DNA of 64,000 bases from NCBI GenBank assembly GCA_944325105.1, contig CALUYW010000001.1:1-64000 (forward strand). Reading direction: 5' to 3'. Positions 1-64,000 of this stretch are shown here, piece after piece. The first letter of the stretch is position 1; each line of letters starts with the position of its first letter. A program made the translations under genes and the position numbers. The stretch comes from Candidatus Gastranaerophilales bacterium (GTDB taxonomy: Bacteria; Cyanobacteriota; Vampirovibrionia; Gastranaerophilales; Gastranaerophilaceae). The notes under the pieces are model-generated. The model had not been told where the DNA came from, searched no databases, and saw only the letters and a list, made by a program, of their open reading frames with translations.

Positions 1-77
1 GTCTGCATTTGTTCGAATCCTCTGTTTTTTGATTTGCTATTGTGTAAAGGTTTACAAAAAATATGTCCACGAGAGGA
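1..77 (-). repeat. Second copy of the tRNA-Arg 3' trailer unit
   Basis: These 77 bases are identical to 110-186. On the minus strand the unit reads as the last 13 nt of the tRNA-Arg gene, then an A/T-rich trailer, then an antisense copy of the tRNA T-arm (plus-strand GTTCGAATCCTCT at 11-23). Only the last part of a tRNA is present before it (72-77), so this is not a second functional tRNA. The region between the two copies (78-109) is a degenerate filler. The array may continue beyond the left edge of the window. Confidence 0.85.
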
Positions 78-109
78 CTAGACGAGCCTTGGGCGAGGAT
101 ATGCAGCTT

Positions 110-186
110 GTCTGCATTTGTTCGAATCCTCTGTTTTTTGATTTGCTATTGTGTAAAGGTTTACAAAAAATATGTCCACGAGAGGA
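110..186 (-). repeat. First copy of the tRNA-Arg 3' trailer unit
   Basis: Identical to 1-77, offset 109 bp. It overlaps the 3' end of the intact tRNA-Arg gene. It contains the trailer and the antisense T-arm segment that pairs with the tRNA itself (see the inverted repeat at 120-193). Confidence 0.85.
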
Positions 187-193
187 TTCGAAC
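120..193. repeat. Inverted repeat: tRNA-Arg T-arm and its antisense copy in the trailer
   Basis: GTTCGAATCCTCT at 120-132 is the perfect reverse complement of 181-193, which is the T-loop and 3' T-stem of tRNA-Arg. The loop is 48 nt. In the transcript (minus strand) the trailer would therefore carry a 13-nt segment able to pair with the T-arm. This is seen directly; a function is not. Confidence 0.85.
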
Positions 194-246
194 CTCCGAC
201 ATTCACCTTAGGAGGGTGACGTTCTATCCATCTGAACTACGTGGAC
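173..246 (-). tRNA. tRNA-Arg(CCU)
   Basis: The minus strand folds into a complete cloverleaf: acceptor stem GTCCACG/CGTGGAC, D-arm GTTC/GAAC, anticodon stem TCACC/GGTGA around loop CTCCTAA (anticodon CCT, reading AGG), and T-arm GGAGG-TTCGAAT-CCTCT. The discriminator is A at 173. CCA is not encoded, so the CCA-adding enzyme at 59146 would be needed. Both flanks carry partial tRNA copies and antisense segments. Confidence 0.95.
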
Positions 247-289
247 ATATTTAAACTATTTAATTTTCAACCGTTCAGATGGATAGAAC
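221..289. repeat. Inverted repeat: tRNA-Arg D-arm and its antisense copy in the 5' leader
   Basis: GTTCTATCCATCTGAAC at 221-237 (antisense of the tRNA D-arm region) has a perfect 17-bp reverse complement at 273-289, with a 35-nt loop. Since the tRNA is on the minus strand, the 289-273 segment lies in the 5' leader and would pair with the D-arm of the nascent tRNA. The loop contains, in the sense direction, TTGAAAATTAAATAGTT, which recurs in the leaders of the other two tRNAs. Confidence 0.88.
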
Positions 290-349
290 CTGATTTGAAC
301 TGTCGCAAACTGTCGTTCACTCTGCCATCTGATACTTACGTGGACATAC
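290..349 (-). repeat. Degenerate tRNA-like 5' fragment upstream of tRNA-Arg
   Basis: In the sense (minus) direction this begins ATGTCCACGTA, matching the 5' end of tRNA-Arg with its preceding AT, continues with a mutated D-arm (TCAGATGG conserved), and ends in a T-loop-like GTTCAAATC. CAGATGG near its start can pair with CCATCTG in the antisense arm at 273-289. It lacks an anticodon arm and is not a functional tRNA. The remaining 350-460 stretch is AT-rich with nothing recognisable. Confidence 0.6.
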
Positions 350-460
350 ATAAATTTAAAAATTTCAATAAAATAATTATACCTAAACAACAATTTTATT
401 CAAATTTTACATAAGTTTATTTTTTAAAAAATCTCCCAAACTTAATCTATACAATGTTTT

Positions 461-507
461 TAACAATTACCTAATTCAAATTACTCATGTATTTTTGGTA
501 ATTGTTA
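461..507. promoter_or_regulatory. 11-bp inverted repeat upstream of the tail-like cassette
   Basis: TAACAATTACC at 461-471 and GGTAATTGTTA at 497-507 are perfect complements separated by 25 nt. They sit 55-100 bp upstream of the first tail-like gene. A -10-like TATATT lies at 530-535. The repeat could be an operator or a transcript hairpin; the sequence does not decide. Confidence 0.45.
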
Positions 508-561
508 ATCCTTTTGTTAGAACTTATCCTATATTTTGTAGGACAAAAGAGAGGAGACAAG

Positions 562-1128
562 ATGTCTTTTATTATCCCCAATACTTTTAGGGCTGGTGAA
601 AAGGCCATTGCCGAGCAGATAAATGAAAACTTTAACTATCTTAAACAATCTCTTGAACAGGTTAACAATACGCTTGGGCTTAGGATGGATGATGTAGAAG
701 CAATGCATAATGATGATGTAGAAACTATCAAAAATGATGTAGATGCAATTTCCGAAAATATTTCTAATGAAGAAACTATTTTAAGGTTGGGTAGTATTGT
801 CACGCCTGACCCTGCTGAAGACGGACAAATACCTACTGCTCAAATTCAGCTTCAAGCAAACAGGGTGAATACCGCTTCTGTTTTGGCTAACTCCGAGATA
901 ATTCTTCCTGCATTGGATGATAGTGAAAAGTATGTAAATTGTATTTTTGAATTTACGCTAAATGCGGATTGCACAATAACTTTACCTTCAAATGTTAAGT
1001 GGTGTTATGGAGAGCCGCCAAATATTACGGCAGATAGCGTAAGTACCAATAGAATGATTTTTGATACAACATCAGGCGGAACACATTGGTCAGGTTATTA
1101 CTCTCTAAATAAGCTTGAACAAGATTGA
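562..1128 (+). CDS. Phage-tail-fibre-like protein with coiled coil
   Basis: 188 residues when started at ATG 562, which follows the good ribosome-binding site GAGGAG; an in-frame ATG at 502 lacks one. The N-terminus (MSFIIPNTFRAGEKAIAEQ, then a predicted helix) resembles the short N-terminal segment of phage tail and appendage proteins that anchor a trimeric coiled coil. A heptad-like, Asp-rich repeat (MDDVEAMHNDDVETIKNDV) follows. The rest is beta-rich. It is the first of three tightly spaced genes that look like a tail-fibre module without other phage genes. The family is inferred from style; no catalytic motif is visible. Confidence 0.55.
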   Translation: MSFIIPNTFRAGEKAIAEQINENFNYLKQSLEQVNNTLGLRMDDVEAMHNDDVETIKNDVDAISENISNEETILRLGSIVTPDPAEDGQIPTAQIQLQANRVNTASVLANSEIILPALDDSEKYVNCIFEFTLNADCTITLPSNVKWCYGEPPNITADSVSTNRMIFDTTSGGTHWSGYYSLNKLEQD

Positions 1129-1139
1129 GGTAAATAACC

Positions 1140-1739
1140 ATGAATAAAAAAATAATCGAGTTACTAAAAAATACCCATCATGTTTATACCAGGGTTTATA
1201 ATGCTTTTATGCCTGACGAATGGGGCAGTTGGATAAATTCCATCCCCGGAGGTTCTTCTATAAGCAATGGTTTGATTCGTTCGGTATGCAGCGGTTATAC
1301 AAATAGTGCAAATTTACCAAGACCAAATTCTTCTCGAACAATAGACGGGCTTAAATATGCAAAAAGCATTAATTTTGTTTTTTCGTGTTACCAGAAAACG
1401 ACCAAAGGTTGGTATGTCCGCGAGCAACCTGATGGCTATATACAGTTGCTTAACGGGTATATCATGGTTCGTTACGGGGGTTATGCATGCCATGTTATGG
1501 TAAATGGAAATCGTTTTGTGACTACCGTAAATAATGTTAGTTATTCGCTTAGTTTTTATCAGGATTATTTGATTTGCAACGGAACCAGATATGACTATCC
1601 AAGCGGTATAAAATTAAGTAATGCATTGGGAAATAACATCTATGCATACAGTTTTGGAGGTTTCATAACTTCTAATGATTATTTTGAGTGCTCTTGTGAT
1701 TTAAAAGTGAGTAACATAACTGTTGAGTATCTAACTTAA
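1140..1739 (+). CDS. Tail-fibre/receptor-binding-like protein, unknown
   Basis: 199 residues, 11 bp after the previous gene. No signal peptide. The protein is rich in Gly, Ser, Asn and Tyr with alternating hydrophobic residues, as in beta-sandwich receptor-binding or lectin-like tips of phage fibres. No named domain is recognised. Its position between a coiled-coil fibre-like protein and a phage-type accessory protein is the main basis for the call. Confidence 0.45.
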   Translation: MNKKIIELLKNTHHVYTRVYNAFMPDEWGSWINSIPGGSSISNGLIRSVCSGYTNSANLPRPNSSRTIDGLKYAKSINFVFSCYQKTTKGWYVREQPDGYIQLLNGYIMVRYGGYACHVMVNGNRFVTTVNNVSYSLSFYQDYLICNGTRYDYPSGIKLSNALGNNIYAYSFGGFITSNDYFECSCDLKVSNITVEYLT

Positions 1740-1752
1740 GAAAGGAAAAATA

Positions 1753-2139
1753 ATGTTTGCAAAATTAATAAACAATAGTCTTAAATTAGCCCCGCATTTT
1801 GTTGAGGTTGAGGGAAAAATAATTCTTAATCCTCAGGAAAACGACTACAGGCTTTTAGGCTACAAACCTGTAGTTTATCAGGATTGTCCAAGTGCTTTAA
1901 GTAATCAAACACTTGTTGAAACATATAGTGAAGATAATGAAAAAATCTATGTAAATTATCAGGTTCAAAGTAATTCCAATATATCACGTGAAGAGGAGAT
2001 AAAAATTGAACTTATGGAGATTGATTCAAAAAGTATTCGCCCTCTAAGGGCCCAAGAAACTGACAGACTTATTGCTCTTGAAAATCAGGCTGAACTCCTT
2101 CGTGCGGAATTAAGAGACATAACCGGCTCATCTAATTAA
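1753..2139 (+). CDS. Phage tail-associated small protein
   Basis: 128 residues, preceded by AGGAAA. The N-terminal half has a short beta-rich domain. The C-terminal 50 residues form a charged helix with KSIRPLRAQETDRLIALE, a pattern often seen at the C-terminus of small phage tail or fibre-associated proteins (family resemblance from memory). It closes the three-gene cassette, and a strong intrinsic terminator follows. Confidence 0.5.
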   Translation: MFAKLINNSLKLAPHFVEVEGKIILNPQENDYRLLGYKPVVYQDCPSALSNQTLVETYSEDNEKIYVNYQVQSNSNISREEEIKIELMEIDSKSIRPLRAQETDRLIALENQAELLRAELRDITGSSN

Positions 2140-2180
2140 AAATAACAAAACAACACCATTCTCCCTGTAATTTCTTTCCT

Positions 2181-2213
2181 CCCCTTTTATCTATCCTAAA
2201 AGGGGATTTTTAT
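2181..2213 (+). terminator. Intrinsic terminator of the tail-like cassette
   Basis: CCCCTTTTA and TAAAAGGGG form a 9-bp stem with a 7-nt loop, followed by ATTTTTAT. Confidence 0.85.
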
Positions 2214-2241
2214 CGACACTTATTAAAAGCTGTGTTAGAAT
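2213..2241 (+). promoter_or_regulatory. Sigma70-type promoter of the 6S-like RNA
   Basis: -35 TCGACA (2213-2218), 17-nt spacer, -10 TAGAAT (2236-2241). Predicted start is around 2248-2250, just before the 5' strand of the RNA closing stem. Confidence 0.6.
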
Positions 2242-2248
2242 ATAATTA

Positions 2249-2425
2249 ACCCTGTGCGGGTGCTAATTTTGTTCCTACATTTTGATTAAAAGGGAGAGTA
2301 AGCTCTTTTAAAAGATAATTGAAGTATACCTTGTGCTTGCGCATTTAAGGAAACGGATTTATCGAGGCACTCACCCACCTGCGTTTCTTTCGCGGGTAAC
2401 AAAATCCACTCGCATAAGGGTTTTT
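2249..2425 (+). ncRNA. ssrS: Structured RNA, probable 6S RNA
   Basis: About 175 nt lie between a promoter and a T-run (TTTTT at 2421). The two ends pair in a closing stem of about 20 bp in three segments (CCCT/AGGG, TGCGGGTG/CACTCGCA, ATTTTGTT/AACAAAAT). The 3' half has CACC, a GCG/CGC hairpin and GGGTAACA, which matches the bubble hairpin on the 3' strand of 6S RNA (E. coli has TTCACC, hairpin, GGGTTACA). Length and a closed rod fit 6S, which binds RNA polymerase holoenzyme. The upper part can also be drawn with side hairpins, so the identity is probable, not certain. Confidence 0.62.
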
Positions 2426-2443
2426 ATATAAACAGGGGCGGAT

Positions 2444-3598
2444 ATGAAAAAGGCAGTTTTATTTATTTTGTTGTTTTTTATGTGTGCAAATTGCGCATTT
2501 AGTCAAAATGAAGTTAATTTTATATATATAAACGGCTCTAATACAAATGATGAAAAAAACAAGCTCTGGTTTTTTAACGGGGTAGAAAAATTTCACACTG
2601 TTCTTGTTAAAAAAATAAATTCCGACCCTTTTATGTCAAAAAAACTAACTCAAGATGGCTGCTATTGCCTTGCAAATGAGCCAAGTTATCTTTTTTGGGG
2701 TGATTTAACAAAATATCAAATAGAAAAGCTTAATCAGGATATTAATATTCTAAAACGTACCAGCCCGCGTCTTGCACAGTTTACAAGGCGTTTTATTTCT
2801 ATGTGTTTCCATGATGCAATATGGATTTCAAAATTTCAAAATATGATGCCCGTGCTTGATATGCTGCACAATCAGGTGCTGGATGCGTACGAGAAAAACA
2901 ACAAAGTGGTAATTTTGGGCTATAGTGCGGGGACTTTTGTAACTTATCAGTATTTTTTGGTTAAATTACCCGTAATAGATATAGAAAAAATGGTTAACGA
3001 ACTTGATATTTCAGGTGCAAAAAAAGAATTAAAAGATGCCAATAAATATCAAAACACTTGCCTTGATGCTCTTTTTAGAGCAGATATTTTAACATACAAT
3101 ATGACAGGCGGACTTGTTGTTAATTCTAATCAAAATCTGCTTGAAAATAACCTTGCTCAGATTGATACATACACTCAAAAATACTGCGCACCCGATGGTG
3201 TCATAAAAGGTGTTATAAACTACGCTTCTCCCATACCTCTTTTTTATTCGGATTTGTGGGACGATAAGTACAAAATCTCTCAAATAAATACTCTAAGCTA
3301 TAAATACCTTATAGAAAATGATATTTTCTATCTTAATGTTAATTATGCCGATGACCCTCTTGGTATACCGGTTTCTAAAAATCTGAATTTTGCTCAAACA
3401 AAAGAAATAATAAAATCTCAAATAAAAGACGGCGGCGGATTTTATTATGATAAATCAGATGTTGCCTCGCCAAGACCGTTTTTTGCTGCGCATACATCTT
3501 ACTGGGCAACAGCTAAGAAGTTCTCAGATACAATAGTTAAAGCGTATAATGAAGGTTATAAGTACTTTTATCAGGTTGAAAGTTCGCCTGAACCTTAG
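2444..3598 (+). CDS. Secreted alpha/beta-hydrolase-like protein
   Basis: 384 residues. The start follows AGGGGCGG. Residues 1-21 form a signal peptide ending CAFSQ. The nucleophile elbow GYSAG (in VVILGYSAGTFVTY, around residues 157-170) is the GxSxG motif of alpha/beta hydrolases and lipases. The remaining triad members cannot be placed by eye. Substrate unknown; envelope or periplasmic location inferred. It converges with and overlaps by 4 bp the metalloprotease-like gene on the other strand. Confidence 0.6.
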   Translation: MKKAVLFILLFFMCANCAFSQNEVNFIYINGSNTNDEKNKLWFFNGVEKFHTVLVKKINSDPFMSKKLTQDGCYCLANEPSYLFWGDLTKYQIEKLNQDINILKRTSPRLAQFTRRFISMCFHDAIWISKFQNMMPVLDMLHNQVLDAYEKNNKVVILGYSAGTFVTYQYFLVKLPVIDIEKMVNELDISGAKKELKDANKYQNTCLDALFRADILTYNMTGGLVVNSNQNLLENNLAQIDTYTQKYCAPDGVIKGVINYASPIPLFYSDLWDDKYKISQINTLSYKYLIENDIFYLNVNYADDPLGIPVSKNLNFAQTKEIIKSQIKDGGGFYYDKSDVASPRPFFAAHTSYWATAKKFSDTIVKAYNEGYKYFYQVESSPEP

Positions 3599-4167
3599 TT
3601 TTCAAGGTTTGCGTACACAGGATTTTTTGCAATCAATTGTCTTATATTGTCGACACCGTTTTGGTGCACATAAAGTTTTGAAATATAGTTTTCGCGTTTA
3701 ACAAGGGGGTGTTTCAGGTATGCTATGCTTCTGTTTTTCCTTACAAAAGCGTTCCAAGTAGTAGTTTCTGATATCCAAGCTCTCAGCTCTTCTGCTCTTG
3801 TATTTGTAAATGTGTGATGTTGGCTTTCATGAGCTATAAGACAAGCGATTGTTTCAATTGGTGCACCTCTGTGTTCTTCGTTTATGTAGATTACAAGGTC
3901 TCCGCCGCGAGTTTTCGTAGTGAATGCTTCGCAGTTGCTGCAGCCGTATATTGCAAGGTTTCTAAACATAACTCTGATTGGTCTGCCGGTTGAGTTTCTT
4001 CCGTTTAAAATAGCAATTACGTCTCCTCTGTTTACATCTTCAAGAGCGCTTAGTGCCGAGGCTATTGTTGTATTGCTTGTAATTTTTTCAAATCCGCCTG
4101 CATTTGTTACGTTAAACGTAAAGCAAATAGCAAATATAAGACAAAATAACACTCCAAATTTCTTCAT
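3595..4167 (-). CDS. Secreted metalloprotease-like protein (HExxHH)
   Basis: 190 residues with an N-terminal signal peptide (MKKFGVLFCLIFAICFTFNV then TNAG). The motif IAHESQHHTF fits the zinc-binding HExxH, and a downstream Glu-rich AEELRAW could supply the third ligand, as in small M48-like or gluzincin proteases. Two Cys (GCSNC) precede it. No clear family assigned. Transcribed toward the hydrolase gene. The ATG is preceded by a weak AAGGGACAG. Confidence 0.5.
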   Translation of the reverse strand: MKKFGVLFCLIFAICFTFNVTNAGGFEKITSNTTIASALSALEDVNRGDVIAILNGRNSTGRPIRVMFRNLAIYGCSNCEAFTTKTRGGDLVIYINEEHRGAPIETIACLIAHESQHHTFTNTRAEELRAWISETTTWNAFVRKNRSIAYLKHPLVKRENYISKLYVHQNGVDNIRQLIAKNPVYANLEN

Positions 4168-4353
4168 AACTGTCCCTTGTAACCGAACTTCTCAACTTAT
4201 TAGGGTTTTCGGCAGTAGTTGGTGTAAACTTTACGATTTTAAATCACATTGTTACATATTTTAATATTAAACTTTAAAATACCCTATTGGGCGCGGTTTT
4301 AGGAGATAAAAAACTTTAAAGTTATTTTAACGGGTGAAAGTTATGCCTGTTTA

Positions 4354-4932
4354 ATGCAGGAAATAAAAGTGGAAAATAAAAAATATCTTTTTGCTATGCT
4401 AACTGTAATGTCACTATGGCTGTTTTTGGTGCTATTAGCCCCTCTGCCCTATATTTGTGCTGCAGATGATGAAACTAACCCGTATCAGGCTGAAGTTACA
4501 ATAACAAAACAAGATTTAATAAAAGCACAGCCAAAAGAGCCCGAGGTAGTTTTTACTCCTCAGATTGAAAAAGAAGTAAGCATAATGGAAAAAAGACATT
4601 TTCATAACAAAGTAACAAATGAAACAGACAGCTACAGAATTGCCCGCCTTGAAAGTGAATTAATGGGCAGAGTGTGGAGTTTTTCTCCTCTTGAAACAAG
4701 AATGCGAAGATTAAAATTGGCATCTCAAAGGACAATGCTTGCTGGAACTTCTCTGCCCAACAACCTTGCACGTACGTATTCGCCAAAGAGAATAAGAAAT
4801 GATTCAATTGAGCTTAGAGAAAGAGAGCAAGTGGGTATAATCGACGGGCTTTTAAGACTTTATGCTCCTGACTTTTATCAAAAGCTAAAAGATAGGAACG
4901 ACAGACAGTTTGAATACTTTGGCTGGGAATAA
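4354..4932 (+). CDS. Membrane-anchored hypothetical with LE-rich repeat motif
   Basis: 192 residues. The start could also be GTG at 4370, which has AGGA at better spacing. A single hydrophobic segment (around residues 12-36) is a signal peptide or anchor. The middle holds RIARLESELMGRVWSFSPLE, a segment of the type RLExLExxxxGxxxxxxPLxxRLxxLE that I associate with repeat proteins of this lineage. The C-terminal 60 residues are charged. No enzymatic motif seen. Confidence 0.5.
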   Translation: MQEIKVENKKYLFAMLTVMSLWLFLVLLAPLPYICAADDETNPYQAEVTITKQDLIKAQPKEPEVVFTPQIEKEVSIMEKRHFHNKVTNETDSYRIARLESELMGRVWSFSPLETRMRRLKLASQRTMLAGTSLPNNLARTYSPKRIRNDSIELREREQVGIIDGLLRLYAPDFYQKLKDRNDRQFEYFGWE

Positions 4933-4940
4933 AATTCTTC

Positions 4941-4969
4941 TTGCATGGACACTTAAGTCATTGTATATT
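4941..4969 (+). promoter_or_regulatory. Promoter upstream of the omega-like gene
   Basis: -35 TTGCAT (4941-4946), 17-nt spacer, -10 TATATT (4964-4969), with a start expected about 15 nt before the AAGGAG ribosome-binding site. Confidence 0.6.
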
Positions 4970-4989
4970 ATTGTTATAAGGAGAATTTT

Positions 4990-5235
4990 ATGAGCCAAAT
5001 TACAAAAATAGCGTGGGATTTAAACGAAAAAACAAACAACAGATATCAACTTGTTTATGAATTGATTGAACTTGCAAAAAAACTCGTTGATGAATCTCAA
5101 ATGAAAAAATCAAAAGATGATTTTGGTTATGATTTTGAAATGTCATTTGACCCTGCTATAAAAAAAGAAAAACCCGTGCAGCATGCAATTATGGTAAAGG
5201 CATCTGAATCCGACGACAGCGGACTTGTCGGCTAA
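4990..5235 (+). CDS. Small protein resembling RNA polymerase omega
   Basis: 81 residues, good ribosome-binding site AAGGAG. The stretch TNNRYQLVYELIELAKKL followed by an insert and KPVQHAIMVKA matches the layout of omega (NRY-x-LV... RA... KPxxxAxxEI), the small RNA polymerase subunit that chaperones beta'. Conservation is partial: the Arg-Ala after the first helix is missing. It has its own promoter and is followed 6 bp later by the nucleoside phosphorylase gene. rpoZ is the best guess, not proven. Confidence 0.45.
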   Translation: MSQITKIAWDLNEKTNNRYQLVYELIELAKKLVDESQMKKSKDDFGYDFEMSFDPAIKKEKPVQHAIMVKASESDDSGLVG

Positions 5236-5241
5236 TAGTTT

Positions 5242-6042
5242 ATGCAAGATACTATAAATTTTATAAGAAGTAAAATAGGCGATTTTAAACCCGAGTTAGC
5301 AATTGTGCTTGGCTCGGGTTTAGGTGCATTTTGTGACAATTTAGAGGGCATAAGAATTCCCTATGCCGATATCACGGGTTTTGCTCCATCAAAAGTAAAA
5401 GGGCACAAGGGCGAGCTTTTGTTTTGTGAAATTCACTCTAAAAAAGCGGTAATTATGCAAGGCAGATTTCATTTCTATGAGGGACATTCTCTTAGTGCCA
5501 CAACGTATCCTATAAAAGTCTTTAAAAAGCTTGGAGTTGATAAGATTATCATAACGAACGCCGCTGGTTCTCTTAAAAAAGACCTTACACCCGGCAGTAT
5601 TATGTTAATTGAAGACCATATTAATTTTATGGGCTCAAATCCTCTAATCGGCGAAAATGATGAAACTTTAGGTACAAGATTTCCCGATATGAATGACCTT
5701 TATTCAAAAAGGTTAAGAGATATTGCAAAAACATGCGCTGATAAGCTGAATATTGAACTTAAACACGGGATATACAGTGCTCTTAGCGGCCCAAGCTATG
5801 AAACACCCGCTGAGGTGCGTATGTTGGCGCTTTTAGGCGCAAGTGCCACAGGCATGTCGACAGTTCCTGAGGCTATTGTTGCAAAGTACTGCTCTATGGA
5901 GGTTTTAGGAATAAGTCTTATTACAAACTACGCTGCTGGTTTGTCCGATGTTGCGCCAAACCATAAAGAAGTTGTTGAAATGGGAAAAATAGCGGGCGCA
6001 AAACTCTGTGAGCTTTTGGATGAGACAATTAAGTTAATTTAA
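5242..6042 (+). CDS. punA: Purine-nucleoside phosphorylase (trimeric type)
   Basis: 266 residues, the usual length. It cleaves purine (deoxy)nucleosides with phosphate to base plus (deoxy)ribose-1-phosphate. VLGSGLGAF (22-30) is the phosphate-binding loop, GRFHFYEGH follows, and SGPSYETPAEVRML with GMSTVPE (about 180-210) contains the purine-site Glu region; ITNYAAG carries the conserved Asn. All are hallmarks of the low-molecular-mass PNP family. It lies 6 bp after the omega-like gene and is probably cotranscribed with it. Confidence 0.92.
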   Translation: MQDTINFIRSKIGDFKPELAIVLGSGLGAFCDNLEGIRIPYADITGFAPSKVKGHKGELLFCEIHSKKAVIMQGRFHFYEGHSLSATTYPIKVFKKLGVDKIIITNAAGSLKKDLTPGSIMLIEDHINFMGSNPLIGENDETLGTRFPDMNDLYSKRLRDIAKTCADKLNIELKHGIYSALSGPSYETPAEVRMLALLGASATGMSTVPEAIVAKYCSMEVLGISLITNYAAGLSDVAPNHKEVVEMGKIAGAKLCELLDETIKLI

Positions 6043-6075
6043 TTGCTACTTTTGTAGCATTTTGTAAATTTATAC

Positions 6076-6104
6076 TTCATATTTAATCTAAAATGAGTTA
6101 TAAT
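6076..6104 (+). promoter_or_regulatory. Promoter of the Ycf45-like ATPase gene
   Basis: -10 TATAAT (6099-6104), 17-nt spacer, weak -35 TTCATA (6076-6081). The predicted start near 6111 lies downstream of a possible GTG codon at 6109 and supports ATG 6151 as translation start. Confidence 0.5.
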
Positions 6105-6150
6105 GTAAGTGCAAGGACTGCCTTGCGCAGCGGTGTTTGAAAGGCGTTTA

Positions 6151-7749
6151 ATGAGCGAAGTGCAATTTCACAATGACCTGATGAGGTTAATTGAGATTCT
6201 CCCCTCAAAAATCAGAAGAAATATCCAGAAAGATTTGCTTGATGATGCTATTGAGATAGTTCTTGATATTGGCAGAATTCCAGAGGTTCGTCTTGGTAAC
6301 GGAAAGATTATTTATCTTGGCTCAGAAAACGTCACAAGTGATGATTTAGAGTTTATCGTTTCAAAAATTCCCGAATTTACAAACGACAACCGCTCGGGAT
6401 TGCCCGGTACATTACATAGAATAAGCGCAATAAGAAATAGGCAGGGCAAAATAATCGGTCTTACCTGTCGTATAGGTAGAGTTATTACAGGTACGATAAG
6501 CTGTATAAAAGATTTTGTCGTACAGAATAAAAGTATTTTGTTTTTAGGGCGTCCGGGTGTCGGTAAAACAACAAAATTAAGAGAAATAGCGCGCCTTATG
6601 GCAGATGACTTGGGCAAGCGCGTGGTCGTTGTTGATACGTCAAATGAAATAGCAGGCGATGGGGATGTTGCGCACCCTGCAATCGGTAAAGCGCGCAGAA
6701 TGCAAGTGTCGCAGCCCGAGTTTCAAAAAGATGTTATGATAGAGGCGGTTGAAAACCATACGCCCGAGGTTATTGTTGTTGATGAAATAGGTACAGAGCT
6801 TGAAGCTCAGGCGGCAAGAACAATAGCCGAGCGCGGTGTTATGCTTATAGCAACGGCTCATGGTAATACTTTAGAAAACCTTATTAAAAACCCTACTATG
6901 TCTGACCTTGTGGGTGGAGTAAGTTCTGTTACTTTAGGAGATGATGAAGCTAAACACAGGGGCTCACAAAAAACCATCCTTGAGCGTGAAAAGCAGCCGA
7001 CATTTGATATAGTTATTGAAATAATTGACAGGAATACCCTTGCTGTATATAAAGACACCGCAGAGGCGGTTGATTATATTTTAAGAGGCTGGCCTATAAC
7101 TCCTGAGATAAGAAAAGTTGACCAGTCTTATGAAACAAAAGCTGCGGTTCAAAACATAGCGCAAAAGGTTCAGGAGTTGGATAAAAAAGCGCAAAGCCCG
7201 CTGAATTTTAGTTTTAATCGTCAGAAGTATATTGATGATGTTAAAAAGCATAAGAAAATATATATCTACGCTGTTTCTCGCTCAATTGTGGATAAAATTA
7301 TCGAGCGGTTGGATATTAACGCAGAGATTGTAAGAAATGTGGAAGATGCCGATTTTGTAATTGCTCACAAGAACTTTGCAAAAGGCGGCACAAGAATTTT
7401 GGCTACCGCAAACGAGTATCGTTTGCCTGTATTTTTTGTCAGAACAAATTCCATGTCGCAAATTCAAAAAGTGCTAAAAGATGCACTGCACTTGACTCAA
7501 GAACCTCAGGATGTTGAACATCATAACAACTATAAAGACGGTGTTGAGCTTGCGCTTGATGAAACAAAAGCTGCTATAGCAAAGATTTTTGAGGGGGCAG
7601 AATCGGTTGAGCTTGAGCCTCAAAGCCAAAGCGTAAGGAAGCTCCAGCATGAGCTTGTTGAGGCGCATAATTTGTCCTCGGTAAGTATAGGCGATGGTAA
7701 TGCGCGGCATTTGAAAGTTTTTAGAGATGATACCGAAGAGTCTGCTTAG
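6151..7749 (+). CDS. Ycf45-like AAA ATPase with C-terminal R3H domain
   Basis: 532 residues from ATG 6151 (AAAGG upstream; the promoter rules out an upstream GTG). Walker A is GRPGVGKTTK, Walker B is EVIVVDEIGTE, and the segment GNTLENLIKNPTMSDLVGG is typical of the family. A middle domain (KIYIYAVSR... to IQKVLKDAL) is followed by an R3H domain (RKLQHELVEAHNLSSVSIG) that would bind single-stranded nucleic acid. Homologues occur in cyanobacteria and plastids (Ycf45) and in Firmicutes (SpoIIIAA-like part). Function in the cell is not established. The 3' end overlaps the next gene. Confidence 0.85.
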   Translation: MSEVQFHNDLMRLIEILPSKIRRNIQKDLLDDAIEIVLDIGRIPEVRLGNGKIIYLGSENVTSDDLEFIVSKIPEFTNDNRSGLPGTLHRISAIRNRQGKIIGLTCRIGRVITGTISCIKDFVVQNKSILFLGRPGVGKTTKLREIARLMADDLGKRVVVVDTSNEIAGDGDVAHPAIGKARRMQVSQPEFQKDVMIEAVENHTPEVIVVDEIGTELEAQAARTIAERGVMLIATAHGNTLENLIKNPTMSDLVGGVSSVTLGDDEAKHRGSQKTILEREKQPTFDIVIEIIDRNTLAVYKDTAEAVDYILRGWPITPEIRKVDQSYETKAAVQNIAQKVQELDKKAQSPLNFSFNRQKYIDDVKKHKKIYIYAVSRSIVDKIIERLDINAEIVRNVEDADFVIAHKNFAKGGTRILATANEYRLPVFFVRTNSMSQIQKVLKDALHLTQEPQDVEHHNNYKDGVELALDETKAAIAKIFEGAESVELEPQSQSVRKLQHELVEAHNLSSVSIGDGNARHLKVFRDDTEESA

Positions 7750-8341
7750 TTTTTTAAAAAAGAAAGAAAATAAAAGCCAAAAAACCGAGCAGATTGAGGG
7801 TGTTAAATTTGTTTTCAGAAAAAACGTGCTCTCAAGGTATATAAAAATTTCTATAAAACCTGATAAATGCGTTCTTGTCAGTATGCCAAAGAGGGCTTCT
7901 TTTTCTACTGCAAGAAAATTTGCCATTGATAATATTGATGAAATTAAAAATGCGCTTAGTAAGATTAAGCCTGAAAAATATGTTTTGGACGGAGTTGAGT
8001 TTGATACATCTTCAAGCTATGTGCTTGCGCTTAGAAAAAAAGCAAAAGTGTATTTGCCAAAAAGACTTGATGAGCTGGCTCAGAAATATGGGTATAGGTA
8101 CAATAAAGTTACGCTTAAATATATGAAAACCCGCTGGGGGAGCTGCTCTTTTAAAAATAATATTAATTTAAATGTTTCTCTTGTGACCCTTGATAGGGAA
8201 CTTATTGACTATGTCCTTTTGCATGAGCTTGTGCATACGGTTGAGAAAAACCATGCAAAAACCTTTTGGGCAAGGATTAATTCACATATGCCCGATGCTC
8301 GCACAAGGCAGAAAATGCTCAAAAGTAGAAAAGTGATTTAA
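7727..8341 (+). CDS. YgjP-type metal-dependent hydrolase (DUF45)
   Basis: 204 residues. KTRWGSCSFKNNINLN followed by LIDYVLLHELVHTVEKNHAK and FW is the diagnostic DUF45/WSS-like signature, with the HExxH zinc site in HELVH. E. coli YgjP is described as a nucleoside triphosphate (UTP) phosphohydrolase; others in the fold are proteases, so the substrate is open. The ATG overlaps the ATPase gene by 23 bp, suggesting coupled translation. Confidence 0.8.
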   Translation: MIPKSLLSFLKKKENKSQKTEQIEGVKFVFRKNVLSRYIKISIKPDKCVLVSMPKRASFSTARKFAIDNIDEIKNALSKIKPEKYVLDGVEFDTSSSYVLALRKKAKVYLPKRLDELAQKYGYRYNKVTLKYMKTRWGSCSFKNNINLNVSLVTLDRELIDYVLLHELVHTVEKNHAKTFWARINSHMPDARTRQKMLKSRKVI

Positions 8342-8428
8342 AATCATTATACTGTTTAGTAAACTACCCGCTTGGATAATTGAGCGCGTGTTTTGGGTTA
8401 TATAAATTGTTTATGCGGAGGTTTACAT

Positions 8429-8602
8429 ATGGCAAAAGAGCTTATTTGGTCACAGGATTCTATTTTATTAAATAAAACGCTTGAAGATAGTCTTGATTTG
8501 TTGTTTTGTCAGGACTTTAAAAAGACAAAAAGTTTAAGAGAGCAAATGAAATCTTCTAAGGGCTTGGTGAGCATTACAAGGTTTTTAAAGGATAATTTTT
8601 AG
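8429..8602 (+). CDS. Small protein, unknown
   Basis: 57 residues from ATG 8429, chosen because GGAGG lies 7-8 nt upstream. Mostly helical and charged (SLREQMKSSKGLVSITRFLK). No signal peptide or motif recognised. The stretch after it (8603-8779) holds no gene that I can see. Confidence 0.55.
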   Translation: MAKELIWSQDSILLNKTLEDSLDLLFCQDFKKTKSLREQMKSSKGLVSITRFLKDNF

Positions 8603-8779
8603 GCTATAAAAAATGTCGATATACACTTATCTGAAATCATAGAACAACGAATAAAATGTAATTAATAAAAATTGTTAAGAGATTGTAAAAATATTGGGAG
8701 AAATTTATAATTTAGCGCAATAATATTTATTCATAAGTGTTGACTAAATGTATAGGTTAGTGACTTTAAGGGATTAATA

Positions 8780-9511
8780 ATGACTGTTGTTTCGCCAATA
8801 TCAAATAACCAAGTTAATAAAACAGTTTCTTGCGAAACAAATAATGTACAAACTTCAACCAATACAAACAGTATTCAAACTTTAAAAAATGATACTTTTA
8901 CTAAATCGGACAAAGTAAAAGTTGCTTTGGCATCTATGGCAGGTGGTGCAGCGGGTGTTGGCACGGGTCTTTTTTCAAGTTATGAGCTTTGGCAAAAAAC
9001 CTTGAAAAATCTGCGTGCAAGTTATGGCGAATCCGGTGTAGATAAGAAATTAGTAGACACTTTAGGCGAACTTGTTGTTAAACATCTGAAAGGAGAAAAG
9101 ATAACAGGTTGTGAGGGAATTACGTTTTTTAAGGAGCGACTCAGCTCCAAAGCAACAGTAGCAATGGATGAATTTATCAAAAATAATAATTTGACTTGTA
9201 ATTCTAACCCAAAAGAAGTTAAAAAATTATTAAAAGAATATGTTGCTAAAGATGAAGCAATGAAAGGGTATATTGATGAGTTCAGAAATCACATTGTATA
9301 TGAAGCTGTTACTAAAGAACTTGTTAATAAGCCATTTGCGATGGCTAAAAATTCTGATTCGCTGTTTCTTAAAAAGCTTGGTAGCGGTGCAATAAAAAAA
9401 TACGCAGCAATCACTGCTGCCACAGTTGCTATAGGCGCAGCAGTGGCAGGTGGCGCTACTGCATTAATTTTGAAACAAAAAAATAAATCAAATTCTTCTC
9501 AGGTGCAATAG
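8780..9511 (+). CDS. Hypothetical membrane protein with Gly-rich segments
   Basis: 243 residues. A polar, Asn/Thr/Ser-rich N-terminus (about 45 residues) precedes a Gly/Ala membrane segment (MAGGAAGVGTGLF), a soluble helical middle, and a second Gly/Ala membrane segment near the C-terminus (AAITAATVAIGAAVAGGATA). The architecture resembles the larger protein at 49337, which also has a polar N-terminus and Gly-rich membrane segments, so both may belong to a lineage-specific family. Function unknown. Confidence 0.6.
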   Translation: MTVVSPISNNQVNKTVSCETNNVQTSTNTNSIQTLKNDTFTKSDKVKVALASMAGGAAGVGTGLFSSYELWQKTLKNLRASYGESGVDKKLVDTLGELVVKHLKGEKITGCEGITFFKERLSSKATVAMDEFIKNNNLTCNSNPKEVKKLLKEYVAKDEAMKGYIDEFRNHIVYEAVTKELVNKPFAMAKNSDSLFLKKLGSGAIKKYAAITAATVAIGAAVAGGATALILKQKNKSNSSQVQ

Positions 9512-9563
9512 ATTTTTACTAAAAAGTTTGTTGCAGATGTGTTGTTTTGTTGCATAAAAATTT

Positions 9564-9622
9564 GTCGACGGGGGTTTGCAAACTTGCTTTGCAACGGCAG
9601 ACTTGCCAATGTTCAAGTCCCC
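9564..9622 (-). repeat. tRNA-Leu(GAG) 3' trailer unit, half stranded by the element
   Basis: Minus strand, 5' to 3': an antisense T-arm segment (plus-strand GTTCAAGTCCCC at 9611-9622), a degenerate filler, then a copy of the tRNA-Leu 3' end (plus-strand GTCGACGGGGG at 9564-9574). A second, related trailer with TTGCATA lies to its left. GTTCAAGTCCCC is the perfect complement of the intact tRNA-Leu T-arm at 23147-23158. The layout equals the 3' units of the other two tRNAs, so this half belonged to the tRNA now 13.5 kb away. Confidence 0.7.
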
Positions 9623-9650
9623 ATAGTTTGGTTTAATTTTGCATAGAAAA

Positions 9651-9658
9651 AATGTCGA
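9651..9658. other. attL core of the integrative element
   Basis: AATGTCGA is shared with 23136-23143 at the tRNA-Leu 3' end; flanking bases differ on both sides. Left of it is tRNA trailer sequence, right of it is element sequence. Joining 9650-9658 to 23144 onward restores a continuous trailer plus tRNA 3' end. Confidence 0.6.
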
Positions 9659-9671
9659 TAAGCTCCCGAAT

Positions 9672-9821
9672 ATGGAACCTTTTGGCAATATAGTTGTATC
9701 TGAAAAAATCGCCGAGTCAACAGTAAGTATAAGTGTTTACAAAGAACTTGTCAGTATTGTGAAAGAGTCAACGACGCAATATTATAACATGAGAATAATT
9801 CTAGGGCTGGAGCGTGCTTAA
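9672..9821 (+). CDS. Possible small protein at the left end of the element
   Basis: 49 residues from ATG 9672. No ribosome-binding site is obvious. The C-terminal part (SVSISVYKELVSIVKESTTQYYNMR) reads like protein sequence, but the reading frame crosses into the attachment region if extended upstream. Kept at low confidence. Confidence 0.25.
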   Translation: MEPFGNIVVSEKIAESTVSISVYKELVSIVKESTTQYYNMRIILGLERA

Positions 9822-9863
9822 ATAATTACTATTTTATAGTAATATTAGAGATAATAACTCTTA

Positions 9864-10595
9864 ATGCGGATAATAAAGACAATGAATAAAATAAAAAGGT
9901 TTATATATAATCCAACTTTATGTATTACCCTTATATTAGTTGCTGCTATAATCTTAATTTTAGTCTATTTTCATAATGATGAATACAAGGCAAATATCGT
10001 TACAGAGCTAGCAAGCATACTTATTACAATCACCTTCATTGATGTAATCTTTGCGTTTAAGAAAAAACACGATACTGTAAAGAAACAAAAACTTGAAATT
10101 ATGCGATTAAATAACTTATTCTACATTTATCTCAATCAATATAAGGGGGAATATGATAGAATTTTTGGTAATGGTGCACTCAAATATTCAGATATAAGCA
10201 AACTTCTTAAACCATCACCTTCAATTATAAATTTATCCTCACAGCCTGCTTATATAAACTTCTTTAGAATTTGGATTATGTTATTTCATCAAGCTGAAAA
10301 TTTCATTGCGAAATTAGATTTAGGAGAGAAAACATTATTAATTGAGTTATTAGAGAATTTTATAATTGATAATATGCTTGTAGAAGAGTTGCGTGTATCT
10401 TTGGAGAATACACAAAAGCTAAATATGTTTAATGAAGATATAAAGATTTTAGAAAATGCCAAAGTAATACCGTGTATAGACGAAAACCATAATTTACATA
10501 TCAAGTATATTTTAATTTATAATCTTCTTATGAAAAATAATTCTTTCTTCAATGAGTATAATAGGATTATCGATACTTATAAAGTTAGCAAATAA
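9864..10595 (+). CDS. Membrane protein, unknown
   Basis: 243 residues (ATG 9864, or 9882 in frame). Two membrane helices occupy residues about 17-36 and 45-66, followed by a long soluble helical domain rich in Leu, Ile and Asn. This short two-helix anchor plus cytoplasmic domain is common among small exclusion and defence proteins, but no motif supports a function. Codon use is more AT-rich than the chromosomal genes. From 10596 to 10868 no gene is visible. Confidence 0.55.
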   Translation: MRIIKTMNKIKRFIYNPTLCITLILVAAIILILVYFHNDEYKANIVTELASILITITFIDVIFAFKKKHDTVKKQKLEIMRLNNLFYIYLNQYKGEYDRIFGNGALKYSDISKLLKPSPSIINLSSQPAYINFFRIWIMLFHQAENFIAKLDLGEKTLLIELLENFIIDNMLVEELRVSLENTQKLNMFNEDIKILENAKVIPCIDENHNLHIKYILIYNLLMKNNSFFNEYNRIIDTYKVSK

Positions 10596-10868
10596 TCCTA
10601 ATATCTATTGTATAAAGAAAAATTCTTGTACTATAGCCTTTAATTCTTTCTTGTCCCTCTAATATCAATACTTTATATATATTAGCTTTCACTTAAATAT
10701 AGAATTTTCTACTTGAATATATTGAAAATTTTATGCCACAACCCTTTAATTATAAAAACCATTGATTAATTATACTTATCAAATAGTGTAAATGGATGGC
10801 AACCGTAGTATATTTAAATTATTTGTATTATAATGTTGTATTGAGAAAAGTACAATAGAATTATAGAA

Positions 10869-11768
10869 ATGCTATATTATAGAGAAAAGATAATCCTTTC
10901 AATACTTGAAGAATTTAATGGTAAATTAAGCAGGACTCAGCTGCAAAAGTATTTGTTTCTTTTCACAAGAATGCAGAACGAGCCTTCTTATGATTTTATG
11001 CCATATAACTTCGGTTGCTATTCATTTCAAGCAAGTAAAGACTTAGAGCATTTACAAAAAGACCATTTAATATGTCATAATGAGGAATGGAATTTAGCAC
11101 CAGTTAAGAAATCGTATAAAGATATGCTTACTAATGAGGATAGATTAGTTCTATACAAAATCAGAAAGAATTATAAACATTTAAGTCAGAGAGAACTCGT
11201 AAGACAGGTATATTTAGACTATCCTTACTATACAATTCATAGCACAATAAAAGAGGAAATGCTTTCTAAGGAAGAACAGGCTTGTATTGATAAGTATATT
11301 GAGAATCATTACAGTTTAAATGATGAAACACCAACCTTATTTACTATAGGTTATGAGGGTATTTCTTTTGAGATGTATTTAAACAAACTCATTCAGTGCA
11401 ATATTAAGTTATTAATTGATGTGAGAAAAAACCCGTTCAGCCATAAATATGGATTTTCAAAAGGCATATTAGCTTCTATTGTAAATAAAATGGGGATAAA
11501 ATATGTACATATCCCTGAATTAGGCATTATAACAGAGAAGCGCAAGAAACTTGAAACAATAAATGACTACAAGGCATTATTTGATGAATATGAAAAAACA
11601 CTTCCAAGTAAAGAAAGTTACTTGCGTGAAATCATTGATTATATGGATAAATACAAGCGTATAGCCCTCACATGCTTTGAAAAAGATGTTAATAAATGCC
11701 ATAGAACACGAATAAAAGATTACATTGTGAACAATTTACTAAGTGATACAAATGTAGTAGAGTTGTAA
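10869..11768 (+). CDS. Winged-helix plus DUF488 domain protein
   Basis: 299 residues. The first 75 residues look like a winged-helix domain (REKIILSILEEFNGKLSRTQ...YNFGCYSF). From about residue 155 comes DUF488: FTIGYEGISFEMYLNKLI, DVRKNPFSHKYGFSK, GIKYVHIPELG, and the Cys pair CFEKDVNKCHRTR near the end. DUF488 proteins are often near DNA repair and defence genes, but their chemistry is not settled. A -10-like TATAAT lies at 10829. The next gene starts 1 bp after the stop, so the two form an operon and probably one system. Confidence 0.75.
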   Translation: MLYYREKIILSILEEFNGKLSRTQLQKYLFLFTRMQNEPSYDFMPYNFGCYSFQASKDLEHLQKDHLICHNEEWNLAPVKKSYKDMLTNEDRLVLYKIRKNYKHLSQRELVRQVYLDYPYYTIHSTIKEEMLSKEEQACIDKYIENHYSLNDETPTLFTIGYEGISFEMYLNKLIQCNIKLLIDVRKNPFSHKYGFSKGILASIVNKMGIKYVHIPELGIITEKRKKLETINDYKALFDEYEKTLPSKESYLREIIDYMDKYKRIALTCFEKDVNKCHRTRIKDYIVNNLLSDTNVVEL

Positions 11769-11769
11769 T

Positions 11770-12609
11770 ATGACTAAAACTAAAGTTCTGATTACGGTTA
11801 AAACTTATCCTAATATCTCATCTAAATATGATGAGCTTGTTTGCACAGCTGGTTTTCTTGAAGACGGGTCTATGATAAGGATATTTCCTATACCATTTAG
11901 GAAACTTGATTATGATAAACAATATGCCAAGTATCAATGGATAGAATTGGACTTGGAGAGATACACTAGAGATTTTAGACCTGAAAGTTATACTCCAACT
12001 GATAGGCTATTCCAGAATATTAAACCGTTAAACAAATTGAATACTGATAATAACTGGCAAGAACGAAAAGATATTGTGTTTAAAAAAGGTTACTACACTA
12101 ATCTAACAATGTTAATTAATGAAGCTAAAGACAAAGGTAAATCCTTAGCCGTATTCAAGCCTACAAAGATTTTGGATTTTGTTATTGAGTCTGTGAGTGA
12201 TGAATACGATAAGAAAAAGATTGAAAAGATTTTAAATCAAAGAGCTCAGTTGTCGTTATTTGAAACATACAAAGATAACTGTGAAGATTTGTTTGAAGTT
12301 GTCAAAAAGTTACCGTATAAATTTTCATACAGATTCGAGGATATTGAAGGTAGGGAAGCTACTTTGATGATAGAAGACTGGGAAATTGGTCAGTTATACT
12401 GGAACTGTTTGAAGACCTACGGAAATGAAGAAATTGCACTTCAAAAAGTAAAACAAAAATACCGAGATGATTTCATCAACAATAAAGACCTTTATTTCTT
12501 TATGGGAACAACGCAAAGATGGCATAATGTTGCCCCAAATCCATTCTTAATTATAGGTGTGTTTTATCCTAAATATCAAGGTCAAATAAAACTAAATCTT
12601 AATTTATAA
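11770..12609 (+). CDS. DUF488 partner protein, unknown
   Basis: 279 residues, starting 2 nt after the DUF488 stop. The N-terminal half is a beta-rich domain (TKVLITVKTYPNISSKYDEL, then DGSMIRIFPIPFR). The C-terminus contains FFMGTTQRWHN and NPFLIIGVFYP, which looks like a conserved core. I have a general impression that such proteins accompany DUF488 in mobile elements; no catalytic residues can be named. Likely the functional partner of the upstream gene. Confidence 0.6.
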   Translation: MTKTKVLITVKTYPNISSKYDELVCTAGFLEDGSMIRIFPIPFRKLDYDKQYAKYQWIELDLERYTRDFRPESYTPTDRLFQNIKPLNKLNTDNNWQERKDIVFKKGYYTNLTMLINEAKDKGKSLAVFKPTKILDFVIESVSDEYDKKKIEKILNQRAQLSLFETYKDNCEDLFEVVKKLPYKFSYRFEDIEGREATLMIEDWEIGQLYWNCLKTYGNEEIALQKVKQKYRDDFINNKDLYFFMGTTQRWHNVAPNPFLIIGVFYPKYQGQIKLNLNL

Positions 12610-12770
12610 TGTCAATATCCATTGTTAGAGTTTTCCTCAAGCAAATTTAGTTATAAATTAGCCCCTATCTCTTTAAGGTTAATGGTATTAGCTATATGTA
12701 ACCCCTTCTTATTTAAAAATTTTATTGAATAAATTACCAAAAATTTTAACAACTTGATTGTATCGAGTTT

Positions 12771-13118
12771 CTATTCTCCTTTTAAAATATCTATCCCCTT
12801 TTGAGCTTGTTTAAGTTGTCCGTAGTAATACTCAAGTTCATGTTCTGACTTTGCACTGTTAAGTATCTGTAGTGCCTTTGTGTAATAAGGGCTATCATTA
12901 GAGGATATATGTTCAAGATTAAGTCCTACATCTTCAATACTAAGGTTTAGTGCCTTTAATATCTTGGTTAGTGTTGTGTATGTAGGAAAGTAAACACCTG
13001 TCTCTATTTTGGAGATATGTTTTTCATTTGCTCCTGCAAGTTCTGCTAGTTGAGCCTGTGTTAAGTTCCTTGCTTTTCTTATCTGCTTTAATTTTTGTCC
13101 GAAACTATTTCTAACCAT
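12771..13118 (-). CDS. XRE-family transcriptional regulator
   Basis: 115 residues from ATG 13118, chosen for AGAGGAG 5 nt upstream (a longer frame to 13169 exists). A helix-turn-helix occupies residues about 6-60 (FGQKLKQIRKARNLTQAQLA, ISKIETGVYFPTYTTLTKIL). The C-terminal 50 residues form a helical region that may dimerise. It is divergent from the cargo cassette starting at 13286, and the 170-bp gap with GTATAC-like sequences could hold its operator. Confidence 0.85.
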   Translation of the reverse strand: MVRNSFGQKLKQIRKARNLTQAQLAELAGANEKHISKIETGVYFPTYTTLTKILKALNLSIEDVGLNLEHISSNDSPYYTKALQILNSAKSEHELEYYYGQLKQAQKGIDILKGE

Positions 13119-13285
13119 AATACTCCTCTTACTCATTCTATTTGAGTAAGTTGTTTTATTAAACCGCAAAACAGGATATAATTTTATTTAATATTCGTAT
13201 ACAATAGGATACTTTTCGCATTTTTGTGTTACTATTTCTGTATGAGTTGAAATGTGTTCGACGAAAATAGGAAAGTAGGTGTGAA

Positions 13286-13876
13286 ATGACAGAAGAAATG
13301 CAAACCAAAACTTGTCCTTATTGTGGTGAGGAAATTAACGTGAATGCCATCAAATGCAAGCATTGTGGAGAATTCCTTGAAGAAAAGAAAGAAAAAGTAA
13401 CAGGAACTAAGGCATGTCCCTTCTGCGGAGAAGAAATTTTAGCAAGTGCGGTTAAGTGTAAACATTGTGGAGAATTTCTTAATAAAACGATTGATAGAAG
13501 TGCTATATCCGGAAAATTTGCAAGAGTAGACGTAAATGATAACTGGAAGAAAAGATTTAAAATAATTGACAATGTTGTAATTAATGGAGCTTGGTGGAAA
13601 TATAACCCACTATTCTGGAAAACATCCTTAAATGAACGTTGGAATATGAGTTGTGCCATATATTTCAGTGATTTTTTAAGTACATTATCTGCCTTTTTAT
13701 TCGGAGCTTTTTATTATCTATTTAAAGGTATGTGGCTTAAGTTCCTTATATATTCAATTATTATACTTTTGATTGCAGGTATTACTGGTGGCACGGGCTC
13801 GGCATTCTGGATTATATTCCCAGCTCTTGCTCCTTATGATTACTACAGACTAAAAGTATTGGGAAAGCAATGGTAA
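13286..13876 (+). CDS. Double zinc-ribbon membrane protein (DUF2628-like)
   Basis: 196 residues. Two consecutive zinc ribbons (CPYCGEEI...CKHCGEFL and CPFCGEEI...CKHCGEFL, residues about 9-68) are followed by a C-terminal membrane region with FLFGAFYYLFKGMWLKFLI, which matches the DUF2628 style. It opens a run of six same-strand genes (13286-16586). The two ribbons and a third at 14945 are near-duplicates. Function unknown. Confidence 0.7.
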   Translation: MTEEMQTKTCPYCGEEINVNAIKCKHCGEFLEEKKEKVTGTKACPFCGEEILASAVKCKHCGEFLNKTIDRSAISGKFARVDVNDNWKKRFKIIDNVVINGAWWKYNPLFWKTSLNERWNMSCAIYFSDFLSTLSAFLFGAFYYLFKGMWLKFLIYSIIILLIAGITGGTGSAFWIIFPALAPYDYYRLKVLGKQW

Positions 13877-13904
13877 TTTAAAAAGCTCAACAATAGGAGA
13901 TTTT

Positions 13905-14675
13905 ATGAAAATAAGAAATATAATCATAGTATTAATGATATTTTTATCTTTTAGAAGTTATGTATTAGCTGAGCAAAAACAGTACATTCAAGTTATGCAT
14001 GAAAATAAGTATCAAAAACAAAGTGATACAGTGAAAACCAAAAGTGTTCCCGCAAAATCGCAACAAGGTTTAAATAATGAAGAGTGTAATCGCTATATAA
14101 ATGAAGCCTTAAAGCAAATAGACCAAAATAATCTATTTGGAGCACAAACCAGTTTAACAAGAGCATTGGATATAAATCCTAACAATGTCAAAGCTCTTAA
14201 AATTCGAGGACAAGTAAAGAATAGATTGGGAGACAACGTTGGAGCATTGCAAGATTTAAACAAGGCAATATCACTAAAGCCAGACGGCGATTGTTATTAT
14301 GCAAGAGGAGTTGTGAAATTATCAACCCAAAATTATCCTGAAGCAGTTAATGATTTTAGCAAAGCTATTGAGGAAAATAAAAGCGATGATATGGCATATC
14401 ATCAAAGGGGATATAGTTACTGTCTTTGGGGTAAGTCTACAGGAAATAACTCATATTTTGCAGCTGCTCTGTATGACTTTAATAAATCTATAAGTTTAAA
14501 CCCGAGCAATACAGAATCTTATCTTTATAGAGGTATGGCAAAAGCAGAATTAAAAGGGGCAAATGCAGGGTTGGCAGATATAGAGTATGCAATGAATGAA
14601 TATCAAAGAATTGGTGATAGTAGTGCCTATCAACGCAGTGTTGAGATTTACAATTGGATTAAGAAAGACTATTAA
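13905..14675 (+). CDS. Secreted TPR-repeat protein
   Basis: 256 residues with a signal peptide ending about residue 23 (SYVLA). Four to five TPR units follow (NNLFGAQTSLTRALDINPNN, VGALQDLNKAISLKPD, YPEAVNDFSKAIEENKSD, FAAALYDFNKSISLNPSN). TPRs mediate protein binding. The predicted mature N-terminus EQKQYIQV is nearly the same as that of the next gene product (EQKQYLQV), which suggests a shared origin or a shared sorting or binding segment. Confidence 0.75.
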   Translation: MKIRNIIIVLMIFLSFRSYVLAEQKQYIQVMHENKYQKQSDTVKTKSVPAKSQQGLNNEECNRYINEALKQIDQNNLFGAQTSLTRALDINPNNVKALKIRGQVKNRLGDNVGALQDLNKAISLKPDGDCYYARGVVKLSTQNYPEAVNDFSKAIEENKSDDMAYHQRGYSYCLWGKSTGNNSYFAAALYDFNKSISLNPSNTESYLYRGMAKAELKGANAGLADIEYAMNEYQRIGDSSAYQRSVEIYNWIKKDY

Positions 14676-14685
14676 GGAGGTAAAA

Positions 14686-14952
14686 ATGAAAAAGAAGTTC
14701 CTAATTACAATCTCATTAGTCCTTATAGGCTCTTTTTGCATGTGTGCCTATGCAGAGCAAAAGCAATATCTACAAGTAGCAAAGGAGAAAGAGATAAAAG
14801 AAAGACAAATTCAACAAGAACATCAGAGAGAAAGGACTCAACGTTTAATGGATAGAGTTTATGGAGATAGAAATCCCTATGTTGAGTTCAAAACGGATTA
14901 TAATCCTGATGAATTACCTAGAAGATGTTGGGGAGGACCTTGCCGTGACTAA
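14686..14952 (+). CDS. Small secreted protein
   Basis: 88 residues from ATG 14686, which has a strong AAGGAGG 6 nt upstream. Signal peptide of about 22 residues, then a predicted mature start EQKQYLQV shared with the upstream TPR protein, a charged helix and a Cys-containing tail (RRCWGGPC). The stop overlaps the next gene by 8 nt, suggesting coupled translation. Confidence 0.65.
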   Translation: MKKKFLITISLVLIGSFCMCAYAEQKQYLQVAKEKEIKERQIQQEHQRERTQRLMDRVYGDRNPYVEFKTDYNPDELPRRCWGGPCRD

Positions 14953-15682
14953 TGAAACAAAAAAGTGTCCCTATTGTGGTGGAGAGATAAAAGCAGTAGC
15001 ACTAAAGTGTAAACATTGTGGAAAATTCTTAGAAGAGGTAAAGTCTGGAGATATTATATATCAAGAACCATTAAAGAATAATAAAGGTAGAAATATTGGT
15101 ATAGGGTGTGCTTGGTTCTTAGGAATTTTCATAATTTTAGGTATAATAGGTTCGTTTTTACCTGAAACTGAAACGTATAACAATACAGATAATATAAGTT
15201 CAGATTACAATACTGAACAAGCACAAGAAGTAAAAGAACGTGTAACAGGTACTTATTCTGGCTTTGGTGCTATGGATGTTGCCTTTTCTAATCTGGGCGG
15301 ACAAAATGCAGGATGTGCACAGAGTGGTGCAGGTAAATCTCTTGTCAATGAAATTGAGAAAAAATTTGCAGAAAGTTCTCCTAACAAAGACCAAGTTCTT
15401 TATTCTATATCAAGCTATAATCCACGATTAAAGTTCCATGTGTCTAATCCTCGCTGGGCTGAAAATGTATATAATCCTGACCTATGTATAGCTGATATAT
15501 CTTTTAAGAATTATAAGCCTGATACCATAGCTGGATATAGTGGCTATGGAGAAAATGCAGAGCCCTATACAATAGATGAAGCTCAATTTAGAGTAAGTTA
15601 TTATGTTTCAGAACTCAGTGGAAAATACAAAGCAAGAATAAGCAGTATTAGAAGTGATGTTACAAAAGGTTATTATGAATAA
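14945..15682 (+). CDS. Zinc-ribbon, single-membrane-span protein with outer domain
   Basis: 245 residues from GTG 14945, chosen because GGGGAGG lies at good spacing and this puts the zinc ribbon (CPYCGGEI...CKHCGKFL) at the N-terminus. A membrane helix follows (IGIGCAWFLGIFIILGIIG), then a linker rich in Asn, Ser and Asp and an outer domain of about 150 residues. The topology (cytoplasmic ribbon, outer sensor-like domain) suggests signalling across the membrane, but this is inference. Confidence 0.65.
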   Translation: MTNETKKCPYCGGEIKAVALKCKHCGKFLEEVKSGDIIYQEPLKNNKGRNIGIGCAWFLGIFIILGIIGSFLPETETYNNTDNISSDYNTEQAQEVKERVTGTYSGFGAMDVAFSNLGGQNAGCAQSGAGKSLVNEIEKKFAESSPNKDQVLYSISSYNPRLKFHVSNPRWAENVYNPDLCIADISFKNYKPDTIAGYSGYGENAEPYTIDEAQFRVSYYVSELSGKYKARISSIRSDVTKGYYE

Positions 15683-15698
15683 TTAAAGGAGAACGATT

Positions 15699-16121
15699 AT
15701 GAAAAGATTTTTATCAGCATTGTTATTTATTTCAACTATTTTGGGTGTGTCTTTGACTCCAGCATTAGCTGAAAACTTTACGTATAAGGTATATAATCCA
15801 AAAACGAATAAAACAACTATTGCAGTATTTGGAACAGTTACAATAACAGAAAATCAGTATTTATGGGGTTTTTATACAAAAGATGGTCAACCTCTTTGTG
15901 TTGCAAGTCTTAATACTAATAAAAATTCTCAAGGGCTTATTGGAGGCCAGTGCACAGACATCGGGGCTTTTATTCGCTTTATGAATGGTGAAAATATTGA
16001 CTTTTCTAAATATGAACTTGGTTGGAGAGAATTAAGTCAAGATACTTTTTATAGGGAAATGAATTCTATTAGACAAGAAAGGGCAGCTCAAGGTAAATAT
16101 GAATATAAGGGAAGTAATTAA
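15699..16121 (+). CDS. Secreted protein, unknown
   Basis: 140 residues with AAAGGAG upstream and a clear signal peptide (MKRFLSALLFISTILGVSLT then PALA). The mature part is beta-rich at first (VYNPKTNKTTIAVFGTVTIT) and ends in a helix (MNSIRQERAAQGK). Not recognised. It lies 3 bp before the next gene. Confidence 0.6.
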   Translation: MKRFLSALLFISTILGVSLTPALAENFTYKVYNPKTNKTTIAVFGTVTITENQYLWGFYTKDGQPLCVASLNTNKNSQGLIGGQCTDIGAFIRFMNGENIDFSKYELGWRELSQDTFYREMNSIRQERAAQGKYEYKGSN

Positions 16122-16124
16122 AAT

Positions 16125-16586
16125 ATGAAAACATTCTTATTTATAGCAAGTGTAGCATTTTTATTGGCAGCGTTATTGAACTTTGCAAACATTGCTCAAG
16201 CTAATGAAATTCAAGGTATAGTAGATACAGATAATCCGCAAATTGCATATCCGGTAAGAGACAATGCTTTTGTAATAATTTTACAGCCAGTTCCTGATAA
16301 TTCCGGTGATTATACAATGACAATATGTAATAAACAATCTCATTGTCGTCAGACTTCAATGTTATCAAGAGAATTAAGGTATATAGGTTTATTTATTGAA
16401 GATATGAAACCCGTTTTGGATTTTGAATTAAATCGGAAATTAACGGGAAAACAATGGCAGCAAGGTCAAAACAAGTTCCGTGAACTGTATACAGATTATA
16501 TGAATATGTACGATAAAATATTTGGAGTATTAGAGGTGGTTATACCACCCGAAGTGAAAATAAATGTTACTGACGTGAAAAAGTAA
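16125..16586 (+). CDS. Secreted protein, unknown
   Basis: 153 residues, signal peptide of about 26 residues (NIAQANE). The mature part contains a Cys pair (MTICNKQSHCR) and a helical second half. Last gene of the cargo cassette; a 14-bp perfect hairpin follows. Confidence 0.6.
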   Translation: MKTFLFIASVAFLLAALLNFANIAQANEIQGIVDTDNPQIAYPVRDNAFVIILQPVPDNSGDYTMTICNKQSHCRQTSMLSRELRYIGLFIEDMKPVLDFELNRKLTGKQWQQGQNKFRELYTDYMNMYDKIFGVLEVVIPPEVKINVTDVKK

Positions 16587-16632
16587 ATATACTGTTTCCC
16601 TAAGAGGTAGGATAGATTATTGTATAAGTTCA

Positions 16633-16663
16633 TTACAGAGGATGGCTTTGCCATCCTCTGTAA
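16633..16663. terminator. Perfect 14-bp hairpin between convergent genes
   Basis: TTACAGAGGATGGC, loop TTT, GCCATCCTCTGTAA. It sits between the cargo cassette (+) and the broken resolvase gene (-). It has only a poor T-run, so it may be a bidirectional terminator or mRNA stabiliser. Confidence 0.6.
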
Positions 16664-16689
16664 ATAAGTAAACAAAACAAAAGGCTAAA

Positions 16690-17302
16690 TCAATCTTTTT
16701 GAATGTACTTTAAAAAGTTATTCAAATTACCTACTGAGCAAGCAAACTGCTTGGCAATAATTGTTTTAGGTACTTTTAGTGATAACAGTTTTAGAATATC
16801 TTCTTTATGCTCATCAAGCTTTGATTTTCCCTTACCTTTAGGTCTTCCTAACTTAATACCTGCAATCTTTCTGGCATGGAGAGCTTCTTTTGTTCTCATG
16901 CTAATCAATTCTCTTTCTATCTGTGCAACCAGTGCAAAGATTGTACTTGTAACGGTTGCAGTTATACTTTCTTCACTGTTACAGAAGTTTTCTTTTAGTG
17001 AATATAGAGTGATACCCTTATCTTTGGTTACTTTTATCACTTCCAGTATTTGAGTAATAGACCTTGCAATTCTTGACAATTCAGGAACTATCAGCACATC
17101 TCCAGATTACATCTCCAGATTGCATGTTATCAATCAAAGCTCCGAGTTTTCGCTCTTTATAGTTGATTTTTCCTGAACACTGTTCTTCCGTAAATTCAAC
17201 ATTACCAAGTTTTAAACGGTTAGCAAACTGTAGTATATCAATTTTATTCTTTTCAGTGTCTTGTTCTAGTGTAGATACTCTAATAAAAGCGTATGTTGTC
17301 AT
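16690..17302 (-). pseudogene. Serine resolvase/invertase, frameshifted
   Basis: The N-terminal part (17302 down to about 17110) has MTTYAFIRVSTLEQDTEKN, with the catalytic Ser in RVST. The rest (from about 17097 down) has LSRIARS, EESITATVTSTIFALVAQIE, RTKEALHARKIAGIKLGRPK and a C-terminal helix-turn-helix. Together they make a normal resolvase of about 200 residues. A 13-bp tandem duplication shifts the frame; removing one copy restores QSGDVLIVPELSR. The reading frame is therefore broken as given. Confidence 0.88.
17096..17121. repeat. 13-bp tandem duplication that frameshifts the resolvase
   Basis: ACATCTCCAGATT occurs twice in direct succession (17096-17108 and 17109-17121). Loss of one copy restores the resolvase frame, so the change is recent and could revert by slippage. 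Confidence 0.92.
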
Positions 17303-17425
17303 AATTTTACCTATTTTAATAAAAACCTCAATATCTTATTTTCTTTGTCTGTGTTCAATCAATGAAATACAGACCTTCTTATGTCATAAATTCGTGCAAT
17401 AAATACGGTCGTTTTTATCGCTTAT

Positions 17426-17833
17426 TTATGCCTCATATATTTTTCTATAATGGGCTATGGTTTCTGGTCTGAAATTAAAATCAAGGTTTAGTTCTGGAAG
17501 TTCTTTAAAGAGGTGTTCAAGGTCTATATATCCAGCCTCAAAGTATCCTAAGCCCAAGCTTGTATATCCAAAATGTTGATTGTATCCACTTTTATCAATT
17601 TCTGTTATATAAATATCAACATTTCCCCAAAAGTAATGTAAAACGGGTTTAATTTCTTCCCCCTTATCCTCTGTTTCGCAGATTGCAGGAGCTTCCTTTA
17701 TAGTCATTGCCATATTATTAGCTATTCTTTTAAAATATTCTTTCTCTTTGCCGATAAGTCCAGCAATGAAACATTTAGCTTGAGCTGTTGGCATAAATTT
17801 TAAAATTATATTAATATCACCTTGATTTATCAT
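17426..17833 (-). CDS. DUF2958-like protein
   Basis: 135 residues from ATG 17833, which follows AAAGGAG. The stretch DIYITEIDKSGYNQHFGYTS, then LGLGYFEAGYIDLEHL, and a terminal FRPETIAHY matches DUF2958 (xxTWLxSExD, FGxxxLGxGxPExGYxxLxEL, HFxPxxTLxxY). Members are common in plasmids and mobile elements; function unknown. It lies downstream of the small coiled-coil gene in a two-gene unit. Confidence 0.7.
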   Translation of the reverse strand: MINQGDINIILKFMPTAQAKCFIAGLIGKEKEYFKRIANNMAMTIKEAPAICETEDKGEEIKPVLHYFWGNVDIYITEIDKSGYNQHFGYTSLGLGYFEAGYIDLEHLFKELPELNLDFNFRPETIAHYRKIYEA

Positions 17834-17861
17834 TGTTCTTACTCCTTTTATTCGAGGTTGC

Positions 17862-18152
17862 TTAGGCAACCTCGAATTTAATGTAACTTGATACTTTTAA
17901 TAATGCCTTGTAAAGTTCTGCATATTTGGTTTTCAAAGTTTTAGTATCAACATTGTTTCTGGTGATTTCTTTAAGGGTAAAAGTGAAAGCACCAGCTTGA
18001 AGTTCTGTAACGTTTGCTTGATTCATAACCTCTTTAACTTCTGCTATTTTTTCATCCCTTAACTCTTTCAATTCAGCTATTTTTAAGTCTAAAGATTTGA
18101 TAACTTTTGCATTGTCTTCAAGATTGATGTTTGTTGTAATTACCTTTGTCAT
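17862..18152 (-). CDS. Small phage-type coiled-coil protein
   Basis: 96 residues from ATG 18152, which has AAAGGAG upstream. Residues about 15-45 form a coiled coil (SLDLKIAELKELRDEKIAEV), and the second half has TFTLKEITRNNVDTKTLK. Resembles small host-nuclease or ssDNA-related phage proteins in layout, but no family is certain. It is divergent from the HTH gene at 18302. Confidence 0.6.
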   Translation of the reverse strand: MTKVITTNINLEDNAKVIKSLDLKIAELKELRDEKIAEVKEVMNQANVTELQAGAFTFTLKEITRNNVDTKTLKTKYAELYKALLKVSSYIKFEVA

Positions 18153-18301
18153 AGTTTTATCTCCTTTGTTTTTGCTTACATATACATAATACACGATTTA
18201 GTATACAAAGTCAATAGTTTAATAAACTATAACGTTACATTTGTTTACATATATATTGATTAAGTTCACTTTATAGTGTATTCTATGAATAGAGGTAAAT
18301 T
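18153..18301. promoter_or_regulatory. Divergent control region of the element
   Basis: This 149-bp AT-rich gap separates the minus-strand unit (17426-18152) from the plus-strand HTH gene. It holds TTGTTTACATAT (about 18240-18251), repeated at about 19685-19696 before the replication gene, and a related GCTTACATATAC near 18175. Repeats in two control regions are plausible regulator sites. Confidence 0.4.
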
Positions 18302-18547
18302 ATGGATAATGAATTAAAAGCAAAAGAACTTGATGAGCAAGCAACAGAAGCCCTTAAAAGGCAAGTTAAGTCCATGATTGTTGCTAAAGGCTATACTATG
18401 GAAAAACTTGCTGAAGAGCTTAACAAAAAGTATTATACAAAAGAGAGCAAAGCTAATTTGTCAAATAAACTGAAACGTGGCTCTTTAAGGTACATCGACA
18501 TGCAACGAATTGTAGATATACTTGGATATTCTTTAAAAATTGAATAG
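18302..18547 (+). CDS. Small XRE-like/DUF6471-like DNA-binding protein
   Basis: 81 residues, start preceded by AGAGG. A short helix-turn-helix is visible (SMIVAKGYTMEKLAEELNKK, then ANLSNKLKRGSLRYIDMQRI, VDILGYSL). This arrangement is typical of compact phage and element regulators. It probably controls the genes around the divergent region. Confidence 0.7.
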   Translation: MDNELKAKELDEQATEALKRQVKSMIVAKGYTMEKLAEELNKKYYTKESKANLSNKLKRGSLRYIDMQRIVDILGYSLKIE

Positions 18548-18781
18548 AGGCTACCTGTTTTGAAATAAAGAAAGTTTCACTAAAATAGGCTGGGAAAAAG
18601 CCCAGTATACTGAGAATTTTTACCCCATAGAAATATAAATTATAGATTAAGTTTGACAGGGTTAAAACTTAATCTTATCTTGGAAAATAGTGTTTCTGTT
18701 GTTTCTTACCAATGATAGTGGTTAAACTAATATAAATTGATTCTACTGAAATTATTTCATGTTTGCGATATAACAAGGCAT

Positions 18782-19660
18782 ATGAACTATATTTGTAATA
18801 TTAATCTTTCTATATTAACTTACCTTTTATTAGGTAAAGAAGTTTTATTTAAGGTAAGAGACAAGGAGTCGAAGGCTCAGCTCATAACTTTTTGTAGTGT
18901 GTTAACCTCTAATTTCCCTTGTGTTGAGTGCAAAAATGTTACAAGTGGAATAAAGGTTACTTGTAATGATTTCGACCAATTAAGAGCATTTTTAAAAGAA
19001 TATTGTAACTTATATTGCAATGGAGAATTAGTTGAAGAAAACAACTCTTTCGAGTCTCTTGAGTCTCTTAATTGTGAACTTATTAAAATGGCAGAAGATT
19101 TAAGGACTAACAAGAAACGATATATAATTGACAAAACAAAGTTTACCCCGTTGATATTAGCTAGATACCTTGAAAATAATGAGTTTATAAAGGATATGAA
19201 TATTAGCCTTGCACCAGAAGGGGATATGCCTTATCCAATGGAGCTGTACGAATACAATCCATTAGGAGAATGTATTTATGCTAGGTACTGGCAAGACTAT
19301 TTTATTTCTAAATACACGCTTGATATGGAGTGGTATCTGAGTAAGTTTAATGGTACTACTAGCAAAACTAAGAAGGATAAAAAGTGTAAGCAATACCCCA
19401 AGCAACAACAGAAATTATTGGATGTTATAACAGATTGGGTAATCTCAGAGAACGAATATAAAATACATTCCGATAGGTTATTTAGCAGAGCAAAATTAAT
19501 AAAATTGAAACAAGCTAGTAAGGATATGGCAATATCACGCTTGAACGAATATTATCGAAATATAAATAATACCAATATTCCGTTACTTAAAAAGAATAAA
19601 AACACAGATTGTTACGAGATTTCAAAAGAGTTTATTCTGATAACGAAAACTAACGACTAA
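18782..19660 (+). CDS. Unknown element protein
   Basis: 292 residues from ATG 18782 (AAGG just upstream; a longer frame starts at 18737). Two parts are visible: an N-terminal region with several Cys (NFPCVECKNVTSGIKVTC) and a Lys-rich C-terminal half with helices. No motif recognised. It precedes the replication gene, so a role in replication or its control is possible. The gap 18548-18736 has only a small hairpin (CTGGG/CCCAG) and no gene. Confidence 0.5.
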   Translation: MNYICNINLSILTYLLLGKEVLFKVRDKESKAQLITFCSVLTSNFPCVECKNVTSGIKVTCNDFDQLRAFLKEYCNLYCNGELVEENNSFESLESLNCELIKMAEDLRTNKKRYIIDKTKFTPLILARYLENNEFIKDMNISLAPEGDMPYPMELYEYNPLGECIYARYWQDYFISKYTLDMEWYLSKFNGTTSKTKKDKKCKQYPKQQQKLLDVITDWVISENEYKIHSDRLFSRAKLIKLKQASKDMAISRLNEYYRNINNTNIPLLKKNKNTDCYEISKEFILITKTND

Positions 19661-19697
19661 TTTATTATAAATTAAAATTTACAATTGTTTACATATG

Positions 19698-19723
19698 CCT
19701 GCTGTTCAATACTAAACAGCAGG
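19698..19723 (+). terminator. Hairpin before the replication gene
   Basis: CCTGCTGTT and AACAGCAGG form a 9-bp stem with an 8-nt loop, followed by TTAATTTTAT. It may end the upstream transcript, or be part of a replication origin. Confidence 0.5.
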
Positions 19724-19809
19724 TTAATTTTATGCAAACTAACCAAGTTAGAAAGTCGTTAGGAAGTTAGTTTAGAAGCGGTCTAATTAGAATATAGGAG
19801 ATATATTCT

Positions 19810-21303
19810 ATGGCAAAAACTTCTAGAACAAATAAGAAAACTAATTCCGTAACTCATGATATATCAAAAACAGGTGATGTCAAAACCAATGATTTTAATC
19901 TTGATAAAGACAAAGCACCAGCTTTGAGTACTCTTAACACACAGATTAAGACTGTACAGGGAATTATCGATAACGATATTGCAACATCCGTACGACCAGA
20001 ATTTGATAGATTGAGAATGGGCATAAATCTTGGAATTTGGGGAGATAGGATTAATTTTGTCGATTACGCAATGGAAGATGTTGAAAATCCTAAAGAGCCA
20101 CCATCATACCTTGATAAACATGAAAACAATACGCCTTTAAGACGTTCATTTGTGTCAAATGATATATCCGAGAATTTTAAATTTGATACATCAGATTTAT
20201 TTGATACAGAAGAGGAATATCAAGAATATATACAGGCACAAAAAGAGAAGAAAGAGAATAGTCCGAAACCAGAGCCAGAACCAGATATTTTTAGAGATTT
20301 TAGTGTAAAACGTCGTATTAGATACAATGACTACAAGGGAGTTGTTGGTCTAAATAATATGTTTCTGTACCAAGGATATTTTGTGATTGACATTACTGGT
20401 AAATGGATGGCTGATATTGGTGTATTAGGGAGCTTACATAAGGATAATATTAAAGCTGCACTGCAAAAGGTTGTAGATTTAGATATAGTAAATTTCAATA
20501 TTGATAAATTTATCAGGCACGCCCAAGTCTTTCTTTGTGATTTGGTAGTTGACATTACACTGGAATCAAAAGAGCAAGTTTGCAAATATATAGATGGAAT
20601 CAGCTCATTTTTTCCAATATCGACAAATAGACACAATATCGCTAAATACGGTAGACATGGGCTAATGTTAAAGTCGAAAGCACAAAAGGCTGGTTTTTCG
20701 CTTGCAATTTATTCTAAAGGGCAAGAATTGAATTTCAGCAAGAGAAGAATAACAAAAGCAACGTTATATACAGAGACTATTGGACATGAAGGAATTCAGC
20801 TGGCAGAACGTACATTACGTTTTGAACTAAAACTCTACTCTTTATCGAGCATACGAAAGAATCTTAACATCGATAAGGATGAACCTCGTGTATTATATTT
20901 ATCTAGCGTCCTTAATAGTACAGAAGCAGCCCTATTTAAGCAGGTAGAAAAGTTTTGCGGAAATCTTGAAGTATTGTCGGAACGACTTAAATGGATGAAA
21001 GCCATAGAAACAAGTCATAATAATATGACACTTCAAGAAATATTTGTGGCAGAAAGATTTATCGAGATACTTAAGGACAATAATTTTGATATTAGTATAG
21101 TTCAAAGTCACATAAGAACTGAGTATGTAAATGCTACAGATACAGAACTTGAAGAGTTCAATTGTTTGGCTAATCTGCGTAAAAATATTCTGACATTCTT
21201 GGTTTATTGTAAACCTAAGTCTGTAACAATAATGCTGGATACCCTTCGTAAGTTACAGGCTTATTATCAAATAGTAACGGAAAAAGAAGGTGCAAATGGC
21301 TAA
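19810..21303 (+). CDS. Phage II/X-type replication initiation protein
   Basis: 497 residues, start after AGGAGA. A disordered N-terminus (about 160 residues) is followed by a part that fits phage/plasmid replication protein II/X: GYFVIDITGKWMADIGVLGS then LHK, the segment RHGLMLKSKAQKAGFSLAIY then SKGQEL, and LAERTLRFELKLYSLSSIRK. These proteins nick DNA for rolling-circle replication. Active-site residues could not be placed with certainty. The next gene starts 8 nt before its end. Confidence 0.55.
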   Translation: MAKTSRTNKKTNSVTHDISKTGDVKTNDFNLDKDKAPALSTLNTQIKTVQGIIDNDIATSVRPEFDRLRMGINLGIWGDRINFVDYAMEDVENPKEPPSYLDKHENNTPLRRSFVSNDISENFKFDTSDLFDTEEEYQEYIQAQKEKKENSPKPEPEPDIFRDFSVKRRIRYNDYKGVVGLNNMFLYQGYFVIDITGKWMADIGVLGSLHKDNIKAALQKVVDLDIVNFNIDKFIRHAQVFLCDLVVDITLESKEQVCKYIDGISSFFPISTNRHNIAKYGRHGLMLKSKAQKAGFSLAIYSKGQELNFSKRRITKATLYTETIGHEGIQLAERTLRFELKLYSLSSIRKNLNIDKDEPRVLYLSSVLNSTEAALFKQVEKFCGNLEVLSERLKWMKAIETSHNNMTLQEIFVAERFIEILKDNNFDISIVQSHIRTEYVNATDTELEEFNCLANLRKNILTFLVYCKPKSVTIMLDTLRKLQAYYQIVTEKEGANG

Positions 21304-21487
21304 GAAAATCACTATTGATTTTGTACCTAATAATGAGACCGTTAATGTTGCCGTGGATAGTGCCTTATTAACACAGTTAATGGTTACAATAACACAAATT
21401 GGTATCAGAGTTGATAATCATAAAAGTAATAATGATATAATTGTAGAGGAGAAAGAAAATGACGAAAAATCTCAACAACAAAGGTAG
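21296..21487 (+). CDS. Small protein between rep and recombinase
   Basis: 63 residues from ATG 21296, overlapping the replication gene by 8 nt. Starts MAKKITIDFVPNN and ends with an acidic, Gln-rich tail. Its 3' end overlaps the recombinase start by 29 nt. The three genes are probably cotranslated. Function unknown. Confidence 0.5.
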   Translation: MAKKITIDFVPNNETVNVAVDSALLTQLMVTITQIGIRVDNHKSNNDIIVEEKENDEKSQQQR

Positions 21488-23156
21488 AAAAATTGTAGTA
21501 GGTTACGGTAGAGTAAGCTCTGCTGAACAGGCTAGTAGCGGACTTAGCCTTGATATGCAACGTGAACAATGCGAACTTAAAGCGAAGAAAAGTGGTTGTG
21601 AATTTGTTTATTTTGAAGATGCTGGAAAAACTGGAGCTAATATCAATAGGAAAGGACTTAAAGCCTTATTAAAGTACGTCAAAGAACATCATAATAAGAT
21701 TGCTTATGTTGTTGTATGGAAATTAGATAGACTCTCTCGTTGTCAAGAGGATTTCTTTGCTGACATTTTAAGACCTATTAGAAAATATGATTGCACTATC
21801 GCTAGTATTATGGAAAATTTTGATGATATTAGAAAAGTAAGAAAAGTTCTTTTGGGTGTATATATAGGTCAAACAGAAGATGAATTGGACAATATAAAAG
21901 ATAGAACGAGTTCTGTTTTAAGTTCTAGAGCCAAAAATGGCTACCAGTTAGGAAAAGCTCCTGTTGGATACTTGAATGCTCGTGATGAAAACAGGCATGG
22001 AATTATAATCCCTGACCCAGAGAAGAAAGATTACATTAAACATTGTTTCGATTTGTATGCAACAGGCTTATTTTCTTATGATAGGGTTGGTAAAGAGCTT
22101 GCTAAATATGGATTTGTTGACGGTAGTGGTAAACCTTACCCTAAGAAACGCATTGAAGACATTTTAAAAAGTCCTGTATACATTGGTAAAGTTGTTCACA
22201 AAGGTGAAGTTTATGACGGTAAGCATGAAGCGATAATATCTGATGAGTTATTTTATAGGGTTCAATTACTCTTAAAAGGTTCTGAGAGTCGGAGTCCTAA
22301 GGGTCTGGTTTATAATTATTCAAACTTTATTAAGTGTGCTAAGTGCGGTTACAATATGGTTGGAATAACCAAAAGAGGGGCTCATAATAGTGGAACTTAC
22401 GTGTATTATCATTGCTCCAACTACACAAAAGCCCATAAGAAAGAGAAAAACATTAATGAAAATTTGATTGATGAAGCCATTCAAGAGGTAATTGAAAGCT
22501 TTGATATTACCGAAAAAGAAATTAAAGTTATCAAGAAAGAAATATTTAACGCTATTGATGACTTGAAGAAATATGAGCATAAGTCCATAGAGGAACTTAG
22601 AAAGCAATATGATGATGTTGTAGATAGCATTACATCACATTTAATTCAAAAGAATAATGATATTAGCGATATTACCAGAGGTGAAATTCTACGCAAATTA
22701 GAAGCTAAGAAGGAAAGTATTGCTAGAAATATAGCATACCTAGCAGAGAACTCCAAAGATACAACAAAACGTATCAGTATATTAATAGACTTTGCTAATC
22801 GAATTCCTGAACTTTATCTTAAAGCTACATTGGATGAAAAACGTTTGATATTAAATACTATTACTGAAAGTATTACTTATGATGAAGATACTAACAAATT
22901 GACAGTAAAATTAAGACCTGTATTTGAACATTTGAGGCAATTAAAACTTGCTAAAAAACAAGAATTTTCAGCAGACATTGAAACCTTGACTGGAACCCTT
23001 GAAACACGCTCAGAGCAAGCTAAACAAGCACTTAAAAATAGTGCTTTGAATTTAACCAAAATAACAGTAATTGGAACCCGCAAAAGTCGCTTGAATACTA
23101 AAATAGAGCCTCTTCATAAAGGCTCTAAAAAGTTTAATGTCGACGGGGGGACTTGA
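21459..23156 (+). CDS. Large serine recombinase (integrase)
   Basis: 565 residues, start after GAGGAG. The N-terminal catalytic domain has YGRVSSAEQASSGLSLDMQR (nucleophile Ser in RVSS) and KLDRLSR. The recombinase domain (GKAPVGYLNARDENRHGIII, then PKKRIEDILKSPVYIGKVV) and a zinc ribbon (CAKCGYNMVGI...YYHC) follow, then a coiled coil and tail. This is the integrase that would insert and excise the element. Its last codons, encoding NVDGGT, read through the attR core and into the tRNA-Leu gene in antisense. Confidence 0.93.
   Translation: MTKNLNNKGRKIVVGYGRVSSAEQASSGLSLDMQREQCELKAKKSGCEFVYFEDAGKTGANINRKGLKALLKYVKEHHNKIAYVVVWKLDRLSRCQEDFFADILRPIRKYDCTIASIMENFDDIRKVRKVLLGVYIGQTEDELDNIKDRTSSVLSSRAKNGYQLGKAPVGYLNARDENRHGIIIPDPEKKDYIKHCFDLYATGLFSYDRVGKELAKYGFVDGSGKPYPKKRIEDILKSPVYIGKVVHKGEVYDGKHEAIISDELFYRVQLLLKGSESRSPKGLVYNYSNFIKCAKCGYNMVGITKRGAHNSGTYVYYHCSNYTKAHKKEKNINENLIDEAIQEVIESFDITEKEIKVIKKEIFNAIDDLKKYEHKSIEELRKQYDDVVDSITSHLIQKNNDISDITRGEILRKLEAKKESIARNIAYLAENSKDTTKRISILIDFANRIPELYLKATLDEKRLILNTITESITYDEDTNKLTVKLRPVFEHLRQLKLAKKQEFSADIETLTGTLETRSEQAKQALKNSALNLTKITVIGTRKSRLNTKIEPLHKGSKKFNVDGGT
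23105..23126 (-). terminator. Possible terminator of tRNA-Leu(GAG), supplied by the element
   Basis: AGAGCCT and AGGCTCT form a 7-bp stem with an 8-nt loop inside the last codons of the recombinase gene. On the minus strand it lies just after the tRNA and is followed by ATTTT, so it could replace the terminator that was displaced by integration. Confidence 0.4.
23136..23143. other. attR core of the integrative element
   Basis: AATGTCGA, identical to 9651-9658. It covers the last bases of the tRNA-Leu acceptor stem, which is regenerated intact by the integration. The overlap of recombinase stop, att core and tRNA 3' end is seen directly. Confidence 0.6.
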
Positions 23157-23218
23157 ACCCCCACAGGTCTCCCCACATGCACCTCAAGCATGCGCGTCTA
23201 CCATTCCGCCACGTCGAC
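23138..23218 (-). tRNA. tRNA-Leu(GAG)
   Basis: Minus strand: acceptor GTCGACG/CGTCGAC, anticodon stem CATGC/GCATG around loop TTGAGGT (anticodon GAG), long variable arm TGGGGAGACCTGT as in class II tRNAs, and T-arm GGGGG-TTCAAGT-CCCCC. Discriminator A, CCA not encoded. The 3' end is the insertion site of the integrative element. The 5' side carries two palindromic leader units. Confidence 0.95.
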
Positions 23219-23270
23219 ATTTAATAAACATTATTCAATTTTCAATCTGCCAACATGGCGGAATGGTAGA
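23197..23270. repeat. Leader unit 1 of tRNA-Leu(GAG): 15-bp inverted repeat
   Basis: TCTACCATTCCGCCA (23197-23211, antisense of the tRNA 5' region) pairs perfectly with TGGCGGAATGGTAGA (23256-23270). The loop of 44 nt contains the tRNA 5' end and, in sense direction, ATTGAAAATTGAATAATG. The bases 23206-23261 recur exactly at 23304-23359, but the outer arms differ there. Confidence 0.9.
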
Positions 23271-23299
23271 ATTTGAACCACGCACTCCACGTCTTCGCG
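23271..23299 (-). repeat. Core of a tRNA-like relic between the two leader units
   Basis: In the sense direction the sequence from 23309 down to 23256 starts TGGCGGCAAG, contains GTGGTTCAAATTC (T-arm-like) and ends ATTCCGCCA, so that TGGCGG and CCGCCA could pair as an acceptor stem ending in CCA. No anticodon arm is apparent. A tRNA-derived relic, not a functional tRNA. Confidence 0.55.
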
Positions 23300-23363
23300 C
23301 TTGCCGCCACGTCGACATTTAATAAACATTATTCAATTTTCAATCTGCCAACATGGCGGCAAG
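23300..23363. repeat. Leader unit 2 of tRNA-Leu(GAG): 10-bp inverted repeat
   Basis: CTTGCCGCCA (23300-23309) pairs perfectly with TGGCGGCAAG (23354-23363); the loop is the same 44 nt as in unit 1. The arm differs from unit 1 (CTTG instead of TCTACCATT), and its partner differs to match. This is covariation within the unit. Confidence 0.88.
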
Positions 23364-23389
23364 TAACCAACCACGCCGGCAATATTAAA

Positions 23390-24652
23390 TTAATCTTCGT
23401 ATTTTTTAAACAATAACGATGCATTATGTCCGCCAAAACCAAACGAATTTGTTAAGGCGTATTTTAAATCAGCTTTAAGTGCCTTATGTGGTACATAGTT
23501 TAGGTTTGCCACTTCAGGGTCTTGATTTTCCAAGTTAATGGTTGGCGGTACAATACCGTCTTGAAGTGCTTTTATACAAACGATAGACTCAGCAGCACCT
23601 GTAGCACCAAGCATATGTCCGTGCATGCTTTTTGTTGACGATACTTTAAGGTTTTTATTTGTGTCAAGGTCGCCAAACACTCTTGCAATAGCCTTTGATT
23701 CGGCTATATCGCCAAGTCCTGTACTTGTACCGTGAGCGTTCACATAATCAACTTCTTTGGGGTCAATGTGAGCATCTTTCACTGCCAACTCCATAGCTTT
23801 TGCAGCGCCTGCACCTGTAGGGTCAGGTGCAACGATATCGTATGCATCAGCTGTTTGGCCATAGCCGACGATTTCAGCGTAAATTTTTGCGCCTCTTGCT
23901 TTAGCGTGTTCTAATTCTTCAAGAACAATAATAGCAGCGCCCTCTGCCATTACAAAGCCGTCACGGTCTTTGTCATATGGACGAGAAGCTTTTTGCGGTT
24001 CGTCATTTCTCTTTGAAAGTGTTCTTGCAGAAGTAAATGCTCCGATGCCAAGAGTTGTAATAACAGCTTCAGAACCGCCTGCTATAACAACATCGGCGTC
24101 ATTGTATTGAATTGTTCTGAAAGCGTCACCTACACAGTGAGCAGATGTAGCACAAGCGGTAACAATTGCTTTGTTAACACCTTTAGCATGATGACGCATG
24201 GAAATTCTACCTGCGCCCATATCTGCAATAAGCATAGGAACCGTGAATGGAGAACATTTTGTAGGCCCTTTTTCAAGTATGTTGTGGTGTTGTTTTTCAA
24301 ACGTATCAAAACCGCCTGCGGCAGAACCTACAATAACGCCGTATCTATATGGGTCAACATTATTTTCATTTACGCCTGAGTCAGCAACTGCTTCATCTGC
24401 TGCAACAACCGCATATTGGGTAAAGCGGTCCATTCTCTTAGCGTCTTTAGGGTCGAGCTTGCCCCATGTTTCAAAATCCTTGATTTCGCCGGCTATATGA
24501 ACACTGTGCCCCTCAAGAGGTATTCTTTCAATTGTGCTTATTGCGCTTTTGCCCTCTAGAATACTGTCCCAAAATTTCTTTGCGCCAAAACCGTAAGGCG
24601 TTGCCATACCAATACCGGTAACTACTACTCTTCTTTTCTTGTTCTCCATCAT
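23390..24652 (-). CDS. fabF: 3-oxoacyl-ACP synthase II
   Basis: 420 residues, full length for FabF. It extends acyl-ACP with malonyl-ACP in fatty-acid elongation. The catalytic Cys is in VTACATSAHCVGDA; the His residues are in VNAHGTSTGLGD and SMHGHMLGATGA. Starts ATGATG after AAGGAAG. It follows acpP on the same strand, 91 bp downstream, and is probably read from the acpP promoter. Confidence 0.96.
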   Translation of the reverse strand: MMENKKRRVVVTGIGMATPYGFGAKKFWDSILEGKSAISTIERIPLEGHSVHIAGEIKDFETWGKLDPKDAKRMDRFTQYAVVAADEAVADSGVNENNVDPYRYGVIVGSAAGGFDTFEKQHHNILEKGPTKCSPFTVPMLIADMGAGRISMRHHAKGVNKAIVTACATSAHCVGDAFRTIQYNDADVVIAGGSEAVITTLGIGAFTSARTLSKRNDEPQKASRPYDKDRDGFVMAEGAAIIVLEELEHAKARGAKIYAEIVGYGQTADAYDIVAPDPTGAGAAKAMELAVKDAHIDPKEVDYVNAHGTSTGLGDIAESKAIARVFGDLDTNKNLKVSSTKSMHGHMLGATGAAESIVCIKALQDGIVPPTINLENQDPEVANLNYVPHKALKADLKYALTNSFGFGGHNASLLFKKYED

Positions 24653-24743
24653 TTCTTCCTTAAACTTTCAAAACAAAAAGTTACAAGTTGATACTATCTC
24701 ATTGCAACTTTTTTGCAAATGAATCTCGTGTCTCAAATTTTAA

Positions 24744-24974
24744 CTATGAATGAGAATCGATATAATCTACAGCGTCTTGAACCGTTGCAATTTTTTCGGC
24801 TTCTTCATCGGGGATTTCGCATCCGAATTCTTCTTCAAAAGCCATTACCAGTTCAACTGTATCCAATGAGTCTGCACCCAAATCGCCTGTGAAGCTTGCT
24901 TGCGGTGTAACTAAATTTTCATCAACGCTTAATTGGTCAACTACAACTTTTTTAACTCTTTCTAATGTGCTCAT
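24744..24974 (-). CDS. acpP: Acyl carrier protein
   Basis: 76 residues, the standard length. [12 protein letters not shown] holds the Ser that carries 4'-phosphopantetheine. Highly acidic four-helix protein; carries acyl chains for FabF, FabZ, LpxA and LpxD, all encoded in this window. It has its own strong promoter at 25015-25043. Confidence 0.97.
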
Positions 24975-25014
24975 TTTTACCTCAATTTATAATACTAACT
25001 AACTTACTCCATTG

Positions 25015-25043
25015 ATTATACAGGGCACATGATTATTTTGCAA
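25015..25043 (-). promoter_or_regulatory. Promoter of acpP-fabF
   Basis: Minus strand: -35 TTGCAA (25038-25043), exactly 17 nt, -10 TATAAT (25015-25020). Predicted start about 25008, giving a leader of about 35 nt with GAGGT before the ATG. Confidence 0.8.
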
Positions 25044-25155
25044 ATTATAAACTTTTGCCGGCTAATTTTTTGATTTTTCCTTATATATAGGCGTTTTGAG
25101 CATATTTATTTAATTTTTGTTTTGTTAATTTTTTTTACAATTTTTTCTTCATGAC

Positions 25156-25185
25156 AATAAAAAGCGCACCTTATTTTGGTGCGCT
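25156..25185 (-). terminator. Terminator of the yggS-sepF unit
   Basis: Minus strand: AGCGCACC, 7-nt loop, GGTGCGCT, then TTTTATT. It separates sepF from acpP. Confidence 0.85.
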
Positions 25186-25228
25186 AAAATCTCTCTATTA
25201 TTTCTCCGTATTAAAAAAGACGCAAGGA

Positions 25229-25723
25229 CTAGTTACTTGCTGTCCAGATAGCGTCTCTTGTTAATTTTGAGTTTACAACTTCCTGAGATATGTTTATGTT
25301 GGAAGGAGTGAAAATAAATACGAACTCGCCGATTTTTCTTTGTGAACCATCAAGTGCGTGTGTGCAGCCGCAAAGGAAGTCAACTATTCTTTGAGATTGT
25401 TCTCTGTCAAGTAATTGCAGGTTAAGGATAACGGTTTTTCTTGATTTTAGTGCTTCAACAATATTAATAGATTCATTAAAAGCTCTGGGTTCAAATACAA
25501 TAACTTCGTATCCTCTGTTAGCTCCGTGTAAAACTCTTAAATTATTACGTTCTCTAGTTTCCATAGGGCTTTGTGCTTCAAAATTTCTCTTAAGTACGTT
25601 AGTACCATCTGTTTCATACTCGTTTTCATATTCGTCGTTTAATTCGCCGAATTCATTCTCATCCGGATTATCAAAACCGAATAAGTTGTATAAAAACTTG
25701 AATTTTTCTCCTATGCCTGCCAA
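25229..25723 (-). CDS. sepF: SepF-like cell-division protein
   Basis: 164 residues from a TTG start with a strong AAAGGAGG upstream. N-terminal amphipathic helix (MAGIGEKFKFLYNLFGF) for membrane binding, an acidic linker, then the SepF core (FEAQSPMETRERNNLRVLHG, SRKTVILNLQLLDREQSQRIVDF). SepF tethers FtsZ to the membrane in cyanobacteria and Gram-positives. It starts 15 nt after the yggS stop, an old conserved pairing. Confidence 0.9.
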   Translation of the reverse strand: MAGIGEKFKFLYNLFGFDNPDENEFGELNDEYENEYETDGTNVLKRNFEAQSPMETRERNNLRVLHGANRGYEVIVFEPRAFNESINIVEALKSRKTVILNLQLLDREQSQRIVDFLCGCTHALDGSQRKIGEFVFIFTPSNINISQEVVNSKLTRDAIWTASN

Positions 25724-25738
25724 TTTCTTTTCCTCCTT

Positions 25739-26395
25739 TTATGAATTTTCAAACAGTATTCTTCCTAATCTTATAATTGTTGCACCCTCGTCAAGAGCGA
25801 TTTTAAAATCATTGCTCATGCCCATTGAGAGTTCTTTTAGTTTATATTTTTCCTTAAGTTCTCTCATTTGAGAAAAAAGCCTTCTCAGTTCTTTCTCATC
25901 GGCACATATTGGAGCAATGTTCATAAGCCCCTCAAGCTTTAGTGAGTTCATTGAACCAATTTGCTCAATCAAAGCATCTAACTGTGAAAGTGCAATTCCG
26001 AATTTTGATTCCTCATTGGCGTTATTAACTTGAATCAAAACTTTCTGGACAATATTCTTTTCTGCCGCATGTTTTGCTATTTCTTGAGCTACCCTAAGTG
26101 AGTCTACGCTTTGAATGTAGTCAAAATTACCTACAACATGCCTTACTTTATTCGTTTGTAAATGTCCAATAAAATGATAAGTTGATTTTGACCTGATTTC
26201 ATCGTCTAATTCGTTGATTTTTTCTACCGCTTCAAGAGCTCTGCTTTCAGCAAAATCTCTCAAACCAGCATAATAGGCCTCTTTTATCTTTGAAGAATCG
26301 TAGTATTTGGTAACAGCAACTATCCTTACATTTTTCCCATCAACGATTTTCAATATACGGTCGAGATTTTTTGATACAGCACTTGAAGCACTCAC
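25739..26395 (-). CDS. yggS: PLP homeostasis protein, YggS family
   Basis: 218 residues, GTG start preceded by AGGGGA. A TIM-barrel protein that binds pyridoxal phosphate through the Lys of VAVTKYY and helps balance B6 pools and amino acids. GLMNIAP and MSNDFKIALDEGATIIRLG are family motifs. The usual FGENxxQE after the first helices reads FAESRALEA here, an unusual variation. It is next to sepF, as in cyanobacteria, and near pdxJ (B6 synthesis). Confidence 0.92.
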   Translation of the reverse strand: MSASSAVSKNLDRILKIVDGKNVRIVAVTKYYDSSKIKEAYYAGLRDFAESRALEAVEKINELDDEIRSKSTYHFIGHLQTNKVRHVVGNFDYIQSVDSLRVAQEIAKHAAEKNIVQKVLIQVNNANEESKFGIALSQLDALIEQIGSMNSLKLEGLMNIAPICADEKELRRLFSQMRELKEKYKLKELSMGMSNDFKIALDEGATIIRLGRILFENS

Positions 26396-26435
26396 TTATC
26401 ATTTCCCCTGTTGTGCGTGTTTGCACGACTTTTTC

Positions 26436-26464
26436 ATTATATTTCATTTGCATGTACGTGACAA
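26436..26464 (-). promoter_or_regulatory. Promoter of yggS-sepF
   Basis: Minus strand: -35 TTGTCA (26459-26464), 17 nt, -10 TATAAT (26436-26441). The leader has a small CGTG/CACG hairpin and AGGGGA before the GTG start. From 26465 to 26650 no gene is apparent. Confidence 0.75.
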
Positions 26465-26650
26465 CATTTTGTTTAGTAAACATATTGTTGCACATGTGTT
26501 ATCTCTTAAAACATGCATGGGCACATGATTTGAGCATGTTTCATTTTTGGTTACATTTCTTAATAATATGTTAAAAAAACACTTAACAATGCTTTACAAG
26601 ATGAAAATCCTATAAATGAATGAAAAGAAAAATACTAAAAAATACACTTA

Positions 26651-27361
26651 TTAAGAAATAAGGTCTTTCATCTCTTCTATTGCTTGCTCCAGCCCGACAA
26701 AAACTGCACGAGAGATAATGCTATGACCGATATTCAGTTCAATAAGCCCGTCTATTTCATGCATGCGTTGAACATTTTCATAATTAAGCCCATGGCCGGC
26801 GTTAACCTTTAGACCAAGGTTTTGAGCAAGTGCTGCAGCTGTTTTTAGTTTTTCAAATTCTTCTTTTTCATCCTCTGTGCCAAAAGCATTTGCAAAAGCA
26901 CCTGTGTGAAGCTCAATAAAGTCTGCACCGCACTTGTGGGCGGAGAAAATCTGCTTTTCATCGGGGTCAACAAAAAGGCTCACAATAATGCCTGCTGCAT
27001 GCAGGGGTTCTATAAATTTTTTCATATATTCTTCTTGAGAATAAACATCTAAACCGCCCTCAGTTGTTACTTCCTGTCTTTTTTCAGGCACAATGCAGCA
27101 GGAGTAGGGTTTATTTTTTACGGCAATTTCCTGCATTTCTTTTGTTGCAGCCATTTCAAGATTTATGTTTGTTTTTATGTTCTTTTTAATGGCGTCAAGG
27201 TCAGAGTCTTTTATGTGGCGCCTATCTTCTCTTAAATGTATTGTAATGGCGCTTGCGCCTGCTCTTTGAGCTATTATTGCAGCATCAAGTACGTCCGGTT
27301 CGACTCCTCCGCGGGCGTTTCTGAGTGTTGCTACGTGGTCTATGTTTACTCCCAGTTCCAT
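26651..27361 (-). CDS. pdxJ: Pyridoxine 5'-phosphate synthase
   Basis: 236 residues from ATG 27361, the usual PdxJ start (MELGVNIDHVATLRNARGG). It joins 3-amino-2-oxopropyl phosphate and deoxyxylulose 5-phosphate. ITIHLREDRRHI, ELHTGAFANAF and VNAGHGLNYENV are conserved phosphate and substrate loops. No ribosome-binding site lies upstream; the -10 element ends only 7 nt before the ATG, so a leaderless mRNA is likely. Confidence 0.95.
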   Translation of the reverse strand: MELGVNIDHVATLRNARGGVEPDVLDAAIIAQRAGASAITIHLREDRRHIKDSDLDAIKKNIKTNINLEMAATKEMQEIAVKNKPYSCCIVPEKRQEVTTEGGLDVYSQEEYMKKFIEPLHAAGIIVSLFVDPDEKQIFSAHKCGADFIELHTGAFANAFGTEDEKEEFEKLKTAAALAQNLGLKVNAGHGLNYENVQRMHEIDGLIELNIGHSIISRAVFVGLEQAIEEMKDLIS

Positions 27362-27368
27362 AGCTATG

Positions 27369-27397
27369 ATAATAGCACAATTTTTAAACTGGTACAA
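27369..27397 (-). promoter_or_regulatory. Promoter of pdxJ, predicting a leaderless mRNA
   Basis: Minus strand: -35 TTGTAC (27392-27397), 17 nt, -10 TATTAT (27369-27374), then 7 nt to the ATG at 27361. Confidence 0.65.
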
Positions 27398-27499
27398 ATC
27401 GACTATTTATTATCTGCATTTATGGACTTAAATGAAATTTCATATATAATAATTGTAAAATATTGTTAAAATTCCTGAGATACTTAACGAGATTAAGAA

Positions 27500-30400
27500 G
27501 TGATTTGTCCAAAGTGCAAAACTGAAGTAAGCTCTCAAGATGTCTTGTGCCCAAGTTGCGGCTTAAGGCTTAAGTTTAAGTGCCCAAGATGCGGAAATTA
27601 TACACGAATAGGCTCTTCTTCCTGTTCTGTTTGCGGTTTTGCATTTGTAAAATTCTGTCCCAAATGCGGCAGTGCCAATTATGCTTCATCTCCCGAGTGT
27701 CGCAAGTGTTCTTATGTTTTTGACAAAAATACAAAAGAGCAGCAAAAAGCAGCTGAAGCAAAAGAAGAACAGCGAAAGTTTAAGCGTCCTCAGGTAAATA
27801 AAGAGGTAACACCCAAAAAAGAAGACAAACAAAAAGTTCAAAATACCCCAAAGCAGCCTCGTTTAGCAGTTTTTGTTGATTTTATAAATCTCGAAAATCT
27901 TTTTGATAAATATAAAGATGAGGAATTTAGGCAAAAAGTTGTGCTTAATATAAAAACCTCTATAAAACTTGGTTTTAATACATCGTGTGAGTTCATTAAC
28001 CCCCATGTGTGTGTTTTTAAAATTCCTCATACAAAAAACTTTAAATTTTTGGATAAAATCAAGCTCTTCTCGGGTGAGTTTGAAAAGTTTAACAATATTT
28101 TAAGCGAAACGCTTGGAGCAGGTATTAACTATAAGTTTGCCGTCTTAAAAGAGGAGGAGTACACTCAGGCTGTATCCCCAAAACAACTAAACTCGGGAAT
28201 TGAAAAAGACATAATAACTTCAGAAGGCGCTTATTCAATACTATCTTCTGAAATCCCTCTTATAAAAATCTCTCCCGAGTCTTACAAAATGGTATTTCTT
28301 GAGCAAAAACCGGTATTTTCTCAAAGTGAATCAAGAAGAGATGATGTTGCGCTTGAGATGGTACTTGATGCAATTAATGATACAAATAGTGAAATCAGAG
28401 CTATTTCAATAAACGCTCCTCGCGGCTGCGGAAAGACGCATCTGTTGGATGCAATGTATAAAAGACTTGAGGGCGAGCCTCATATAGTCCTTAAAGGTCA
28501 CTGCTGCGCGCTTACTCAGGTTACACCAATGGGTCTTATTCAGGATGTTTGTCTTTCTCTGTTTGACCTTTCTTTTGCTCCAAGTAAGTACGAAAAAAGA
28601 GTTCAAGAGCTTAAAAATGCACTTGGGCAAAATTTATCGGGTCATATTGCTCAAGAAAAAATTGATACTTTAATTAACATTGTATATCCTCTTAAAGAGG
28701 CGTATTACGAGAATATTCTTGAGAATAAGAAAAAAACTTTTGAAGATTTAAAAGACATTCTTGTTTATTTGAAATCTAAAAACAAGCTTACACTTGTGAT
28801 AGATGATTTTGATTTAATAGATGAAACTTCTTTTGATTTTGTTAAATATCTGATTGAAAGCGATTACTTTAAAACGGGTGCAAAACTAGTTTTGACCTAC
28901 AGAAATCAGCATGCAATCGCCATGTATATAAATAGTGATAAATTGCCCAAAAACGCCTGTTTAAATATTACTCTTGCGCAAAAAGAAGTACCTGATGTTA
29001 AGGACTTCATTAAATCGCAACTGGGTAGCTACGATGTTTTGCCACAAGGTGTTCTAAATCAGATAATAATGAATACAAAAGGTAATATTGCTTACGTTGA
29101 GCAGGTTTTATACGATTTAATCGAAACAAAAGTTATAACCGTTCAAAACAAAGAGTTTATTTTTGATAAAGAACAAGAGTCAATGTATATAGTAAGCTCT
29201 TTAAAGGAGCTTTTAAATAAGCGTTTTGAGTATTTAAAAGACAATTATCGCTTTGAATATGAATTTTTAATGGTTTCATCCATGCTTGGCGGCAAGTTTA
29301 CAAAATCTTTAATGGAGAAAGTTTTTTCTCTTGAGCTTGAGCGTTTTGAAAGAGTTGCTGCTTTTCTTGAAAAAATCGGCTATATAAAAAGAATTACCGA
29401 AAATATTTTTGAATTTAAAAATTCTCTTGTTTGGTCTTATACCTACGCTTATGCAAAAGAAGATAAAGATATTTTGCCTATGCAGATAGCACTGCTTAAC
29501 GAGATTCATAAAAGAACCGTTTCATCTCCTGCTATACCATCTCTTTTGGCGCAAATTGCCGGTGAAAAAGAGCTTGCGTTTAAACTTTGGACAATGAGTT
29601 TGAAACTTGCTTCATATATTGGTGATGTAAGTTTTTACACAATGTGCCAAAAACAGAGTTTAATACTGCTTGAAGATGTTAAACTGCCAAACTTTGAATA
29701 CATAAAGAATAATATTTGCGAGCGTCTGGGTAAACTTACCTATCAGAAGAACCCAAAAGAAGCTATGGAGTACTTGTCAAATGCTATAGTAAGTGCTCAA
29801 AATAAACAAAACGAAAGCAAAGTGGTAGAGCTTAGCGGGTATTTAATTCAAAGTTGCAAAATAGCTCAAAATTACACTGCAATAGTAGAAACAGTGGATG
29901 CTGTTCTTGCAATATATTCTAAACCCAAGCAGGATTTGCAAAGGGCCCTTATAAAAACAAGAAAACTTGAGGCTCTTTTGCAGCTTGGCAATTGGTCTGA
30001 AATTGCAAGTATAGTAAACAATGAAGTGAATCCTGTTTTGCAAGAGTTTTTAAAGCATCCTAAAAAGAACGATTTTGCAAGTGTTAGAGAAGTTTACGAA
30101 ACTTGGATTATGTCAAATATAATCCTTGCCGAGTCTTATGCTCAGCAGGGTAATCCTTTGGCATTTGAGCTGATTGGAGAAATTCAAAAAGAACTTAATA
30201 AAGATAAGAGCAATCATTCCACAAGGCTTAAAATGCACCTTGCGCTGGCTAATGCCTGTGCTCAGACTTCGCGCGGTTTTGTTAAGGATTCGGATGAAAT
30301 TCTGCAATCAATCCTAAAAGACTTTTCTTATGCCATAAAAGACTTAAAACTCGTTTCCAAGTGGAATTTGATAGATATATTTAACAAAATCTTCTCCGGA

Positions 30401-31054
30401 GATTTTGAAAATATTAAGGACGACCTCTTTGAGGCGGTAACTTTTGCCAATAACTGCGGGGATGATTATACAAAAAATATTCTAAAAACCATGCTTGCTT
30501 ATGTTCTTTTAAAAGAAAATAACGCTCTTCGCTCGCTTGAGATTTGTGCCGAGCAGATGACTTATTTTTCGGATAAAAAAATAGCCTTTGGTGCGCTTTT
30601 GGCTTGGTATATAAGCGCTAAGGCAACTCTGCCTTCATCGGGTTCTGACAGATGTATAGAAATTTGCGAGAAAGCGGTTACAATTTGCGAGAGTGCAAAG
30701 ATTAGCAGTATTAATTTTAAAATTCTCTTCCAAGAGCTTTTGTCCCGCGCATATTTGCAAAAAGGTGATTTTGATAATGCAAAAATGTATTGTGAACTTG
30801 CACTGCAGGATGCAAGCGCTAATGAATTGATATTCTTGCAGATGCGCTTGTATCGTATGAGGGCGAATATAATGCAGGATTCTATAGTTAAAGCGGATGA
30901 AGAAAAGAAACTTGCTCTTGCGCAAAATACCGTAAGAGTGTATGAAAAATCTTTGCTTTTAGCTTCGCGTCTTGGTCTTGATAGACATCACTATATTATA
31001 CAAAAAGAACTCACTGCATTTAGGGCATATTGTCAGCTAAACCGTATAAGCTAA
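27500..31054 (+). CDS. Zinc-ribbon, degenerate cyclase-like, STAND ATPase, TPR protein
   Basis: 1184 residues from a GTG start. Order: three zinc ribbons (CPKC...CPSC, CPRC...CSVC, CPKC...CRKC, residues 3-75), a linker, a domain of about 150 residues beginning LAVFVDFINLENLFDKYK that looks like a decayed class III nucleotide cyclase, a P-loop ATPase (NAPRGCGKTHLL; Walker B LTLVIDDFDLIDE), and a long helical TPR-like C-terminus (from about residue 700). Known relatives join cyclase, STAND and TPR as signalling sensors. Here the cyclase metal Asp residues are not evident, so catalysis is doubtful. Confidence 0.7.
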   Translation: MICPKCKTEVSSQDVLCPSCGLRLKFKCPRCGNYTRIGSSSCSVCGFAFVKFCPKCGSANYASSPECRKCSYVFDKNTKEQQKAAEAKEEQRKFKRPQVNKEVTPKKEDKQKVQNTPKQPRLAVFVDFINLENLFDKYKDEEFRQKVVLNIKTSIKLGFNTSCEFINPHVCVFKIPHTKNFKFLDKIKLFSGEFEKFNNILSETLGAGINYKFAVLKEEEYTQAVSPKQLNSGIEKDIITSEGAYSILSSEIPLIKISPESYKMVFLEQKPVFSQSESRRDDVALEMVLDAINDTNSEIRAISINAPRGCGKTHLLDAMYKRLEGEPHIVLKGHCCALTQVTPMGLIQDVCLSLFDLSFAPSKYEKRVQELKNALGQNLSGHIAQEKIDTLINIVYPLKEAYYENILENKKKTFEDLKDILVYLKSKNKLTLVIDDFDLIDETSFDFVKYLIESDYFKTGAKLVLTYRNQHAIAMYINSDKLPKNACLNITLAQKEVPDVKDFIKSQLGSYDVLPQGVLNQIIMNTKGNIAYVEQVLYDLIETKVITVQNKEFIFDKEQESMYIVSSLKELLNKRFEYLKDNYRFEYEFLMVSSMLGGKFTKSLMEKVFSLELERFERVAAFLEKIGYIKRITENIFEFKNSLVWSYTYAYAKEDKDILPMQIALLNEIHKRTVSSPAIPSLLAQIAGEKELAFKLWTMSLKLASYIGDVSFYTMCQKQSLILLEDVKLPNFEYIKNNICERLGKLTYQKNPKEAMEYLSNAIVSAQNKQNESKVVELSGYLIQSCKIAQNYTAIVETVDAVLAIYSKPKQDLQRALIKTRKLEALLQLGNWSEIASIVNNEVNPVLQEFLKHPKKNDFASVREVYETWIMSNIILAESYAQQGNPLAFELIGEIQKELNKDKSNHSTRLKMHLALANACAQTSRGFVKDSDEILQSILKDFSYAIKDLKLVSKWNLIDIFNKIFSGDFENIKDDLFEAVTFANNCGDDYTKNILKTMLAYVLLKENNALRSLEICAEQMTYFSDKKIAFGALLAWYISAKATLPSSGSDRCIEICEKAVTICESAKISSINFKILFQELLSRAYLQKGDFDNAKMYCELALQDASANELIFLQMRLYRMRANIMQDSIVKADEEKKLALAQNTVRVYEKSLLLASRLGLDRHHYIIQKELTAFRAYCQLNRIS

Positions 31055-31083
31055 TTGACACATTTGTTAAAATTAAATAGAAT
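31055..31083 (+). promoter_or_regulatory. Consensus promoter, predicting a leaderless mRNA
   Basis: -35 TTGACA (31055-31060), 17 nt, -10 TAGAAT (31078-31083). The expected start coincides with the ATG at 31090. Confidence 0.75.
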
Positions 31084-31089
31084 TACAGT

Positions 31090-31941
31090 ATGACCTTAGA
31101 TACACCGCAACATATGTATAGTGCAATTCCTCCGACGAAGCTAAGAAACAGGGAGGAAAAGTTTAGAGAGGCTAAAAATATACCTTTTTGGCACTTTATA
31201 GGTGATATTGTTTTCCCAAAAATGATTGAAAGCCGTTTTTGTTCTCTTATGTACAAAAACCTTGATAATCTTGAACAAAGAGATAAAACCAAGGCGACAA
31301 TATTTTATGCACCTCATAATAACTGGTGGGATGGGGTTTTAGCATACAATATTGTATATAGAATTGTAAGCAAAGTGATAAAAAAACCTCGCTTCCGTTT
31401 TATGATTGAAGAAATGAACAGGTTTCCTCTTTTTCAATATGTGGGTTGTTTTCCTATAAACAAAAAATCGCCGCAGGCATCTATGAAGTTTTTGCAATAT
31501 GCGGTAACAACGCTAAAAGACCCTGACATTGCTTTTTGGATTTTCCCTCAAGGTATTATAAGGCCCCCGCTTTATCGTCCGGAGATTTTTCAGTCAGGTT
31601 TGGCCTACATTGCAAAAGAGGCGGCAAAAAAATACGGCGGTGTGAACCTTGTGCCTGTTGCAATTAACTATACTTTCTTAAGACAAGACAGACCCGAGAT
31701 ACTTGTTGAGTTTGGTAAGCCAAGAATTATTACAGACCCTAAACTCAACAGAAAAGAACTTACCGAAACTATGGAAAAAGAGTTTGAGCACTTTTTGGAT
31801 AAACAACAAAAAGATATTTCAAGCGCTAATTTTGAGGGGTATCATTACCTTTTTAAACAAAAACTCAAATGGTGGCGCTATATTGAACAGAAACTCAAAA
31901 CAAAAGGTCTGAAAAATAAACAAACAGTGGATTTAAAATAG
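31090..31941 (+). CDS. Lysophospholipid/glycerol acyltransferase family (PlsC-like)
   Basis: 283 residues. The motif PHNNWWDG is the HxxxxD acyltransferase site and FPQGIIRPP stands for the FPEGTRS block; VPVAINY follows as block IV. The enzyme probably transfers an acyl chain to a membrane lipid or carotenoid-type acceptor; the exact substrate is open. There is no Shine-Dalgarno and the promoter predicts a leaderless message. Followed 7 bp later by the ROK kinase. Confidence 0.75.
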   Translation: MTLDTPQHMYSAIPPTKLRNREEKFREAKNIPFWHFIGDIVFPKMIESRFCSLMYKNLDNLEQRDKTKATIFYAPHNNWWDGVLAYNIVYRIVSKVIKKPRFRFMIEEMNRFPLFQYVGCFPINKKSPQASMKFLQYAVTTLKDPDIAFWIFPQGIIRPPLYRPEIFQSGLAYIAKEAAKKYGGVNLVPVAINYTFLRQDRPEILVEFGKPRIITDPKLNRKELTETMEKEFEHFLDKQQKDISSANFEGYHYLFKQKLKWWRYIEQKLKTKGLKNKQTVDLK

Positions 31942-31948
31942 GCATTAT

Positions 31949-32908
31949 ATGAAAAAGTACTCTATAGGAATTGATTTAGGCGGGACAAAAATCCTTGCAG
32001 GTGTTGTAGAAAAAGCAAACGGCAAAGTGGTTTTTGAAGTTAAAAACAAAACAAAAAAAGAAAAAGGCAACAAAAAAGTCACCGCTAAAATTATTGAAAC
32101 CATAGAGGAACTATTTTGTGAGTCAAAAATCTCAAAAGATGAAATATCTTCTATCGGTATAGGTCTGGCAGGTCAAGTTGAGAGAAAAGAAGGTGTTTTA
32201 ATAAATGCGGTAAACCTTGAATGCAAGGATTTACACATAAAAGAGATACTTGAAGAAAAATTTTCATTGCCCGTATACATCGGCAACGACGTTGAAGTTG
32301 CGACTTTTGGCGAGCTAAAATTTGGCGCAGGCAAGGGTTATCAGGATATTGTTTGTATTTTTGTAGGCACAGGTATCGGCTCAAGCATAGTTAAAGACGG
32401 CAAAATTCACCTTGGCGCAAGCCAGAGCGCGGGCGAGATTGGTCATATTATTGTAGATTTAAACGGAAGAGCTTGTGCGTGCGGTGCTAACGGATGTCTT
32501 GAGGCGTATGCGTCAAGAACTGCAATAGAAACAAGGATTTTAGGTGCGGTTAAAAAAGGCAGACAATCTATAATAACAGAGCTTACGGAGGGCAAAAATA
32601 ATATTAGTTCAAAACATATTAAAAAATCTCTTGAGGCCCATGATGAGGTTGTTACGCAGTATGTAAATGAGGCTGTAGACTACCTTTCAGGCGGTATAGC
32701 CAGTGTTATTAATTTTTACAATCCGCAGCTTATAATTCTTGGCGGCGGTTTAATTCAAAGTGTGGATGATTTTTATCTTGCAACGATTAAAAAGGCTCGT
32801 GCTAAGGCACTGCCTACCCCTGCTCAATCTATAGAGTTTAAAAAAGCCGCTCTTGGTGATTACTCGGGTGTTATAGGTGCTGCACTTTTAGAAGAGCGCA
32901 AGTTATAA
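31949..32908 (+). CDS. ROK-family sugar kinase (glucokinase-like)
   Basis: 319 residues. GIDLGGTKILAGVV is the ATP phosphate-1 motif, VYIGNDVEVATFGELKFGAG holds the catalytic Asp, and GEIGHIIVDLNGRACACGAN with GCLEAY is the ROK zinc motif (His plus CxCG...GC). Probably phosphorylates glucose, feeding glycolysis or glycogen. It ends 2 bp before mfd and likely shares its transcript. Confidence 0.88.
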   Translation: MKKYSIGIDLGGTKILAGVVEKANGKVVFEVKNKTKKEKGNKKVTAKIIETIEELFCESKISKDEISSIGIGLAGQVERKEGVLINAVNLECKDLHIKEILEEKFSLPVYIGNDVEVATFGELKFGAGKGYQDIVCIFVGTGIGSSIVKDGKIHLGASQSAGEIGHIIVDLNGRACACGANGCLEAYASRTAIETRILGAVKKGRQSIITELTEGKNNISSKHIKKSLEAHDEVVTQYVNEAVDYLSGGIASVINFYNPQLIILGGGLIQSVDDFYLATIKKARAKALPTPAQSIEFKKAALGDYSGVIGAALLEERKL

Positions 32909-32910
32909 TT

Positions 32911-35900
32911 TTGTGCGATAATTTTTCTATGTTATCGGATTTAGAAAATATTAAAATACCTGCCCTAACTCGCTTTCTGGCACTTGATGGAGTTATGAAA
33001 CTCTCTTTAAGCGCGCTTAACAACCCGCTTAGATTGCTTATATTCAGAGCTATTCTAAATTCAAAAAAGAAAATTTTATACATCACTCCAAGCGAGCAAG
33101 AGGCTCTTAAATTTCAAAAAGATTTAGAAAATTTTTGCCAAATTGAGGCTAAGATTTTCCCCTCTCAGGACATAAATTTTTATGATGATGTAGAGAAAAA
33201 TTACTACATTTACCAAGAGCAGATAAATGTTTTAACAGGTTTGGATGATGTTGTTATAGCTCCTGTTAGAGCCTTGTTTGAAAAATTTCCCCAAAAGAGT
33301 TTTTATGAAAAAAATTCCTTTAAAATAAAAATTAACGAAGATATTGACTATACAAACCTTGTAAAATCTCTGACAAAACTGGGTTATAAAAGAGTTACAA
33401 GCGTTATGGACGTTGGTGAGTTTTGTGTAAGGGGTGATATTTTAGATATTTACACTCTTGAAAAAAGCCCCGTAAGAATAGAGTTTTTTGGCGACACGGT
33501 AGAAGATATAAGGTTTTTTGACCCAAAAAATCAAAGAAGTTTTGAAAAAACAAAAGAAATAACAATTTACCCTCTCTATAAGTTTATTTTGGATGAAAAA
33601 AATATAGAAAATTTCAAAAAATCTCTATCTGCTGAAGTTAAAAAAACAGACAATGAAATAGCTTGCGATATATATTCTCAAATGTGCGAAAAACTTGAAC
33701 AGGAGGGATATTTTGCAGGTATTGAATACTATCAAAACTACTTTACAAATTCTCTTGACAGTGCGCTTAAATACTTTAGGGACTACGTTGTTATTTTAGA
33801 TGAATCTTCTCAAATATTTTCTAAATACAACACGCTTGACAGGGATTTTAGAGAAGAGTATCAAAAAGAAGTATCTTCAAAACTCAAACTCCCGCTTTGT
33901 GACTTAAACCATGTAAAATATGACGACTTTATAAAAGATATTAAAAAATTCAAAATAATAGGTTTTGATAATTTTTTAGATGATGATTTTGATAAATTAA
34001 TTGAGTTTAAAACCTCTCTTGCACCTGTTTTTTCTTCAGAGGCAGATGAGATAATTAAATATATTAAAGAAAATATTTTGGACGGTGCAAAGGTATTTAT
34101 TTGTAGTGACTATCCAAAAAGAATAAAAGAAATACTTAAAGAAAATGAAATATTTTCTGATAATATTTTTGTCACAAATGCCCTAAGCTCAGGCGGCGGC
34201 GTTGTGGATTTTGATGAGACTTTTGAAACTCCAAGCGGCAAGTATATTTTCCTTACCGATAGAGAATTATTTAACAAACGCTCAAAAGATGTAACGACAA
34301 GAAAATACTTTAAAAATAAGCAATCTCAGGACTACATTGACTCAATTAATGACATTAAAGAAGGCGAGTATGTAGTTCACAGTATCCATGGGGTAGGGAT
34401 ATATAAAGGCTTAACAAAACAGGAAATTGACGGAGCAAAAAAAGACTATCTTGAAATAGAATTTGCAAACTCGGATAAGCTCTTTATGCCTGCTGAGCAG
34501 ATAAATCTTCTGTATCGCTACAGGGGCTCGGGCTCTTTAAAACCAAAGTTGTCAAAGATGGGCGGAAGCGCGTGGGAAGCTACAAAATCTAAGGCAAAAG
34601 CAGAGGTTGAACTTATAGCGCAGGATTTATTGGAACTTTACGCTAAACGCCAAATGTCGCAGGGGATTTCTTTTGAGCCTGATACGACATGGCAGTTTGA
34701 GATGGAAGATGCCTTTGAATACACCGAAACTCCCGACCAGATGAAAGCAATTGTTGAAACTAAAGCCGATATGGAAGCGTCGCGCCCTATGGATAGGCTG
34801 ATTTGCGCCGATGTTGGTTTTGGTAAAACAGAAATTGCCATAAGAGCGATGTTTAAAGCTGTTATGTCGGGCAGGCAAGCGGCTCTTATTGCCCCTACAA
34901 CCATTCTTACTCTGCAGCATTATCAAACTATTTTTGAGCGCTTTAAGCCTTTCAGTGTAAGGGTTGAGTTGCTTTCTCGCTTTAGAAGTGCAAAAGAGCA
35001 AAAGCAGGTAGTAAAAGACATTAACGAAGGCAAGGTTGATGTTGTAATAGGCACACATAGGCTCTTAGGAGATGATATTTGCTTTAAGAACTTGGGTCTT
35101 TTAGTGATAGATGAAGAGCATAAATTTGGCGTAAGACATAAAGAAAAGCTCAAAAAATTCAGAGAGAATATTGATATTTTAGCAATGTCCGCTACTCCTA
35201 TTCCAAGAACTCTTAATATGGCTTTATCTGGTATTAAAGACCTTTCTGTCATAAACACTCCCCCTAAAAACCGTCTGAGTGTTAAAACTTACGTTGGAGA
35301 ATTTAGTGAAGCGTATTTAAAAAATGCCATAAATCATGAGATTCAGCGTGACGGTCAGGTGTTTTATCTTTATAACCGTGTTGAATCTATTTACCAATTT
35401 AAAGACTATCTCTCTTCAGTTATTCCAAATGCAAGAATTGCTGTGGCTCACGGGCAAATGAAAGAGGGTGAACTCGAGCGCATTATGTACGAGTTTGCAA
35501 ACAGGGAATATGACATACTTTTGTGCACTACAATAATTGAATCCGGTCTTGATATTTCAAATGCCAATACAATAATAATCCATGACTGTGACAGGTTCGG
35601 TTTGGCGCAGTTGTACCAGCTAAGAGGTCGTGTAGGGCGCTCCGACAGACAGGCTTATTGCTATTGTTTTTATAAAAAATCAAAAGAACTCACACCCGAT
35701 GCCTATAAGCGCCTAAATGCAATAAAAGACTTTGAAAGCCTTGGCAGTGGTTATCATATAGCACTAAGAGATATAGAAATCCGAGGTGTCGGGAATATTT
35801 TGGGCTCAAAGCAGCACGGGCATATGGTAAATGTCGGCTTTGATACTTATTGTAATTTACTTGAAGAGTGTGTAAACGAGCTAAAAGCAAACAGTTCAAA

Positions 35901-36423
35901 AGACCCCTATGCAAAAGAAAAAATCAAAAAGCCCCAAAATGCTGTTATAGATATAAATGTGACTGCTTATATACCCGATGAATGGGTGGGAAGTTACGAG
36001 CAGAAAATGATTGAATATAAACGCCTGAGCGATGTTAAAAACGCAGCAGAGCTGGATAATGTCGTAATAGGTTTTAAAGACAGATTTTCAAAACTTCCTC
36101 AAAGTGTTGAAAATCTTATAAAACTTATAAGACTAAGACTTATTGCAGAGCAAAATAATATTACCATGATACGTGAAACCCCTGATAACATAAGGATATA
36201 CACACCATATAACGAGAGGGAGTGGATGTATCTGAAGCGCAAAATGGACTTTTCTTTGACAAAATACTTCAAATTCACAAATCCGCCAAAAACTTGCACG
36301 AACGCTAAGGGAATTTTGTTGATGAATAAAAATAATCTTAACTTTGATGAAGTATTTAACATATTGACTGATTTGTTCTATTATATTTCTAAAATAGTAT
36401 CCGAATTTAAAATTCAAAATTAA
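32911..36423 (+). CDS. mfd: Transcription-repair coupling factor Mfd
   Basis: 1170 residues (GTG start 32911; ATG 32929 is an alternative). N-terminal UvrB-like region, RNA-polymerase-interacting domain (INDIKEGEYVVHSIHGVGIY), translocase motifs CADVGFGKTEIAIRAMFKAV, VIDEEHKFG and SATPIPRTLNMAL, QLRGRVGRSDRQAYCY, and a C-terminal TRCF domain. It removes stalled RNA polymerase and recruits UvrA. Follows the ROK kinase by 2 bp. Confidence 0.95.
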   Translation: MCDNFSMLSDLENIKIPALTRFLALDGVMKLSLSALNNPLRLLIFRAILNSKKKILYITPSEQEALKFQKDLENFCQIEAKIFPSQDINFYDDVEKNYYIYQEQINVLTGLDDVVIAPVRALFEKFPQKSFYEKNSFKIKINEDIDYTNLVKSLTKLGYKRVTSVMDVGEFCVRGDILDIYTLEKSPVRIEFFGDTVEDIRFFDPKNQRSFEKTKEITIYPLYKFILDEKNIENFKKSLSAEVKKTDNEIACDIYSQMCEKLEQEGYFAGIEYYQNYFTNSLDSALKYFRDYVVILDESSQIFSKYNTLDRDFREEYQKEVSSKLKLPLCDLNHVKYDDFIKDIKKFKIIGFDNFLDDDFDKLIEFKTSLAPVFSSEADEIIKYIKENILDGAKVFICSDYPKRIKEILKENEIFSDNIFVTNALSSGGGVVDFDETFETPSGKYIFLTDRELFNKRSKDVTTRKYFKNKQSQDYIDSINDIKEGEYVVHSIHGVGIYKGLTKQEIDGAKKDYLEIEFANSDKLFMPAEQINLLYRYRGSGSLKPKLSKMGGSAWEATKSKAKAEVELIAQDLLELYAKRQMSQGISFEPDTTWQFEMEDAFEYTETPDQMKAIVETKADMEASRPMDRLICADVGFGKTEIAIRAMFKAVMSGRQAALIAPTTILTLQHYQTIFERFKPFSVRVELLSRFRSAKEQKQVVKDINEGKVDVVIGTHRLLGDDICFKNLGLLVIDEEHKFGVRHKEKLKKFRENIDILAMSATPIPRTLNMALSGIKDLSVINTPPKNRLSVKTYVGEFSEAYLKNAINHEIQRDGQVFYLYNRVESIYQFKDYLSSVIPNARIAVAHGQMKEGELERIMYEFANREYDILLCTTIIESGLDISNANTIIIHDCDRFGLAQLYQLRGRVGRSDRQAYCYCFYKKSKELTPDAYKRLNAIKDFESLGSGYHIALRDIEIRGVGNILGSKQHGHMVNVGFDTYCNLLEECVNELKANSSKDPYAKEKIKKPQNAVIDINVTAYIPDEWVGSYEQKMIEYKRLSDVKNAAELDNVVIGFKDRFSKLPQSVENLIKLIRLRLIAEQNNITMIRETPDNIRIYTPYNEREWMYLKRKMDFSLTKYFKFTNPPKTCTNAKGILLMNKNNLNFDEVFNILTDLFYYISKIVSEFKIQN

Positions 36424-36441
36424 TCATAAGGAGTAAAATTT

Positions 36442-37572
36442 ATGAAGTTTGCAAAAGTATTGTTAAGTGCAGCATGCTCTGTTCTTTTATTTGCAGGGTG
36501 CTCCGTGAACAACAAAGCAATTGTTACCGTAAACGGTGACGCTATTACCAAAGCTGATTATGAAAAGGTTATGGATGTTGTAAAAAACAACCCTCAGTAC
36601 AAATCGGCATCGGAAGAACAAAAGAGAGAAAACAGCCCCATGATGCTGCTTGCTCGAGAAAGAATTGTTCAAGACTTAATTGTAAGAAAATTACTTGACC
36701 AAGAATATGCAAAAAGAAATATAACGGCAAGCGACGCTGAAATTCAAGCTAAAAAAGAAGAAATTATCAAACAGGTTGGTTCAAAAGAAAAATTTGACGA
36801 ACTTTTGAAACAAAATAATGTAACAGAAAAGAAGATAAACGAGGATATTGCAAACGAAGTTAAGATAAATAAGCTCATTGAGGCAACCGCTAATGTTTCT
36901 GTTAGCGATAACGATGTAAAAGATTTTTACAATCAAAATAAAGCACAGTTTAATTACCCTCAAAGGGTTCGTGCCTCTCATATTTTGATTGAAGCTAACC
37001 CTGAAATGATAAGAAAAAATATAATCGACGCTGACAAAGACGGAAAATTAAGCGCAGCTGATATTAACAAAAAAGTTCAGGAAGAACTTGATAAAAAAAT
37101 GGCTCTTGCAAAAGATGTCAGAGCTCAAGCGCTAAATAACCCCAAGAACTTTGCAGCTCTTGCTCAAAAGTACTCTGATGATAAGGCAAGTGCGCTCAAG
37201 GGCGGAGATTTAGGATTTTTCCCAAGAGAAGCAATGGTAAAAGAATTCTCTGATGTCGCTTTTTCAATTAAACCTGATACCGTTTCAGAAATTGTTGTTA
37301 CAAGATTCGGTAATCATATAATCATTGTAACCGACAGAGCTGCAGCAGGTCTTGCACCGCTTGAACAAGTTAAAGGCGAGATAAAAGCATACCTTGAGCA
37401 AAACAAAAAGATTGCAGCGTTACAAAATCTCTTTGACGGACTTAAATCAAATGCAAAAATAGAGTTCAATGACCCGTCATTTGACCCTCAAAATATTCAA
37501 AAACAACTAAAGGGTGTAACTGCAACTCCACAAGGCGCTCCTGCAGATAATAGTCAAACAAGCGCAAAATAG
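36442..37572 (+). CDS. Parvulin-type prolyl isomerase lipoprotein (PrsA/SurA-like)
   Basis: 376 residues, start after AAGGAG. Signal sequence with lipobox LLFAGC (Cys about 20), then a SurA-like N-terminal helical domain (VNGDAITKADYEKVM) and a parvulin domain (RVRASHILIEANPE, KGGDLGFFPREAMVKEFSDV, TRFGNHIIIVTDR). A region between them is rich in charged residues and includes an EF-hand-like DADKDGKLSAAD. It probably helps fold outer-membrane or secreted proteins. The gene ends with a strong terminator. Confidence 0.88.
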   Translation: MKFAKVLLSAACSVLLFAGCSVNNKAIVTVNGDAITKADYEKVMDVVKNNPQYKSASEEQKRENSPMMLLARERIVQDLIVRKLLDQEYAKRNITASDAEIQAKKEEIIKQVGSKEKFDELLKQNNVTEKKINEDIANEVKINKLIEATANVSVSDNDVKDFYNQNKAQFNYPQRVRASHILIEANPEMIRKNIIDADKDGKLSAADINKKVQEELDKKMALAKDVRAQALNNPKNFAALAQKYSDDKASALKGGDLGFFPREAMVKEFSDVAFSIKPDTVSEIVVTRFGNHIIIVTDRAAAGLAPLEQVKGEIKAYLEQNKKIAALQNLFDGLKSNAKIEFNDPSFDPQNIQKQLKGVTATPQGAPADNSQTSAK

Positions 37573-37586
37573 TTATAAAAATAAAT

Positions 37587-37630
37587 AATACAGCCGTTTG
37601 TTGCAACACAAAAGACGGCTGTATTTTTTT
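37587..37630 (+). terminator. Intrinsic terminator after the parvulin gene
   Basis: AATACAGCCGT and ACGGCTGTATT form an 11-bp stem followed by TTTTT. Confidence 0.9.
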
Positions 37631-37645
37631 AAAAAAAGGTGAAAA

Positions 37646-38110
37646 ATGGGAAAAGTAATACAAAGAGATAAGCTGGAAGAACTTTTAAAGGTTTTAAGAA
37701 GTAATAAAAAGGTAATAGTTGCAACAAACGGCTGTTTTGATATTTTGCATGTAGGTCATGTCAGGTATTTAAAAAAGAGTAAATCCTTTGGAGATGTGTT
37801 AATTGTCGGATTGAATTCGGATAAATCAGTTCGCTCAATAAAAGGTGAGGGGCGTCCTATTAACTCTGAAGATGATAGAGCAGAGGTTTTATGTGCACTT
37901 GAGAGTGTTGATTATGTTGTGCTTTTCGATGAAGATTCGCCAAAAGATTTGTTAGAAATAATTAAGCCCAATGTTTACACAAAAGGGGCTGATTATACTC
38001 TAAAGACGCTGCCAGAGGCGGATGTAATTCTTAGAAATAACGGCTGGGTTGAGTTTATTGATTTTGTTGAGGGGAAATCTACAACAAAAATAATCGACAA
38101 AATTAAATAA
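37646..38110 (+). CDS. RfaE2-type nucleotidyltransferase (ADP-heptose synthesis)
   Basis: 154 residues. ATNGCFDILHVGHVRYLKKS is the cytidylyltransferase-like HxGH motif and IKGEGRPINSEDDRAEVLCA, YTKGADYTLKTLPEAD and STTKII are typical for the separate HldE C-terminal domain (RfaE2). It activates heptose-1-phosphate for LPS inner core. It begins a unit that runs into lipid A genes, which fits. Confidence 0.88.
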   Translation: MGKVIQRDKLEELLKVLRSNKKVIVATNGCFDILHVGHVRYLKKSKSFGDVLIVGLNSDKSVRSIKGEGRPINSEDDRAEVLCALESVDYVVLFDEDSPKDLLEIIKPNVYTKGADYTLKTLPEADVILRNNGWVEFIDFVEGKSTTKIIDKIK

Positions 38111-38156
38111 TTGTACTAAAATAGACATATTCTGATAGCATTTGAGGAGACATAAG

Positions 38157-39266
38157 GTGAGTAAGAAAACTTTTACGCAAAAAGAAATCTCTGAAATTCT
38201 CGGAGGTATTTTAACGGTTGTGCAAGATGGCACAATAGATAAAGTGGCCCCACCTTTGTTGGCTGATGAAACAACTTTGGCACTTGCAATGGGTGAGGAT
38301 GAAATTGCTAACCTTGCAAACACAAAGGCTAAAGCAGCCCTTGTCCCTCTTGGTGTAAATCTTGATAATATTACAACAATTGAAGTTGAGCGTCCAAGAC
38401 TTGCGATGATGAAACTCCTTAACTTATTTTACGAAGGGCCTGACACTCCTGTTGGAATTCACCCCAGCGCCGTTATTCACCCTGAAGCAAAACTTGGTAA
38501 AAATGTTTCTGTAGGTCCTAATGTTGTTATCTCTCGTGGTGCTGAAATTGGCGACAATACTGCACTTTTGCCAAATGTATATGTCGGTAAATTTGCTCAA
38601 ATCGGTTCAAACTGCCTTTTTCACCCCGGTGTAAATATTGGTGACAGAGTTAAAATCGGTGACAGATGTATAATTCACCACGGTGCAAGCTTAGGCGCTG
38701 ACGGTTTCAGCTTTGTAACAGAAACTCCCGATAACATTGAAAGCGCCCGAAAAGAGGGAGAAATTAAAGGCGGAAAAGAAAATCAAAAAGTCTTTAAAAT
38801 ACCTTCACTTGGCTCGATTATAATTGGTAACGATGTTGAAATAGGTGCAAATGCCACAATTGACAGAGGTACTATTGAAAATACTACAATAGGTGACCAA
38901 ACAAAAATTGATAATCTTGTTATGATAGGTCACAACTGCAAAATCGGCAGAGCTTGTATGATAGTTTCTCAAGTCGGTATAGCAGGTTCTTGCGAAATCG
39001 GTGACAGGGTTGTTATAGCAGGTCAAGCAGGTCTTGCAGACCATATTTCAATAGGTGATGACTGTATTATCCTTGCTCAATCGGGTGTTACAAAATCTCA
39101 CCCTGCAAAAACAGTTCTTATGGGCGCACCTGCAGTACCGAGAAAAGATTTCTTAAAACGTATGAAATACCTTAACGAAGCTGAAGTTATGGTTCAAAAA
39201 TACAAAAAATATCAGCACTTACTAGAGGATTACGAGAAATTTTTAAATGAAGACGGTAAAATCTAA
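38157..39266 (+). CDS. lpxD: UDP-3-O-acylglucosamine N-acyltransferase
   Basis: 369 residues from GTG 38157 (GAGGAG upstream). An N-terminal uridine-binding domain precedes left-handed beta-helix hexapeptide repeats ([20 protein letters not shown], ...[20 protein letters not shown]). The His in MIGHNCKIG is the expected catalytic base. It adds the second acyl chain in lipid A synthesis. Overlaps lpxC by 20 bp. Confidence 0.93.
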
Positions 39267-40077
39267 AGTTGTTGCACAAGGCAACGGTTTAATGACAAAC
39301 TTAAGGGCAGATGTTGAAATTTGCCCTAATGTTTCAGGTAAAAAAGAGGGCATAAGATTTTTTATTAACGACAAAATGATTGAGGCAAAGACTTCAAATG
39401 TCGTTTCTTGCGAGCACTGTGTTGTCCTTGCAAATGTTGAAAGCGGTGCGGATGCAAAAATTGCACTTATCGAGCATTTTATGGCAGCATGCGCTATTTG
39501 CGGTATAGATAACCTTGATGTTCACTTTAAATCTGACGGTTTTGAAATTCCTATTATGGATGGCAGTGCAAAATATTGGGTAGAGCTTTTTAACTCCGTT
39601 GGTTATCAAGGCGAGCAAGCTCCCGTTAAGCCTGTTAGCAACCATTTTGTTTTTTCATACAACAACTCTATGATTGTTCTGATGCCAAATCAAGGTAAAA
39701 CAACAATTACATACGCCGTTAACTATGACCATCCCGACTTAAAAAATCGCTGGGTAAATCTTAATCAGGATGAAAACTTAAATGAAATAATCGAGGCTCG
39801 TACGTTTGGATTTTTAAGAGACCTTGAAACATTCCAAAAAATGGGTTATTCAAAAGGTGTTACTATTGAAAACACCGTAGGTTTAACAGATGATGGCGGT
39901 TATACGACTGAACTTAGAAGCGAGTTTGAACCCGCTAAACATAAAATCCTTGATATAATAGGAGATTTATACCTTACAGGGGTCAACCCTTTGGCGCTAA
40001 ATGCAAATATTTTTGTTAAAGAAGCAGGTCATGCTCTTCACATCCAATTTGCAAAAAACATTGAAAAAAGTTTGTAA
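39247..40077 (+). CDS. lpxC: UDP-3-O-acyl-N-acetylglucosamine deacetylase
   Basis: 276 residues. [17 protein letters not shown] has the first zinc His, [14 protein letters not shown] follows, [18 protein letters not shown] is conserved, and [13 protein letters not shown] with a later [11 protein letters not shown] supplies the other zinc and catalytic His. First committed step of lipid A. Start inside the lpxD end suggests coupled translation. Confidence 0.95.
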
Positions 40078-40094
40078 TTTATAAAGGAGATAAC

Positions 40095-40544
40095 ATGGAT
40101 ACCACTACAGAAAAACCGCTTTCCATGGATGTTATGGAAATTATGGATATGATTCCTCACAGGTACCCTTTTTTACTTGTGGATAGAATAACAGAATATG
40201 TCCCCGGTAAATATTCTAAGGGATATAAAAACTTAACCGCAAATGAGATGTTCTTTAACGGACACTTCCCCGGAAACCCCGTTATGCCGGGTGTTTTGCA
40301 AATTGAAGCAATGGCTCAAACCGCTGCTCCCATACTTTTATCACTTGATCAGTACAAAGGCAAGCTTGCTCTTTTTGCGGCAGTTGATAAAGTAAGATTT
40401 AAAAATATTGTACGCCCAGGTGACAGGCTTGAGATGGAAGCATACATGACAAAAATCAAAGGCCCGATTGCTAAATGCGACGCAAGAGCATACGTAGACG
40501 GCAAATTGTGCGTCGAAGCCGAGATTACAATAGCATTAAAATAG
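40095..40544 (+). CDS. fabZ: 3-hydroxyacyl-ACP dehydratase
   Basis: 149 residues, AAAGGAG upstream. The catalytic His is in IPHRYPFLLVDRI and the Glu in PVMPGVLQIEAMAQ. FabZ dehydrates beta-hydroxyacyl-ACP; its genomic place between lpxC and lpxA is common because both draw on the same acyl-ACP pool. Confidence 0.96.
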   Translation: MDTTTEKPLSMDVMEIMDMIPHRYPFLLVDRITEYVPGKYSKGYKNLTANEMFFNGHFPGNPVMPGVLQIEAMAQTAAPILLSLDQYKGKLALFAAVDKVRFKNIVRPGDRLEMEAYMTKIKGPIAKCDARAYVDGKLCVEAEITIALK

Positions 40545-40557
40545 AAAGTGTGAAAAA

Positions 40558-41370
40558 ATGGCAATACACAAAAGCGCTGTGATTTGCGATACAGCAAAAA
40601 TTGCTCAAGATGTAGAAATAGGCCCAAACGCCGTTATAGGCGAGGGTGTTATTATTGAAGCAGGTGTTAAAATTGGTGCGGGTGCCCACATTGAGTTTGC
40701 AACAATTGGCGAGGGGACAAGAATTTCCCCTATGGCATCAATCGGCGGCGAGCCTCAGGATTTAGGCTATAAAGGCGAAAAAACAGGCGTTATCATCGGT
40801 AAAAACTGCTGGATAAGAGAATTTGCAACAATTAACCGCGCTTCAGGCGAGGGCAATGTAACCAAAATCGGCAACAAGTGTCTGCTTATGGCATATTCTC
40901 ATGTTGCGCATAACTGCGAACTGGGTGATGAAGTTATTTTTGCTAACGCTGCAACAATAGGCGGTCACGTAAAAGTAGGTTTTGGCGCATTTTTAGGCGG
41001 TCAGAGCGTATTTCACCAAAATATAAGAATAGGCGAGATGGCAATTATCTCGGGTGCATCCGCCGCAAGGCTTGATATTATTCCATACTGCAAGGCAGAG
41101 GGTATTCCTGCTCTTCCGATAGGCTTGAACGCTATAGGTCTTAGACGACGCGGTGTAGATAAAGCCTCTCGTGATGCGGTTCACAAAGCAATCAGAATTT
41201 TAAGAAGTCCCGAGTATAATACCACACAGGCTCTTGAAATTATTGAAGATACGGTTGATAAAAATGAGTATGTAAATAAACTTGTTGATTTTGTAAAAAC
41301 ATCTAAACGCGGTGTTACACTTCGTTTTAAAGATGCTTATTACAAAAACATGGAGGAATCCGATGAATAA
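40558..41370 (+). CDS. lpxA: UDP-N-acetylglucosamine acyltransferase
   Basis: 270 residues. Hexapeptide repeats (VEIGPNAVIGEGVIIEAGVK), catalytic His in SHVAHNCELGDEVI, and a helical C-terminus (GLRRRGVDKASRDAVHKAIR). First acylation in lipid A. The stop overlaps the aminopeptidase start by 8 nt. lpxB is not in the window. Confidence 0.94.
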   Translation: MAIHKSAVICDTAKIAQDVEIGPNAVIGEGVIIEAGVKIGAGAHIEFATIGEGTRISPMASIGGEPQDLGYKGEKTGVIIGKNCWIREFATINRASGEGNVTKIGNKCLLMAYSHVAHNCELGDEVIFANAATIGGHVKVGFGAFLGGQSVFHQNIRIGEMAIISGASAARLDIIPYCKAEGIPALPIGLNAIGLRRRGVDKASRDAVHKAIRILRSPEYNTTQALEIIEDTVDKNEYVNKLVDFVKTSKRGVTLRFKDAYYKNMEESDE

Positions 41371-42475
41371 ATTGAAAACTACTCTTGAAAAATACGCAGA
41401 AATTTTGGTTGATTATTCAACAAAAGTCAAAAAGGGCGATTTGGTTATAATCAGAGCTGAAAGTACTCAGTGCCAGCCTCTTGTAAAAGAAGTTTACAGG
41501 CTTGTACTAAAGCGCGGCGCTCATCCTGTTGTAAGATGTTCAATTGAAGGTCTTGCTGAAGATTTTATAAAATTTGCTGACGATGAACAACTCGGCTTTA
41601 TTGACCCTATGACTAAGTTAGAGTACGAAAAAGTAGATAAATACATCTCAATCGGCGCTCCTTTTAATGTTAAAAATATGGCTCGTGCTGATGCCAAAAA
41701 AATGGCAAAGCGCTCTGCTGCAACTCGTGAATTGTCCACGGTTATGTTAAATCGTGCTGCAAAAGGTGAACTTAATTGGGTCATAGCGGATTACCCCACA
41801 CAAGCTCTGGCACAAGAAGCAAAAATGTCGCTTGATGATTATACTGATTTTATAATCAATTCCTGCTATCTTGATTTGGATAACCCTATTGAAAAATGGC
41901 AAGAAATAGGCCGCGAACAGGAAAGGCTTGTGGGCCTTATGAATGGCGGAAAAAAACTCCATATTATAGGAGAAAAAACAGATATTACTTTCTCTGTAGA
42001 AGGCAGAAAATGGGTAAGCTGCTCAGGTCTTAATAACTTCCCTGACGGTGAGATTTTTACGTCTCCCGTTGAAGACAGTGCAAACGGCGAGATTTATTTT
42101 GATTTCCCTGCAATATACAGAGGCAATGAGTCTCATAAAATCTGGCTAAAACTTGAAAACGGCAAAGTAGTTGACGCTAAAGCAGAAAAAGGAGAGGACT
42201 TTTTGCTTTCTATGCTTGATATGGACGCAGGCAGCCGCTTTGTAGGTGAAATTGCAATAGGTACAAATGACAGAGTTAAAGATGTAACAGGCAATATATT
42301 GTTTGATGAAAAAATCGGCGGCTCAATTCATATGGCACTTGGTGCAAGCTATCCCGAAACAGGCGGCAAAAACGAATCGGGACTTCACTGGGATATTATT
42401 AAAAACATGAAAGAAAACTCAAAAATATTCCTTGATGACAAACTGATTTATGAAAATGGAAAATTTGTAATATAG
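41363..42475 (+). CDS. ampS: M29-family aminopeptidase
   Basis: 370 residues from ATG 41363 (GGAGGA upstream). Fits the thermophilic aminopeptidase family: LVDYSTKVKKGDLVIIRA, NFPDGEIFTSPVEDSANGEI and GNILFDEKIGGSIHMALGAS carry the metal ligands (Glu, His, Asp). It removes N-terminal residues with two bound metal ions. It is translationally coupled to lpxA, an unexpected partner. Confidence 0.93.
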   Translation: MNKLKTTLEKYAEILVDYSTKVKKGDLVIIRAESTQCQPLVKEVYRLVLKRGAHPVVRCSIEGLAEDFIKFADDEQLGFIDPMTKLEYEKVDKYISIGAPFNVKNMARADAKKMAKRSAATRELSTVMLNRAAKGELNWVIADYPTQALAQEAKMSLDDYTDFIINSCYLDLDNPIEKWQEIGREQERLVGLMNGGKKLHIIGEKTDITFSVEGRKWVSCSGLNNFPDGEIFTSPVEDSANGEIYFDFPAIYRGNESHKIWLKLENGKVVDAKAEKGEDFLLSMLDMDAGSRFVGEIAIGTNDRVKDVTGNILFDEKIGGSIHMALGASYPETGGKNESGLHWDIIKNMKENSKIFLDDKLIYENGKFVI

Positions 42476-42478
42476 TAA

Positions 42479-43363
42479 ATGAAACCCGAAGAAACTCTAA
42501 AACCCTATATTTTGGAGCTTGAGTCAAATATAAAGGCTCTTGTTGAAAACAATCCAAATGAACTTAAAGATGAGGTTCTTCGGTTTCTTTTTGCTAAATC
42601 CAAAAGACTAAGGCCTGTTTTTTGCTACATATGTTCAATTGCCCTTGGGCACAAACCCAATAGCGAGGTTCAAAAAATCGCTCTTGCGCTTGAGATTTTG
42701 CACAGTGCAACACTTGTGCATGATGATGTCTTGGATGAAAGCGCAAAAAGGCGCGGTGAAGATAGTTTTTATCAAAAATTCGGTTCAAAAAAATCAATAG
42801 TAATAGGGGACTACCTTCTTTCACTCTGTTTTCAAGTTTTATCCGACATTAAAAATCCAAAAATTCTAAAGATATTCTCGGATAATATTTTAAAAACAAT
42901 TAACGGTGAGATAAATCAGTTTCAAACAAGATTTGAATTTCAAACAAAAGAAGATTATATACAAAAAACAAGCGCAAAAACGGCAAATCTTTTTGTTTGC
43001 GCTGCAAAAAGCGTCTGTACAATATTTGATGCCGATAAGGAAAAAAGTAAGTTATTAGAAGATTTTGCACTTAGGTTCGGTACAATTTTTCAATTGAGAA
43101 ATGATATAGATGATTTTATAAAAAATACATCCGATATAAAAAACGGTATTTATACACTTTGTCTGATTTATTTTAAGCAGGAAAATCCCTCTTGTGATAT
43201 TATGAATATTAACAATACGGACATTGAAAAATATACAAAAAAAGCGCTTAATGAAGTAGATAAAATGGCAAAAGATGCTATTGAATCAATAAAAGGCACT
43301 TTTTGCGCTGAAGCTTTTACTTTGCTTAGGGCACTTTGTATTAATAATTTGAGGATAAAATGA
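42479..43363 (+). CDS. Polyprenyl diphosphate synthase
   Basis: 294 residues. SKRLRPVFCYICSIALG, then the first Asp-rich motif HDDVLDESAKRR, and the second LRNDIDDF. The enzyme condenses isopentenyl units; chain length cannot be read from the sequence by eye. Starts 3 bp after the aminopeptidase stop and overlaps lepB by 4 bp. Confidence 0.88.
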   Translation: MKPEETLKPYILELESNIKALVENNPNELKDEVLRFLFAKSKRLRPVFCYICSIALGHKPNSEVQKIALALEILHSATLVHDDVLDESAKRRGEDSFYQKFGSKKSIVIGDYLLSLCFQVLSDIKNPKILKIFSDNILKTINGEINQFQTRFEFQTKEDYIQKTSAKTANLFVCAAKSVCTIFDADKEKSKLLEDFALRFGTIFQLRNDIDDFIKNTSDIKNGIYTLCLIYFKQENPSCDIMNINNTDIEKYTKKALNEVDKMAKDAIESIKGTFCAEAFTLLRALCINNLRIK

Positions 43364-43995
43364 ATAAGACGCAATTTGCAAAAGCAGCAAAAGAATTTAT
43401 AAAAGAAACATTTGACACGTTATTATTTGTCATTGTGGCGGTAATTTTAATAAGGTTTTTTATAGGCGAGCTAAGGTGGATACCGTCAGGTTCAATGCAC
43501 CCTACTTTGATTGAAAAAGACAGACTTTTTGTTGAAAAAGTCTCAAAACCCTTTAGGGAGCTAAAGCGCGGAGATGTTGTGGTTTTTTATCCTCCGGATG
43601 AAAGACTTAAAAAAGATGTCCTTTCGGTATTTTCTCGCCTTACGGGAATTTTTTGCAGGGATATTGCCTACATAAAAAGAATTGTCGGTATGGAAGGTGA
43701 TAAGTTTGAAATAAGGCAAGATAAAGACGGCGATTGGTATGTTTACATAAACGATATTCCTCTGGATGAGCCTTATATCTTATCAAAAAAAGACTGGACA
43801 CTATGCAGGGATGATATGTACTGCGGACCTTTTGTAATACCCGAGGGGCAGTATTTTATGATGGGAGATAACCGCGGAAACTCTCAAGACAGCCGTTTTT
43901 GGGGATTTTTACCTAAAGATAGAGTTATAGGCAGAGCTTACTTTGTATTCTGGCCTCTAAATCGTATAGAAATGCTCAATAAGTACGCAAAATAA
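43360..43995 (+). CDS. lepB: Signal peptidase I
   Basis: 211 residues. N-terminal membrane helix (about 20-36), PSGSMHPTL with the catalytic Ser at about residue 45, KRIVGMEGD with the base Lys, and GDNRGNSQDSRFWG. It removes signal peptides from the many secreted proteins seen here. Last gene of the run. Confidence 0.95.
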   Translation: MNKTQFAKAAKEFIKETFDTLLFVIVAVILIRFFIGELRWIPSGSMHPTLIEKDRLFVEKVSKPFRELKRGDVVVFYPPDERLKKDVLSVFSRLTGIFCRDIAYIKRIVGMEGDKFEIRQDKDGDWYVYINDIPLDEPYILSKKDWTLCRDDMYCGPFVIPEGQYFMMGDNRGNSQDSRFWGFLPKDRVIGRAYFVFWPLNRIEMLNKYAK

Positions 43996-44032
43996 CTTGC
44001 CTATAGTATTTAGAGTAATATTTATACATAAT

Positions 44033-44068
44033 TTGACATACTAGTGCATTTTGTTGTCTAATTATAAT
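44033..44068 (+). promoter_or_regulatory. Promoter of the smc-scpA-scpB unit
   Basis: -35 TTGACA (44033-44038), then TCTAAT (44057-44062, 18-nt spacing); an alternative -10 TATAAT lies at 44063-44068. Confidence 0.6.
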
Positions 44069-44095
44069 AACCGGACTTGTCTTTGGAAGTTTTGA

Positions 44096-47000
44096 ATGCG
44101 TATAAAACAGTTAGAAATAGACAATTTTAAATCTTTTGCCAACCAAAACACCATACCGTTTTTGGATGGTTTTACCGTTGTGTCCGGCCCTAATGGTTCA
44201 GGCAAAAGCAATATCATTGACTGTATACTTTTTGCTCTTGGTCTTTCAAGCGCTAGAGCTCTTCGCTCCGAGCAAGGTGTCGGGGATTTGATTACAACTC
44301 ACAACAGCAGAAATGAAGCTTCTGTCAGGGTTACTTTTGCACTTGATGATGAGGAAGAGCTTATTATAGCAAGGAAAATAAAAAGAACATCTCAAGGTGT
44401 GCAAAGTATTTATTATATGAACGATAAGCAATGCACCCTTACGCAAATCCACTCTGAACTTGAAAAATATAATATTACTCCAAACAGCTATAACGTCATT
44501 ATGCAGGGTGACGTTACGACAATTGCAAACTGCAGCGCAAAAGAAAGAAGAGTGTACTTAGATGAAATAGCCGGCACTGCTGATTTTGACAGAAAAATAA
44601 CTGCCGCACAAAAAGAACTTGAAACCGTTGAAGCTCGTGTTCAAAATTCTCTTATTGTTAAAAATGAAAAAGACGCAAGACTGGATGAATTAAAAGAAGA
44701 GAGAGAAATCGCCCTTAAATATAAAGCCTTAAATGATGAAAAACAAGAGCTTGAGGGCAAAATAAATGTCATAAAATACTTTGATACAAAGCGCTCGTTA
44801 GAGCTTGTGCACCAAAATATTTTAACTTCCACAAAAGAAATAAAAGTCCAAAATACCCGTTTAGATGAAGTAAAGTCAAAAATCGAAGACAAAAAAGAAA
44901 AATACCGAGAAATTTGCGAGATGGTTCGCGCTCAAGGTGAAGACAAGCAGCTTGAAGTAAAAAAACTCCTTGAAGAAAAGAAAGGTGAAATAAGTCGCAA
45001 AGAAACCTCTATCGCACACAGCGACAAGCTTATTCTCGATAACAAAAAAACTGCTGAAAATTCAAGAAACGGTATAGAAAATCTTACACAGAAAAAAGAA
45101 GAAATTATAAAAGCCATTGCTCAAAAAGAATCTGAAGTTAAGGAAAAAGAAGAGCTTTTAGAGAAGAAAAAACAAGAGCTTGCACAGATTTTGCTTGAGA
45201 TGTCAGGGTTGAATAAGACCGCAGATGAGCATATTGAGAGAAGAAATTTCCTAAGAAAAGAGCTGGATAATCTTAAGGACAAAGAAACGGAGCTTATAAA
45301 AACAAAGCTCCCTCTTGAAAACGAGCTAAGTAATCTTCAAAAAGAGCTGAGTGAGGCAAATAAGCAAATCGAGGAACTTGAAGAGGGTCAAAAAACATTT
45401 GATGATAAGCGAGACAAGCTTGAACTTCAAATTCAAACACTGCAAAAAGAGCTTGATGAGTGTAAAACAGTTCAAAAACTGACTTTTGAAGATTTGGATA
45501 AAACGCGTACACAATTGCAGGATTTAGGGCACAGTATTCAACTTTCGCACAAAAAAATCGTCACTCTTGAAGCAAATAAACAAGCGTATAAGACGGTAAC
45601 TCTTGGCGCAGGTGTTGAGACTATTATGAATGCTCATTTAGAGGGTGTACATGCGCCTCTTATGCAGCTGGCTGATGTTGATGGGGAATATACTGACGCT
45701 ATTGACGTTGCTATGGGTGGGCGCTCAAGATTTGTTGTTGTGGATGATGAGAATGTAGCAGCACGCGCAATTGAAATTTTAAAATCTCAAGGCCGTGACA
45801 GAGCAACATTTTTGCCTTTGAACAAAATTAAAAAAGCCCCGACTCGACTTTCTCTTCCAAAAGACGAGGGTGTAATTGATTTTGCAATAAATCTTATAGA
45901 CTTTGATGACAAATACATTGACGCTTTTTATTTTGCGCTGGGCGAAACAGTTGTTGTAGAAAATCTTAACTGCGCTAAAAAATTAATGAGCAAATATCGT
46001 GTTGTAACACTTGAGGGCGATATTTTTGAAAAATCAGGTGCTATAACTGGAGGTGCAAGAAAAAGAGCAACTTCCCTGTTTGGAAAGGCGGAAGATAAGG
46101 AACTTGAAACTTTCAAAAGACGTTTAAAGGCGTTTGAAGCCGAGTATAGCGAGCTTGAAATTAAACGTGACAGTTTAGAAAAGCGACTTGAGCAGGTAAG
46201 AGCTGATTATTCAAATGCTTCAAATGTTTATAACAGTGCAAAATATGAACTTCAAAACTTAATTAAAGTTAACTCCGGCGCAAAAGAGGCTATTGAGAAG
46301 AAGTTTGCAAGAATAAATGAAATCACGCCAAAAATAAAAGAAAACGAAAAGAAACTCGATTTACTTGAGGCAAAACATGTCGATATACTTGATGAAATAT
46401 CAAAAATTCAAGCTGAAGTTGAAGAAGTTGAAAAACTCATTGACGAGGGTGAATTAAAAGAACTGAAAGAAAAAACTCAAGGCGTGGAAAATCAAATCCG
46501 CGATATTGAACGCAATATCTTAAATATTCAAAATGATATAGAAAAAGAAAAGAACAATATCAAATTCCACGATATGAGTATTAAGCAACGTCAGGATGAT
46601 ATTGAACGCACAAACGAAGAAAATATAAAACTTGAAGAAGATAAGAAAAAATACGCAAAAGAAATTGAAGAACTTCAAGTTGTTCTGAAAGAATATGAAG
46701 CAAAAATAGAAGAGCTTGGTAAGAATCTTGCTCAATACCAAAAGCAGCGTGATGAAGCGCAAAATGAACTTCTTGAGCTTGAAAAAACCAAAAATAACGC
46801 AGAATTAGAGCTTGAGAGAATTAACGAACAGATAGAAAGCTTTAAAACAAGAAGGCGTGAGCTTGAGCCAATGTTGGAGCAAGCAGCGGCAGAGCTTGAA
46901 GAGGCTGGTATTAACCCTAAAGAGGTTGAGCCGACAGAGATTTCTCTTGATGAGATAAATCAAAAAATTCAAAAACTCCAAAAGAAAATTGAAGCCCTTG

Positions 47001-47608
47001 GTCTTGTTAATATGAGGGCGATTAACGACTATGAAACGGTTTCAAACGCCTTAAAAGAATTGAGCGAGAGAATAGAAACTTTAGAGAAAGAGCGTATTGA
47101 AATTAACGAGCGTATGAGGGGCTATGAAACAAATAAAAAAGAAGAGTTCCTAAAAACATTTAACGCAGTTAATCAAAACTTTAAAGATATCTTCCCGATG
47201 CTCTCAGAAGGTGAGGGCGAATTGGTTCTTGAAAATCCAAGCGACCCGTTTGCAGGCGGCTTAGCTTTTAAAGCAAGTATCCGTGATAAGAAAAATCAAA
47301 AACTTGCCGCTATGTCAGGGGGCGAAAAGACTCTTACTGCGCTTGCCTTTGTGTTTGCGGTTCAAAGATATCTGCCTGCGCCTTTCTACGCTTTTGATGA
47401 GGTTGATATGCACCTTGACGGGCCAAATGTTGAGCGTCTTGCAAGGATGATAAATATTCAGGCCAAACAAACTCAATTTGTTGTTGTAAGCTTGAGAAAA
47501 CCTATGATTGACTCGGCAGACAGAATGATTGGTGTTACTCAAAGAGGTAAGGGTATTACAAAAATCTCAGGTGTCGGCTTAAAGGAAGAAGCATTGTCAG
47601 AGGAATAA
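44096..47608 (+). CDS. smc: Chromosome segregation ATPase SMC
   Basis: 1170 residues. Walker A GPNGSGKSN (31-39), long coiled coil, hinge domain in the middle (about 500-680), second coiled coil, and the signature LAAMSGGEKTLTALA with Walker B FYAFDEVDMHLDG near the end. Works with ScpA and ScpB, encoded next, to organise chromosomes. Confidence 0.96.
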   Translation: MRIKQLEIDNFKSFANQNTIPFLDGFTVVSGPNGSGKSNIIDCILFALGLSSARALRSEQGVGDLITTHNSRNEASVRVTFALDDEEELIIARKIKRTSQGVQSIYYMNDKQCTLTQIHSELEKYNITPNSYNVIMQGDVTTIANCSAKERRVYLDEIAGTADFDRKITAAQKELETVEARVQNSLIVKNEKDARLDELKEEREIALKYKALNDEKQELEGKINVIKYFDTKRSLELVHQNILTSTKEIKVQNTRLDEVKSKIEDKKEKYREICEMVRAQGEDKQLEVKKLLEEKKGEISRKETSIAHSDKLILDNKKTAENSRNGIENLTQKKEEIIKAIAQKESEVKEKEELLEKKKQELAQILLEMSGLNKTADEHIERRNFLRKELDNLKDKETELIKTKLPLENELSNLQKELSEANKQIEELEEGQKTFDDKRDKLELQIQTLQKELDECKTVQKLTFEDLDKTRTQLQDLGHSIQLSHKKIVTLEANKQAYKTVTLGAGVETIMNAHLEGVHAPLMQLADVDGEYTDAIDVAMGGRSRFVVVDDENVAARAIEILKSQGRDRATFLPLNKIKKAPTRLSLPKDEGVIDFAINLIDFDDKYIDAFYFALGETVVVENLNCAKKLMSKYRVVTLEGDIFEKSGAITGGARKRATSLFGKAEDKELETFKRRLKAFEAEYSELEIKRDSLEKRLEQVRADYSNASNVYNSAKYELQNLIKVNSGAKEAIEKKFARINEITPKIKENEKKLDLLEAKHVDILDEISKIQAEVEEVEKLIDEGELKELKEKTQGVENQIRDIERNILNIQNDIEKEKNNIKFHDMSIKQRQDDIERTNEENIKLEEDKKKYAKEIEELQVVLKEYEAKIEELGKNLAQYQKQRDEAQNELLELEKTKNNAELELERINEQIESFKTRRRELEPMLEQAAAELEEAGINPKEVEPTEISLDEINQKIQKLQKKIEALGLVNMRAINDYETVSNALKELSERIETLEKERIEINERMRGYETNKKEEFLKTFNAVNQNFKDIFPMLSEGEGELVLENPSDPFAGGLAFKASIRDKKNQKLAAMSGGEKTLTALAFVFAVQRYLPAPFYAFDEVDMHLDGPNVERLARMINIQAKQTQFVVVSLRKPMIDSADRMIGVTQRGKGITKISGVGLKEEALSEE

Positions 47609-47627
47609 GAGGTAGGGATAACATAAG

Positions 47628-48518
47628 ATGAACAACGCAGTTAGTGATTTTTACTCAAATAATAAAGAACAAGCGCTGAAAGACGCCTCTTTTCTTGACT
47701 CTACAGTAGATTTTGCGGGTAACATAGAATTTATTTCAAAAAACGGAATACAAAAAGACGCTAACATTGACACTATTGAAATACTTGTGGATATGGCTCG
47801 CTCAGGCAAGATTGACCCTTGGAATATTGATATTGTTGACCTTTATGACAAATATATGGCGAGGCTTGCGGAATTAAACATCAAAGATTTAAAATCAGTC
47901 GGCAGAGCGCTTTTGTTTGCGTCCATCCTCCTTAGATTAAAATCAAACATAATAGAGGGTATTACCCTTGATGACCTTGAAGCACCGCAGGATGAGTTCT
48001 TTGAAGATGACGGTTTTGAAGCAGAGTATGAGCCTGAGCAGTTGCAGTTGCCATCGTCAAATGTTGTTTCTTTTGACGAAGTTCTTCAAAGGCGTACAAG
48101 CGTAAGGCTTAATCGCAACAGAAACGTAACCTTAAAAGACCTTATCAGACATTTGGAGTTTTATGAACAGTTAGAGAAAAAGCAAGCTCTAAAAAACACC
48201 CTTGAGCGCCAAAAAAGACGTGTTAGGGATTATTCAAAACTCAAAGCAAAAGATATTCTAAATCTGGCGCATGACGAGTACATTGAAACTGTGGTTGAAA
48301 AAATGCGCCAAAACCTTGAGCAGATTTTAAAAAGAGAAAATAAAATTGAACTTCGTGAACTGACTCTTCTTGGTTTTGACAGAAGTAGTGCTTACATTGC
48401 CATTTTGTTTTTAATGGTAAAGGAAAATATTGACATAGTTCAAGACAGTTTTTACGGAAAATTATATGTAACAAGGGCAAAAAATCCGTCTTTGGAGGAT
48501 AGTGAAGTTGCAAGCTGA
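47628..48518 (+). CDS. scpA: Segregation and condensation protein A
   Basis: 296 residues. The ScpA core begins IDTIEILVDMARSGKIDPWN and includes IDIVDLYDKYMARL and LLFASILLRLKS; the acidic middle (about 120-140) is a linker and the C-terminus is a winged-helix (ELTLLGFDRSSAYIAILFLM). Kleisin bridging SMC heads. It overlaps scpB by 17 bp. Confidence 0.93.
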   Translation: MNNAVSDFYSNNKEQALKDASFLDSTVDFAGNIEFISKNGIQKDANIDTIEILVDMARSGKIDPWNIDIVDLYDKYMARLAELNIKDLKSVGRALLFASILLRLKSNIIEGITLDDLEAPQDEFFEDDGFEAEYEPEQLQLPSSNVVSFDEVLQRRTSVRLNRNRNVTLKDLIRHLEFYEQLEKKQALKNTLERQKRRVRDYSKLKAKDILNLAHDEYIETVVEKMRQNLEQILKRENKIELRELTLLGFDRSSAYIAILFLMVKENIDIVQDSFYGKLYVTRAKNPSLEDSEVAS

Positions 48519-49038
48519 AGAAACAAATGAAATAAATAACCTAAAAGCTAAAGTTGAGGCTGTTTTGTTTGTGACGGCTCGCGCTATGCAGCCGCTTGAG
48601 ATAGCTGAGCTTTTGGGCGTCAGAGAAGATGAAGTTGAAAGTGCACTTTTGGACTTAATGTTTGACTACTCTTCCCGTGAGGGCGCTCTTGAGATTGATG
48701 ATGAGGACGGCTACATTATTCAGGTTCGCGCCGAGCACTTGGATATTGTAGAAAAGCTTTGCCCTGTAGATTTAAAACCTGCTGTTTTAAAAACGCTTAC
48801 GGTTATTGCTCTAAAAGAACCCATAAGACAATCTGCCCTTAAAGAGCTTCGCTCAAATGCCTATGAGCATGTTGCAGAACTTGTTGAAAAGGGTTTAATT
48901 TCTCGCACAAAAGATAGAAACGGTCGTTCGTATAATCTTAAAACAACGCCGAAGTTTGCTGAATATTTTAAACTTAAAGGGGATGCAAAAACCCTTGCCA
49001 AGCTCCTTGACTCCAATAAAGACCTAAAAGATATGTAA
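48502..49038 (+). CDS. scpB: Segregation and condensation protein B
   Basis: 178 residues from GTG 48502 (GGAGG upstream). Two winged helices are visible: EAVLFVTARAMQPLEIAELL and PAVLKTLTVIALKEPIRQSA with VAELVEKGLISRTKDRNGRS. Binds ScpA as a dimer. The three-gene order smc-scpA-scpB is compact here. Confidence 0.93.
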   Translation: MKLQAEETNEINNLKAKVEAVLFVTARAMQPLEIAELLGVREDEVESALLDLMFDYSSREGALEIDDEDGYIIQVRAEHLDIVEKLCPVDLKPAVLKTLTVIALKEPIRQSALKELRSNAYEHVAELVEKGLISRTKDRNGRSYNLKTTPKFAEYFKLKGDAKTLAKLLDSNKDLKDM

Positions 49039-49047
49039 TTTTGCCTG

Positions 49048-49077
49048 TTGCAATTTGTGAGCTTTTTTTAGTATAAT
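49048..49077 (+). promoter_or_regulatory. Promoter of the ferredoxin gene
   Basis: -35 TTGCAA (49048-49053), 18 nt, -10 TATAAT (49072-49077). Confidence 0.7.
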
Positions 49078-49123
49078 TTTAATGTCTTAAAGACAAAGAT
49101 ATTAAAATTTAAGGAGTAATGAG

Positions 49124-49303
49124 ATGAAAGTTAAAATCGAAGAAGGCTGCATAGCTTGCGGCGCATGCGAATCATTCTGCCCCGATGTATTCAAAGTAGA
49201 AGATGTTGCAACAGTTAATGATGTAAATGTTGCAGGTAATGAAGACTGCGTTAAAGAAGCAGCTGACGCTTGCCCTGTAAGCGTTATTTCTGTAGAAGAA
49301 TAA
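49124..49303 (+). CDS. Small [4Fe-4S] ferredoxin
   Basis: 59 residues, start after AAGGAG. CIACGACESFCP (residues 9-20) and a later ACPVSVI give the four Cys of a single 4Fe-4S cluster; the second half has no further cluster. Very acidic. A low-potential electron carrier for anaerobic redox enzymes. It has its own promoter and terminator. Confidence 0.92.
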   Translation: MKVKIEEGCIACGACESFCPDVFKVEDVATVNDVNVAGNEDCVKEAADACPVSVISVEE

Positions 49304-49318
49304 GATAACAAAACAATT

Positions 49319-49352
49319 TAAAGGCGCCTTTTAGCTTTAGCTGATGGGCGCT
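49319..49352 (+). terminator. Terminator of the ferredoxin gene
   Basis: AAAGGCGCC pairs with GGCGCTTTT (9 bp with one wobble) followed by a T-rich run. It overlaps the 3' end of the convergent gene. Confidence 0.7.
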
Positions 49353-50776
49353 TTTGTTTTGTCGTTAAAATCTTGTGCAAACTTGTCAAGAGTAGGTATT
49401 TCAGGCTCTTTATGCTCAACATTATTTGCTTTTTGATACTGTTTGTTTATTATTTTTCCTATGGTGTTAGCTGCAAATGTTGTTATTGCGCCAAACGCCA
49501 AAGATTTGATTCCCGCATACATTTTCATAGTTGCAAAGGTTGTTGCTATCATACCTAAACCAAGCGGTACACCGGTTGTAAGGGCTACTTCTACCCTTTG
49601 GTTTTTGTCTTCTGCCTGTGCAAGATACACGCCCATAAGTCCTGCCGTACCCGCCATACTAAGGATATCGGTAGGTGCACTGCCTATTTTAACATCGCGC
49701 ATTTTGTCAAACAAATCATTTGCCTCTGTTCTAATTGCATTATTTAGCGCTCTTGCTGCGTCGCTCCTTGATTTTGCTATATTTTGAGAATGTTTTAACA
49801 GATATTCTTCTCCGCAACTGTTTTCAAGAAGCTCAAGAATTTGCCTGTCCAGTTCATTGATGTCTTTTTTTGCGCGTCTTAATGGGGATATAAAGTTTTC
49901 TTTTTGTGTTTTTATTAAATCTTCTGCAATAAAGTTGCCAAAACCGTCAACATCTTTGCCCTTGGTTTTTAACGCGCGTTTTATCATTCCGTTAAACTTG
50001 CTTCTTACTGTTCTGCATATACCTTTGCCGTTGCCGACATCATCCATGATTTTTTCTATTGTTTTGATTCTGCCTTTTTCCATGCCATCACTAATATTTT
50101 GCACCGAATTTGGCGTAAAGTATTCTTTTATTATAGCGTTTCTTTTTTGTATTAAATTTTGTACGCTTTTAATAACTTCTTCGTCTTGTACCGTATCTAG
50201 GATTTTTTCAACTCTTGAATCAAATATTCCATAACTGTTGTTCGCATGTTTATAAGCGCTTTGTGTCATTTTGACGCCTGTTTGCTTATATATGTCGGAT
50301 GTTTTTTTTGCAAATTGTTTAAGTCCGGGGATTTTTTCAAGTACGGGTAATATGTAGCAATCTTTAAAGTTTGCCATATTATTCATAAAGTTGCTTAGTT
50401 TTATTACTCTTTTATCTTTTGCACTTGCTTGAATAGTTTCTTTAAATTTAGTAAGGTTGAATATTTCATCCCCATCTTTAATGTTTTCTTTTAAAATTTT
50501 TGCAACTTTTTTGTTCCAGCCGCGTGTGTTTGTCAATACGCCAAGTATTGTTACAAGGCCTGCAGCACCTAAAGACAAGCTTGCAATAAGTACTTTTTTA
50601 CTTTTTTTATCACTGATTTCAGGATTTTCTTGCTTATCCGATGCTTCTTTTTTATAAGACAACTCAACAGTATCGTTTTTCTTCTCCGAGGTCGCCAAGG
50701 GGGAGCTCAGGTATTTTGAGCATACATTAGGCATATTTGCTATTATTTGTGCCTGCGGGCTTATTTTATCAACCAT
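49337..50776 (-). CDS. Large hypothetical membrane protein
   Basis: 479 residues. A polar N-terminus (about 60 residues) with KKEASDKQENPEISDKKSKK, a membrane helix (VLIASLSLGAAGLVTILGVL), a long soluble helical part (about 100-370), and two C-terminal membrane segments (TDILSMAGTAGLMGVYLA, and LGLGMIATTFATMKMYAG). Architecture like the 243-residue protein at 8780. No enzymatic motif. Confidence 0.6.
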   Translation of the reverse strand: MVDKISPQAQIIANMPNVCSKYLSSPLATSEKKNDTVELSYKKEASDKQENPEISDKKSKKVLIASLSLGAAGLVTILGVLTNTRGWNKKVAKILKENIKDGDEIFNLTKFKETIQASAKDKRVIKLSNFMNNMANFKDCYILPVLEKIPGLKQFAKKTSDIYKQTGVKMTQSAYKHANNSYGIFDSRVEKILDTVQDEEVIKSVQNLIQKRNAIIKEYFTPNSVQNISDGMEKGRIKTIEKIMDDVGNGKGICRTVRSKFNGMIKRALKTKGKDVDGFGNFIAEDLIKTQKENFISPLRRAKKDINELDRQILELLENSCGEEYLLKHSQNIAKSRSDAARALNNAIRTEANDLFDKMRDVKIGSAPTDILSMAGTAGLMGVYLAQAEDKNQRVEVALTTGVPLGLGMIATTFATMKMYAGIKSLAFGAITTFAANTIGKIINKQYQKANNVEHKEPEIPTLDKFAQDFNDKTKAPIS

Positions 50777-50845
50777 ACTGCCTTCAGAAATTATTATCCT
50801 ATATAGATATCAAAACAAAAAGTAAGTAAAAATTGCCCTAAATTG

Positions 50846-51949
50846 TTATTTTCTTCTTTTTTTACGTTTTTTGTCGGCAAGTTTTTCGTCTAAGTCGGAC
50901 TTTGCGTTATCAATAGAATATTTAGCAAGGGGTTTTTTTGTTTTTTTATCGTAGAAAACAAGCCAGTGGTGTTTTTTTCTGTCATTTACACAGAAAGAAA
51001 ATTTCCCTACAACTCTATCCCCGGGGCCGATATTTTTAAACCATAGAGATGTATCACCAAAAGGAGAAGGGAAAAATGTTGACCTTGTGTCATTTACAAG
51101 TGCTATGTCAAAAGCAGAGAAAGTATTTTGTGTAAAATTATCTATACCAAGAGAAATTGTTATAGTATTGTCTTCGCCAAAAGGGTCTTTTTCAAAAGCA
51201 ATACTGTTTATTCTGACATTAAGCCCCTCAAGTCTTAACTCCTCTTGCCTGAAAGCTTCCTTAGAAAATACAGGCATCTCAACATTTGAGAGAACTTTTA
51301 TTTTTAATTCATCACCCGGTTTAATAAGTACACTGTCGCCTTTTCTCAATATTGCAGCAGTAAGTCCCACAACGCCGCCTATAGCGGCACCACCCGCTAA
51401 AGTGTAACCTTGAGAAGCAATAGCAGCTTCAATACCTAAAAGGTTAAGTGCTACAAAACCGCCCACAACGCCGCCTGCAAGAGTATAGCCGACATGCTCG
51501 CCTATGGCTTTGGCTGTGCCTTTTGCAAGATTTTCTTTTGTAGAAATAGAAGCTTGAATCGGAACTTGTCTGCCATCGGGTGTAACAAGATAGTCAAAAT
51601 CCATTATTATATATCCGTCGCGCCCCATATTTTTGGCATCTTGCATATATTGCACTTTGCCGTGTGCTATTGTACCTTTTGGAATGATTATTCCTTTGTC
51701 GCTTGAAACATCTTCTGAAACTTCGGCAAAAAATTCATCTCCCTCCTGAGTGTAACCTGCACTTAGTACTTGAGAAACCGTCATTTTGATAACATCTTTG
51801 GCTTCAAGTGTCTCTACTTCTCCTGTGAAGAGTTTTTTATCAAGCTCCTTGCTTTTTATATCCGTTTGCTCAACATACCCTTCTATTGCAGCGTGACAGA
51901 GCGGAGTAAACAAAAACATTATTAAAAGTAATGATATAAATTTTTTCAA
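50846..51949 (-). CDS. Secreted protein with two Gly-rich repeats
   Basis: 367 residues with a signal peptide (MKKFISLLLIMFLFTPLCHA). A first beta-rich domain (IIPKGTIAHGKVQYMQDAKN) resembles the outer barrel of VirB10/TrbI-like proteins. In the middle GYTLAGGVVGGFVA and GYTLAGGAAIGGVVG form an internal repeat of membrane-active type. The Lys/Arg-rich tail (DKKRKKRRK) would remain on one side. Function unknown. Confidence 0.6.
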   Translation of the reverse strand: MKKFISLLLIMFLFTPLCHAAIEGYVEQTDIKSKELDKKLFTGEVETLEAKDVIKMTVSQVLSAGYTQEGDEFFAEVSEDVSSDKGIIIPKGTIAHGKVQYMQDAKNMGRDGYIIMDFDYLVTPDGRQVPIQASISTKENLAKGTAKAIGEHVGYTLAGGVVGGFVALNLLGIEAAIASQGYTLAGGAAIGGVVGLTAAILRKGDSVLIKPGDELKIKVLSNVEMPVFSKEAFRQEELRLEGLNVRINSIAFEKDPFGEDNTITISLGIDNFTQNTFSAFDIALVNDTRSTFFPSPFGDTSLWFKNIGPGDRVVGKFSFCVNDRKKHHWLVFYDKKTKKPLAKYSIDNAKSDLDEKLADKKRKKRRK

Positions 51950-52088
51950 AACTTCCTCTTAAAAGTGAACAAATCCCCTTAGTGTTAATTATAATACAAT
52001 TAAAATCTCAAAACTACATAAAACTTAAAAAAATAGTTTAAATGTATCAATATGTGTTAGAATACTTTTGACTTGGATGAGGAATTTT

Positions 52089-52424
52089 ATGAGCGAAAAT
52101 TGTATTTTTTGTAAAATTGCAAACGGACAAATCCCCTCGGAGTTTGTATATGAATCGGATAATGTAGTTGTATTTAATGACATTAATCCTCAAGCGCCAA
52201 CGCACCTTTTGGTCGTTCCAAGGGTTCATGTTGAAAGCCTAAAAGAATTAAAAGATACGGCTCTTATGTCTGAATTACTTATAGCTGTTCAAGAGGCGAC
52301 AAAAAAGCTCGACATTAGTGATTATCGAACTGTTATAAATACGGGTAAAGGCGTAGGGCAAGAGGTTTTTCACCTACATATACATGTTATGGCAGGAAGA
52401 GAATTTTCTTGGCCGGCAGGCTAA
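52089..52424 (+). CDS. HIT-family hydrolase
   Basis: 111 residues from ATG 52089 (GAGGA upstream). CIFCKIANGQIPSEFVYESD and the histidine triad HLHIHVM near the end mark an HINT-type nucleotide phosphoramidase. Probably adenosine phosphoramidase; the exact substrate is not readable. Confidence 0.92.
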   Translation: MSENCIFCKIANGQIPSEFVYESDNVVVFNDINPQAPTHLLVVPRVHVESLKELKDTALMSELLIAVQEATKKLDISDYRTVINTGKGVGQEVFHLHIHVMAGREFSWPAG

Positions 52425-52509
52425 AAAAAGTTAACTTTTGTAAAATGATTTTTAACTTGCGCAATTATCATATTAAAAATGCCTTATTTAGAATATAAGG
52501 AGGAAGTTT

Positions 52510-52671
52510 ATGTATAGTGAAGATTTTATGCGATATTTAATCGCTTATCAAACTGATGAAATGGAGCCAGCTGAAGCCAAAAAAGAATATAAAAAAGAAA
52601 AAAGACGCCTTATGGTTGATTTAATCGGTATTAAATATGCAACAGTTCCCGTCAAGTATCACGCAAAATAA
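52510..52671 (+). CDS. Small protein preceding the folate enzyme
   Basis: 53 residues, start after a perfect AAGGAGG. Highly charged (AEAKKEYKKEKRRLMVDLIG) with no motif. Its 3' end overlaps the next gene by 35 nt, so it may couple translation of that gene. Confidence 0.55.
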   Translation: MYSEDFMRYLIAYQTDEMEPAEAKKEYKKEKRRLMVDLIGIKYATVPVKYHAK

Positions 52672-53203
52672 AGACTCTTTAAGAAAATATTGTAAAAATT
52701 TAAGGTATGAGCTTTTTGCAAGCGGTGAACTTGAACTGATTTCAAAAGCTATTGTAAATAATATTTTAAAATCTGACTTTTTTAAAAATGCAAAAGATGT
52801 TATGCTTTTTTATCCTTTAAAGGAAGAAATAAATCTTTTGGATTTATTAAAATGCAGTGATAAAAATTTTTATTTTCCAAAATGCGAAGACAAAAACCTC
52901 CTTGTTTGTCCGCATTGTGATGAGTTTAGTGTAAATAAGTATTCTATTTTAGAGCCTGAGTCAAGTCCTCTTTTGGACTTATCTGTTTTAGATTTAATTT
53001 TTGTGCCTGCACTATGTGCAGATGTAAATTATTATCGCCTCGGTTATGGCTGCGGGTACTATGACAGATTTTTATCGAATAAAGGTTTAAGGGCAAAAAA
53101 GATTGTTCCCGTAAGTGAAAAATTCTTATTTGAAAAAATACCGACCGATAAGTTTGATATAGCTTGCGATATTTTGGTTAGTGAAAATTGTATTATGCAA
53201 TAG
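52637..53203 (+). CDS. 5-formyltetrahydrofolate cyclo-ligase
   Basis: 188 residues. The ATP-binding segment RLGYGCGYYDRFL is diagnostic and FYPLKEEINLLDLL fits the family. It converts 5-formyl-THF to methenyl-THF. The ATG lies inside the upstream small gene and has no own ribosome-binding site. It overlaps the convergent CHAP-like gene by 11 bp. Confidence 0.88.
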   Translation: MQQFPSSITQNKDSLRKYCKNLRYELFASGELELISKAIVNNILKSDFFKNAKDVMLFYPLKEEINLLDLLKCSDKNFYFPKCEDKNLLVCPHCDEFSVNKYSILEPESSPLLDLSVLDLIFVPALCADVNYYRLGYGCGYYDRFLSNKGLRAKKIVPVSEKFLFEKIPTDKFDIACDILVSENCIMQ

Positions 53204-54146
53204 GCACAAACACATGGAAATTGGCGTCACGGCCTGTCATTTGTGAAGTTATATGGTCACTTGATTCTCTGCCGTCACCAAGGGCTATTGATATGTGTCC
53301 GTGTTCATGTCCTGCGCTTGCCTCCCAGACAACAATGCTTCCTGCGGGAAGCGAGGATAGTTCAGCTCTTGTAACGCCTACTTCTTGAAAATATGCTCCA
53401 AGTCCTTGATTGCTTTGAAGCTCGGGAATTGCCTGATAGGCACTGTTATATGAAAGTCTTTTGCCATAGACTCTTTCAAGTGAATCATTTACGCCTCTTA
53501 GACACCAGCCTGTTGTACCGTCAACAGTTAGTGCTGATTGAGCAATTTTTTGTCCGGCTTGAGTATTGTAGTCGTCAAGATTTGCAGTTATTATGCCGCT
53601 TGCGGAAGTTGATGTTGCGGCGGTTGACGTGCTTGCTGTTGTGGCAGAAAGTGTTTGAGCGTTTGATACTAAAGACTGAAGTTGTATTTCTGTTTGTTTT
53701 GCTTGAATTGATAATTTTTGAAGCTGAATTTCATAATTGGTTATGGTGGATAAAAGTTCGTTATTGAGTTTGTTGATTTTAGAATTAATTTCACTGAATT
53801 GTGCAAAAATATTGCTTGAATTTCCACCCTCTTCGCCGAGTGTTGAGCTTTGCATTTGCTGGCTGAGAGAATTTCTTTCTCTCCTTGCTTCTTCCAGTTC
53901 CATTTGAATTTGCGCTATTGTAAGTTCATATTGTTCTTTTAGAAGTTCTGCCTGACTTTTTTGTGTTTCTTCAAGAAGTGTGCCTAAATCCTCCAGTCCC
54001 ATAGAACTAAGGTCAAGAGCCATGTACTCATCTTCGTTTGTCTGTGTGCTTGTTGCGCTTGTATTTTGCAAGCTTGTAAAGTCTTTAGAGCTACTGGCAC
54101 CTGTTGTAGTATATAAATTTAATACTTCTATTCCATTTACTGTCAT
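53193..54146 (-). CDS. Coiled-coil protein with C-terminal CHAP-like domain
   Basis: 317 residues from the ATG at 54146 (AAAGGT upstream). A Ser/Thr-rich N-terminus, a coiled coil (about 45-145, e.g. LLKEQYELTIAQIQMELEEA), a Ser/Thr/Ala linker, and a C-terminal domain with Cys in GTTGWCLRGVNDSL and His in HEHGHISIALGDGRESSDH, the Cys/His pair expected of CHAP/NlpC-like peptidoglycan hydrolases. There is no signal peptide, so export by another route (for example flagellar or lysis) is possible but unproven. Confidence 0.6.
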   Translation of the reverse strand: MTVNGIEVLNLYTTTGASSSKDFTSLQNTSATSTQTNEDEYMALDLSSMGLEDLGTLLEETQKSQAELLKEQYELTIAQIQMELEEARRERNSLSQQMQSSTLGEEGGNSSNIFAQFSEINSKINKLNNELLSTITNYEIQLQKLSIQAKQTEIQLQSLVSNAQTLSATTASTSTAATSTSASGIITANLDDYNTQAGQKIAQSALTVDGTTGWCLRGVNDSLERVYGKRLSYNSAYQAIPELQSNQGLGAYFQEVGVTRAELSSLPAGSIVVWEASAGHEHGHISIALGDGRESSDHITSQMTGRDANFHVFVPIA

Positions 54147-54315
54147 AGTTATTACCTTTGTATATATAAAGTATATATTTTTAGAAAAATTGCTACGGTT
54201 TAACTTTTTATTAAAAAACATTAAGGTATTTTTTAATCTTTTTTATTATCTGGGTGGTAATTGTCTTGGGGCTCTATATGTTTTATTTTTTAAAAAATAA
54301 CAAAAGGAGGTAAAA

Positions 54316-54900
54316 ATGCCATCTGAATTAGAGGGAACAAAGACACAAAAAAATCTTGTGAAAGCCTTTGCGGGCGAAGCTATGGCGAGAAATCGCTATA
54401 CATATTACGCAAAAATTGCCCGCGAAGAGGGATATGGGCAGATAGGGGGGATATTCCTTGAAACTGCGGAAAATGAAAAAATGCATGCCAAAAGATTTTT
54501 TCAATTTTTGGGAAAAGATAATATTCCAATTGAACTTTCTGATGTTACATATCCCATAGGCTTAAGTGATACTGTTACAAATCTTGAGTATTCAATAAAC
54601 GGTGAACATGAGGAAAATACCTATCTTTATCCTGAATTTGCCAGAATTGCTCGTGAGGAGGGTTTTGAATCAATAGGAGCATGTTTTGAAGCTATAGTGC
54701 ACGCCGAAAGAGCCCATGAGGAAAGGTATAAGGCGCTAAGAGAAAACATAGAAAATAATTTGGTATTTAAAAGGGACAATGAAGTTATTTGGAAATGTCG
54801 TAAATGCGGGTATCTGCACACAGGATTTGAAGCGCCTTATGCTTGTCCTGCATGCTTGCACCCGAGAGCCTATTTTGAACTTTTTGTAAAAAATTACTAG
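54316..54900 (+). CDS. Rubrerythrin
   Basis: 194 residues, AGGAGG upstream. A four-helix ferritin-like domain with the di-iron ExxH patterns (ENEKMHAKRF, EAIVHAERAHEERY) is followed by a rubredoxin domain (WKCRKCGYLHTG, CPACLHP). It reduces hydrogen peroxide in anaerobes. Ends with a strong terminator. Confidence 0.94.
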   Translation: MPSELEGTKTQKNLVKAFAGEAMARNRYTYYAKIAREEGYGQIGGIFLETAENEKMHAKRFFQFLGKDNIPIELSDVTYPIGLSDTVTNLEYSINGEHEENTYLYPEFARIAREEGFESIGACFEAIVHAERAHEERYKALRENIENNLVFKRDNEVIWKCRKCGYLHTGFEAPYACPACLHPRAYFELFVKNY

Positions 54901-54904
54901 TCTT

Positions 54905-54937
54905 AAAGCGCCCAAAAAATAGGGCGCTTTATTTTGT
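54905..54937 (+). terminator. Terminator of rubrerythrin
   Basis: AAAGCGCCC, 8-nt loop, GGGCGCTTT then ATTTTGTTTT. Confidence 0.9.
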
Positions 54938-54963
54938 TTTTTGTTTGTTTTAAAATCGGTAGT

Positions 54964-55971
54964 ATGAAAGTATATTTAGGTATAGATGTAGGCTCAGTTA
55001 CAACAAAACTGGCCGTCATAGATGAAAACGGAAAATACATAGATTCTTATATGTTAAGAACTGCAGGTCAGCCCGTAAAAGCAGTTCAGGGCGGACTTAG
55101 CGAGTTGTTGAAAAAATCGCTCTGCGATTATGAAGTTTGTTCGGTAGGCACGACAGGCAGCGGTAGAAATCTTGCCGGTGCGCTTGTTGGTGCTGATGTA
55201 ATAAAAAATGAAATAACGGCTCACGCCGTAGCTGCTTCAGTTATTGTCCCCGGGGTTCAAACAATCCTTGAAATCGGCGGACAAGACAGTAAAATAATAA
55301 TTTTAAGGGACGGTATTGTAACGGATTTTGCCATGAATACCGTTTGTGCTGCAGGTACGGGAAGTTTTCTTGACCAACAGGCAGGAAGATTAAATGTAAA
55401 GATTGAGGACTTTGGCTCAATTGCGCTTCAGTCAACTTCGCCTGCAAGAATTGCAGGTCGTTGCGGTGTTTTTGCCGAATCTGATTTAATACATAAGCAG
55501 CAGCTTGGCTATCCTGTGGAAGACTTGCTTTATGGTCTTTGTCAGGCGTTAGTTAGAAATTACCTGTCAAACCTTGCTTTAGGTAAAGAACTGTTGCCTA
55601 TAGTAACTTTTCAGGGCGGTGTCGCAACGAACAAAGGTATGGTTAAAGCATTTCAAGAAGCACTTGGTTGCGAGATTGTAGTACCCCCAAATCATCAGAC
55701 CATGGGCGCTATTGGAGCAGCGCTGCTTGCAATGGAGCAGCACCAATTTACAAGCGAGCCGACTAAGTTTAAAGGCTGGCAAACAAAAGATATGCATTTT
55801 AACTCTGTTACATGCACTTGCGACGGATGCTCAAACAACTGTGAAGTTATATCAATTGTTGAAGGGGATATTGAACCTTTAAAACCGGGTGAAGCCCATA
55901 AAATAACAGATGTTAAAGGTAATCTCATTGCTCGTTGGGGCGGTACTTGCGGCAGGTGGGACATAGGATAG
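54964..55971 (+). CDS. BadF/HgdC-type acyl-CoA dehydratase activase
   Basis: 335 residues from ATG 54964. YLGIDVGSVTTKLAVIDENG, IGGQDSKIIILRDG, NTVCAAGTGSFLDQQAGRL and VTFQGGVATNKGMVKAF are the ASKHA ATPase motifs; Cys in the middle would bind the dimer-bridging 4Fe-4S cluster. A Cys-rich tail (CTCDGCSNNC) is extra. It activates 2-hydroxyacyl-CoA dehydratase-like or benzoyl-CoA reductase-like enzymes. No partner is in the window. No Shine-Dalgarno; a -10-like TAAAAT ends 7 nt before the ATG. Confidence 0.85.
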   Translation: MKVYLGIDVGSVTTKLAVIDENGKYIDSYMLRTAGQPVKAVQGGLSELLKKSLCDYEVCSVGTTGSGRNLAGALVGADVIKNEITAHAVAASVIVPGVQTILEIGGQDSKIIILRDGIVTDFAMNTVCAAGTGSFLDQQAGRLNVKIEDFGSIALQSTSPARIAGRCGVFAESDLIHKQQLGYPVEDLLYGLCQALVRNYLSNLALGKELLPIVTFQGGVATNKGMVKAFQEALGCEIVVPPNHQTMGAIGAALLAMEQHQFTSEPTKFKGWQTKDMHFNSVTCTCDGCSNNCEVISIVEGDIEPLKPGEAHKITDVKGNLIARWGGTCGRWDIG

Positions 55972-55984
55972 ATAAATAAAAATA

Positions 55985-56015
55985 AAAAAGCCGCCAATAA
56001 GGCGGCTTTAATTTT
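55985..56015. terminator. Bidirectional terminator
   Basis: AAAGCCGCC, loop AATAA, GGCGGCTTT between convergent genes; T-rich on both strands. Confidence 0.88.
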
Positions 56016-56017
56016 AT

Positions 56018-57142
56018 CTAAACACCTGCTTTACTTTTTGCTTTTTCAACGCATTCAATAAGTGTTTTTGCAACTGTTTTTTGTTCTTCTTCGGTAATTT
56101 CAGCAAACATAGGTAATGAGAGTACAAGTTTTGTATTTTTTTCCGTATTTGGAAGCAACCCCTCTTTTAGGCCTAAGTGGCTATGTACTTTTTGTAAATG
56201 CAGCGGTACGGGGTAGTATATCATAGCACCGATACCGTTTTCTTGAAGAAGCTTGTGAACCTCGTCGCGGTTAGGAATTTTAACCGTGTATTGGTGATAA
56301 ACACAGTATGTATTATCAAGTTCTTTAGGTGTTTCAATGTCTTTAGCATCTTTAAAGAGTTCGTTATAAAAAGCAGCATGTTCGCGTCTTTTTTTGTTCC
56401 ATTCGTTAATGTATCTTAGTTTTACTCTTAAAATTGCTGCCTGAACTTCGTCTAACCTTGAATTTACACCTATTTCATCATGATAGTATCGAACGGCGCC
56501 GCCGTGGTTTCTAAGCGCGATTATTCTGTTCTTAAGATATTCACTGTTAGTTGAAACAAGACCGCCATCACCCATTGTACCGAGATTTTTGGTCGGATAG
56601 AAGCTAAAGCAGCCTATATCGCCGAATGTACCTACTTTTTTGCCTTTGTATTCAGCACCTATTGCCTGACAAGCATCTTCAATTACAAACAAATTATGTC
56701 TTTTAGCAATATCCATAATCACATCCATATTGCAGGGCTGACCATACAGGTGGACAGGCAATATTGCTTTTGTTTTAGGTGTGATTTTGGATTCTATTTC
56801 ATTAACATCAATATTAAATGTGTCAGGGTCAATATCAACAAATACAGGTTTTGCACCAACTATACCTATAGCTTCTGTTGTTGCAACAAAAGTAAAGGCT
56901 ACTGTTATAACTTCATCTCCGGCACCAATGTCTAAAGCGCGTAGCGCAAGGTGTAGTGCGTCTGTTCCGCTGTTAAGCGCAACTGCGTGATTGCAGCCTA
57001 AAAATTTTGCGATTTCTTCTTCAAAGGCTTTATTGTTTTTGCCCAAGATATATGAACCGCTCCTTAAAACTTCAACAACCTCTTTTTCAACTTCTGTACC
57101 GACTGTGGCATACTGTCTTTTTGAATCAATAATAGGTATCAT
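56018..57142 (-). CDS. DegT/DnrJ/EryC1 family aminotransferase
   Basis: 374 residues. [33 protein letters not shown] and [15 protein letters not shown] (PLP Lys) define the family; they transfer an amino group to nucleotide-linked keto sugars. The neighbour 160 bp downstream in the coordinate direction is flagellin on the same strand, so the product could be a sugar for flagellin or LPS. The specific sugar is unknown. Confidence 0.9.
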
Positions 57143-57221
57143 ACTTTTTCTCTCCCGATACTAACTTAATACAATGTTAGCACAAAATAACACCCTCTTA
57201 ACATAATCTTTATGAAATGTT

Positions 57222-57266
57222 AAAAGCATACCTTGAGCCTTTTTGTGCGTCAAGATATGCTTTTTT
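57222..57266 (-). terminator. Terminator of flagellin
   Basis: AAAAGCATA, CTTGA, loop, TCAAG, TATGCTTTT make an interrupted stem of about 14 bp; T-runs on both strands. It sits just after the flagellin stop on the minus strand. Confidence 0.75.
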
Positions 57267-57301
57267 GTGTGTTATGGAGAGAAATTAGGGTTAATTTCTT
57301 A

Positions 57302-58228
57302 TTATATCAAGCTTAGTGCTAATGATGGGATTTGGTTAGCTTGGGTTAACATAGAACCTGAAACTTGTTCAAGTATCTGTTGTTTAATCATTTCTGAGCT
57401 TGCCTCAGCTACATCTGTGTCTGTAATTCTTCCTTTTGCATTAGTGAGGTTTTCAACCGTAACGCTTAAGTTGTCGTAGGTTGATGTCATTCTGTTTAGA
57501 TATCCGCCTAAAAGACCTCTGGCGTCCGATATAGTTCCTACTGCTGCTTGAATTGTATCCATATAATTTCTGAATGTATCGCCCAACGGGTTAAAAGCAG
57601 GATTATCGGGGTCAAGTTCAGCCGGAAGCTGAATACCGTCATATGTTCCACTGTCTGTCGTTGTACCTATTCCTAGAGTAGAAAGGTGGCAATCTGTAAA
57701 GGCACCTGAAATATCAAGCGTGTTTAATGGATTATCGGGATTTGCGGTGTCAGAGTACGCGCCTATCTGTACAATGAATTGCCTGTCGGGGTCATTGGGG
57801 TTAAAAGTGCCGTCCAACATAGTTCTTCCGTTGAATTGTGTAGACTGAGCGATTACATTAATGTCTTCGAGTCTTTGTTTAACTTCAACAAGGATTGCTT
57901 TCCTTGAATCTTCACTGTTTGTGTCGTTTGCACCTTGAATTAACAATTCGTTAATTCTTTGCAGGTGGTCGCCTATCGTAACCATACCTCCCTCAGCTAC
58001 TGCTGCAAAGTTCTGTGCATCTTGCACATTGTCCATTGCCCTGTTTGAACCGTTGATTTGTACTTTCATGTTTTCTGAAATTACAAGACCTGCCGCATCG
58101 TCACCGGCATTGTTAATTCTTAAGCCCGTTGTAAGTTGCTGCATAGCTTTTTGCATTGCATTTAACGATTTGTTAAGACTGTTCTGGGCAATTAACGATG
58201 GTACGTTTGTGTTTACTGAAATTGCCAT
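57302..58228 (-). CDS. Flagellin
   Basis: 308 residues, start after AGGAGAG. Conserved D0/D1 N-terminus (MAISVNTNVPSLIAQNSLNK, then GLRINNAGDDAAGLVISENM) and C-terminus (RITDTDVAEASSEMIKQQIL then MLTQANQIPSLALSLI). The variable centre is short (about 130 residues) and Asp/Pro-rich. Filament protein of a flagellum. The upstream region has a repeated motif. Confidence 0.95.
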   Translation of the reverse strand: MAISVNTNVPSLIAQNSLNKSLNAMQKAMQQLTTGLRINNAGDDAAGLVISENMKVQINGSNRAMDNVQDAQNFAAVAEGGMVTIGDHLQRINELLIQGANDTNSEDSRKAILVEVKQRLEDINVIAQSTQFNGRTMLDGTFNPNDPDRQFIVQIGAYSDTANPDNPLNTLDISGAFTDCHLSTLGIGTTTDSGTYDGIQLPAELDPDNPAFNPLGDTFRNYMDTIQAAVGTISDARGLLGGYLNRMTSTYDNLSVTVENLTNAKGRITDTDVAEASSEMIKQQILEQVSGSMLTQANQIPSLALSLI

Positions 58229-58279
58229 TTTTCTCTCCTAATTTTTTCCACACAGACTTCAACGAACAATTTTTTTTAT

Positions 58280-58382
58280 ACTTTAGTTTGGTTTTCTTAT
58301 ACTAAAGTTGCAGATATCCCCTAAAACCCTTTGTGTATAAGCTTTTTAACTCTTTAAAATAAAACTTTAAATATCCCCTAAA
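58280..58382. promoter_or_regulatory. Repeated sites upstream of flagellin
   Basis: ATATCCCCTAAA occurs at 58314-58325 and 58371-58382 (57 bp apart), and ACTTTAGT/ACTAAAGT form an inverted repeat near 58280-58307. On the flagellin strand the repeat reads TTTAGGGGATAT. No clear sigma28 or sigma54 promoter matched, so these could be activator sites, and they may also serve the divergent rsmE gene. Confidence 0.45.
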
Positions 58383-58423
58383 TGATGTAGAAAAATGTAT
58401 TTTTGTGTTAAAATTGCCTTGCT

Positions 58424-59149
58424 ATGCCTCATTTTTTTATAAAATCAAGCGACGTTAAAAATGGTATTTTAACAATCGAAGACAAAGAACTTCTCAGGCA
58501 TCTTGTAAGTTCCCTAAGGGTAAGATGCGCTGAGGGTTTAAAGTTTATTGACGAAAATGAAATGCAGTATGAAACTTTGGTGTCGAGCGTTGATGTAAAA
58601 AAAATTGAGGCTAGAGTGTTGGATTTTTATCCCTCAAAAAGAAAACTTCCGTATTCTATGTGCCTTGTGCAAAGTGTCCTAAAGTCTGATGCGCAAAGTC
58701 TTTTGATATCAAATGCTACTCAGTGTGGAGTTGATTTTATATATCCCGTGATAACAGACAATTGTGCCGTATCAAAGAAAAATGTTGCTGACAAACTGCA
58801 AAGATGGCAAAAAATATCGGATGAAACTTCAAAACAGTGCGAAAGAGCTAATCTTGCCAGAGTGTACGATGTTTCTGATATAGAAAAATTTGCCCTTGAT
58901 GTTGATAGAAAAAACGCAATAGTATTGGCTGAAAAATATGCGAATTGTTCCTTGGATGATGCGGTTAAAGATATAGATTTAAGTTCAAAAATATATGTTT
59001 TTGTCGGCCCTGAGGGTGGTTACAGTGAGAGAGAGTTTTTATATTTTAAAGAAAATAATTATAAATTGTTAAGCCTTGGAAATTTGATTTATAAGGCTCC
59101 AAACGCCGTTGTTGCAGGTCTTTCCATAATAAATGCGAGGTTGTTATGA
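58424..59149 (+). CDS. rsmE: 16S rRNA m3U1498 methyltransferase
   Basis: 241 residues. SPOUT fold: LVQSVLKSDAQSLLISNATQ and YVFVGPEGGYSEREFLYFKE with LGNLIYKAPNAVVAGLSI forming the knot. It methylates U1498 in 16S rRNA. A TAAAAT lies about 10 nt before the ATG and no Shine-Dalgarno is seen. The stop overlaps the next start by 4 nt. Confidence 0.92.
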   Translation: MPHFFIKSSDVKNGILTIEDKELLRHLVSSLRVRCAEGLKFIDENEMQYETLVSSVDVKKIEARVLDFYPSKRKLPYSMCLVQSVLKSDAQSLLISNATQCGVDFIYPVITDNCAVSKKNVADKLQRWQKISDETSKQCERANLARVYDVSDIEKFALDVDRKNAIVLAEKYANCSLDDAVKDIDLSSKIYVFVGPEGGYSEREFLYFKENNYKLLSLGNLIYKAPNAVVAGLSIINARLL

Positions 59150-60507
59150 AAAATGCCTCTTATGTTTTAGAAGAAATTCAAAATGATAAAGAAATTAAAA
59201 AAATTCTGCCGATTTTAAAAGAACAAAAAACCTGGCTTGTAGGCGGTTATATAAGAGATTTATTTTTAGGTTTAAAATCATACGATAGAGACATTGTCTG
59301 TCTTGATGATTCTTGCTCACTTGCAAAAAAAATTGCAAAAGAGCTTGACGGGACTTTTATTGAGCTTGATACTGAAAATGAAATTTACAGAGTTGTGCTT
59401 AGGGATAAAGAAAATTATTTTGATGTATCGCAAGCGCTAAACGGGGATATTAATCTTGACGCCAAAAGAAGGGATTTTACCCTGAATTCCATATTTTACA
59501 GTTATAACGATGAAGTTTTTTTTGACCCGTATTCAGGTATTGCAGATTTAGAAAAGAATATTTTAAGATGTTCGGATATTAATAATTTTGCAGATGACCC
59601 GCTTAGGATGTTAAGAGTATTTAGATTTATGGCACTCTATGGTTTTGGTGCGGGTGATGATATATATAACTTTATAAAAAATAATCACGCTCTTGTAAAT
59701 AGCTGTGCGCGAGAAAGAATAAATCAGGAATTAATTAAGTTTTTTAGTGGCAAATACTGTGCTGAGGGGTTAATTTGTGCGGATGAGTGCGGGCTTTTGA
59801 GTGAGATTTTCCCTTTTGTTGATGAGATAAAAAAAATTCCTCCAAACACTCATCATCATCTTGATTTATTTCATCATTCAATTGAAACCATGCGTACAAT
59901 AAGGCTTGATAATGCACTTTTGAAGCTTGCCGCATTTTGTCATGACATAGGAAAACCCCAAACTCACACAATCGAGCCAAGCGGCAGGCATCGTTTTATA
60001 GGACATGATGATGTCGGGTCAAAACTAATAAAGCCTATATTAAAAGAGTTAAAGTTTTCTAAAAAACAAATAGACTATGTAAGCTTGATGATAAAAAACC
60101 ATATATACCCTTCGGCCCTAATGAGTGCAAAAGACGTACAGGAGAAAGCTAAGGTTAGATTTGTAAGGAAATTATACCCATATGTAGAGGATATAATCGA
60201 GCTTGCCAGAGCAGACAGACTATCTGCAAGAGGCCCGCAGGTGAGTGATGAAGTGGTTAATGAAAATTTAAACAATCTTGCTGAATTGCTGAATTTTTAC
60301 TACAAGATTAAACCTACATTGGTCTCTATGCCAAAATTGCTGGATGGCAAAGAGATAATGGAGATTTTAAATATAAAGCCTTCTCCTGTTTTGGGTGAGA
60401 TTGTAGATGTGCTGAAAGAGGCGCAACTGGAGGGTGTGGTTTGCGATAAAGAAGGAGCCAAGGAGTTTGTTTTAGACTACTTTAAAACATATTGTAAAGA
60501 AATGTAA
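59146..60507 (+). CDS. cca: CCA-adding/tRNA nucleotidyltransferase with HD domain
   Basis: 453 residues. The nucleotidyltransferase head has LVGGYIRDLFLG and the metal Asp pair in SYDRDIVC; AKRRDFTLNSIFYS and ADDPLRMLRVFRFMALYGFG complete it. An HD phosphohydrolase domain follows (LAAFCHDIGKPQ). It adds or repairs the CCA end, needed since two of the tRNAs here lack an encoded CCA. The next gene is tRNA-Leu(UAG). Confidence 0.9.
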   Translation: MKNASYVLEEIQNDKEIKKILPILKEQKTWLVGGYIRDLFLGLKSYDRDIVCLDDSCSLAKKIAKELDGTFIELDTENEIYRVVLRDKENYFDVSQALNGDINLDAKRRDFTLNSIFYSYNDEVFFDPYSGIADLEKNILRCSDINNFADDPLRMLRVFRFMALYGFGAGDDIYNFIKNNHALVNSCARERINQELIKFFSGKYCAEGLICADECGLLSEIFPFVDEIKKIPPNTHHHLDLFHHSIETMRTIRLDNALLKLAAFCHDIGKPQTHTIEPSGRHRFIGHDDVGSKLIKPILKELKFSKKQIDYVSLMIKNHIYPSALMSAKDVQEKAKVRFVRKLYPYVEDIIELARADRLSARGPQVSDEVVNENLNNLAELLNFYYKIKPTLVSMPKLLDGKEIMEILNIKPSPVLGEIVDVLKEAQLEGVVCDKEGAKEFVLDYFKTYCKEM

Positions 60508-60657
60508 CAAAAAAAGGTTGTTCTGCAATTCTATAAAAAAGATATACTTTATATATATGTAAGAGATAACAAATTAAAAAAGCAAATAAGCAACTCCAAA
60601 TTTTATAAACACACACTAACCAAACTTCCTAACCTTCCCTTCCTATAAAAAAGTATT

Positions 60658-60680
60658 ACTCCCGCGAGGGAGTTTTTTTT
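60658..60680 (+). terminator. Terminator before the tRNA-Leu array
   Basis: ACTCCC, loop GCGA, GGGAGT, TTTTTTT. It ends the rsmE-cca transcript or a short RNA; the 150 bases before it (60508-60657) hold no gene that I can see. Confidence 0.85.
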
Positions 60681-60691
60681 ATGTTAAGGTC

Positions 60692-60720
60692 TTGACTGTA
60701 AGCTTTGTTTTGGATAAATT
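60692..60720 (+). promoter_or_regulatory. Promoter of the tRNA-Leu(UAG) array
   Basis: -35 TTGACT (60692-60697), 17 nt, -10 TAAATT (60715-60720). The transcript would include both tRNA-like leader units before the real tRNA. Confidence 0.55.
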
Positions 60721-60736
60721 TAAGATACTGAATGTT

Positions 60737-60828
60737 ATTGAAAATTAAATAGTTAGTTTTGGGCGAGTGGTGCTATCCGAGTAGAACGAGGATATGAGGA
60801 CTCTCAAAGACCAGTTTCGCCTGAGCAA
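60737..60828 (+). repeat. 92-bp tRNA-like leader unit, copy 1
   Basis: Begins ATTGAAAATTAAATAGTT, followed by GGGCGAGTGG, the 5' end of tRNA-Leu(UAG). Then a degenerate core with a small TATCC/GGATA hairpin, and TTTCGCCT that can pair with GGGCGA as an acceptor stem. It is identical over 92 bp to 60829-60920. It is not a functional tRNA. Confidence 0.85.
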
Positions 60829-60920
60829 ATTGAAAATTAAATAGTTAGTTTTGGGCGAGTGGTGCTATCCGAGTAGAACGAGGATATGAGGACTCTCAAA
60901 GACCAGTTTCGCCTGAGCAA
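60829..60920 (+). repeat. 92-bp tRNA-like leader unit, copy 2
   Basis: Exact copy of 60737-60828. It is followed by the same leader and 5' tRNA end again (60921-60954), which then diverges into the true tRNA. The perfect identity indicates a recent or continually homogenised duplication. Confidence 0.88.
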
Positions 60921-60964
60921 ATTGAAAATTAAATAGTTAGTTTTGGGCGAGTGGCGAAATTGGT
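60902..60964. repeat. Inverted repeat: tRNA-Leu(UAG) D-arm and leader antisense
   Basis: ACCAGTTTCGCC (60902-60913) pairs with GGCGAAATTGGT (60953-60964) over 12 positions with one G-U, across a 39-nt loop holding the conserved leader and tRNA 5' end. Confidence 0.75.
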
Positions 60965-61029
60965 AGACGCGCTAGATTTAGGATCTTGTGCAGCAATGCG
61001 TGGGGGTTCGATTCCCTTCTCGCCCACCA
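60945..61029 (+). tRNA. tRNA-Leu(UAG)
   Basis: Acceptor GGGCGAG/CTCGCCC, anticodon arm CTAGA-TTTAGGA-TCTTG (anticodon TAG, one T-T mismatch), long variable arm TGCAGCAATGCGT, T-arm GGGGG-TTCGATT-CCCTT, discriminator A and encoded CCA (61027-61029). Confidence 0.95.
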
Positions 61030-61092
61030 CTTAAGTATAAGAGAGTCGGTGGCTCTCTTTTTTAATGCTCGATTAAGGAAGGAAATCGAACC
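61005..61092. repeat. Inverted repeat: tRNA-Leu(UAG) T-arm and trailer antisense
   Basis: GGTTCGATTCCCTTC (61005-61019) and GAAGGAAATCGAACC (61078-61092) complement at 14 of 15 positions, across a 58-nt loop that contains the CCA end and the terminator. Confidence 0.8.
61040..61063 (+). terminator. Terminator 1 of tRNA-Leu(UAG)
   Basis: AGAGAGTC and GGCTCTCT around a 3-nt loop (one wobble), then TTTTT. Confidence 0.85.
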
Positions 61093-61164
61093 TTTTGAAA
61101 CACTTGTTTCAAACCCACGGGTTCAAAACGTCCCTTCTTACCACCACTTAAGTATAAGAGAGTC
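61093..61164 (+). repeat. Pseudo-tRNA 3' end and second trailer copy
   Basis: A TTTGAAA/TTTCAAA hairpin, then a T-arm-like GGGTTCAAAACGTCCCTTC and CCACCACTTAAGTATAAG with GAGAGTC, which repeats 61024-61047 exactly (24 bp). It is a tRNA 3' relic followed by the trailer. No 5' half is present. Confidence 0.75.
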
Positions 61165-61180
61165 TCGGACTCTCTTTTTT
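61157..61180 (+). terminator. Terminator 2 of the tRNA-Leu(UAG) array
   Basis: AGAGAGTC, loop TCG, GACTCTCT, TTTTT. The right arm differs from terminator 1 yet the stem is perfect. Confidence 0.85.
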
Positions 61181-61203
61181 AATGCAATGTTTGGAGATTG
61201 ATT

Positions 61204-62217
61204 ATGATAATTGTAATGCGCCATGGTGCAACCAAGGATGATATTAATAAAGTAATAGATTTAATTAAACTAAAAGGGCGCGAAGTTCATCTTTCTGAGG
61301 GTGAATCTCATACCATAATAGGCGCTGTCGGAGAGAAAGTTATTGACCCTAGGGAATTTGAGCTTTTAGACGGTGTAAAAGAAGTTATAAAAATCTCCTC
61401 CAGCTACAAACTTGCTTCAAGAATTTTTCAGCAGGAAGATACAATAATTGAGGTTAACGGGGTAAAATTTGGCGGCGGATATACAGGCATGATAGCAGGC
61501 CCCTGTACAATAGAAAACGAAGAACAGATTTTTGAGTGCGCAAGGTTATTATCTCAATCAGGTGTAAAAATTATAAGAGGCGGTGCTTTTAAACCCAGGA
61601 CTTCACCGTATTCTTTTCAGGGCTTAGGAGAAGAGGGGCTAAAGCTTATAAGAGCGGCGGCTGATAAGTATAATCTTGCAGTTACATCTGAGGTTATGGA
61701 GATAAGCCAGATTCCTTTATTTATTAAATATGTTGATATTTTGCAGGTCGGCGCAAGAAATATGCAGAATTTTAACCTATTAAGAGAATTAAGCAAGGTA
61801 AATAAACCTGTAATAATAAAAAGAGGGTTATCGGCAACAATTAACGAGTGGTTAATGGCGGCAGAGTATATTTTATCGGGTACAAATAGAGAAGTAATCC
61901 TCTGTGAGCGTGGCATAAGGACTTTTGAAGTTGCAACTAGAAACACTCTTGACCTGTGTGCAATTCCCGTTGTTAAGAAAATGAGTCACCTGCCGATAAT
62001 TGTTGACCCGTCTCACGGTACAGGCTTAAGAGATAAGGTTGTACCTATGTCTTTAGCCTCAGTTGCAGCAGGGTGTGACGGTCTTATAATAGAAGTTCAC
62101 AACAAGCCTGAGTGCGCTCTGTGTGATGGTGCGCAGTCATTGTACCCTGAGCAGTTTGATGTATTGTTTAATAAATTAAAAAAACTCGCTCCGGTTGTAG
62201 ATAAGGTAATGAACTAA
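61204..62217 (+). CDS. aroF: 3-deoxy-7-phosphoheptulonate synthase (type I-beta)
   Basis: 337 residues from ATG 61204 (GGAGA upstream). An N-terminal ferredoxin-like regulatory domain (MIIVMRHGATKDDINKVIDL) precedes the barrel with GPCTIE, GGAFKPRTSPYSFQGLG, QVGARNMQNF, LCERGIRTFEVATRNTLDL and VDPSHGTGLRDKV. First step of aromatic amino-acid synthesis. The regulatory domain implies feedback control by an aromatic amino acid. Confidence 0.95.
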   Translation: MIIVMRHGATKDDINKVIDLIKLKGREVHLSEGESHTIIGAVGEKVIDPREFELLDGVKEVIKISSSYKLASRIFQQEDTIIEVNGVKFGGGYTGMIAGPCTIENEEQIFECARLLSQSGVKIIRGGAFKPRTSPYSFQGLGEEGLKLIRAAADKYNLAVTSEVMEISQIPLFIKYVDILQVGARNMQNFNLLRELSKVNKPVIIKRGLSATINEWLMAAEYILSGTNREVILCERGIRTFEVATRNTLDLCAIPVVKKMSHLPIIVDPSHGTGLRDKVVPMSLASVAAGCDGLIIEVHNKPECALCDGAQSLYPEQFDVLFNKLKKLAPVVDKVMN

Positions 62218-62222
62218 ATCAT

Positions 62223-63047
62223 CTACTCGCCTGTATCTTGGGTTATATAGTATCTGTCATCAAGGTTAAGTTTTTCACCTTGATACAAAATGGCGTCTAA
62301 AAGATTGAAAAAGTATTCCCTTTTTGCGTCAATAAAATCCTGACCTTTTTTCTGCCAGTTAGAACCTGCTCTGTAGTGTAAAATAAAATCTTCTATTGCC
62401 TGTATACTATACTCATCATCATAATTTGCTCTGAATTTTTCAGGCAGTACGGCTTTTCTTTCTCCTTTTATATGAAAAGTGTGTTTCATATGTCTTATTT
62501 TAAGGTTCGGGTTTCTTAAAAGCCATTTAAAGAGCTTTCCGCCCGTATCTGTTCTTTGAGTTTTTGTTTTGTATATAGACATTGAAAAATAATTTTTATC
62601 GGGTAGTTTTTGACCTCTGAAAATCAAAATGCCGTTCCATAAAAACTCTACTCCGCCTCTGAATTGGTGGATGCCGCAGATGTCATTATCGCCTAAGTAT
62701 TCGTTAAATGATATGTCATGTGTTAAGAACATGTCAGAGTCAATCAACACATGGATAGTGTCTTTTTCCCATCTGAAGTGCCTGTGAAAACCGTAGTTTA
62801 TGCCATAAGCCGTAATATAAGACGCCCCCGAAACAAGAGTTCTAAAGGCTACATTCAGACACTTTACGTTGTTTTCTTTGCAAAATTTCTTTATTTCTCT
62901 TTGCCTGTCAAATTTAAAAAACGGCACATTGTTAAATACTACAAATTCCCACTCGGGGTCTTTTACAAACCTTTTAAATGTTTCGTACTGTTTGTATAGT
63001 AACTCCGGTGTTTTATCAGCCCAAGTATATATTTTTACTTTATCCAT
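62223..63047 (-). CDS. Glycosyltransferase-like protein
   Basis: 274 residues. An N-terminal Rossmann-type start (MDKVKIYTWADKTPELLYKQ), a DxD-type motif in HVLIDSDMFLTHD, and a C-terminal helical part with HYRAGSNWQKKGQDF. This fits GT-A enzymes, but the family is not named. It lies just after the DAHP synthase on the other strand and 40 bp from glgX. Confidence 0.6.
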   Translation of the reverse strand: MDKVKIYTWADKTPELLYKQYETFKRFVKDPEWEFVVFNNVPFFKFDRQREIKKFCKENNVKCLNVAFRTLVSGASYITAYGINYGFHRHFRWEKDTIHVLIDSDMFLTHDISFNEYLGDNDICGIHQFRGGVEFLWNGILIFRGQKLPDKNYFSMSIYKTKTQRTDTGGKLFKWLLRNPNLKIRHMKHTFHIKGERKAVLPEKFRANYDDEYSIQAIEDFILHYRAGSNWQKKGQDFIDAKREYFFNLLDAILYQGEKLNLDDRYYITQDTGE

Positions 63048-63087
63048 AGCGCTAAAATATCACATATAGAATATTTGTGCAACTTAA

Positions 63088-64000
63088 TTATAATTCCTTA
63101 AATACTACAAGAGAATTAGGATTCAGCCTGTATTCAAGACCAAAAAATTCCTTAGGCTCAAATGTTAAATGTTCTTTATTTGATGTATCAAAAATAATGT
63201 ACCAGTTTTTGCCCTCTTTTGGATTTGGCAGTTTAAATTTGTAATCATAAAGATGCTTAGAAAACGCTATAAAAAATCCCTCGTTTTCATCATCAACCCT
63301 TATGCCAAGATAGTTTTTTGAATAATCAAACCAGAAGTTTTCACTGTTTTCGTCTAAAATTTGAGCGTGTTCGTTGTAGTATTTTAGTTTTTCATCGTAG
63401 TTTTTAAGTGAAAATACGTTATGTGTTTTTCTAAAATCCGCTAAACTTCTGCAAAATCTAAAAATTCTGTTCTCAAAAGTTCCGTTTGTGTTTACTGTGG
63501 CATAATTGTAATAATTTGTTTTGTCATCAAGGTTATAACTGTTATTATTTGCGCATTTTGAATGCATTATCATATCGCCTATTTGCATCATAGGCACTCC
63601 TTTTGATAAAAACAACATTGCAAGCTCTTTTTTTATGGAGTTTTCTTTAACTTCTTCCCTGCTATAGTTATCAAAGCATATTTCCCAATCCGAGCCGCCC
63701 TGAGTAGAGGGGTTTCTTTTTGAAAAACTGTTACAGTCATAAAGGCTAAAACCGTCATGGCAGCAGATATAGTTTATAGCTCCGTATTTATCCTTAAATC
63801 TGCTTTTTGTACCTTCAAAAACATTTCTTACATCATTTAAGTTTATATGAGTGGGAAAAAGCGCACTTCTTCTTATTGTATCTCTTGAAACGTCATTCCA
63901 CTCAAGCCAATTTTCGGGGAAATTTCCTAACTGATAGCAGTTAGCGCCTCCACATGTCCAAGGTTCTGCTATTAACACGATGCCATCTTGAGCTTTTGTG
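63088..64000 (-). CDS. glgX: Glycogen-debranching enzyme/isoamylase, C-terminal part
   Basis: Partial: the frame runs on through the right edge (TKAQDGIVLIAEPWTCGG). AEPW carries the catalytic Glu; ICCHDGFSLYDCNSFSKRN (family ITCHDGFTLNDLVSY) holds the next conserved His-Asp. The C-terminal beta domain follows. It removes alpha-1,6 branches in glycogen. The N-terminal carbohydrate module and the first catalytic Asp lie outside the window. Confidence 0.85.
   Translation of the reverse strand, partial: TKAQDGIVLIAEPWTCGGANCYQLGNFPENWLEWNDVSRDTIRRSALFPTHINLNDVRNVFEGTKSRFKDKYGAINYICCHDGFSLYDCNSFSKRNPSTQGGSDWEICFDNYSREEVKENSIKKELAMLFLSKGVPMMQIGDMIMHSKCANNNSYNLDDKTNYYNYATVNTNGTFENRIFRFCRSLADFRKTHNVFSLKNYDEKLKYYNEHAQILDENSENFWFDYSKNYLGIRVDDENEGFFIAFSKHLYDYKFKLPNPKEGKNWYIIFDTSNKEHLTFEPKEFFGLEYRLNPNSLVVFKEL

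Follow-up and report, generated by a model that had tools for sequence, protein, structure and literature searches.

In several related Candidatus Gastranaerophilales, about half of the tRNA genes across the genome are flanked by small repeat units of a common anatomy. The units are mirror images on the two sides of the gene, are built from the end of the tRNA that they adjoin, and change in step with it. They point to an undescribed DNA-copying process around tRNA genes, and the evidence favours DNA-level rewriting, by template switching and repeat recombination, over selection for an RNA hairpin. The analysis started from a window of 64,000 nucleotides (assembly GCA_944325105.1, contig CALUYW010000001.1, positions 1 to 64,000), in which a first-pass annotation had described two tandem leader units with covarying arms at tRNA-Leu(GAG).

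Repeat units in the window

The block of 56 bases that the first-pass annotation saw in both units is an exact direct repeat, with copies at 23206-23261 and 23304-23359 (start-to-start spacing 98). Each unit also forms the perfect inverted repeat that had been described: TCTACCATTCCGCCA/TGGCGGAATGGTAGA pairs over 15 bp (23 nt if G-U is allowed), and CTTGCCGCCA/TGGCGGCAAG over 10 bp (18 nt if G-U is allowed). Folding of the two inverted repeats on the tRNA strand gave z = -10.2 and -6.3, respectively. What had been taken for the left arm of unit 1 does not belong to the leader: tRNA-Leu(GAG) spans 23137-23219, and 23197-23219 is its 5' end (ARAGORN, Rfam). The features of the locus are as follows.

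23137-23219, minus strand: tRNA-Leu(GAG) (ARAGORN; Rfam RF00005, 57.6 bits)
23197-23219: tRNA-Leu(GAG) 5' end, formerly taken as the left arm of unit 1
23220-23247, minus strand: 28-bp pre-tRNA leader with the ATTGAAAATTGAATAATG motif, tRNA-adjacent copy; identical copy at 23318-23345
23248-23270, minus strand: antisense arm of the proximal unit, TCTACCATTCCGCCATGTTGGCA in tRNA sense
23271-23303, minus strand: hairpin insert of the proximal unit, CAAGCGCGAAGACGTGGAGTGCGTGGTTCAAAT in tRNA sense; homologous inserts occur within the genus
23304-23317, minus strand: direct copy of the tRNA 5' end, TGTCGACGTGGCGG, exact copy of 23206-23219
23318-23345, minus strand: second 28-bp leader copy
23346-23381, minus strand: degenerate distal unit, antisense arm at 23346-23363

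The true tandem unit is 98 bp long (23220-23317). Read in tRNA sense, it begins with a copy of tRNA nt 1-13, continues with the hairpin insert and the tRNA 5' end in reverse complement, and closes with a copy of the 28-bp leader; the segment upstream of it (23318-23381) contains the second leader copy and a degenerate partial unit. The whole region therefore reads, in the same sense, fabF end, degenerate partial unit, leader, unit, leader, tRNA-Leu(GAG). We call the leader motif ATTGAAAATTGAATAATG boxA-like from its resemblance only. The proximal antisense arm (23248-23270) pairs with tRNA nt 22 to 1 through 20 Watson-Crick (WC) and 3 G-U pairs, and the distal arm (23346-23363) complements the neighbouring pseudo-copy GGCGGCAAG, not tRNA-Leu(GAG). 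The two arms differ in step because the proximal one complements the tRNA (AATGGTAGA) and the distal one the adjacent pseudo-copy (CAAG). A second tRNA gene in head-to-head orientation was considered as the source of the right arm and rejected; there is no second intact tRNA, and the units are tandem.

Units were present at all three tRNA genes of the window. Those outside the array described above are listed here.

60761-60944, plus strand: two identical 92-bp 5' units upstream of tRNA-Leu(TAG) (tRNA at 60945-61029); copies start at 60761 and 60853, arms at 60810-60821 and 60902-60913
248-346, minus strand: 5' unit of tRNA-Arg(CCT) (tRNA at 172-247); t5 copy at 325-346, antisense arm at 273-289
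1-171, minus strand: 3' units of tRNA-Arg(CCT); antisense T-arm at 120-132, tRNA 3'-end copy at 63-76; of the second 3' unit only the start, with antisense T-arm at 11-23
9562-9657, minus strand: displaced 3' unit of tRNA-Leu(GAG); tRNA 3'-end copy, insert and antisense T-arm

The last of these lies 13.5 kb from its tRNA in the window and adjoins it in genomes G006 and G014; it is displaced because an integrative element lies between. This is probably a 13.5-kb element covering 9650-23140. At one end, a large serine recombinase (21459-23156) with Resolvase, Recombinase and zinc-ribbon domains runs into the tRNA-Leu(GAG) 3' end; the far end carries a short ATGTCGA repeat. Beside the recombinase is a replication-protein-like ORF (19810-21303) with a weak Phage_CRI/G2P match just under the Pfam cut-off.

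Anatomy and spread of the units

A 5' unit begins with tRNA nt 1 to about 11-19. An insert inside or close to the D-loop comes next, often with a piece of nt 17-28 after it; the complement of about nt 28-6 and a leader copy complete the unit. The 3' unit is its mirror image: a trailer copy, the T-arm complement, often a direct T-arm stretch, a T-loop insert, and then about nt 58 to the tRNA 3' end. Units are about 80-220 bp long and contain no genes. Their antisense arms, usually 12-18 nt, are mostly WC-paired to the tRNA, both upstream (1106 WC, 32 GU, 11 AC and 27 other cells) and downstream (426 WC, 8 GU, 4 AC and 18 other). At the Arg-TCT and Phe units, the direct strand passes straight into its own complement.

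In 25 of 33 arrays the units were of equal length and 94-100% identical; this identity, seen in two-unit arrays, indicates recent amplification. Distal arms in tandem arrays generally complement the tRNA rather than the pseudo-copy that they face, so the local hairpin is not the thing that is kept. The CTTG/CAAG pair reported earlier is real, but it is an exception belonging to the distal remnant at Leu-GAG, and the notion that every unit forms a perfect local hairpin with its neighbour is false for most distal units.

To survey the units, the tRNA loci of nine genomes were tested for four own-end features per gene: upstream, the gene's own 5' 12 nt and the complement of its own 5' half; downstream, its own 3' 12 nt and the complement of its own T-arm region. 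At least one feature was found at 17/32 tRNA genes in G000, 20/33 in G014, 10/18 in G007, 18/31 in G029, 20/40 in G047 and 27/41 in G053, counts that are minima given the strict detection thresholds for short arms. The features were nearly or fully missing from G020 (0/32), G082 (0/30) and G064 (2/32). With the ends of other tRNAs of the same genome as a control, each feature was scored at 0-3.9%. The own 5' 12-nt copy lay upstream of 13 of the 32 tRNA genes of the window's genome, against 0.11% with other tRNAs' ends, which excludes chance. The unit-rich genomes are related Candidatus Gastranaerophilales in which about half of the tRNA genes are flanked. Units occur at most tRNA types, and which types bear them varies between genomes, which means that turnover is fast. 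The genomes are largely metagenome bins, and arrays often lie at contig ends. A contig scan with the exact core returned matches mostly in unrelated GC-rich genomes. The earlier view of a leader peculiarity of one tRNA was thus too narrow, and the genome-wide, mirror-image occurrence of the units rules out a plain leader hairpin.

We compared the tRNA-Leu(GAG) locus beside fabF across genomes. Within the genus it is preceded by no unit (G012), one unit, or two or more, and in other genera the same place holds units with different inserts. Pairing between arm and tRNA is kept in the unit-bearing genomes of the genus; in G007, a C-to-T change in the D-stem of the tRNA is matched by a G-to-A change in the arm. 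In certain other genera (G047, G053, G029) the pairing is weak or missing, and some units, such as that at Leu-GAG in G047, have no antisense arm at all. Arm:tRNA pairing is therefore not indispensable. Separately, a 190-bp 3' unit downstream of tRNA-Leu(GAG) in G004 (locus L008, about 1700-1895) ends in TACGACACCA. A tRNA-Leu variant of another species has this 3' end, a hint of interspecies transfer.

The gene-end copies resemble the scars of integrative elements. Integrative elements classically use the 3' ends of tRNA genes as attB sites, and tRNA fragments left by integration are well documented (PMC9897764). Like att duplications (PMC9897764), the units are partial direct copies of a tRNA end beside an intact gene, and such copies were found at many tRNA genes. 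The serine recombinase element (window 21459-23156) or other foreign DNA adjoins tRNA-Leu(GAG) in several genomes, and at L426 (1200-1620, G000:C17) an intact 5' unit with an insert of family A, described below, precedes a tRNA-Met cut at the anticodon loop, apparently by an integrated element. It is nevertheless very improbable that the units are tandem att repeats left after the loss of tRNA-targeting integrative elements. They are equally common at 5' ends, where they include leader copies, and they lie at most tRNA types. They are tiny, with no integrase or cargo between the copies. Nor would att duplication create a reverse-complement copy, whereas antisense arms are usual here.

Insert hairpin families

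Several families of inserts with conserved ends and loops reappear at different tRNAs and in different genera. Family A consists of ACTCTGCCG, a stem, a TRART loop, a stem and GAGAGG. Its stem covaries strongly: 221 of 240 cells were WC, against a mean of 139 and a maximum of 162 in shuffles. Among 102 distinct sequences, the eight inner pairs gave 755 WC, 6 GU, 0 AC and 55 other cells, 28 of the latter being a conserved G-G at pair 6. Of the order's 383 genomes, 320 contain the family A pattern, at up to 68 exact matches per genome; a reversed control pattern matched once. Even within one genus, g7, the number of matches ranges widely, with 35 in G101 against 1 in G020 and 0 in G098. Three genomes of genus g6 (G320, G143 and G200, with 68, 65 and 52 exact matches) are candidates for carrying an active agent.

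Near tRNA genes, family A pointed at the gene in all 20 places checked: upstream copies share the strand of the tRNA, and downstream copies are on the other strand. In one of these places the insert has a tRNA gene on either side, and we counted it for the downstream gene, of whose array it is part. At L449 (1500-1770, G053:C2), a 5S rRNA gene is followed by two tandem partial 5S copies, both interrupted by insert A in the orientation seen in tRNA 3' units. Insert A also occurs in palindromes away from RNA genes. At L435 and L441 (G029), both at contig ends and distant from tRNA genes, inserts A and B are adjacent within a longer palindromic repeat, CCCCTC/GAGGGG. Many units in the window's genus carry unrelated short inserts that are neither A nor B. 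Besides tRNA and rRNA, Rfam gave no match to units and inserts at the gathering score and no near-threshold match at a relaxed one. A viral origin of the inserts was set aside, as the loose patterns matched 3 and 112 viral contigs, probably mostly by chance.

The abundance of insert A in the order, its fixed orientation relative to the gene, its presence in the partial 5S copies and in palindromes away from tRNAs, and the patchy distribution of units and inserts would all suit mobile hairpin elements. Non-autonomous insert modules would enter the D-loops, T-loops and similar hairpins of RNA genes; insertion itself would duplicate the gene end with its leader or trailer, leaving the essential gene intact, and arrays would grow later. 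We regard this as rather unlikely. No transposase was identified, the Y1 transposase PF01797 being missing from the unit-rich genomes G000, G014, G007 and G047, a result that led us to reject a resident Y1/RAYT transposase as the agent. Units with unrelated inserts also count against it, and insertion alone leaves unexplained why arms and copies track the tRNA. The REP/BIME elements associated with RAYT (Y1) transposases are similar to insert A in being short covarying hairpins with conserved ends or flanks and many copies per genome; unlike them, the units are tied to RNA genes in a fixed orientation.

A tentative, broader reading is that an undescribed DNA-writing or mobile system recognises the hairpins of RNA genes and builds, amplifies and constantly rewrites mirror pseudo-copies on either end of most tRNA genes, and at 5S rRNA. 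On that reading, held just as tentatively, the conserved hairpin modules might serve as its signals, with Gastranaerophilales as the host.

Copying versus selection

The first-pass annotation had offered hairpin selection and a mechanism that writes one arm from the other as alternatives. The in-step change on which both were based is confirmed, also across orthologous loci: at positions where the tRNA differs between species, 5' arms were WC in both species in 33 of 34 comparisons (17 distinct events). The direct copies, too, keep to the sequence of their tRNA. At nt 1-5, which the antisense arm does not cover, the counts were 30 both, 7 one and 0 none; for the copies of the 3' end they were 138 both, 32 one and 2 none. 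These between-genome counts are not independent, owing to common ancestry, and are biased towards following, the copies having been detected by similarity to their own tRNA. Since the copies track the tRNA outside the paired region, copying explains the pattern and hairpin selection does not, and the arm-writing alternative fits better.

Mismatches in the arms were also analysed. A raw ratio of 32:11 for G-U over A-C had suggested RNA selection, an interpretation that we dropped when the excess shrank near expectation after composition correction and counting of each change once (27 G-U versus 8 A-C; about 62% expected; p = 0.32 and 0.04 in two classes). From the slight excess that is left, some RNA-level selection may still act, and some units may have an RNA function.

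As a control device, the antisense arm would be an anti-tRNA switch in the precursor transcript; it would control how read-through transcripts mature by pairing either with the tRNA copy of its own unit or with the 5' half of the true tRNA. The very stable alternative hairpins on the tRNA strand, the arms that keep pairing with their own tRNA across species, the boxA-like leader copies and the slight G-U excess speak for such a switch. We consider it improbable, however. On the 3' side the units are mirror images of those on the 5' side and have insert A on the opposite strand; this symmetry about the gene argues against a transcript-directed leader device; the Pro-GGG 3' unit lies beyond a strong terminator. 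Moreover, copies track the tRNA outside the paired region, distal arms generally mismatch their neighbour, some units have no arm, and a genome with units still has many tRNA genes that lack one.

In RNA genes, template switching is reported both as a source of perfect hairpins and as a means of maintaining them (PMC8794818). In the units, a template switch at the inverted repeats of the tRNA (sense, antisense, sense again) would use the sense copy as the template for the antisense arm, and recombination among the tandem direct repeats would keep copies and leaders uniform and multiply the copies. A paired change would then be one copying event and not two compensating mutations. A double template switch would fit the sequence of parts (sense, antisense, leader, sense), and insert A, which covaries almost without wobble intermediates, was counted for DNA-level copying. 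We put at about even the chances that the units arise and stay in step with the gene at the DNA level in this way. Three points weigh against this explanation. Template switching is general, yet units are missing from G020 and G082 and nearly so from G064; something lineage-specific is therefore needed. Recurring insert families with conserved ends and loops are not predicted by simple template switching. Concerted evolution by gene conversion covers the direct copies, but the inverted arms need an extra step. Own-tRNA specificity, change in step with the gene, mirror symmetry, anatomy and spread through the genome are observed; the enzymology, the reason for the restriction to some lineages and a possible selfishness of the insert modules are inferred.

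Several known systems share parts of the pattern. Downstream of E. coli tyrT lie tandem repeats, each with a copy of the tRNA 3' end (rtT RNA, Rfam RF00391). They are like the units in being tandem repeats 3' of a tRNA gene that carry its 3' end, but rtT is found at one locus, on the 3' side only and without an antisense arm, whereas the units lie on both sides of most tRNA types and have fold-back arms; RF00391 was unmatched in the loci scanned with Rfam. ODIRA-type inverted triplications arise by template switching at inverted repeats. They have the same sense, inverted, sense order, but span kilobases, whereas the units involve tens of bases and recur at RNA genes. In template-switch hairpins (PMC8794818), as is proposed for the units, an inverted arm is copied from a sense arm, giving multi-base compensatory change without wobble intermediates. 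Their hallmark, perfectly complementary arms that change in step, was found both in the 5' arms and in insert A, at the counts given above. Those hairpins are scattered events in RNA genes (PMC8794818), whereas the units are repeated, mirrored and own-tRNA-specific, lie at about half of the genome's tRNA genes, and have tandem arrays and common insert modules. No earlier description of such tRNA-end repeats was found in the open-access library searched.

As a repeat class spread through the lineage, the units shape tRNA loci, contig ends and integration sites. Among their inserts is a family of hairpin modules carried by most genomes of this abundant gut order. Covariation is conventionally accepted as proof that an RNA helix is functional. 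In these units it may come from copying and not from selection, with inverted and direct copies both tracking a functional gene. Thousands of tRNA-gene ends in hundreds of genomes make up a natural data set in which the origin of compensatory change is directly testable.
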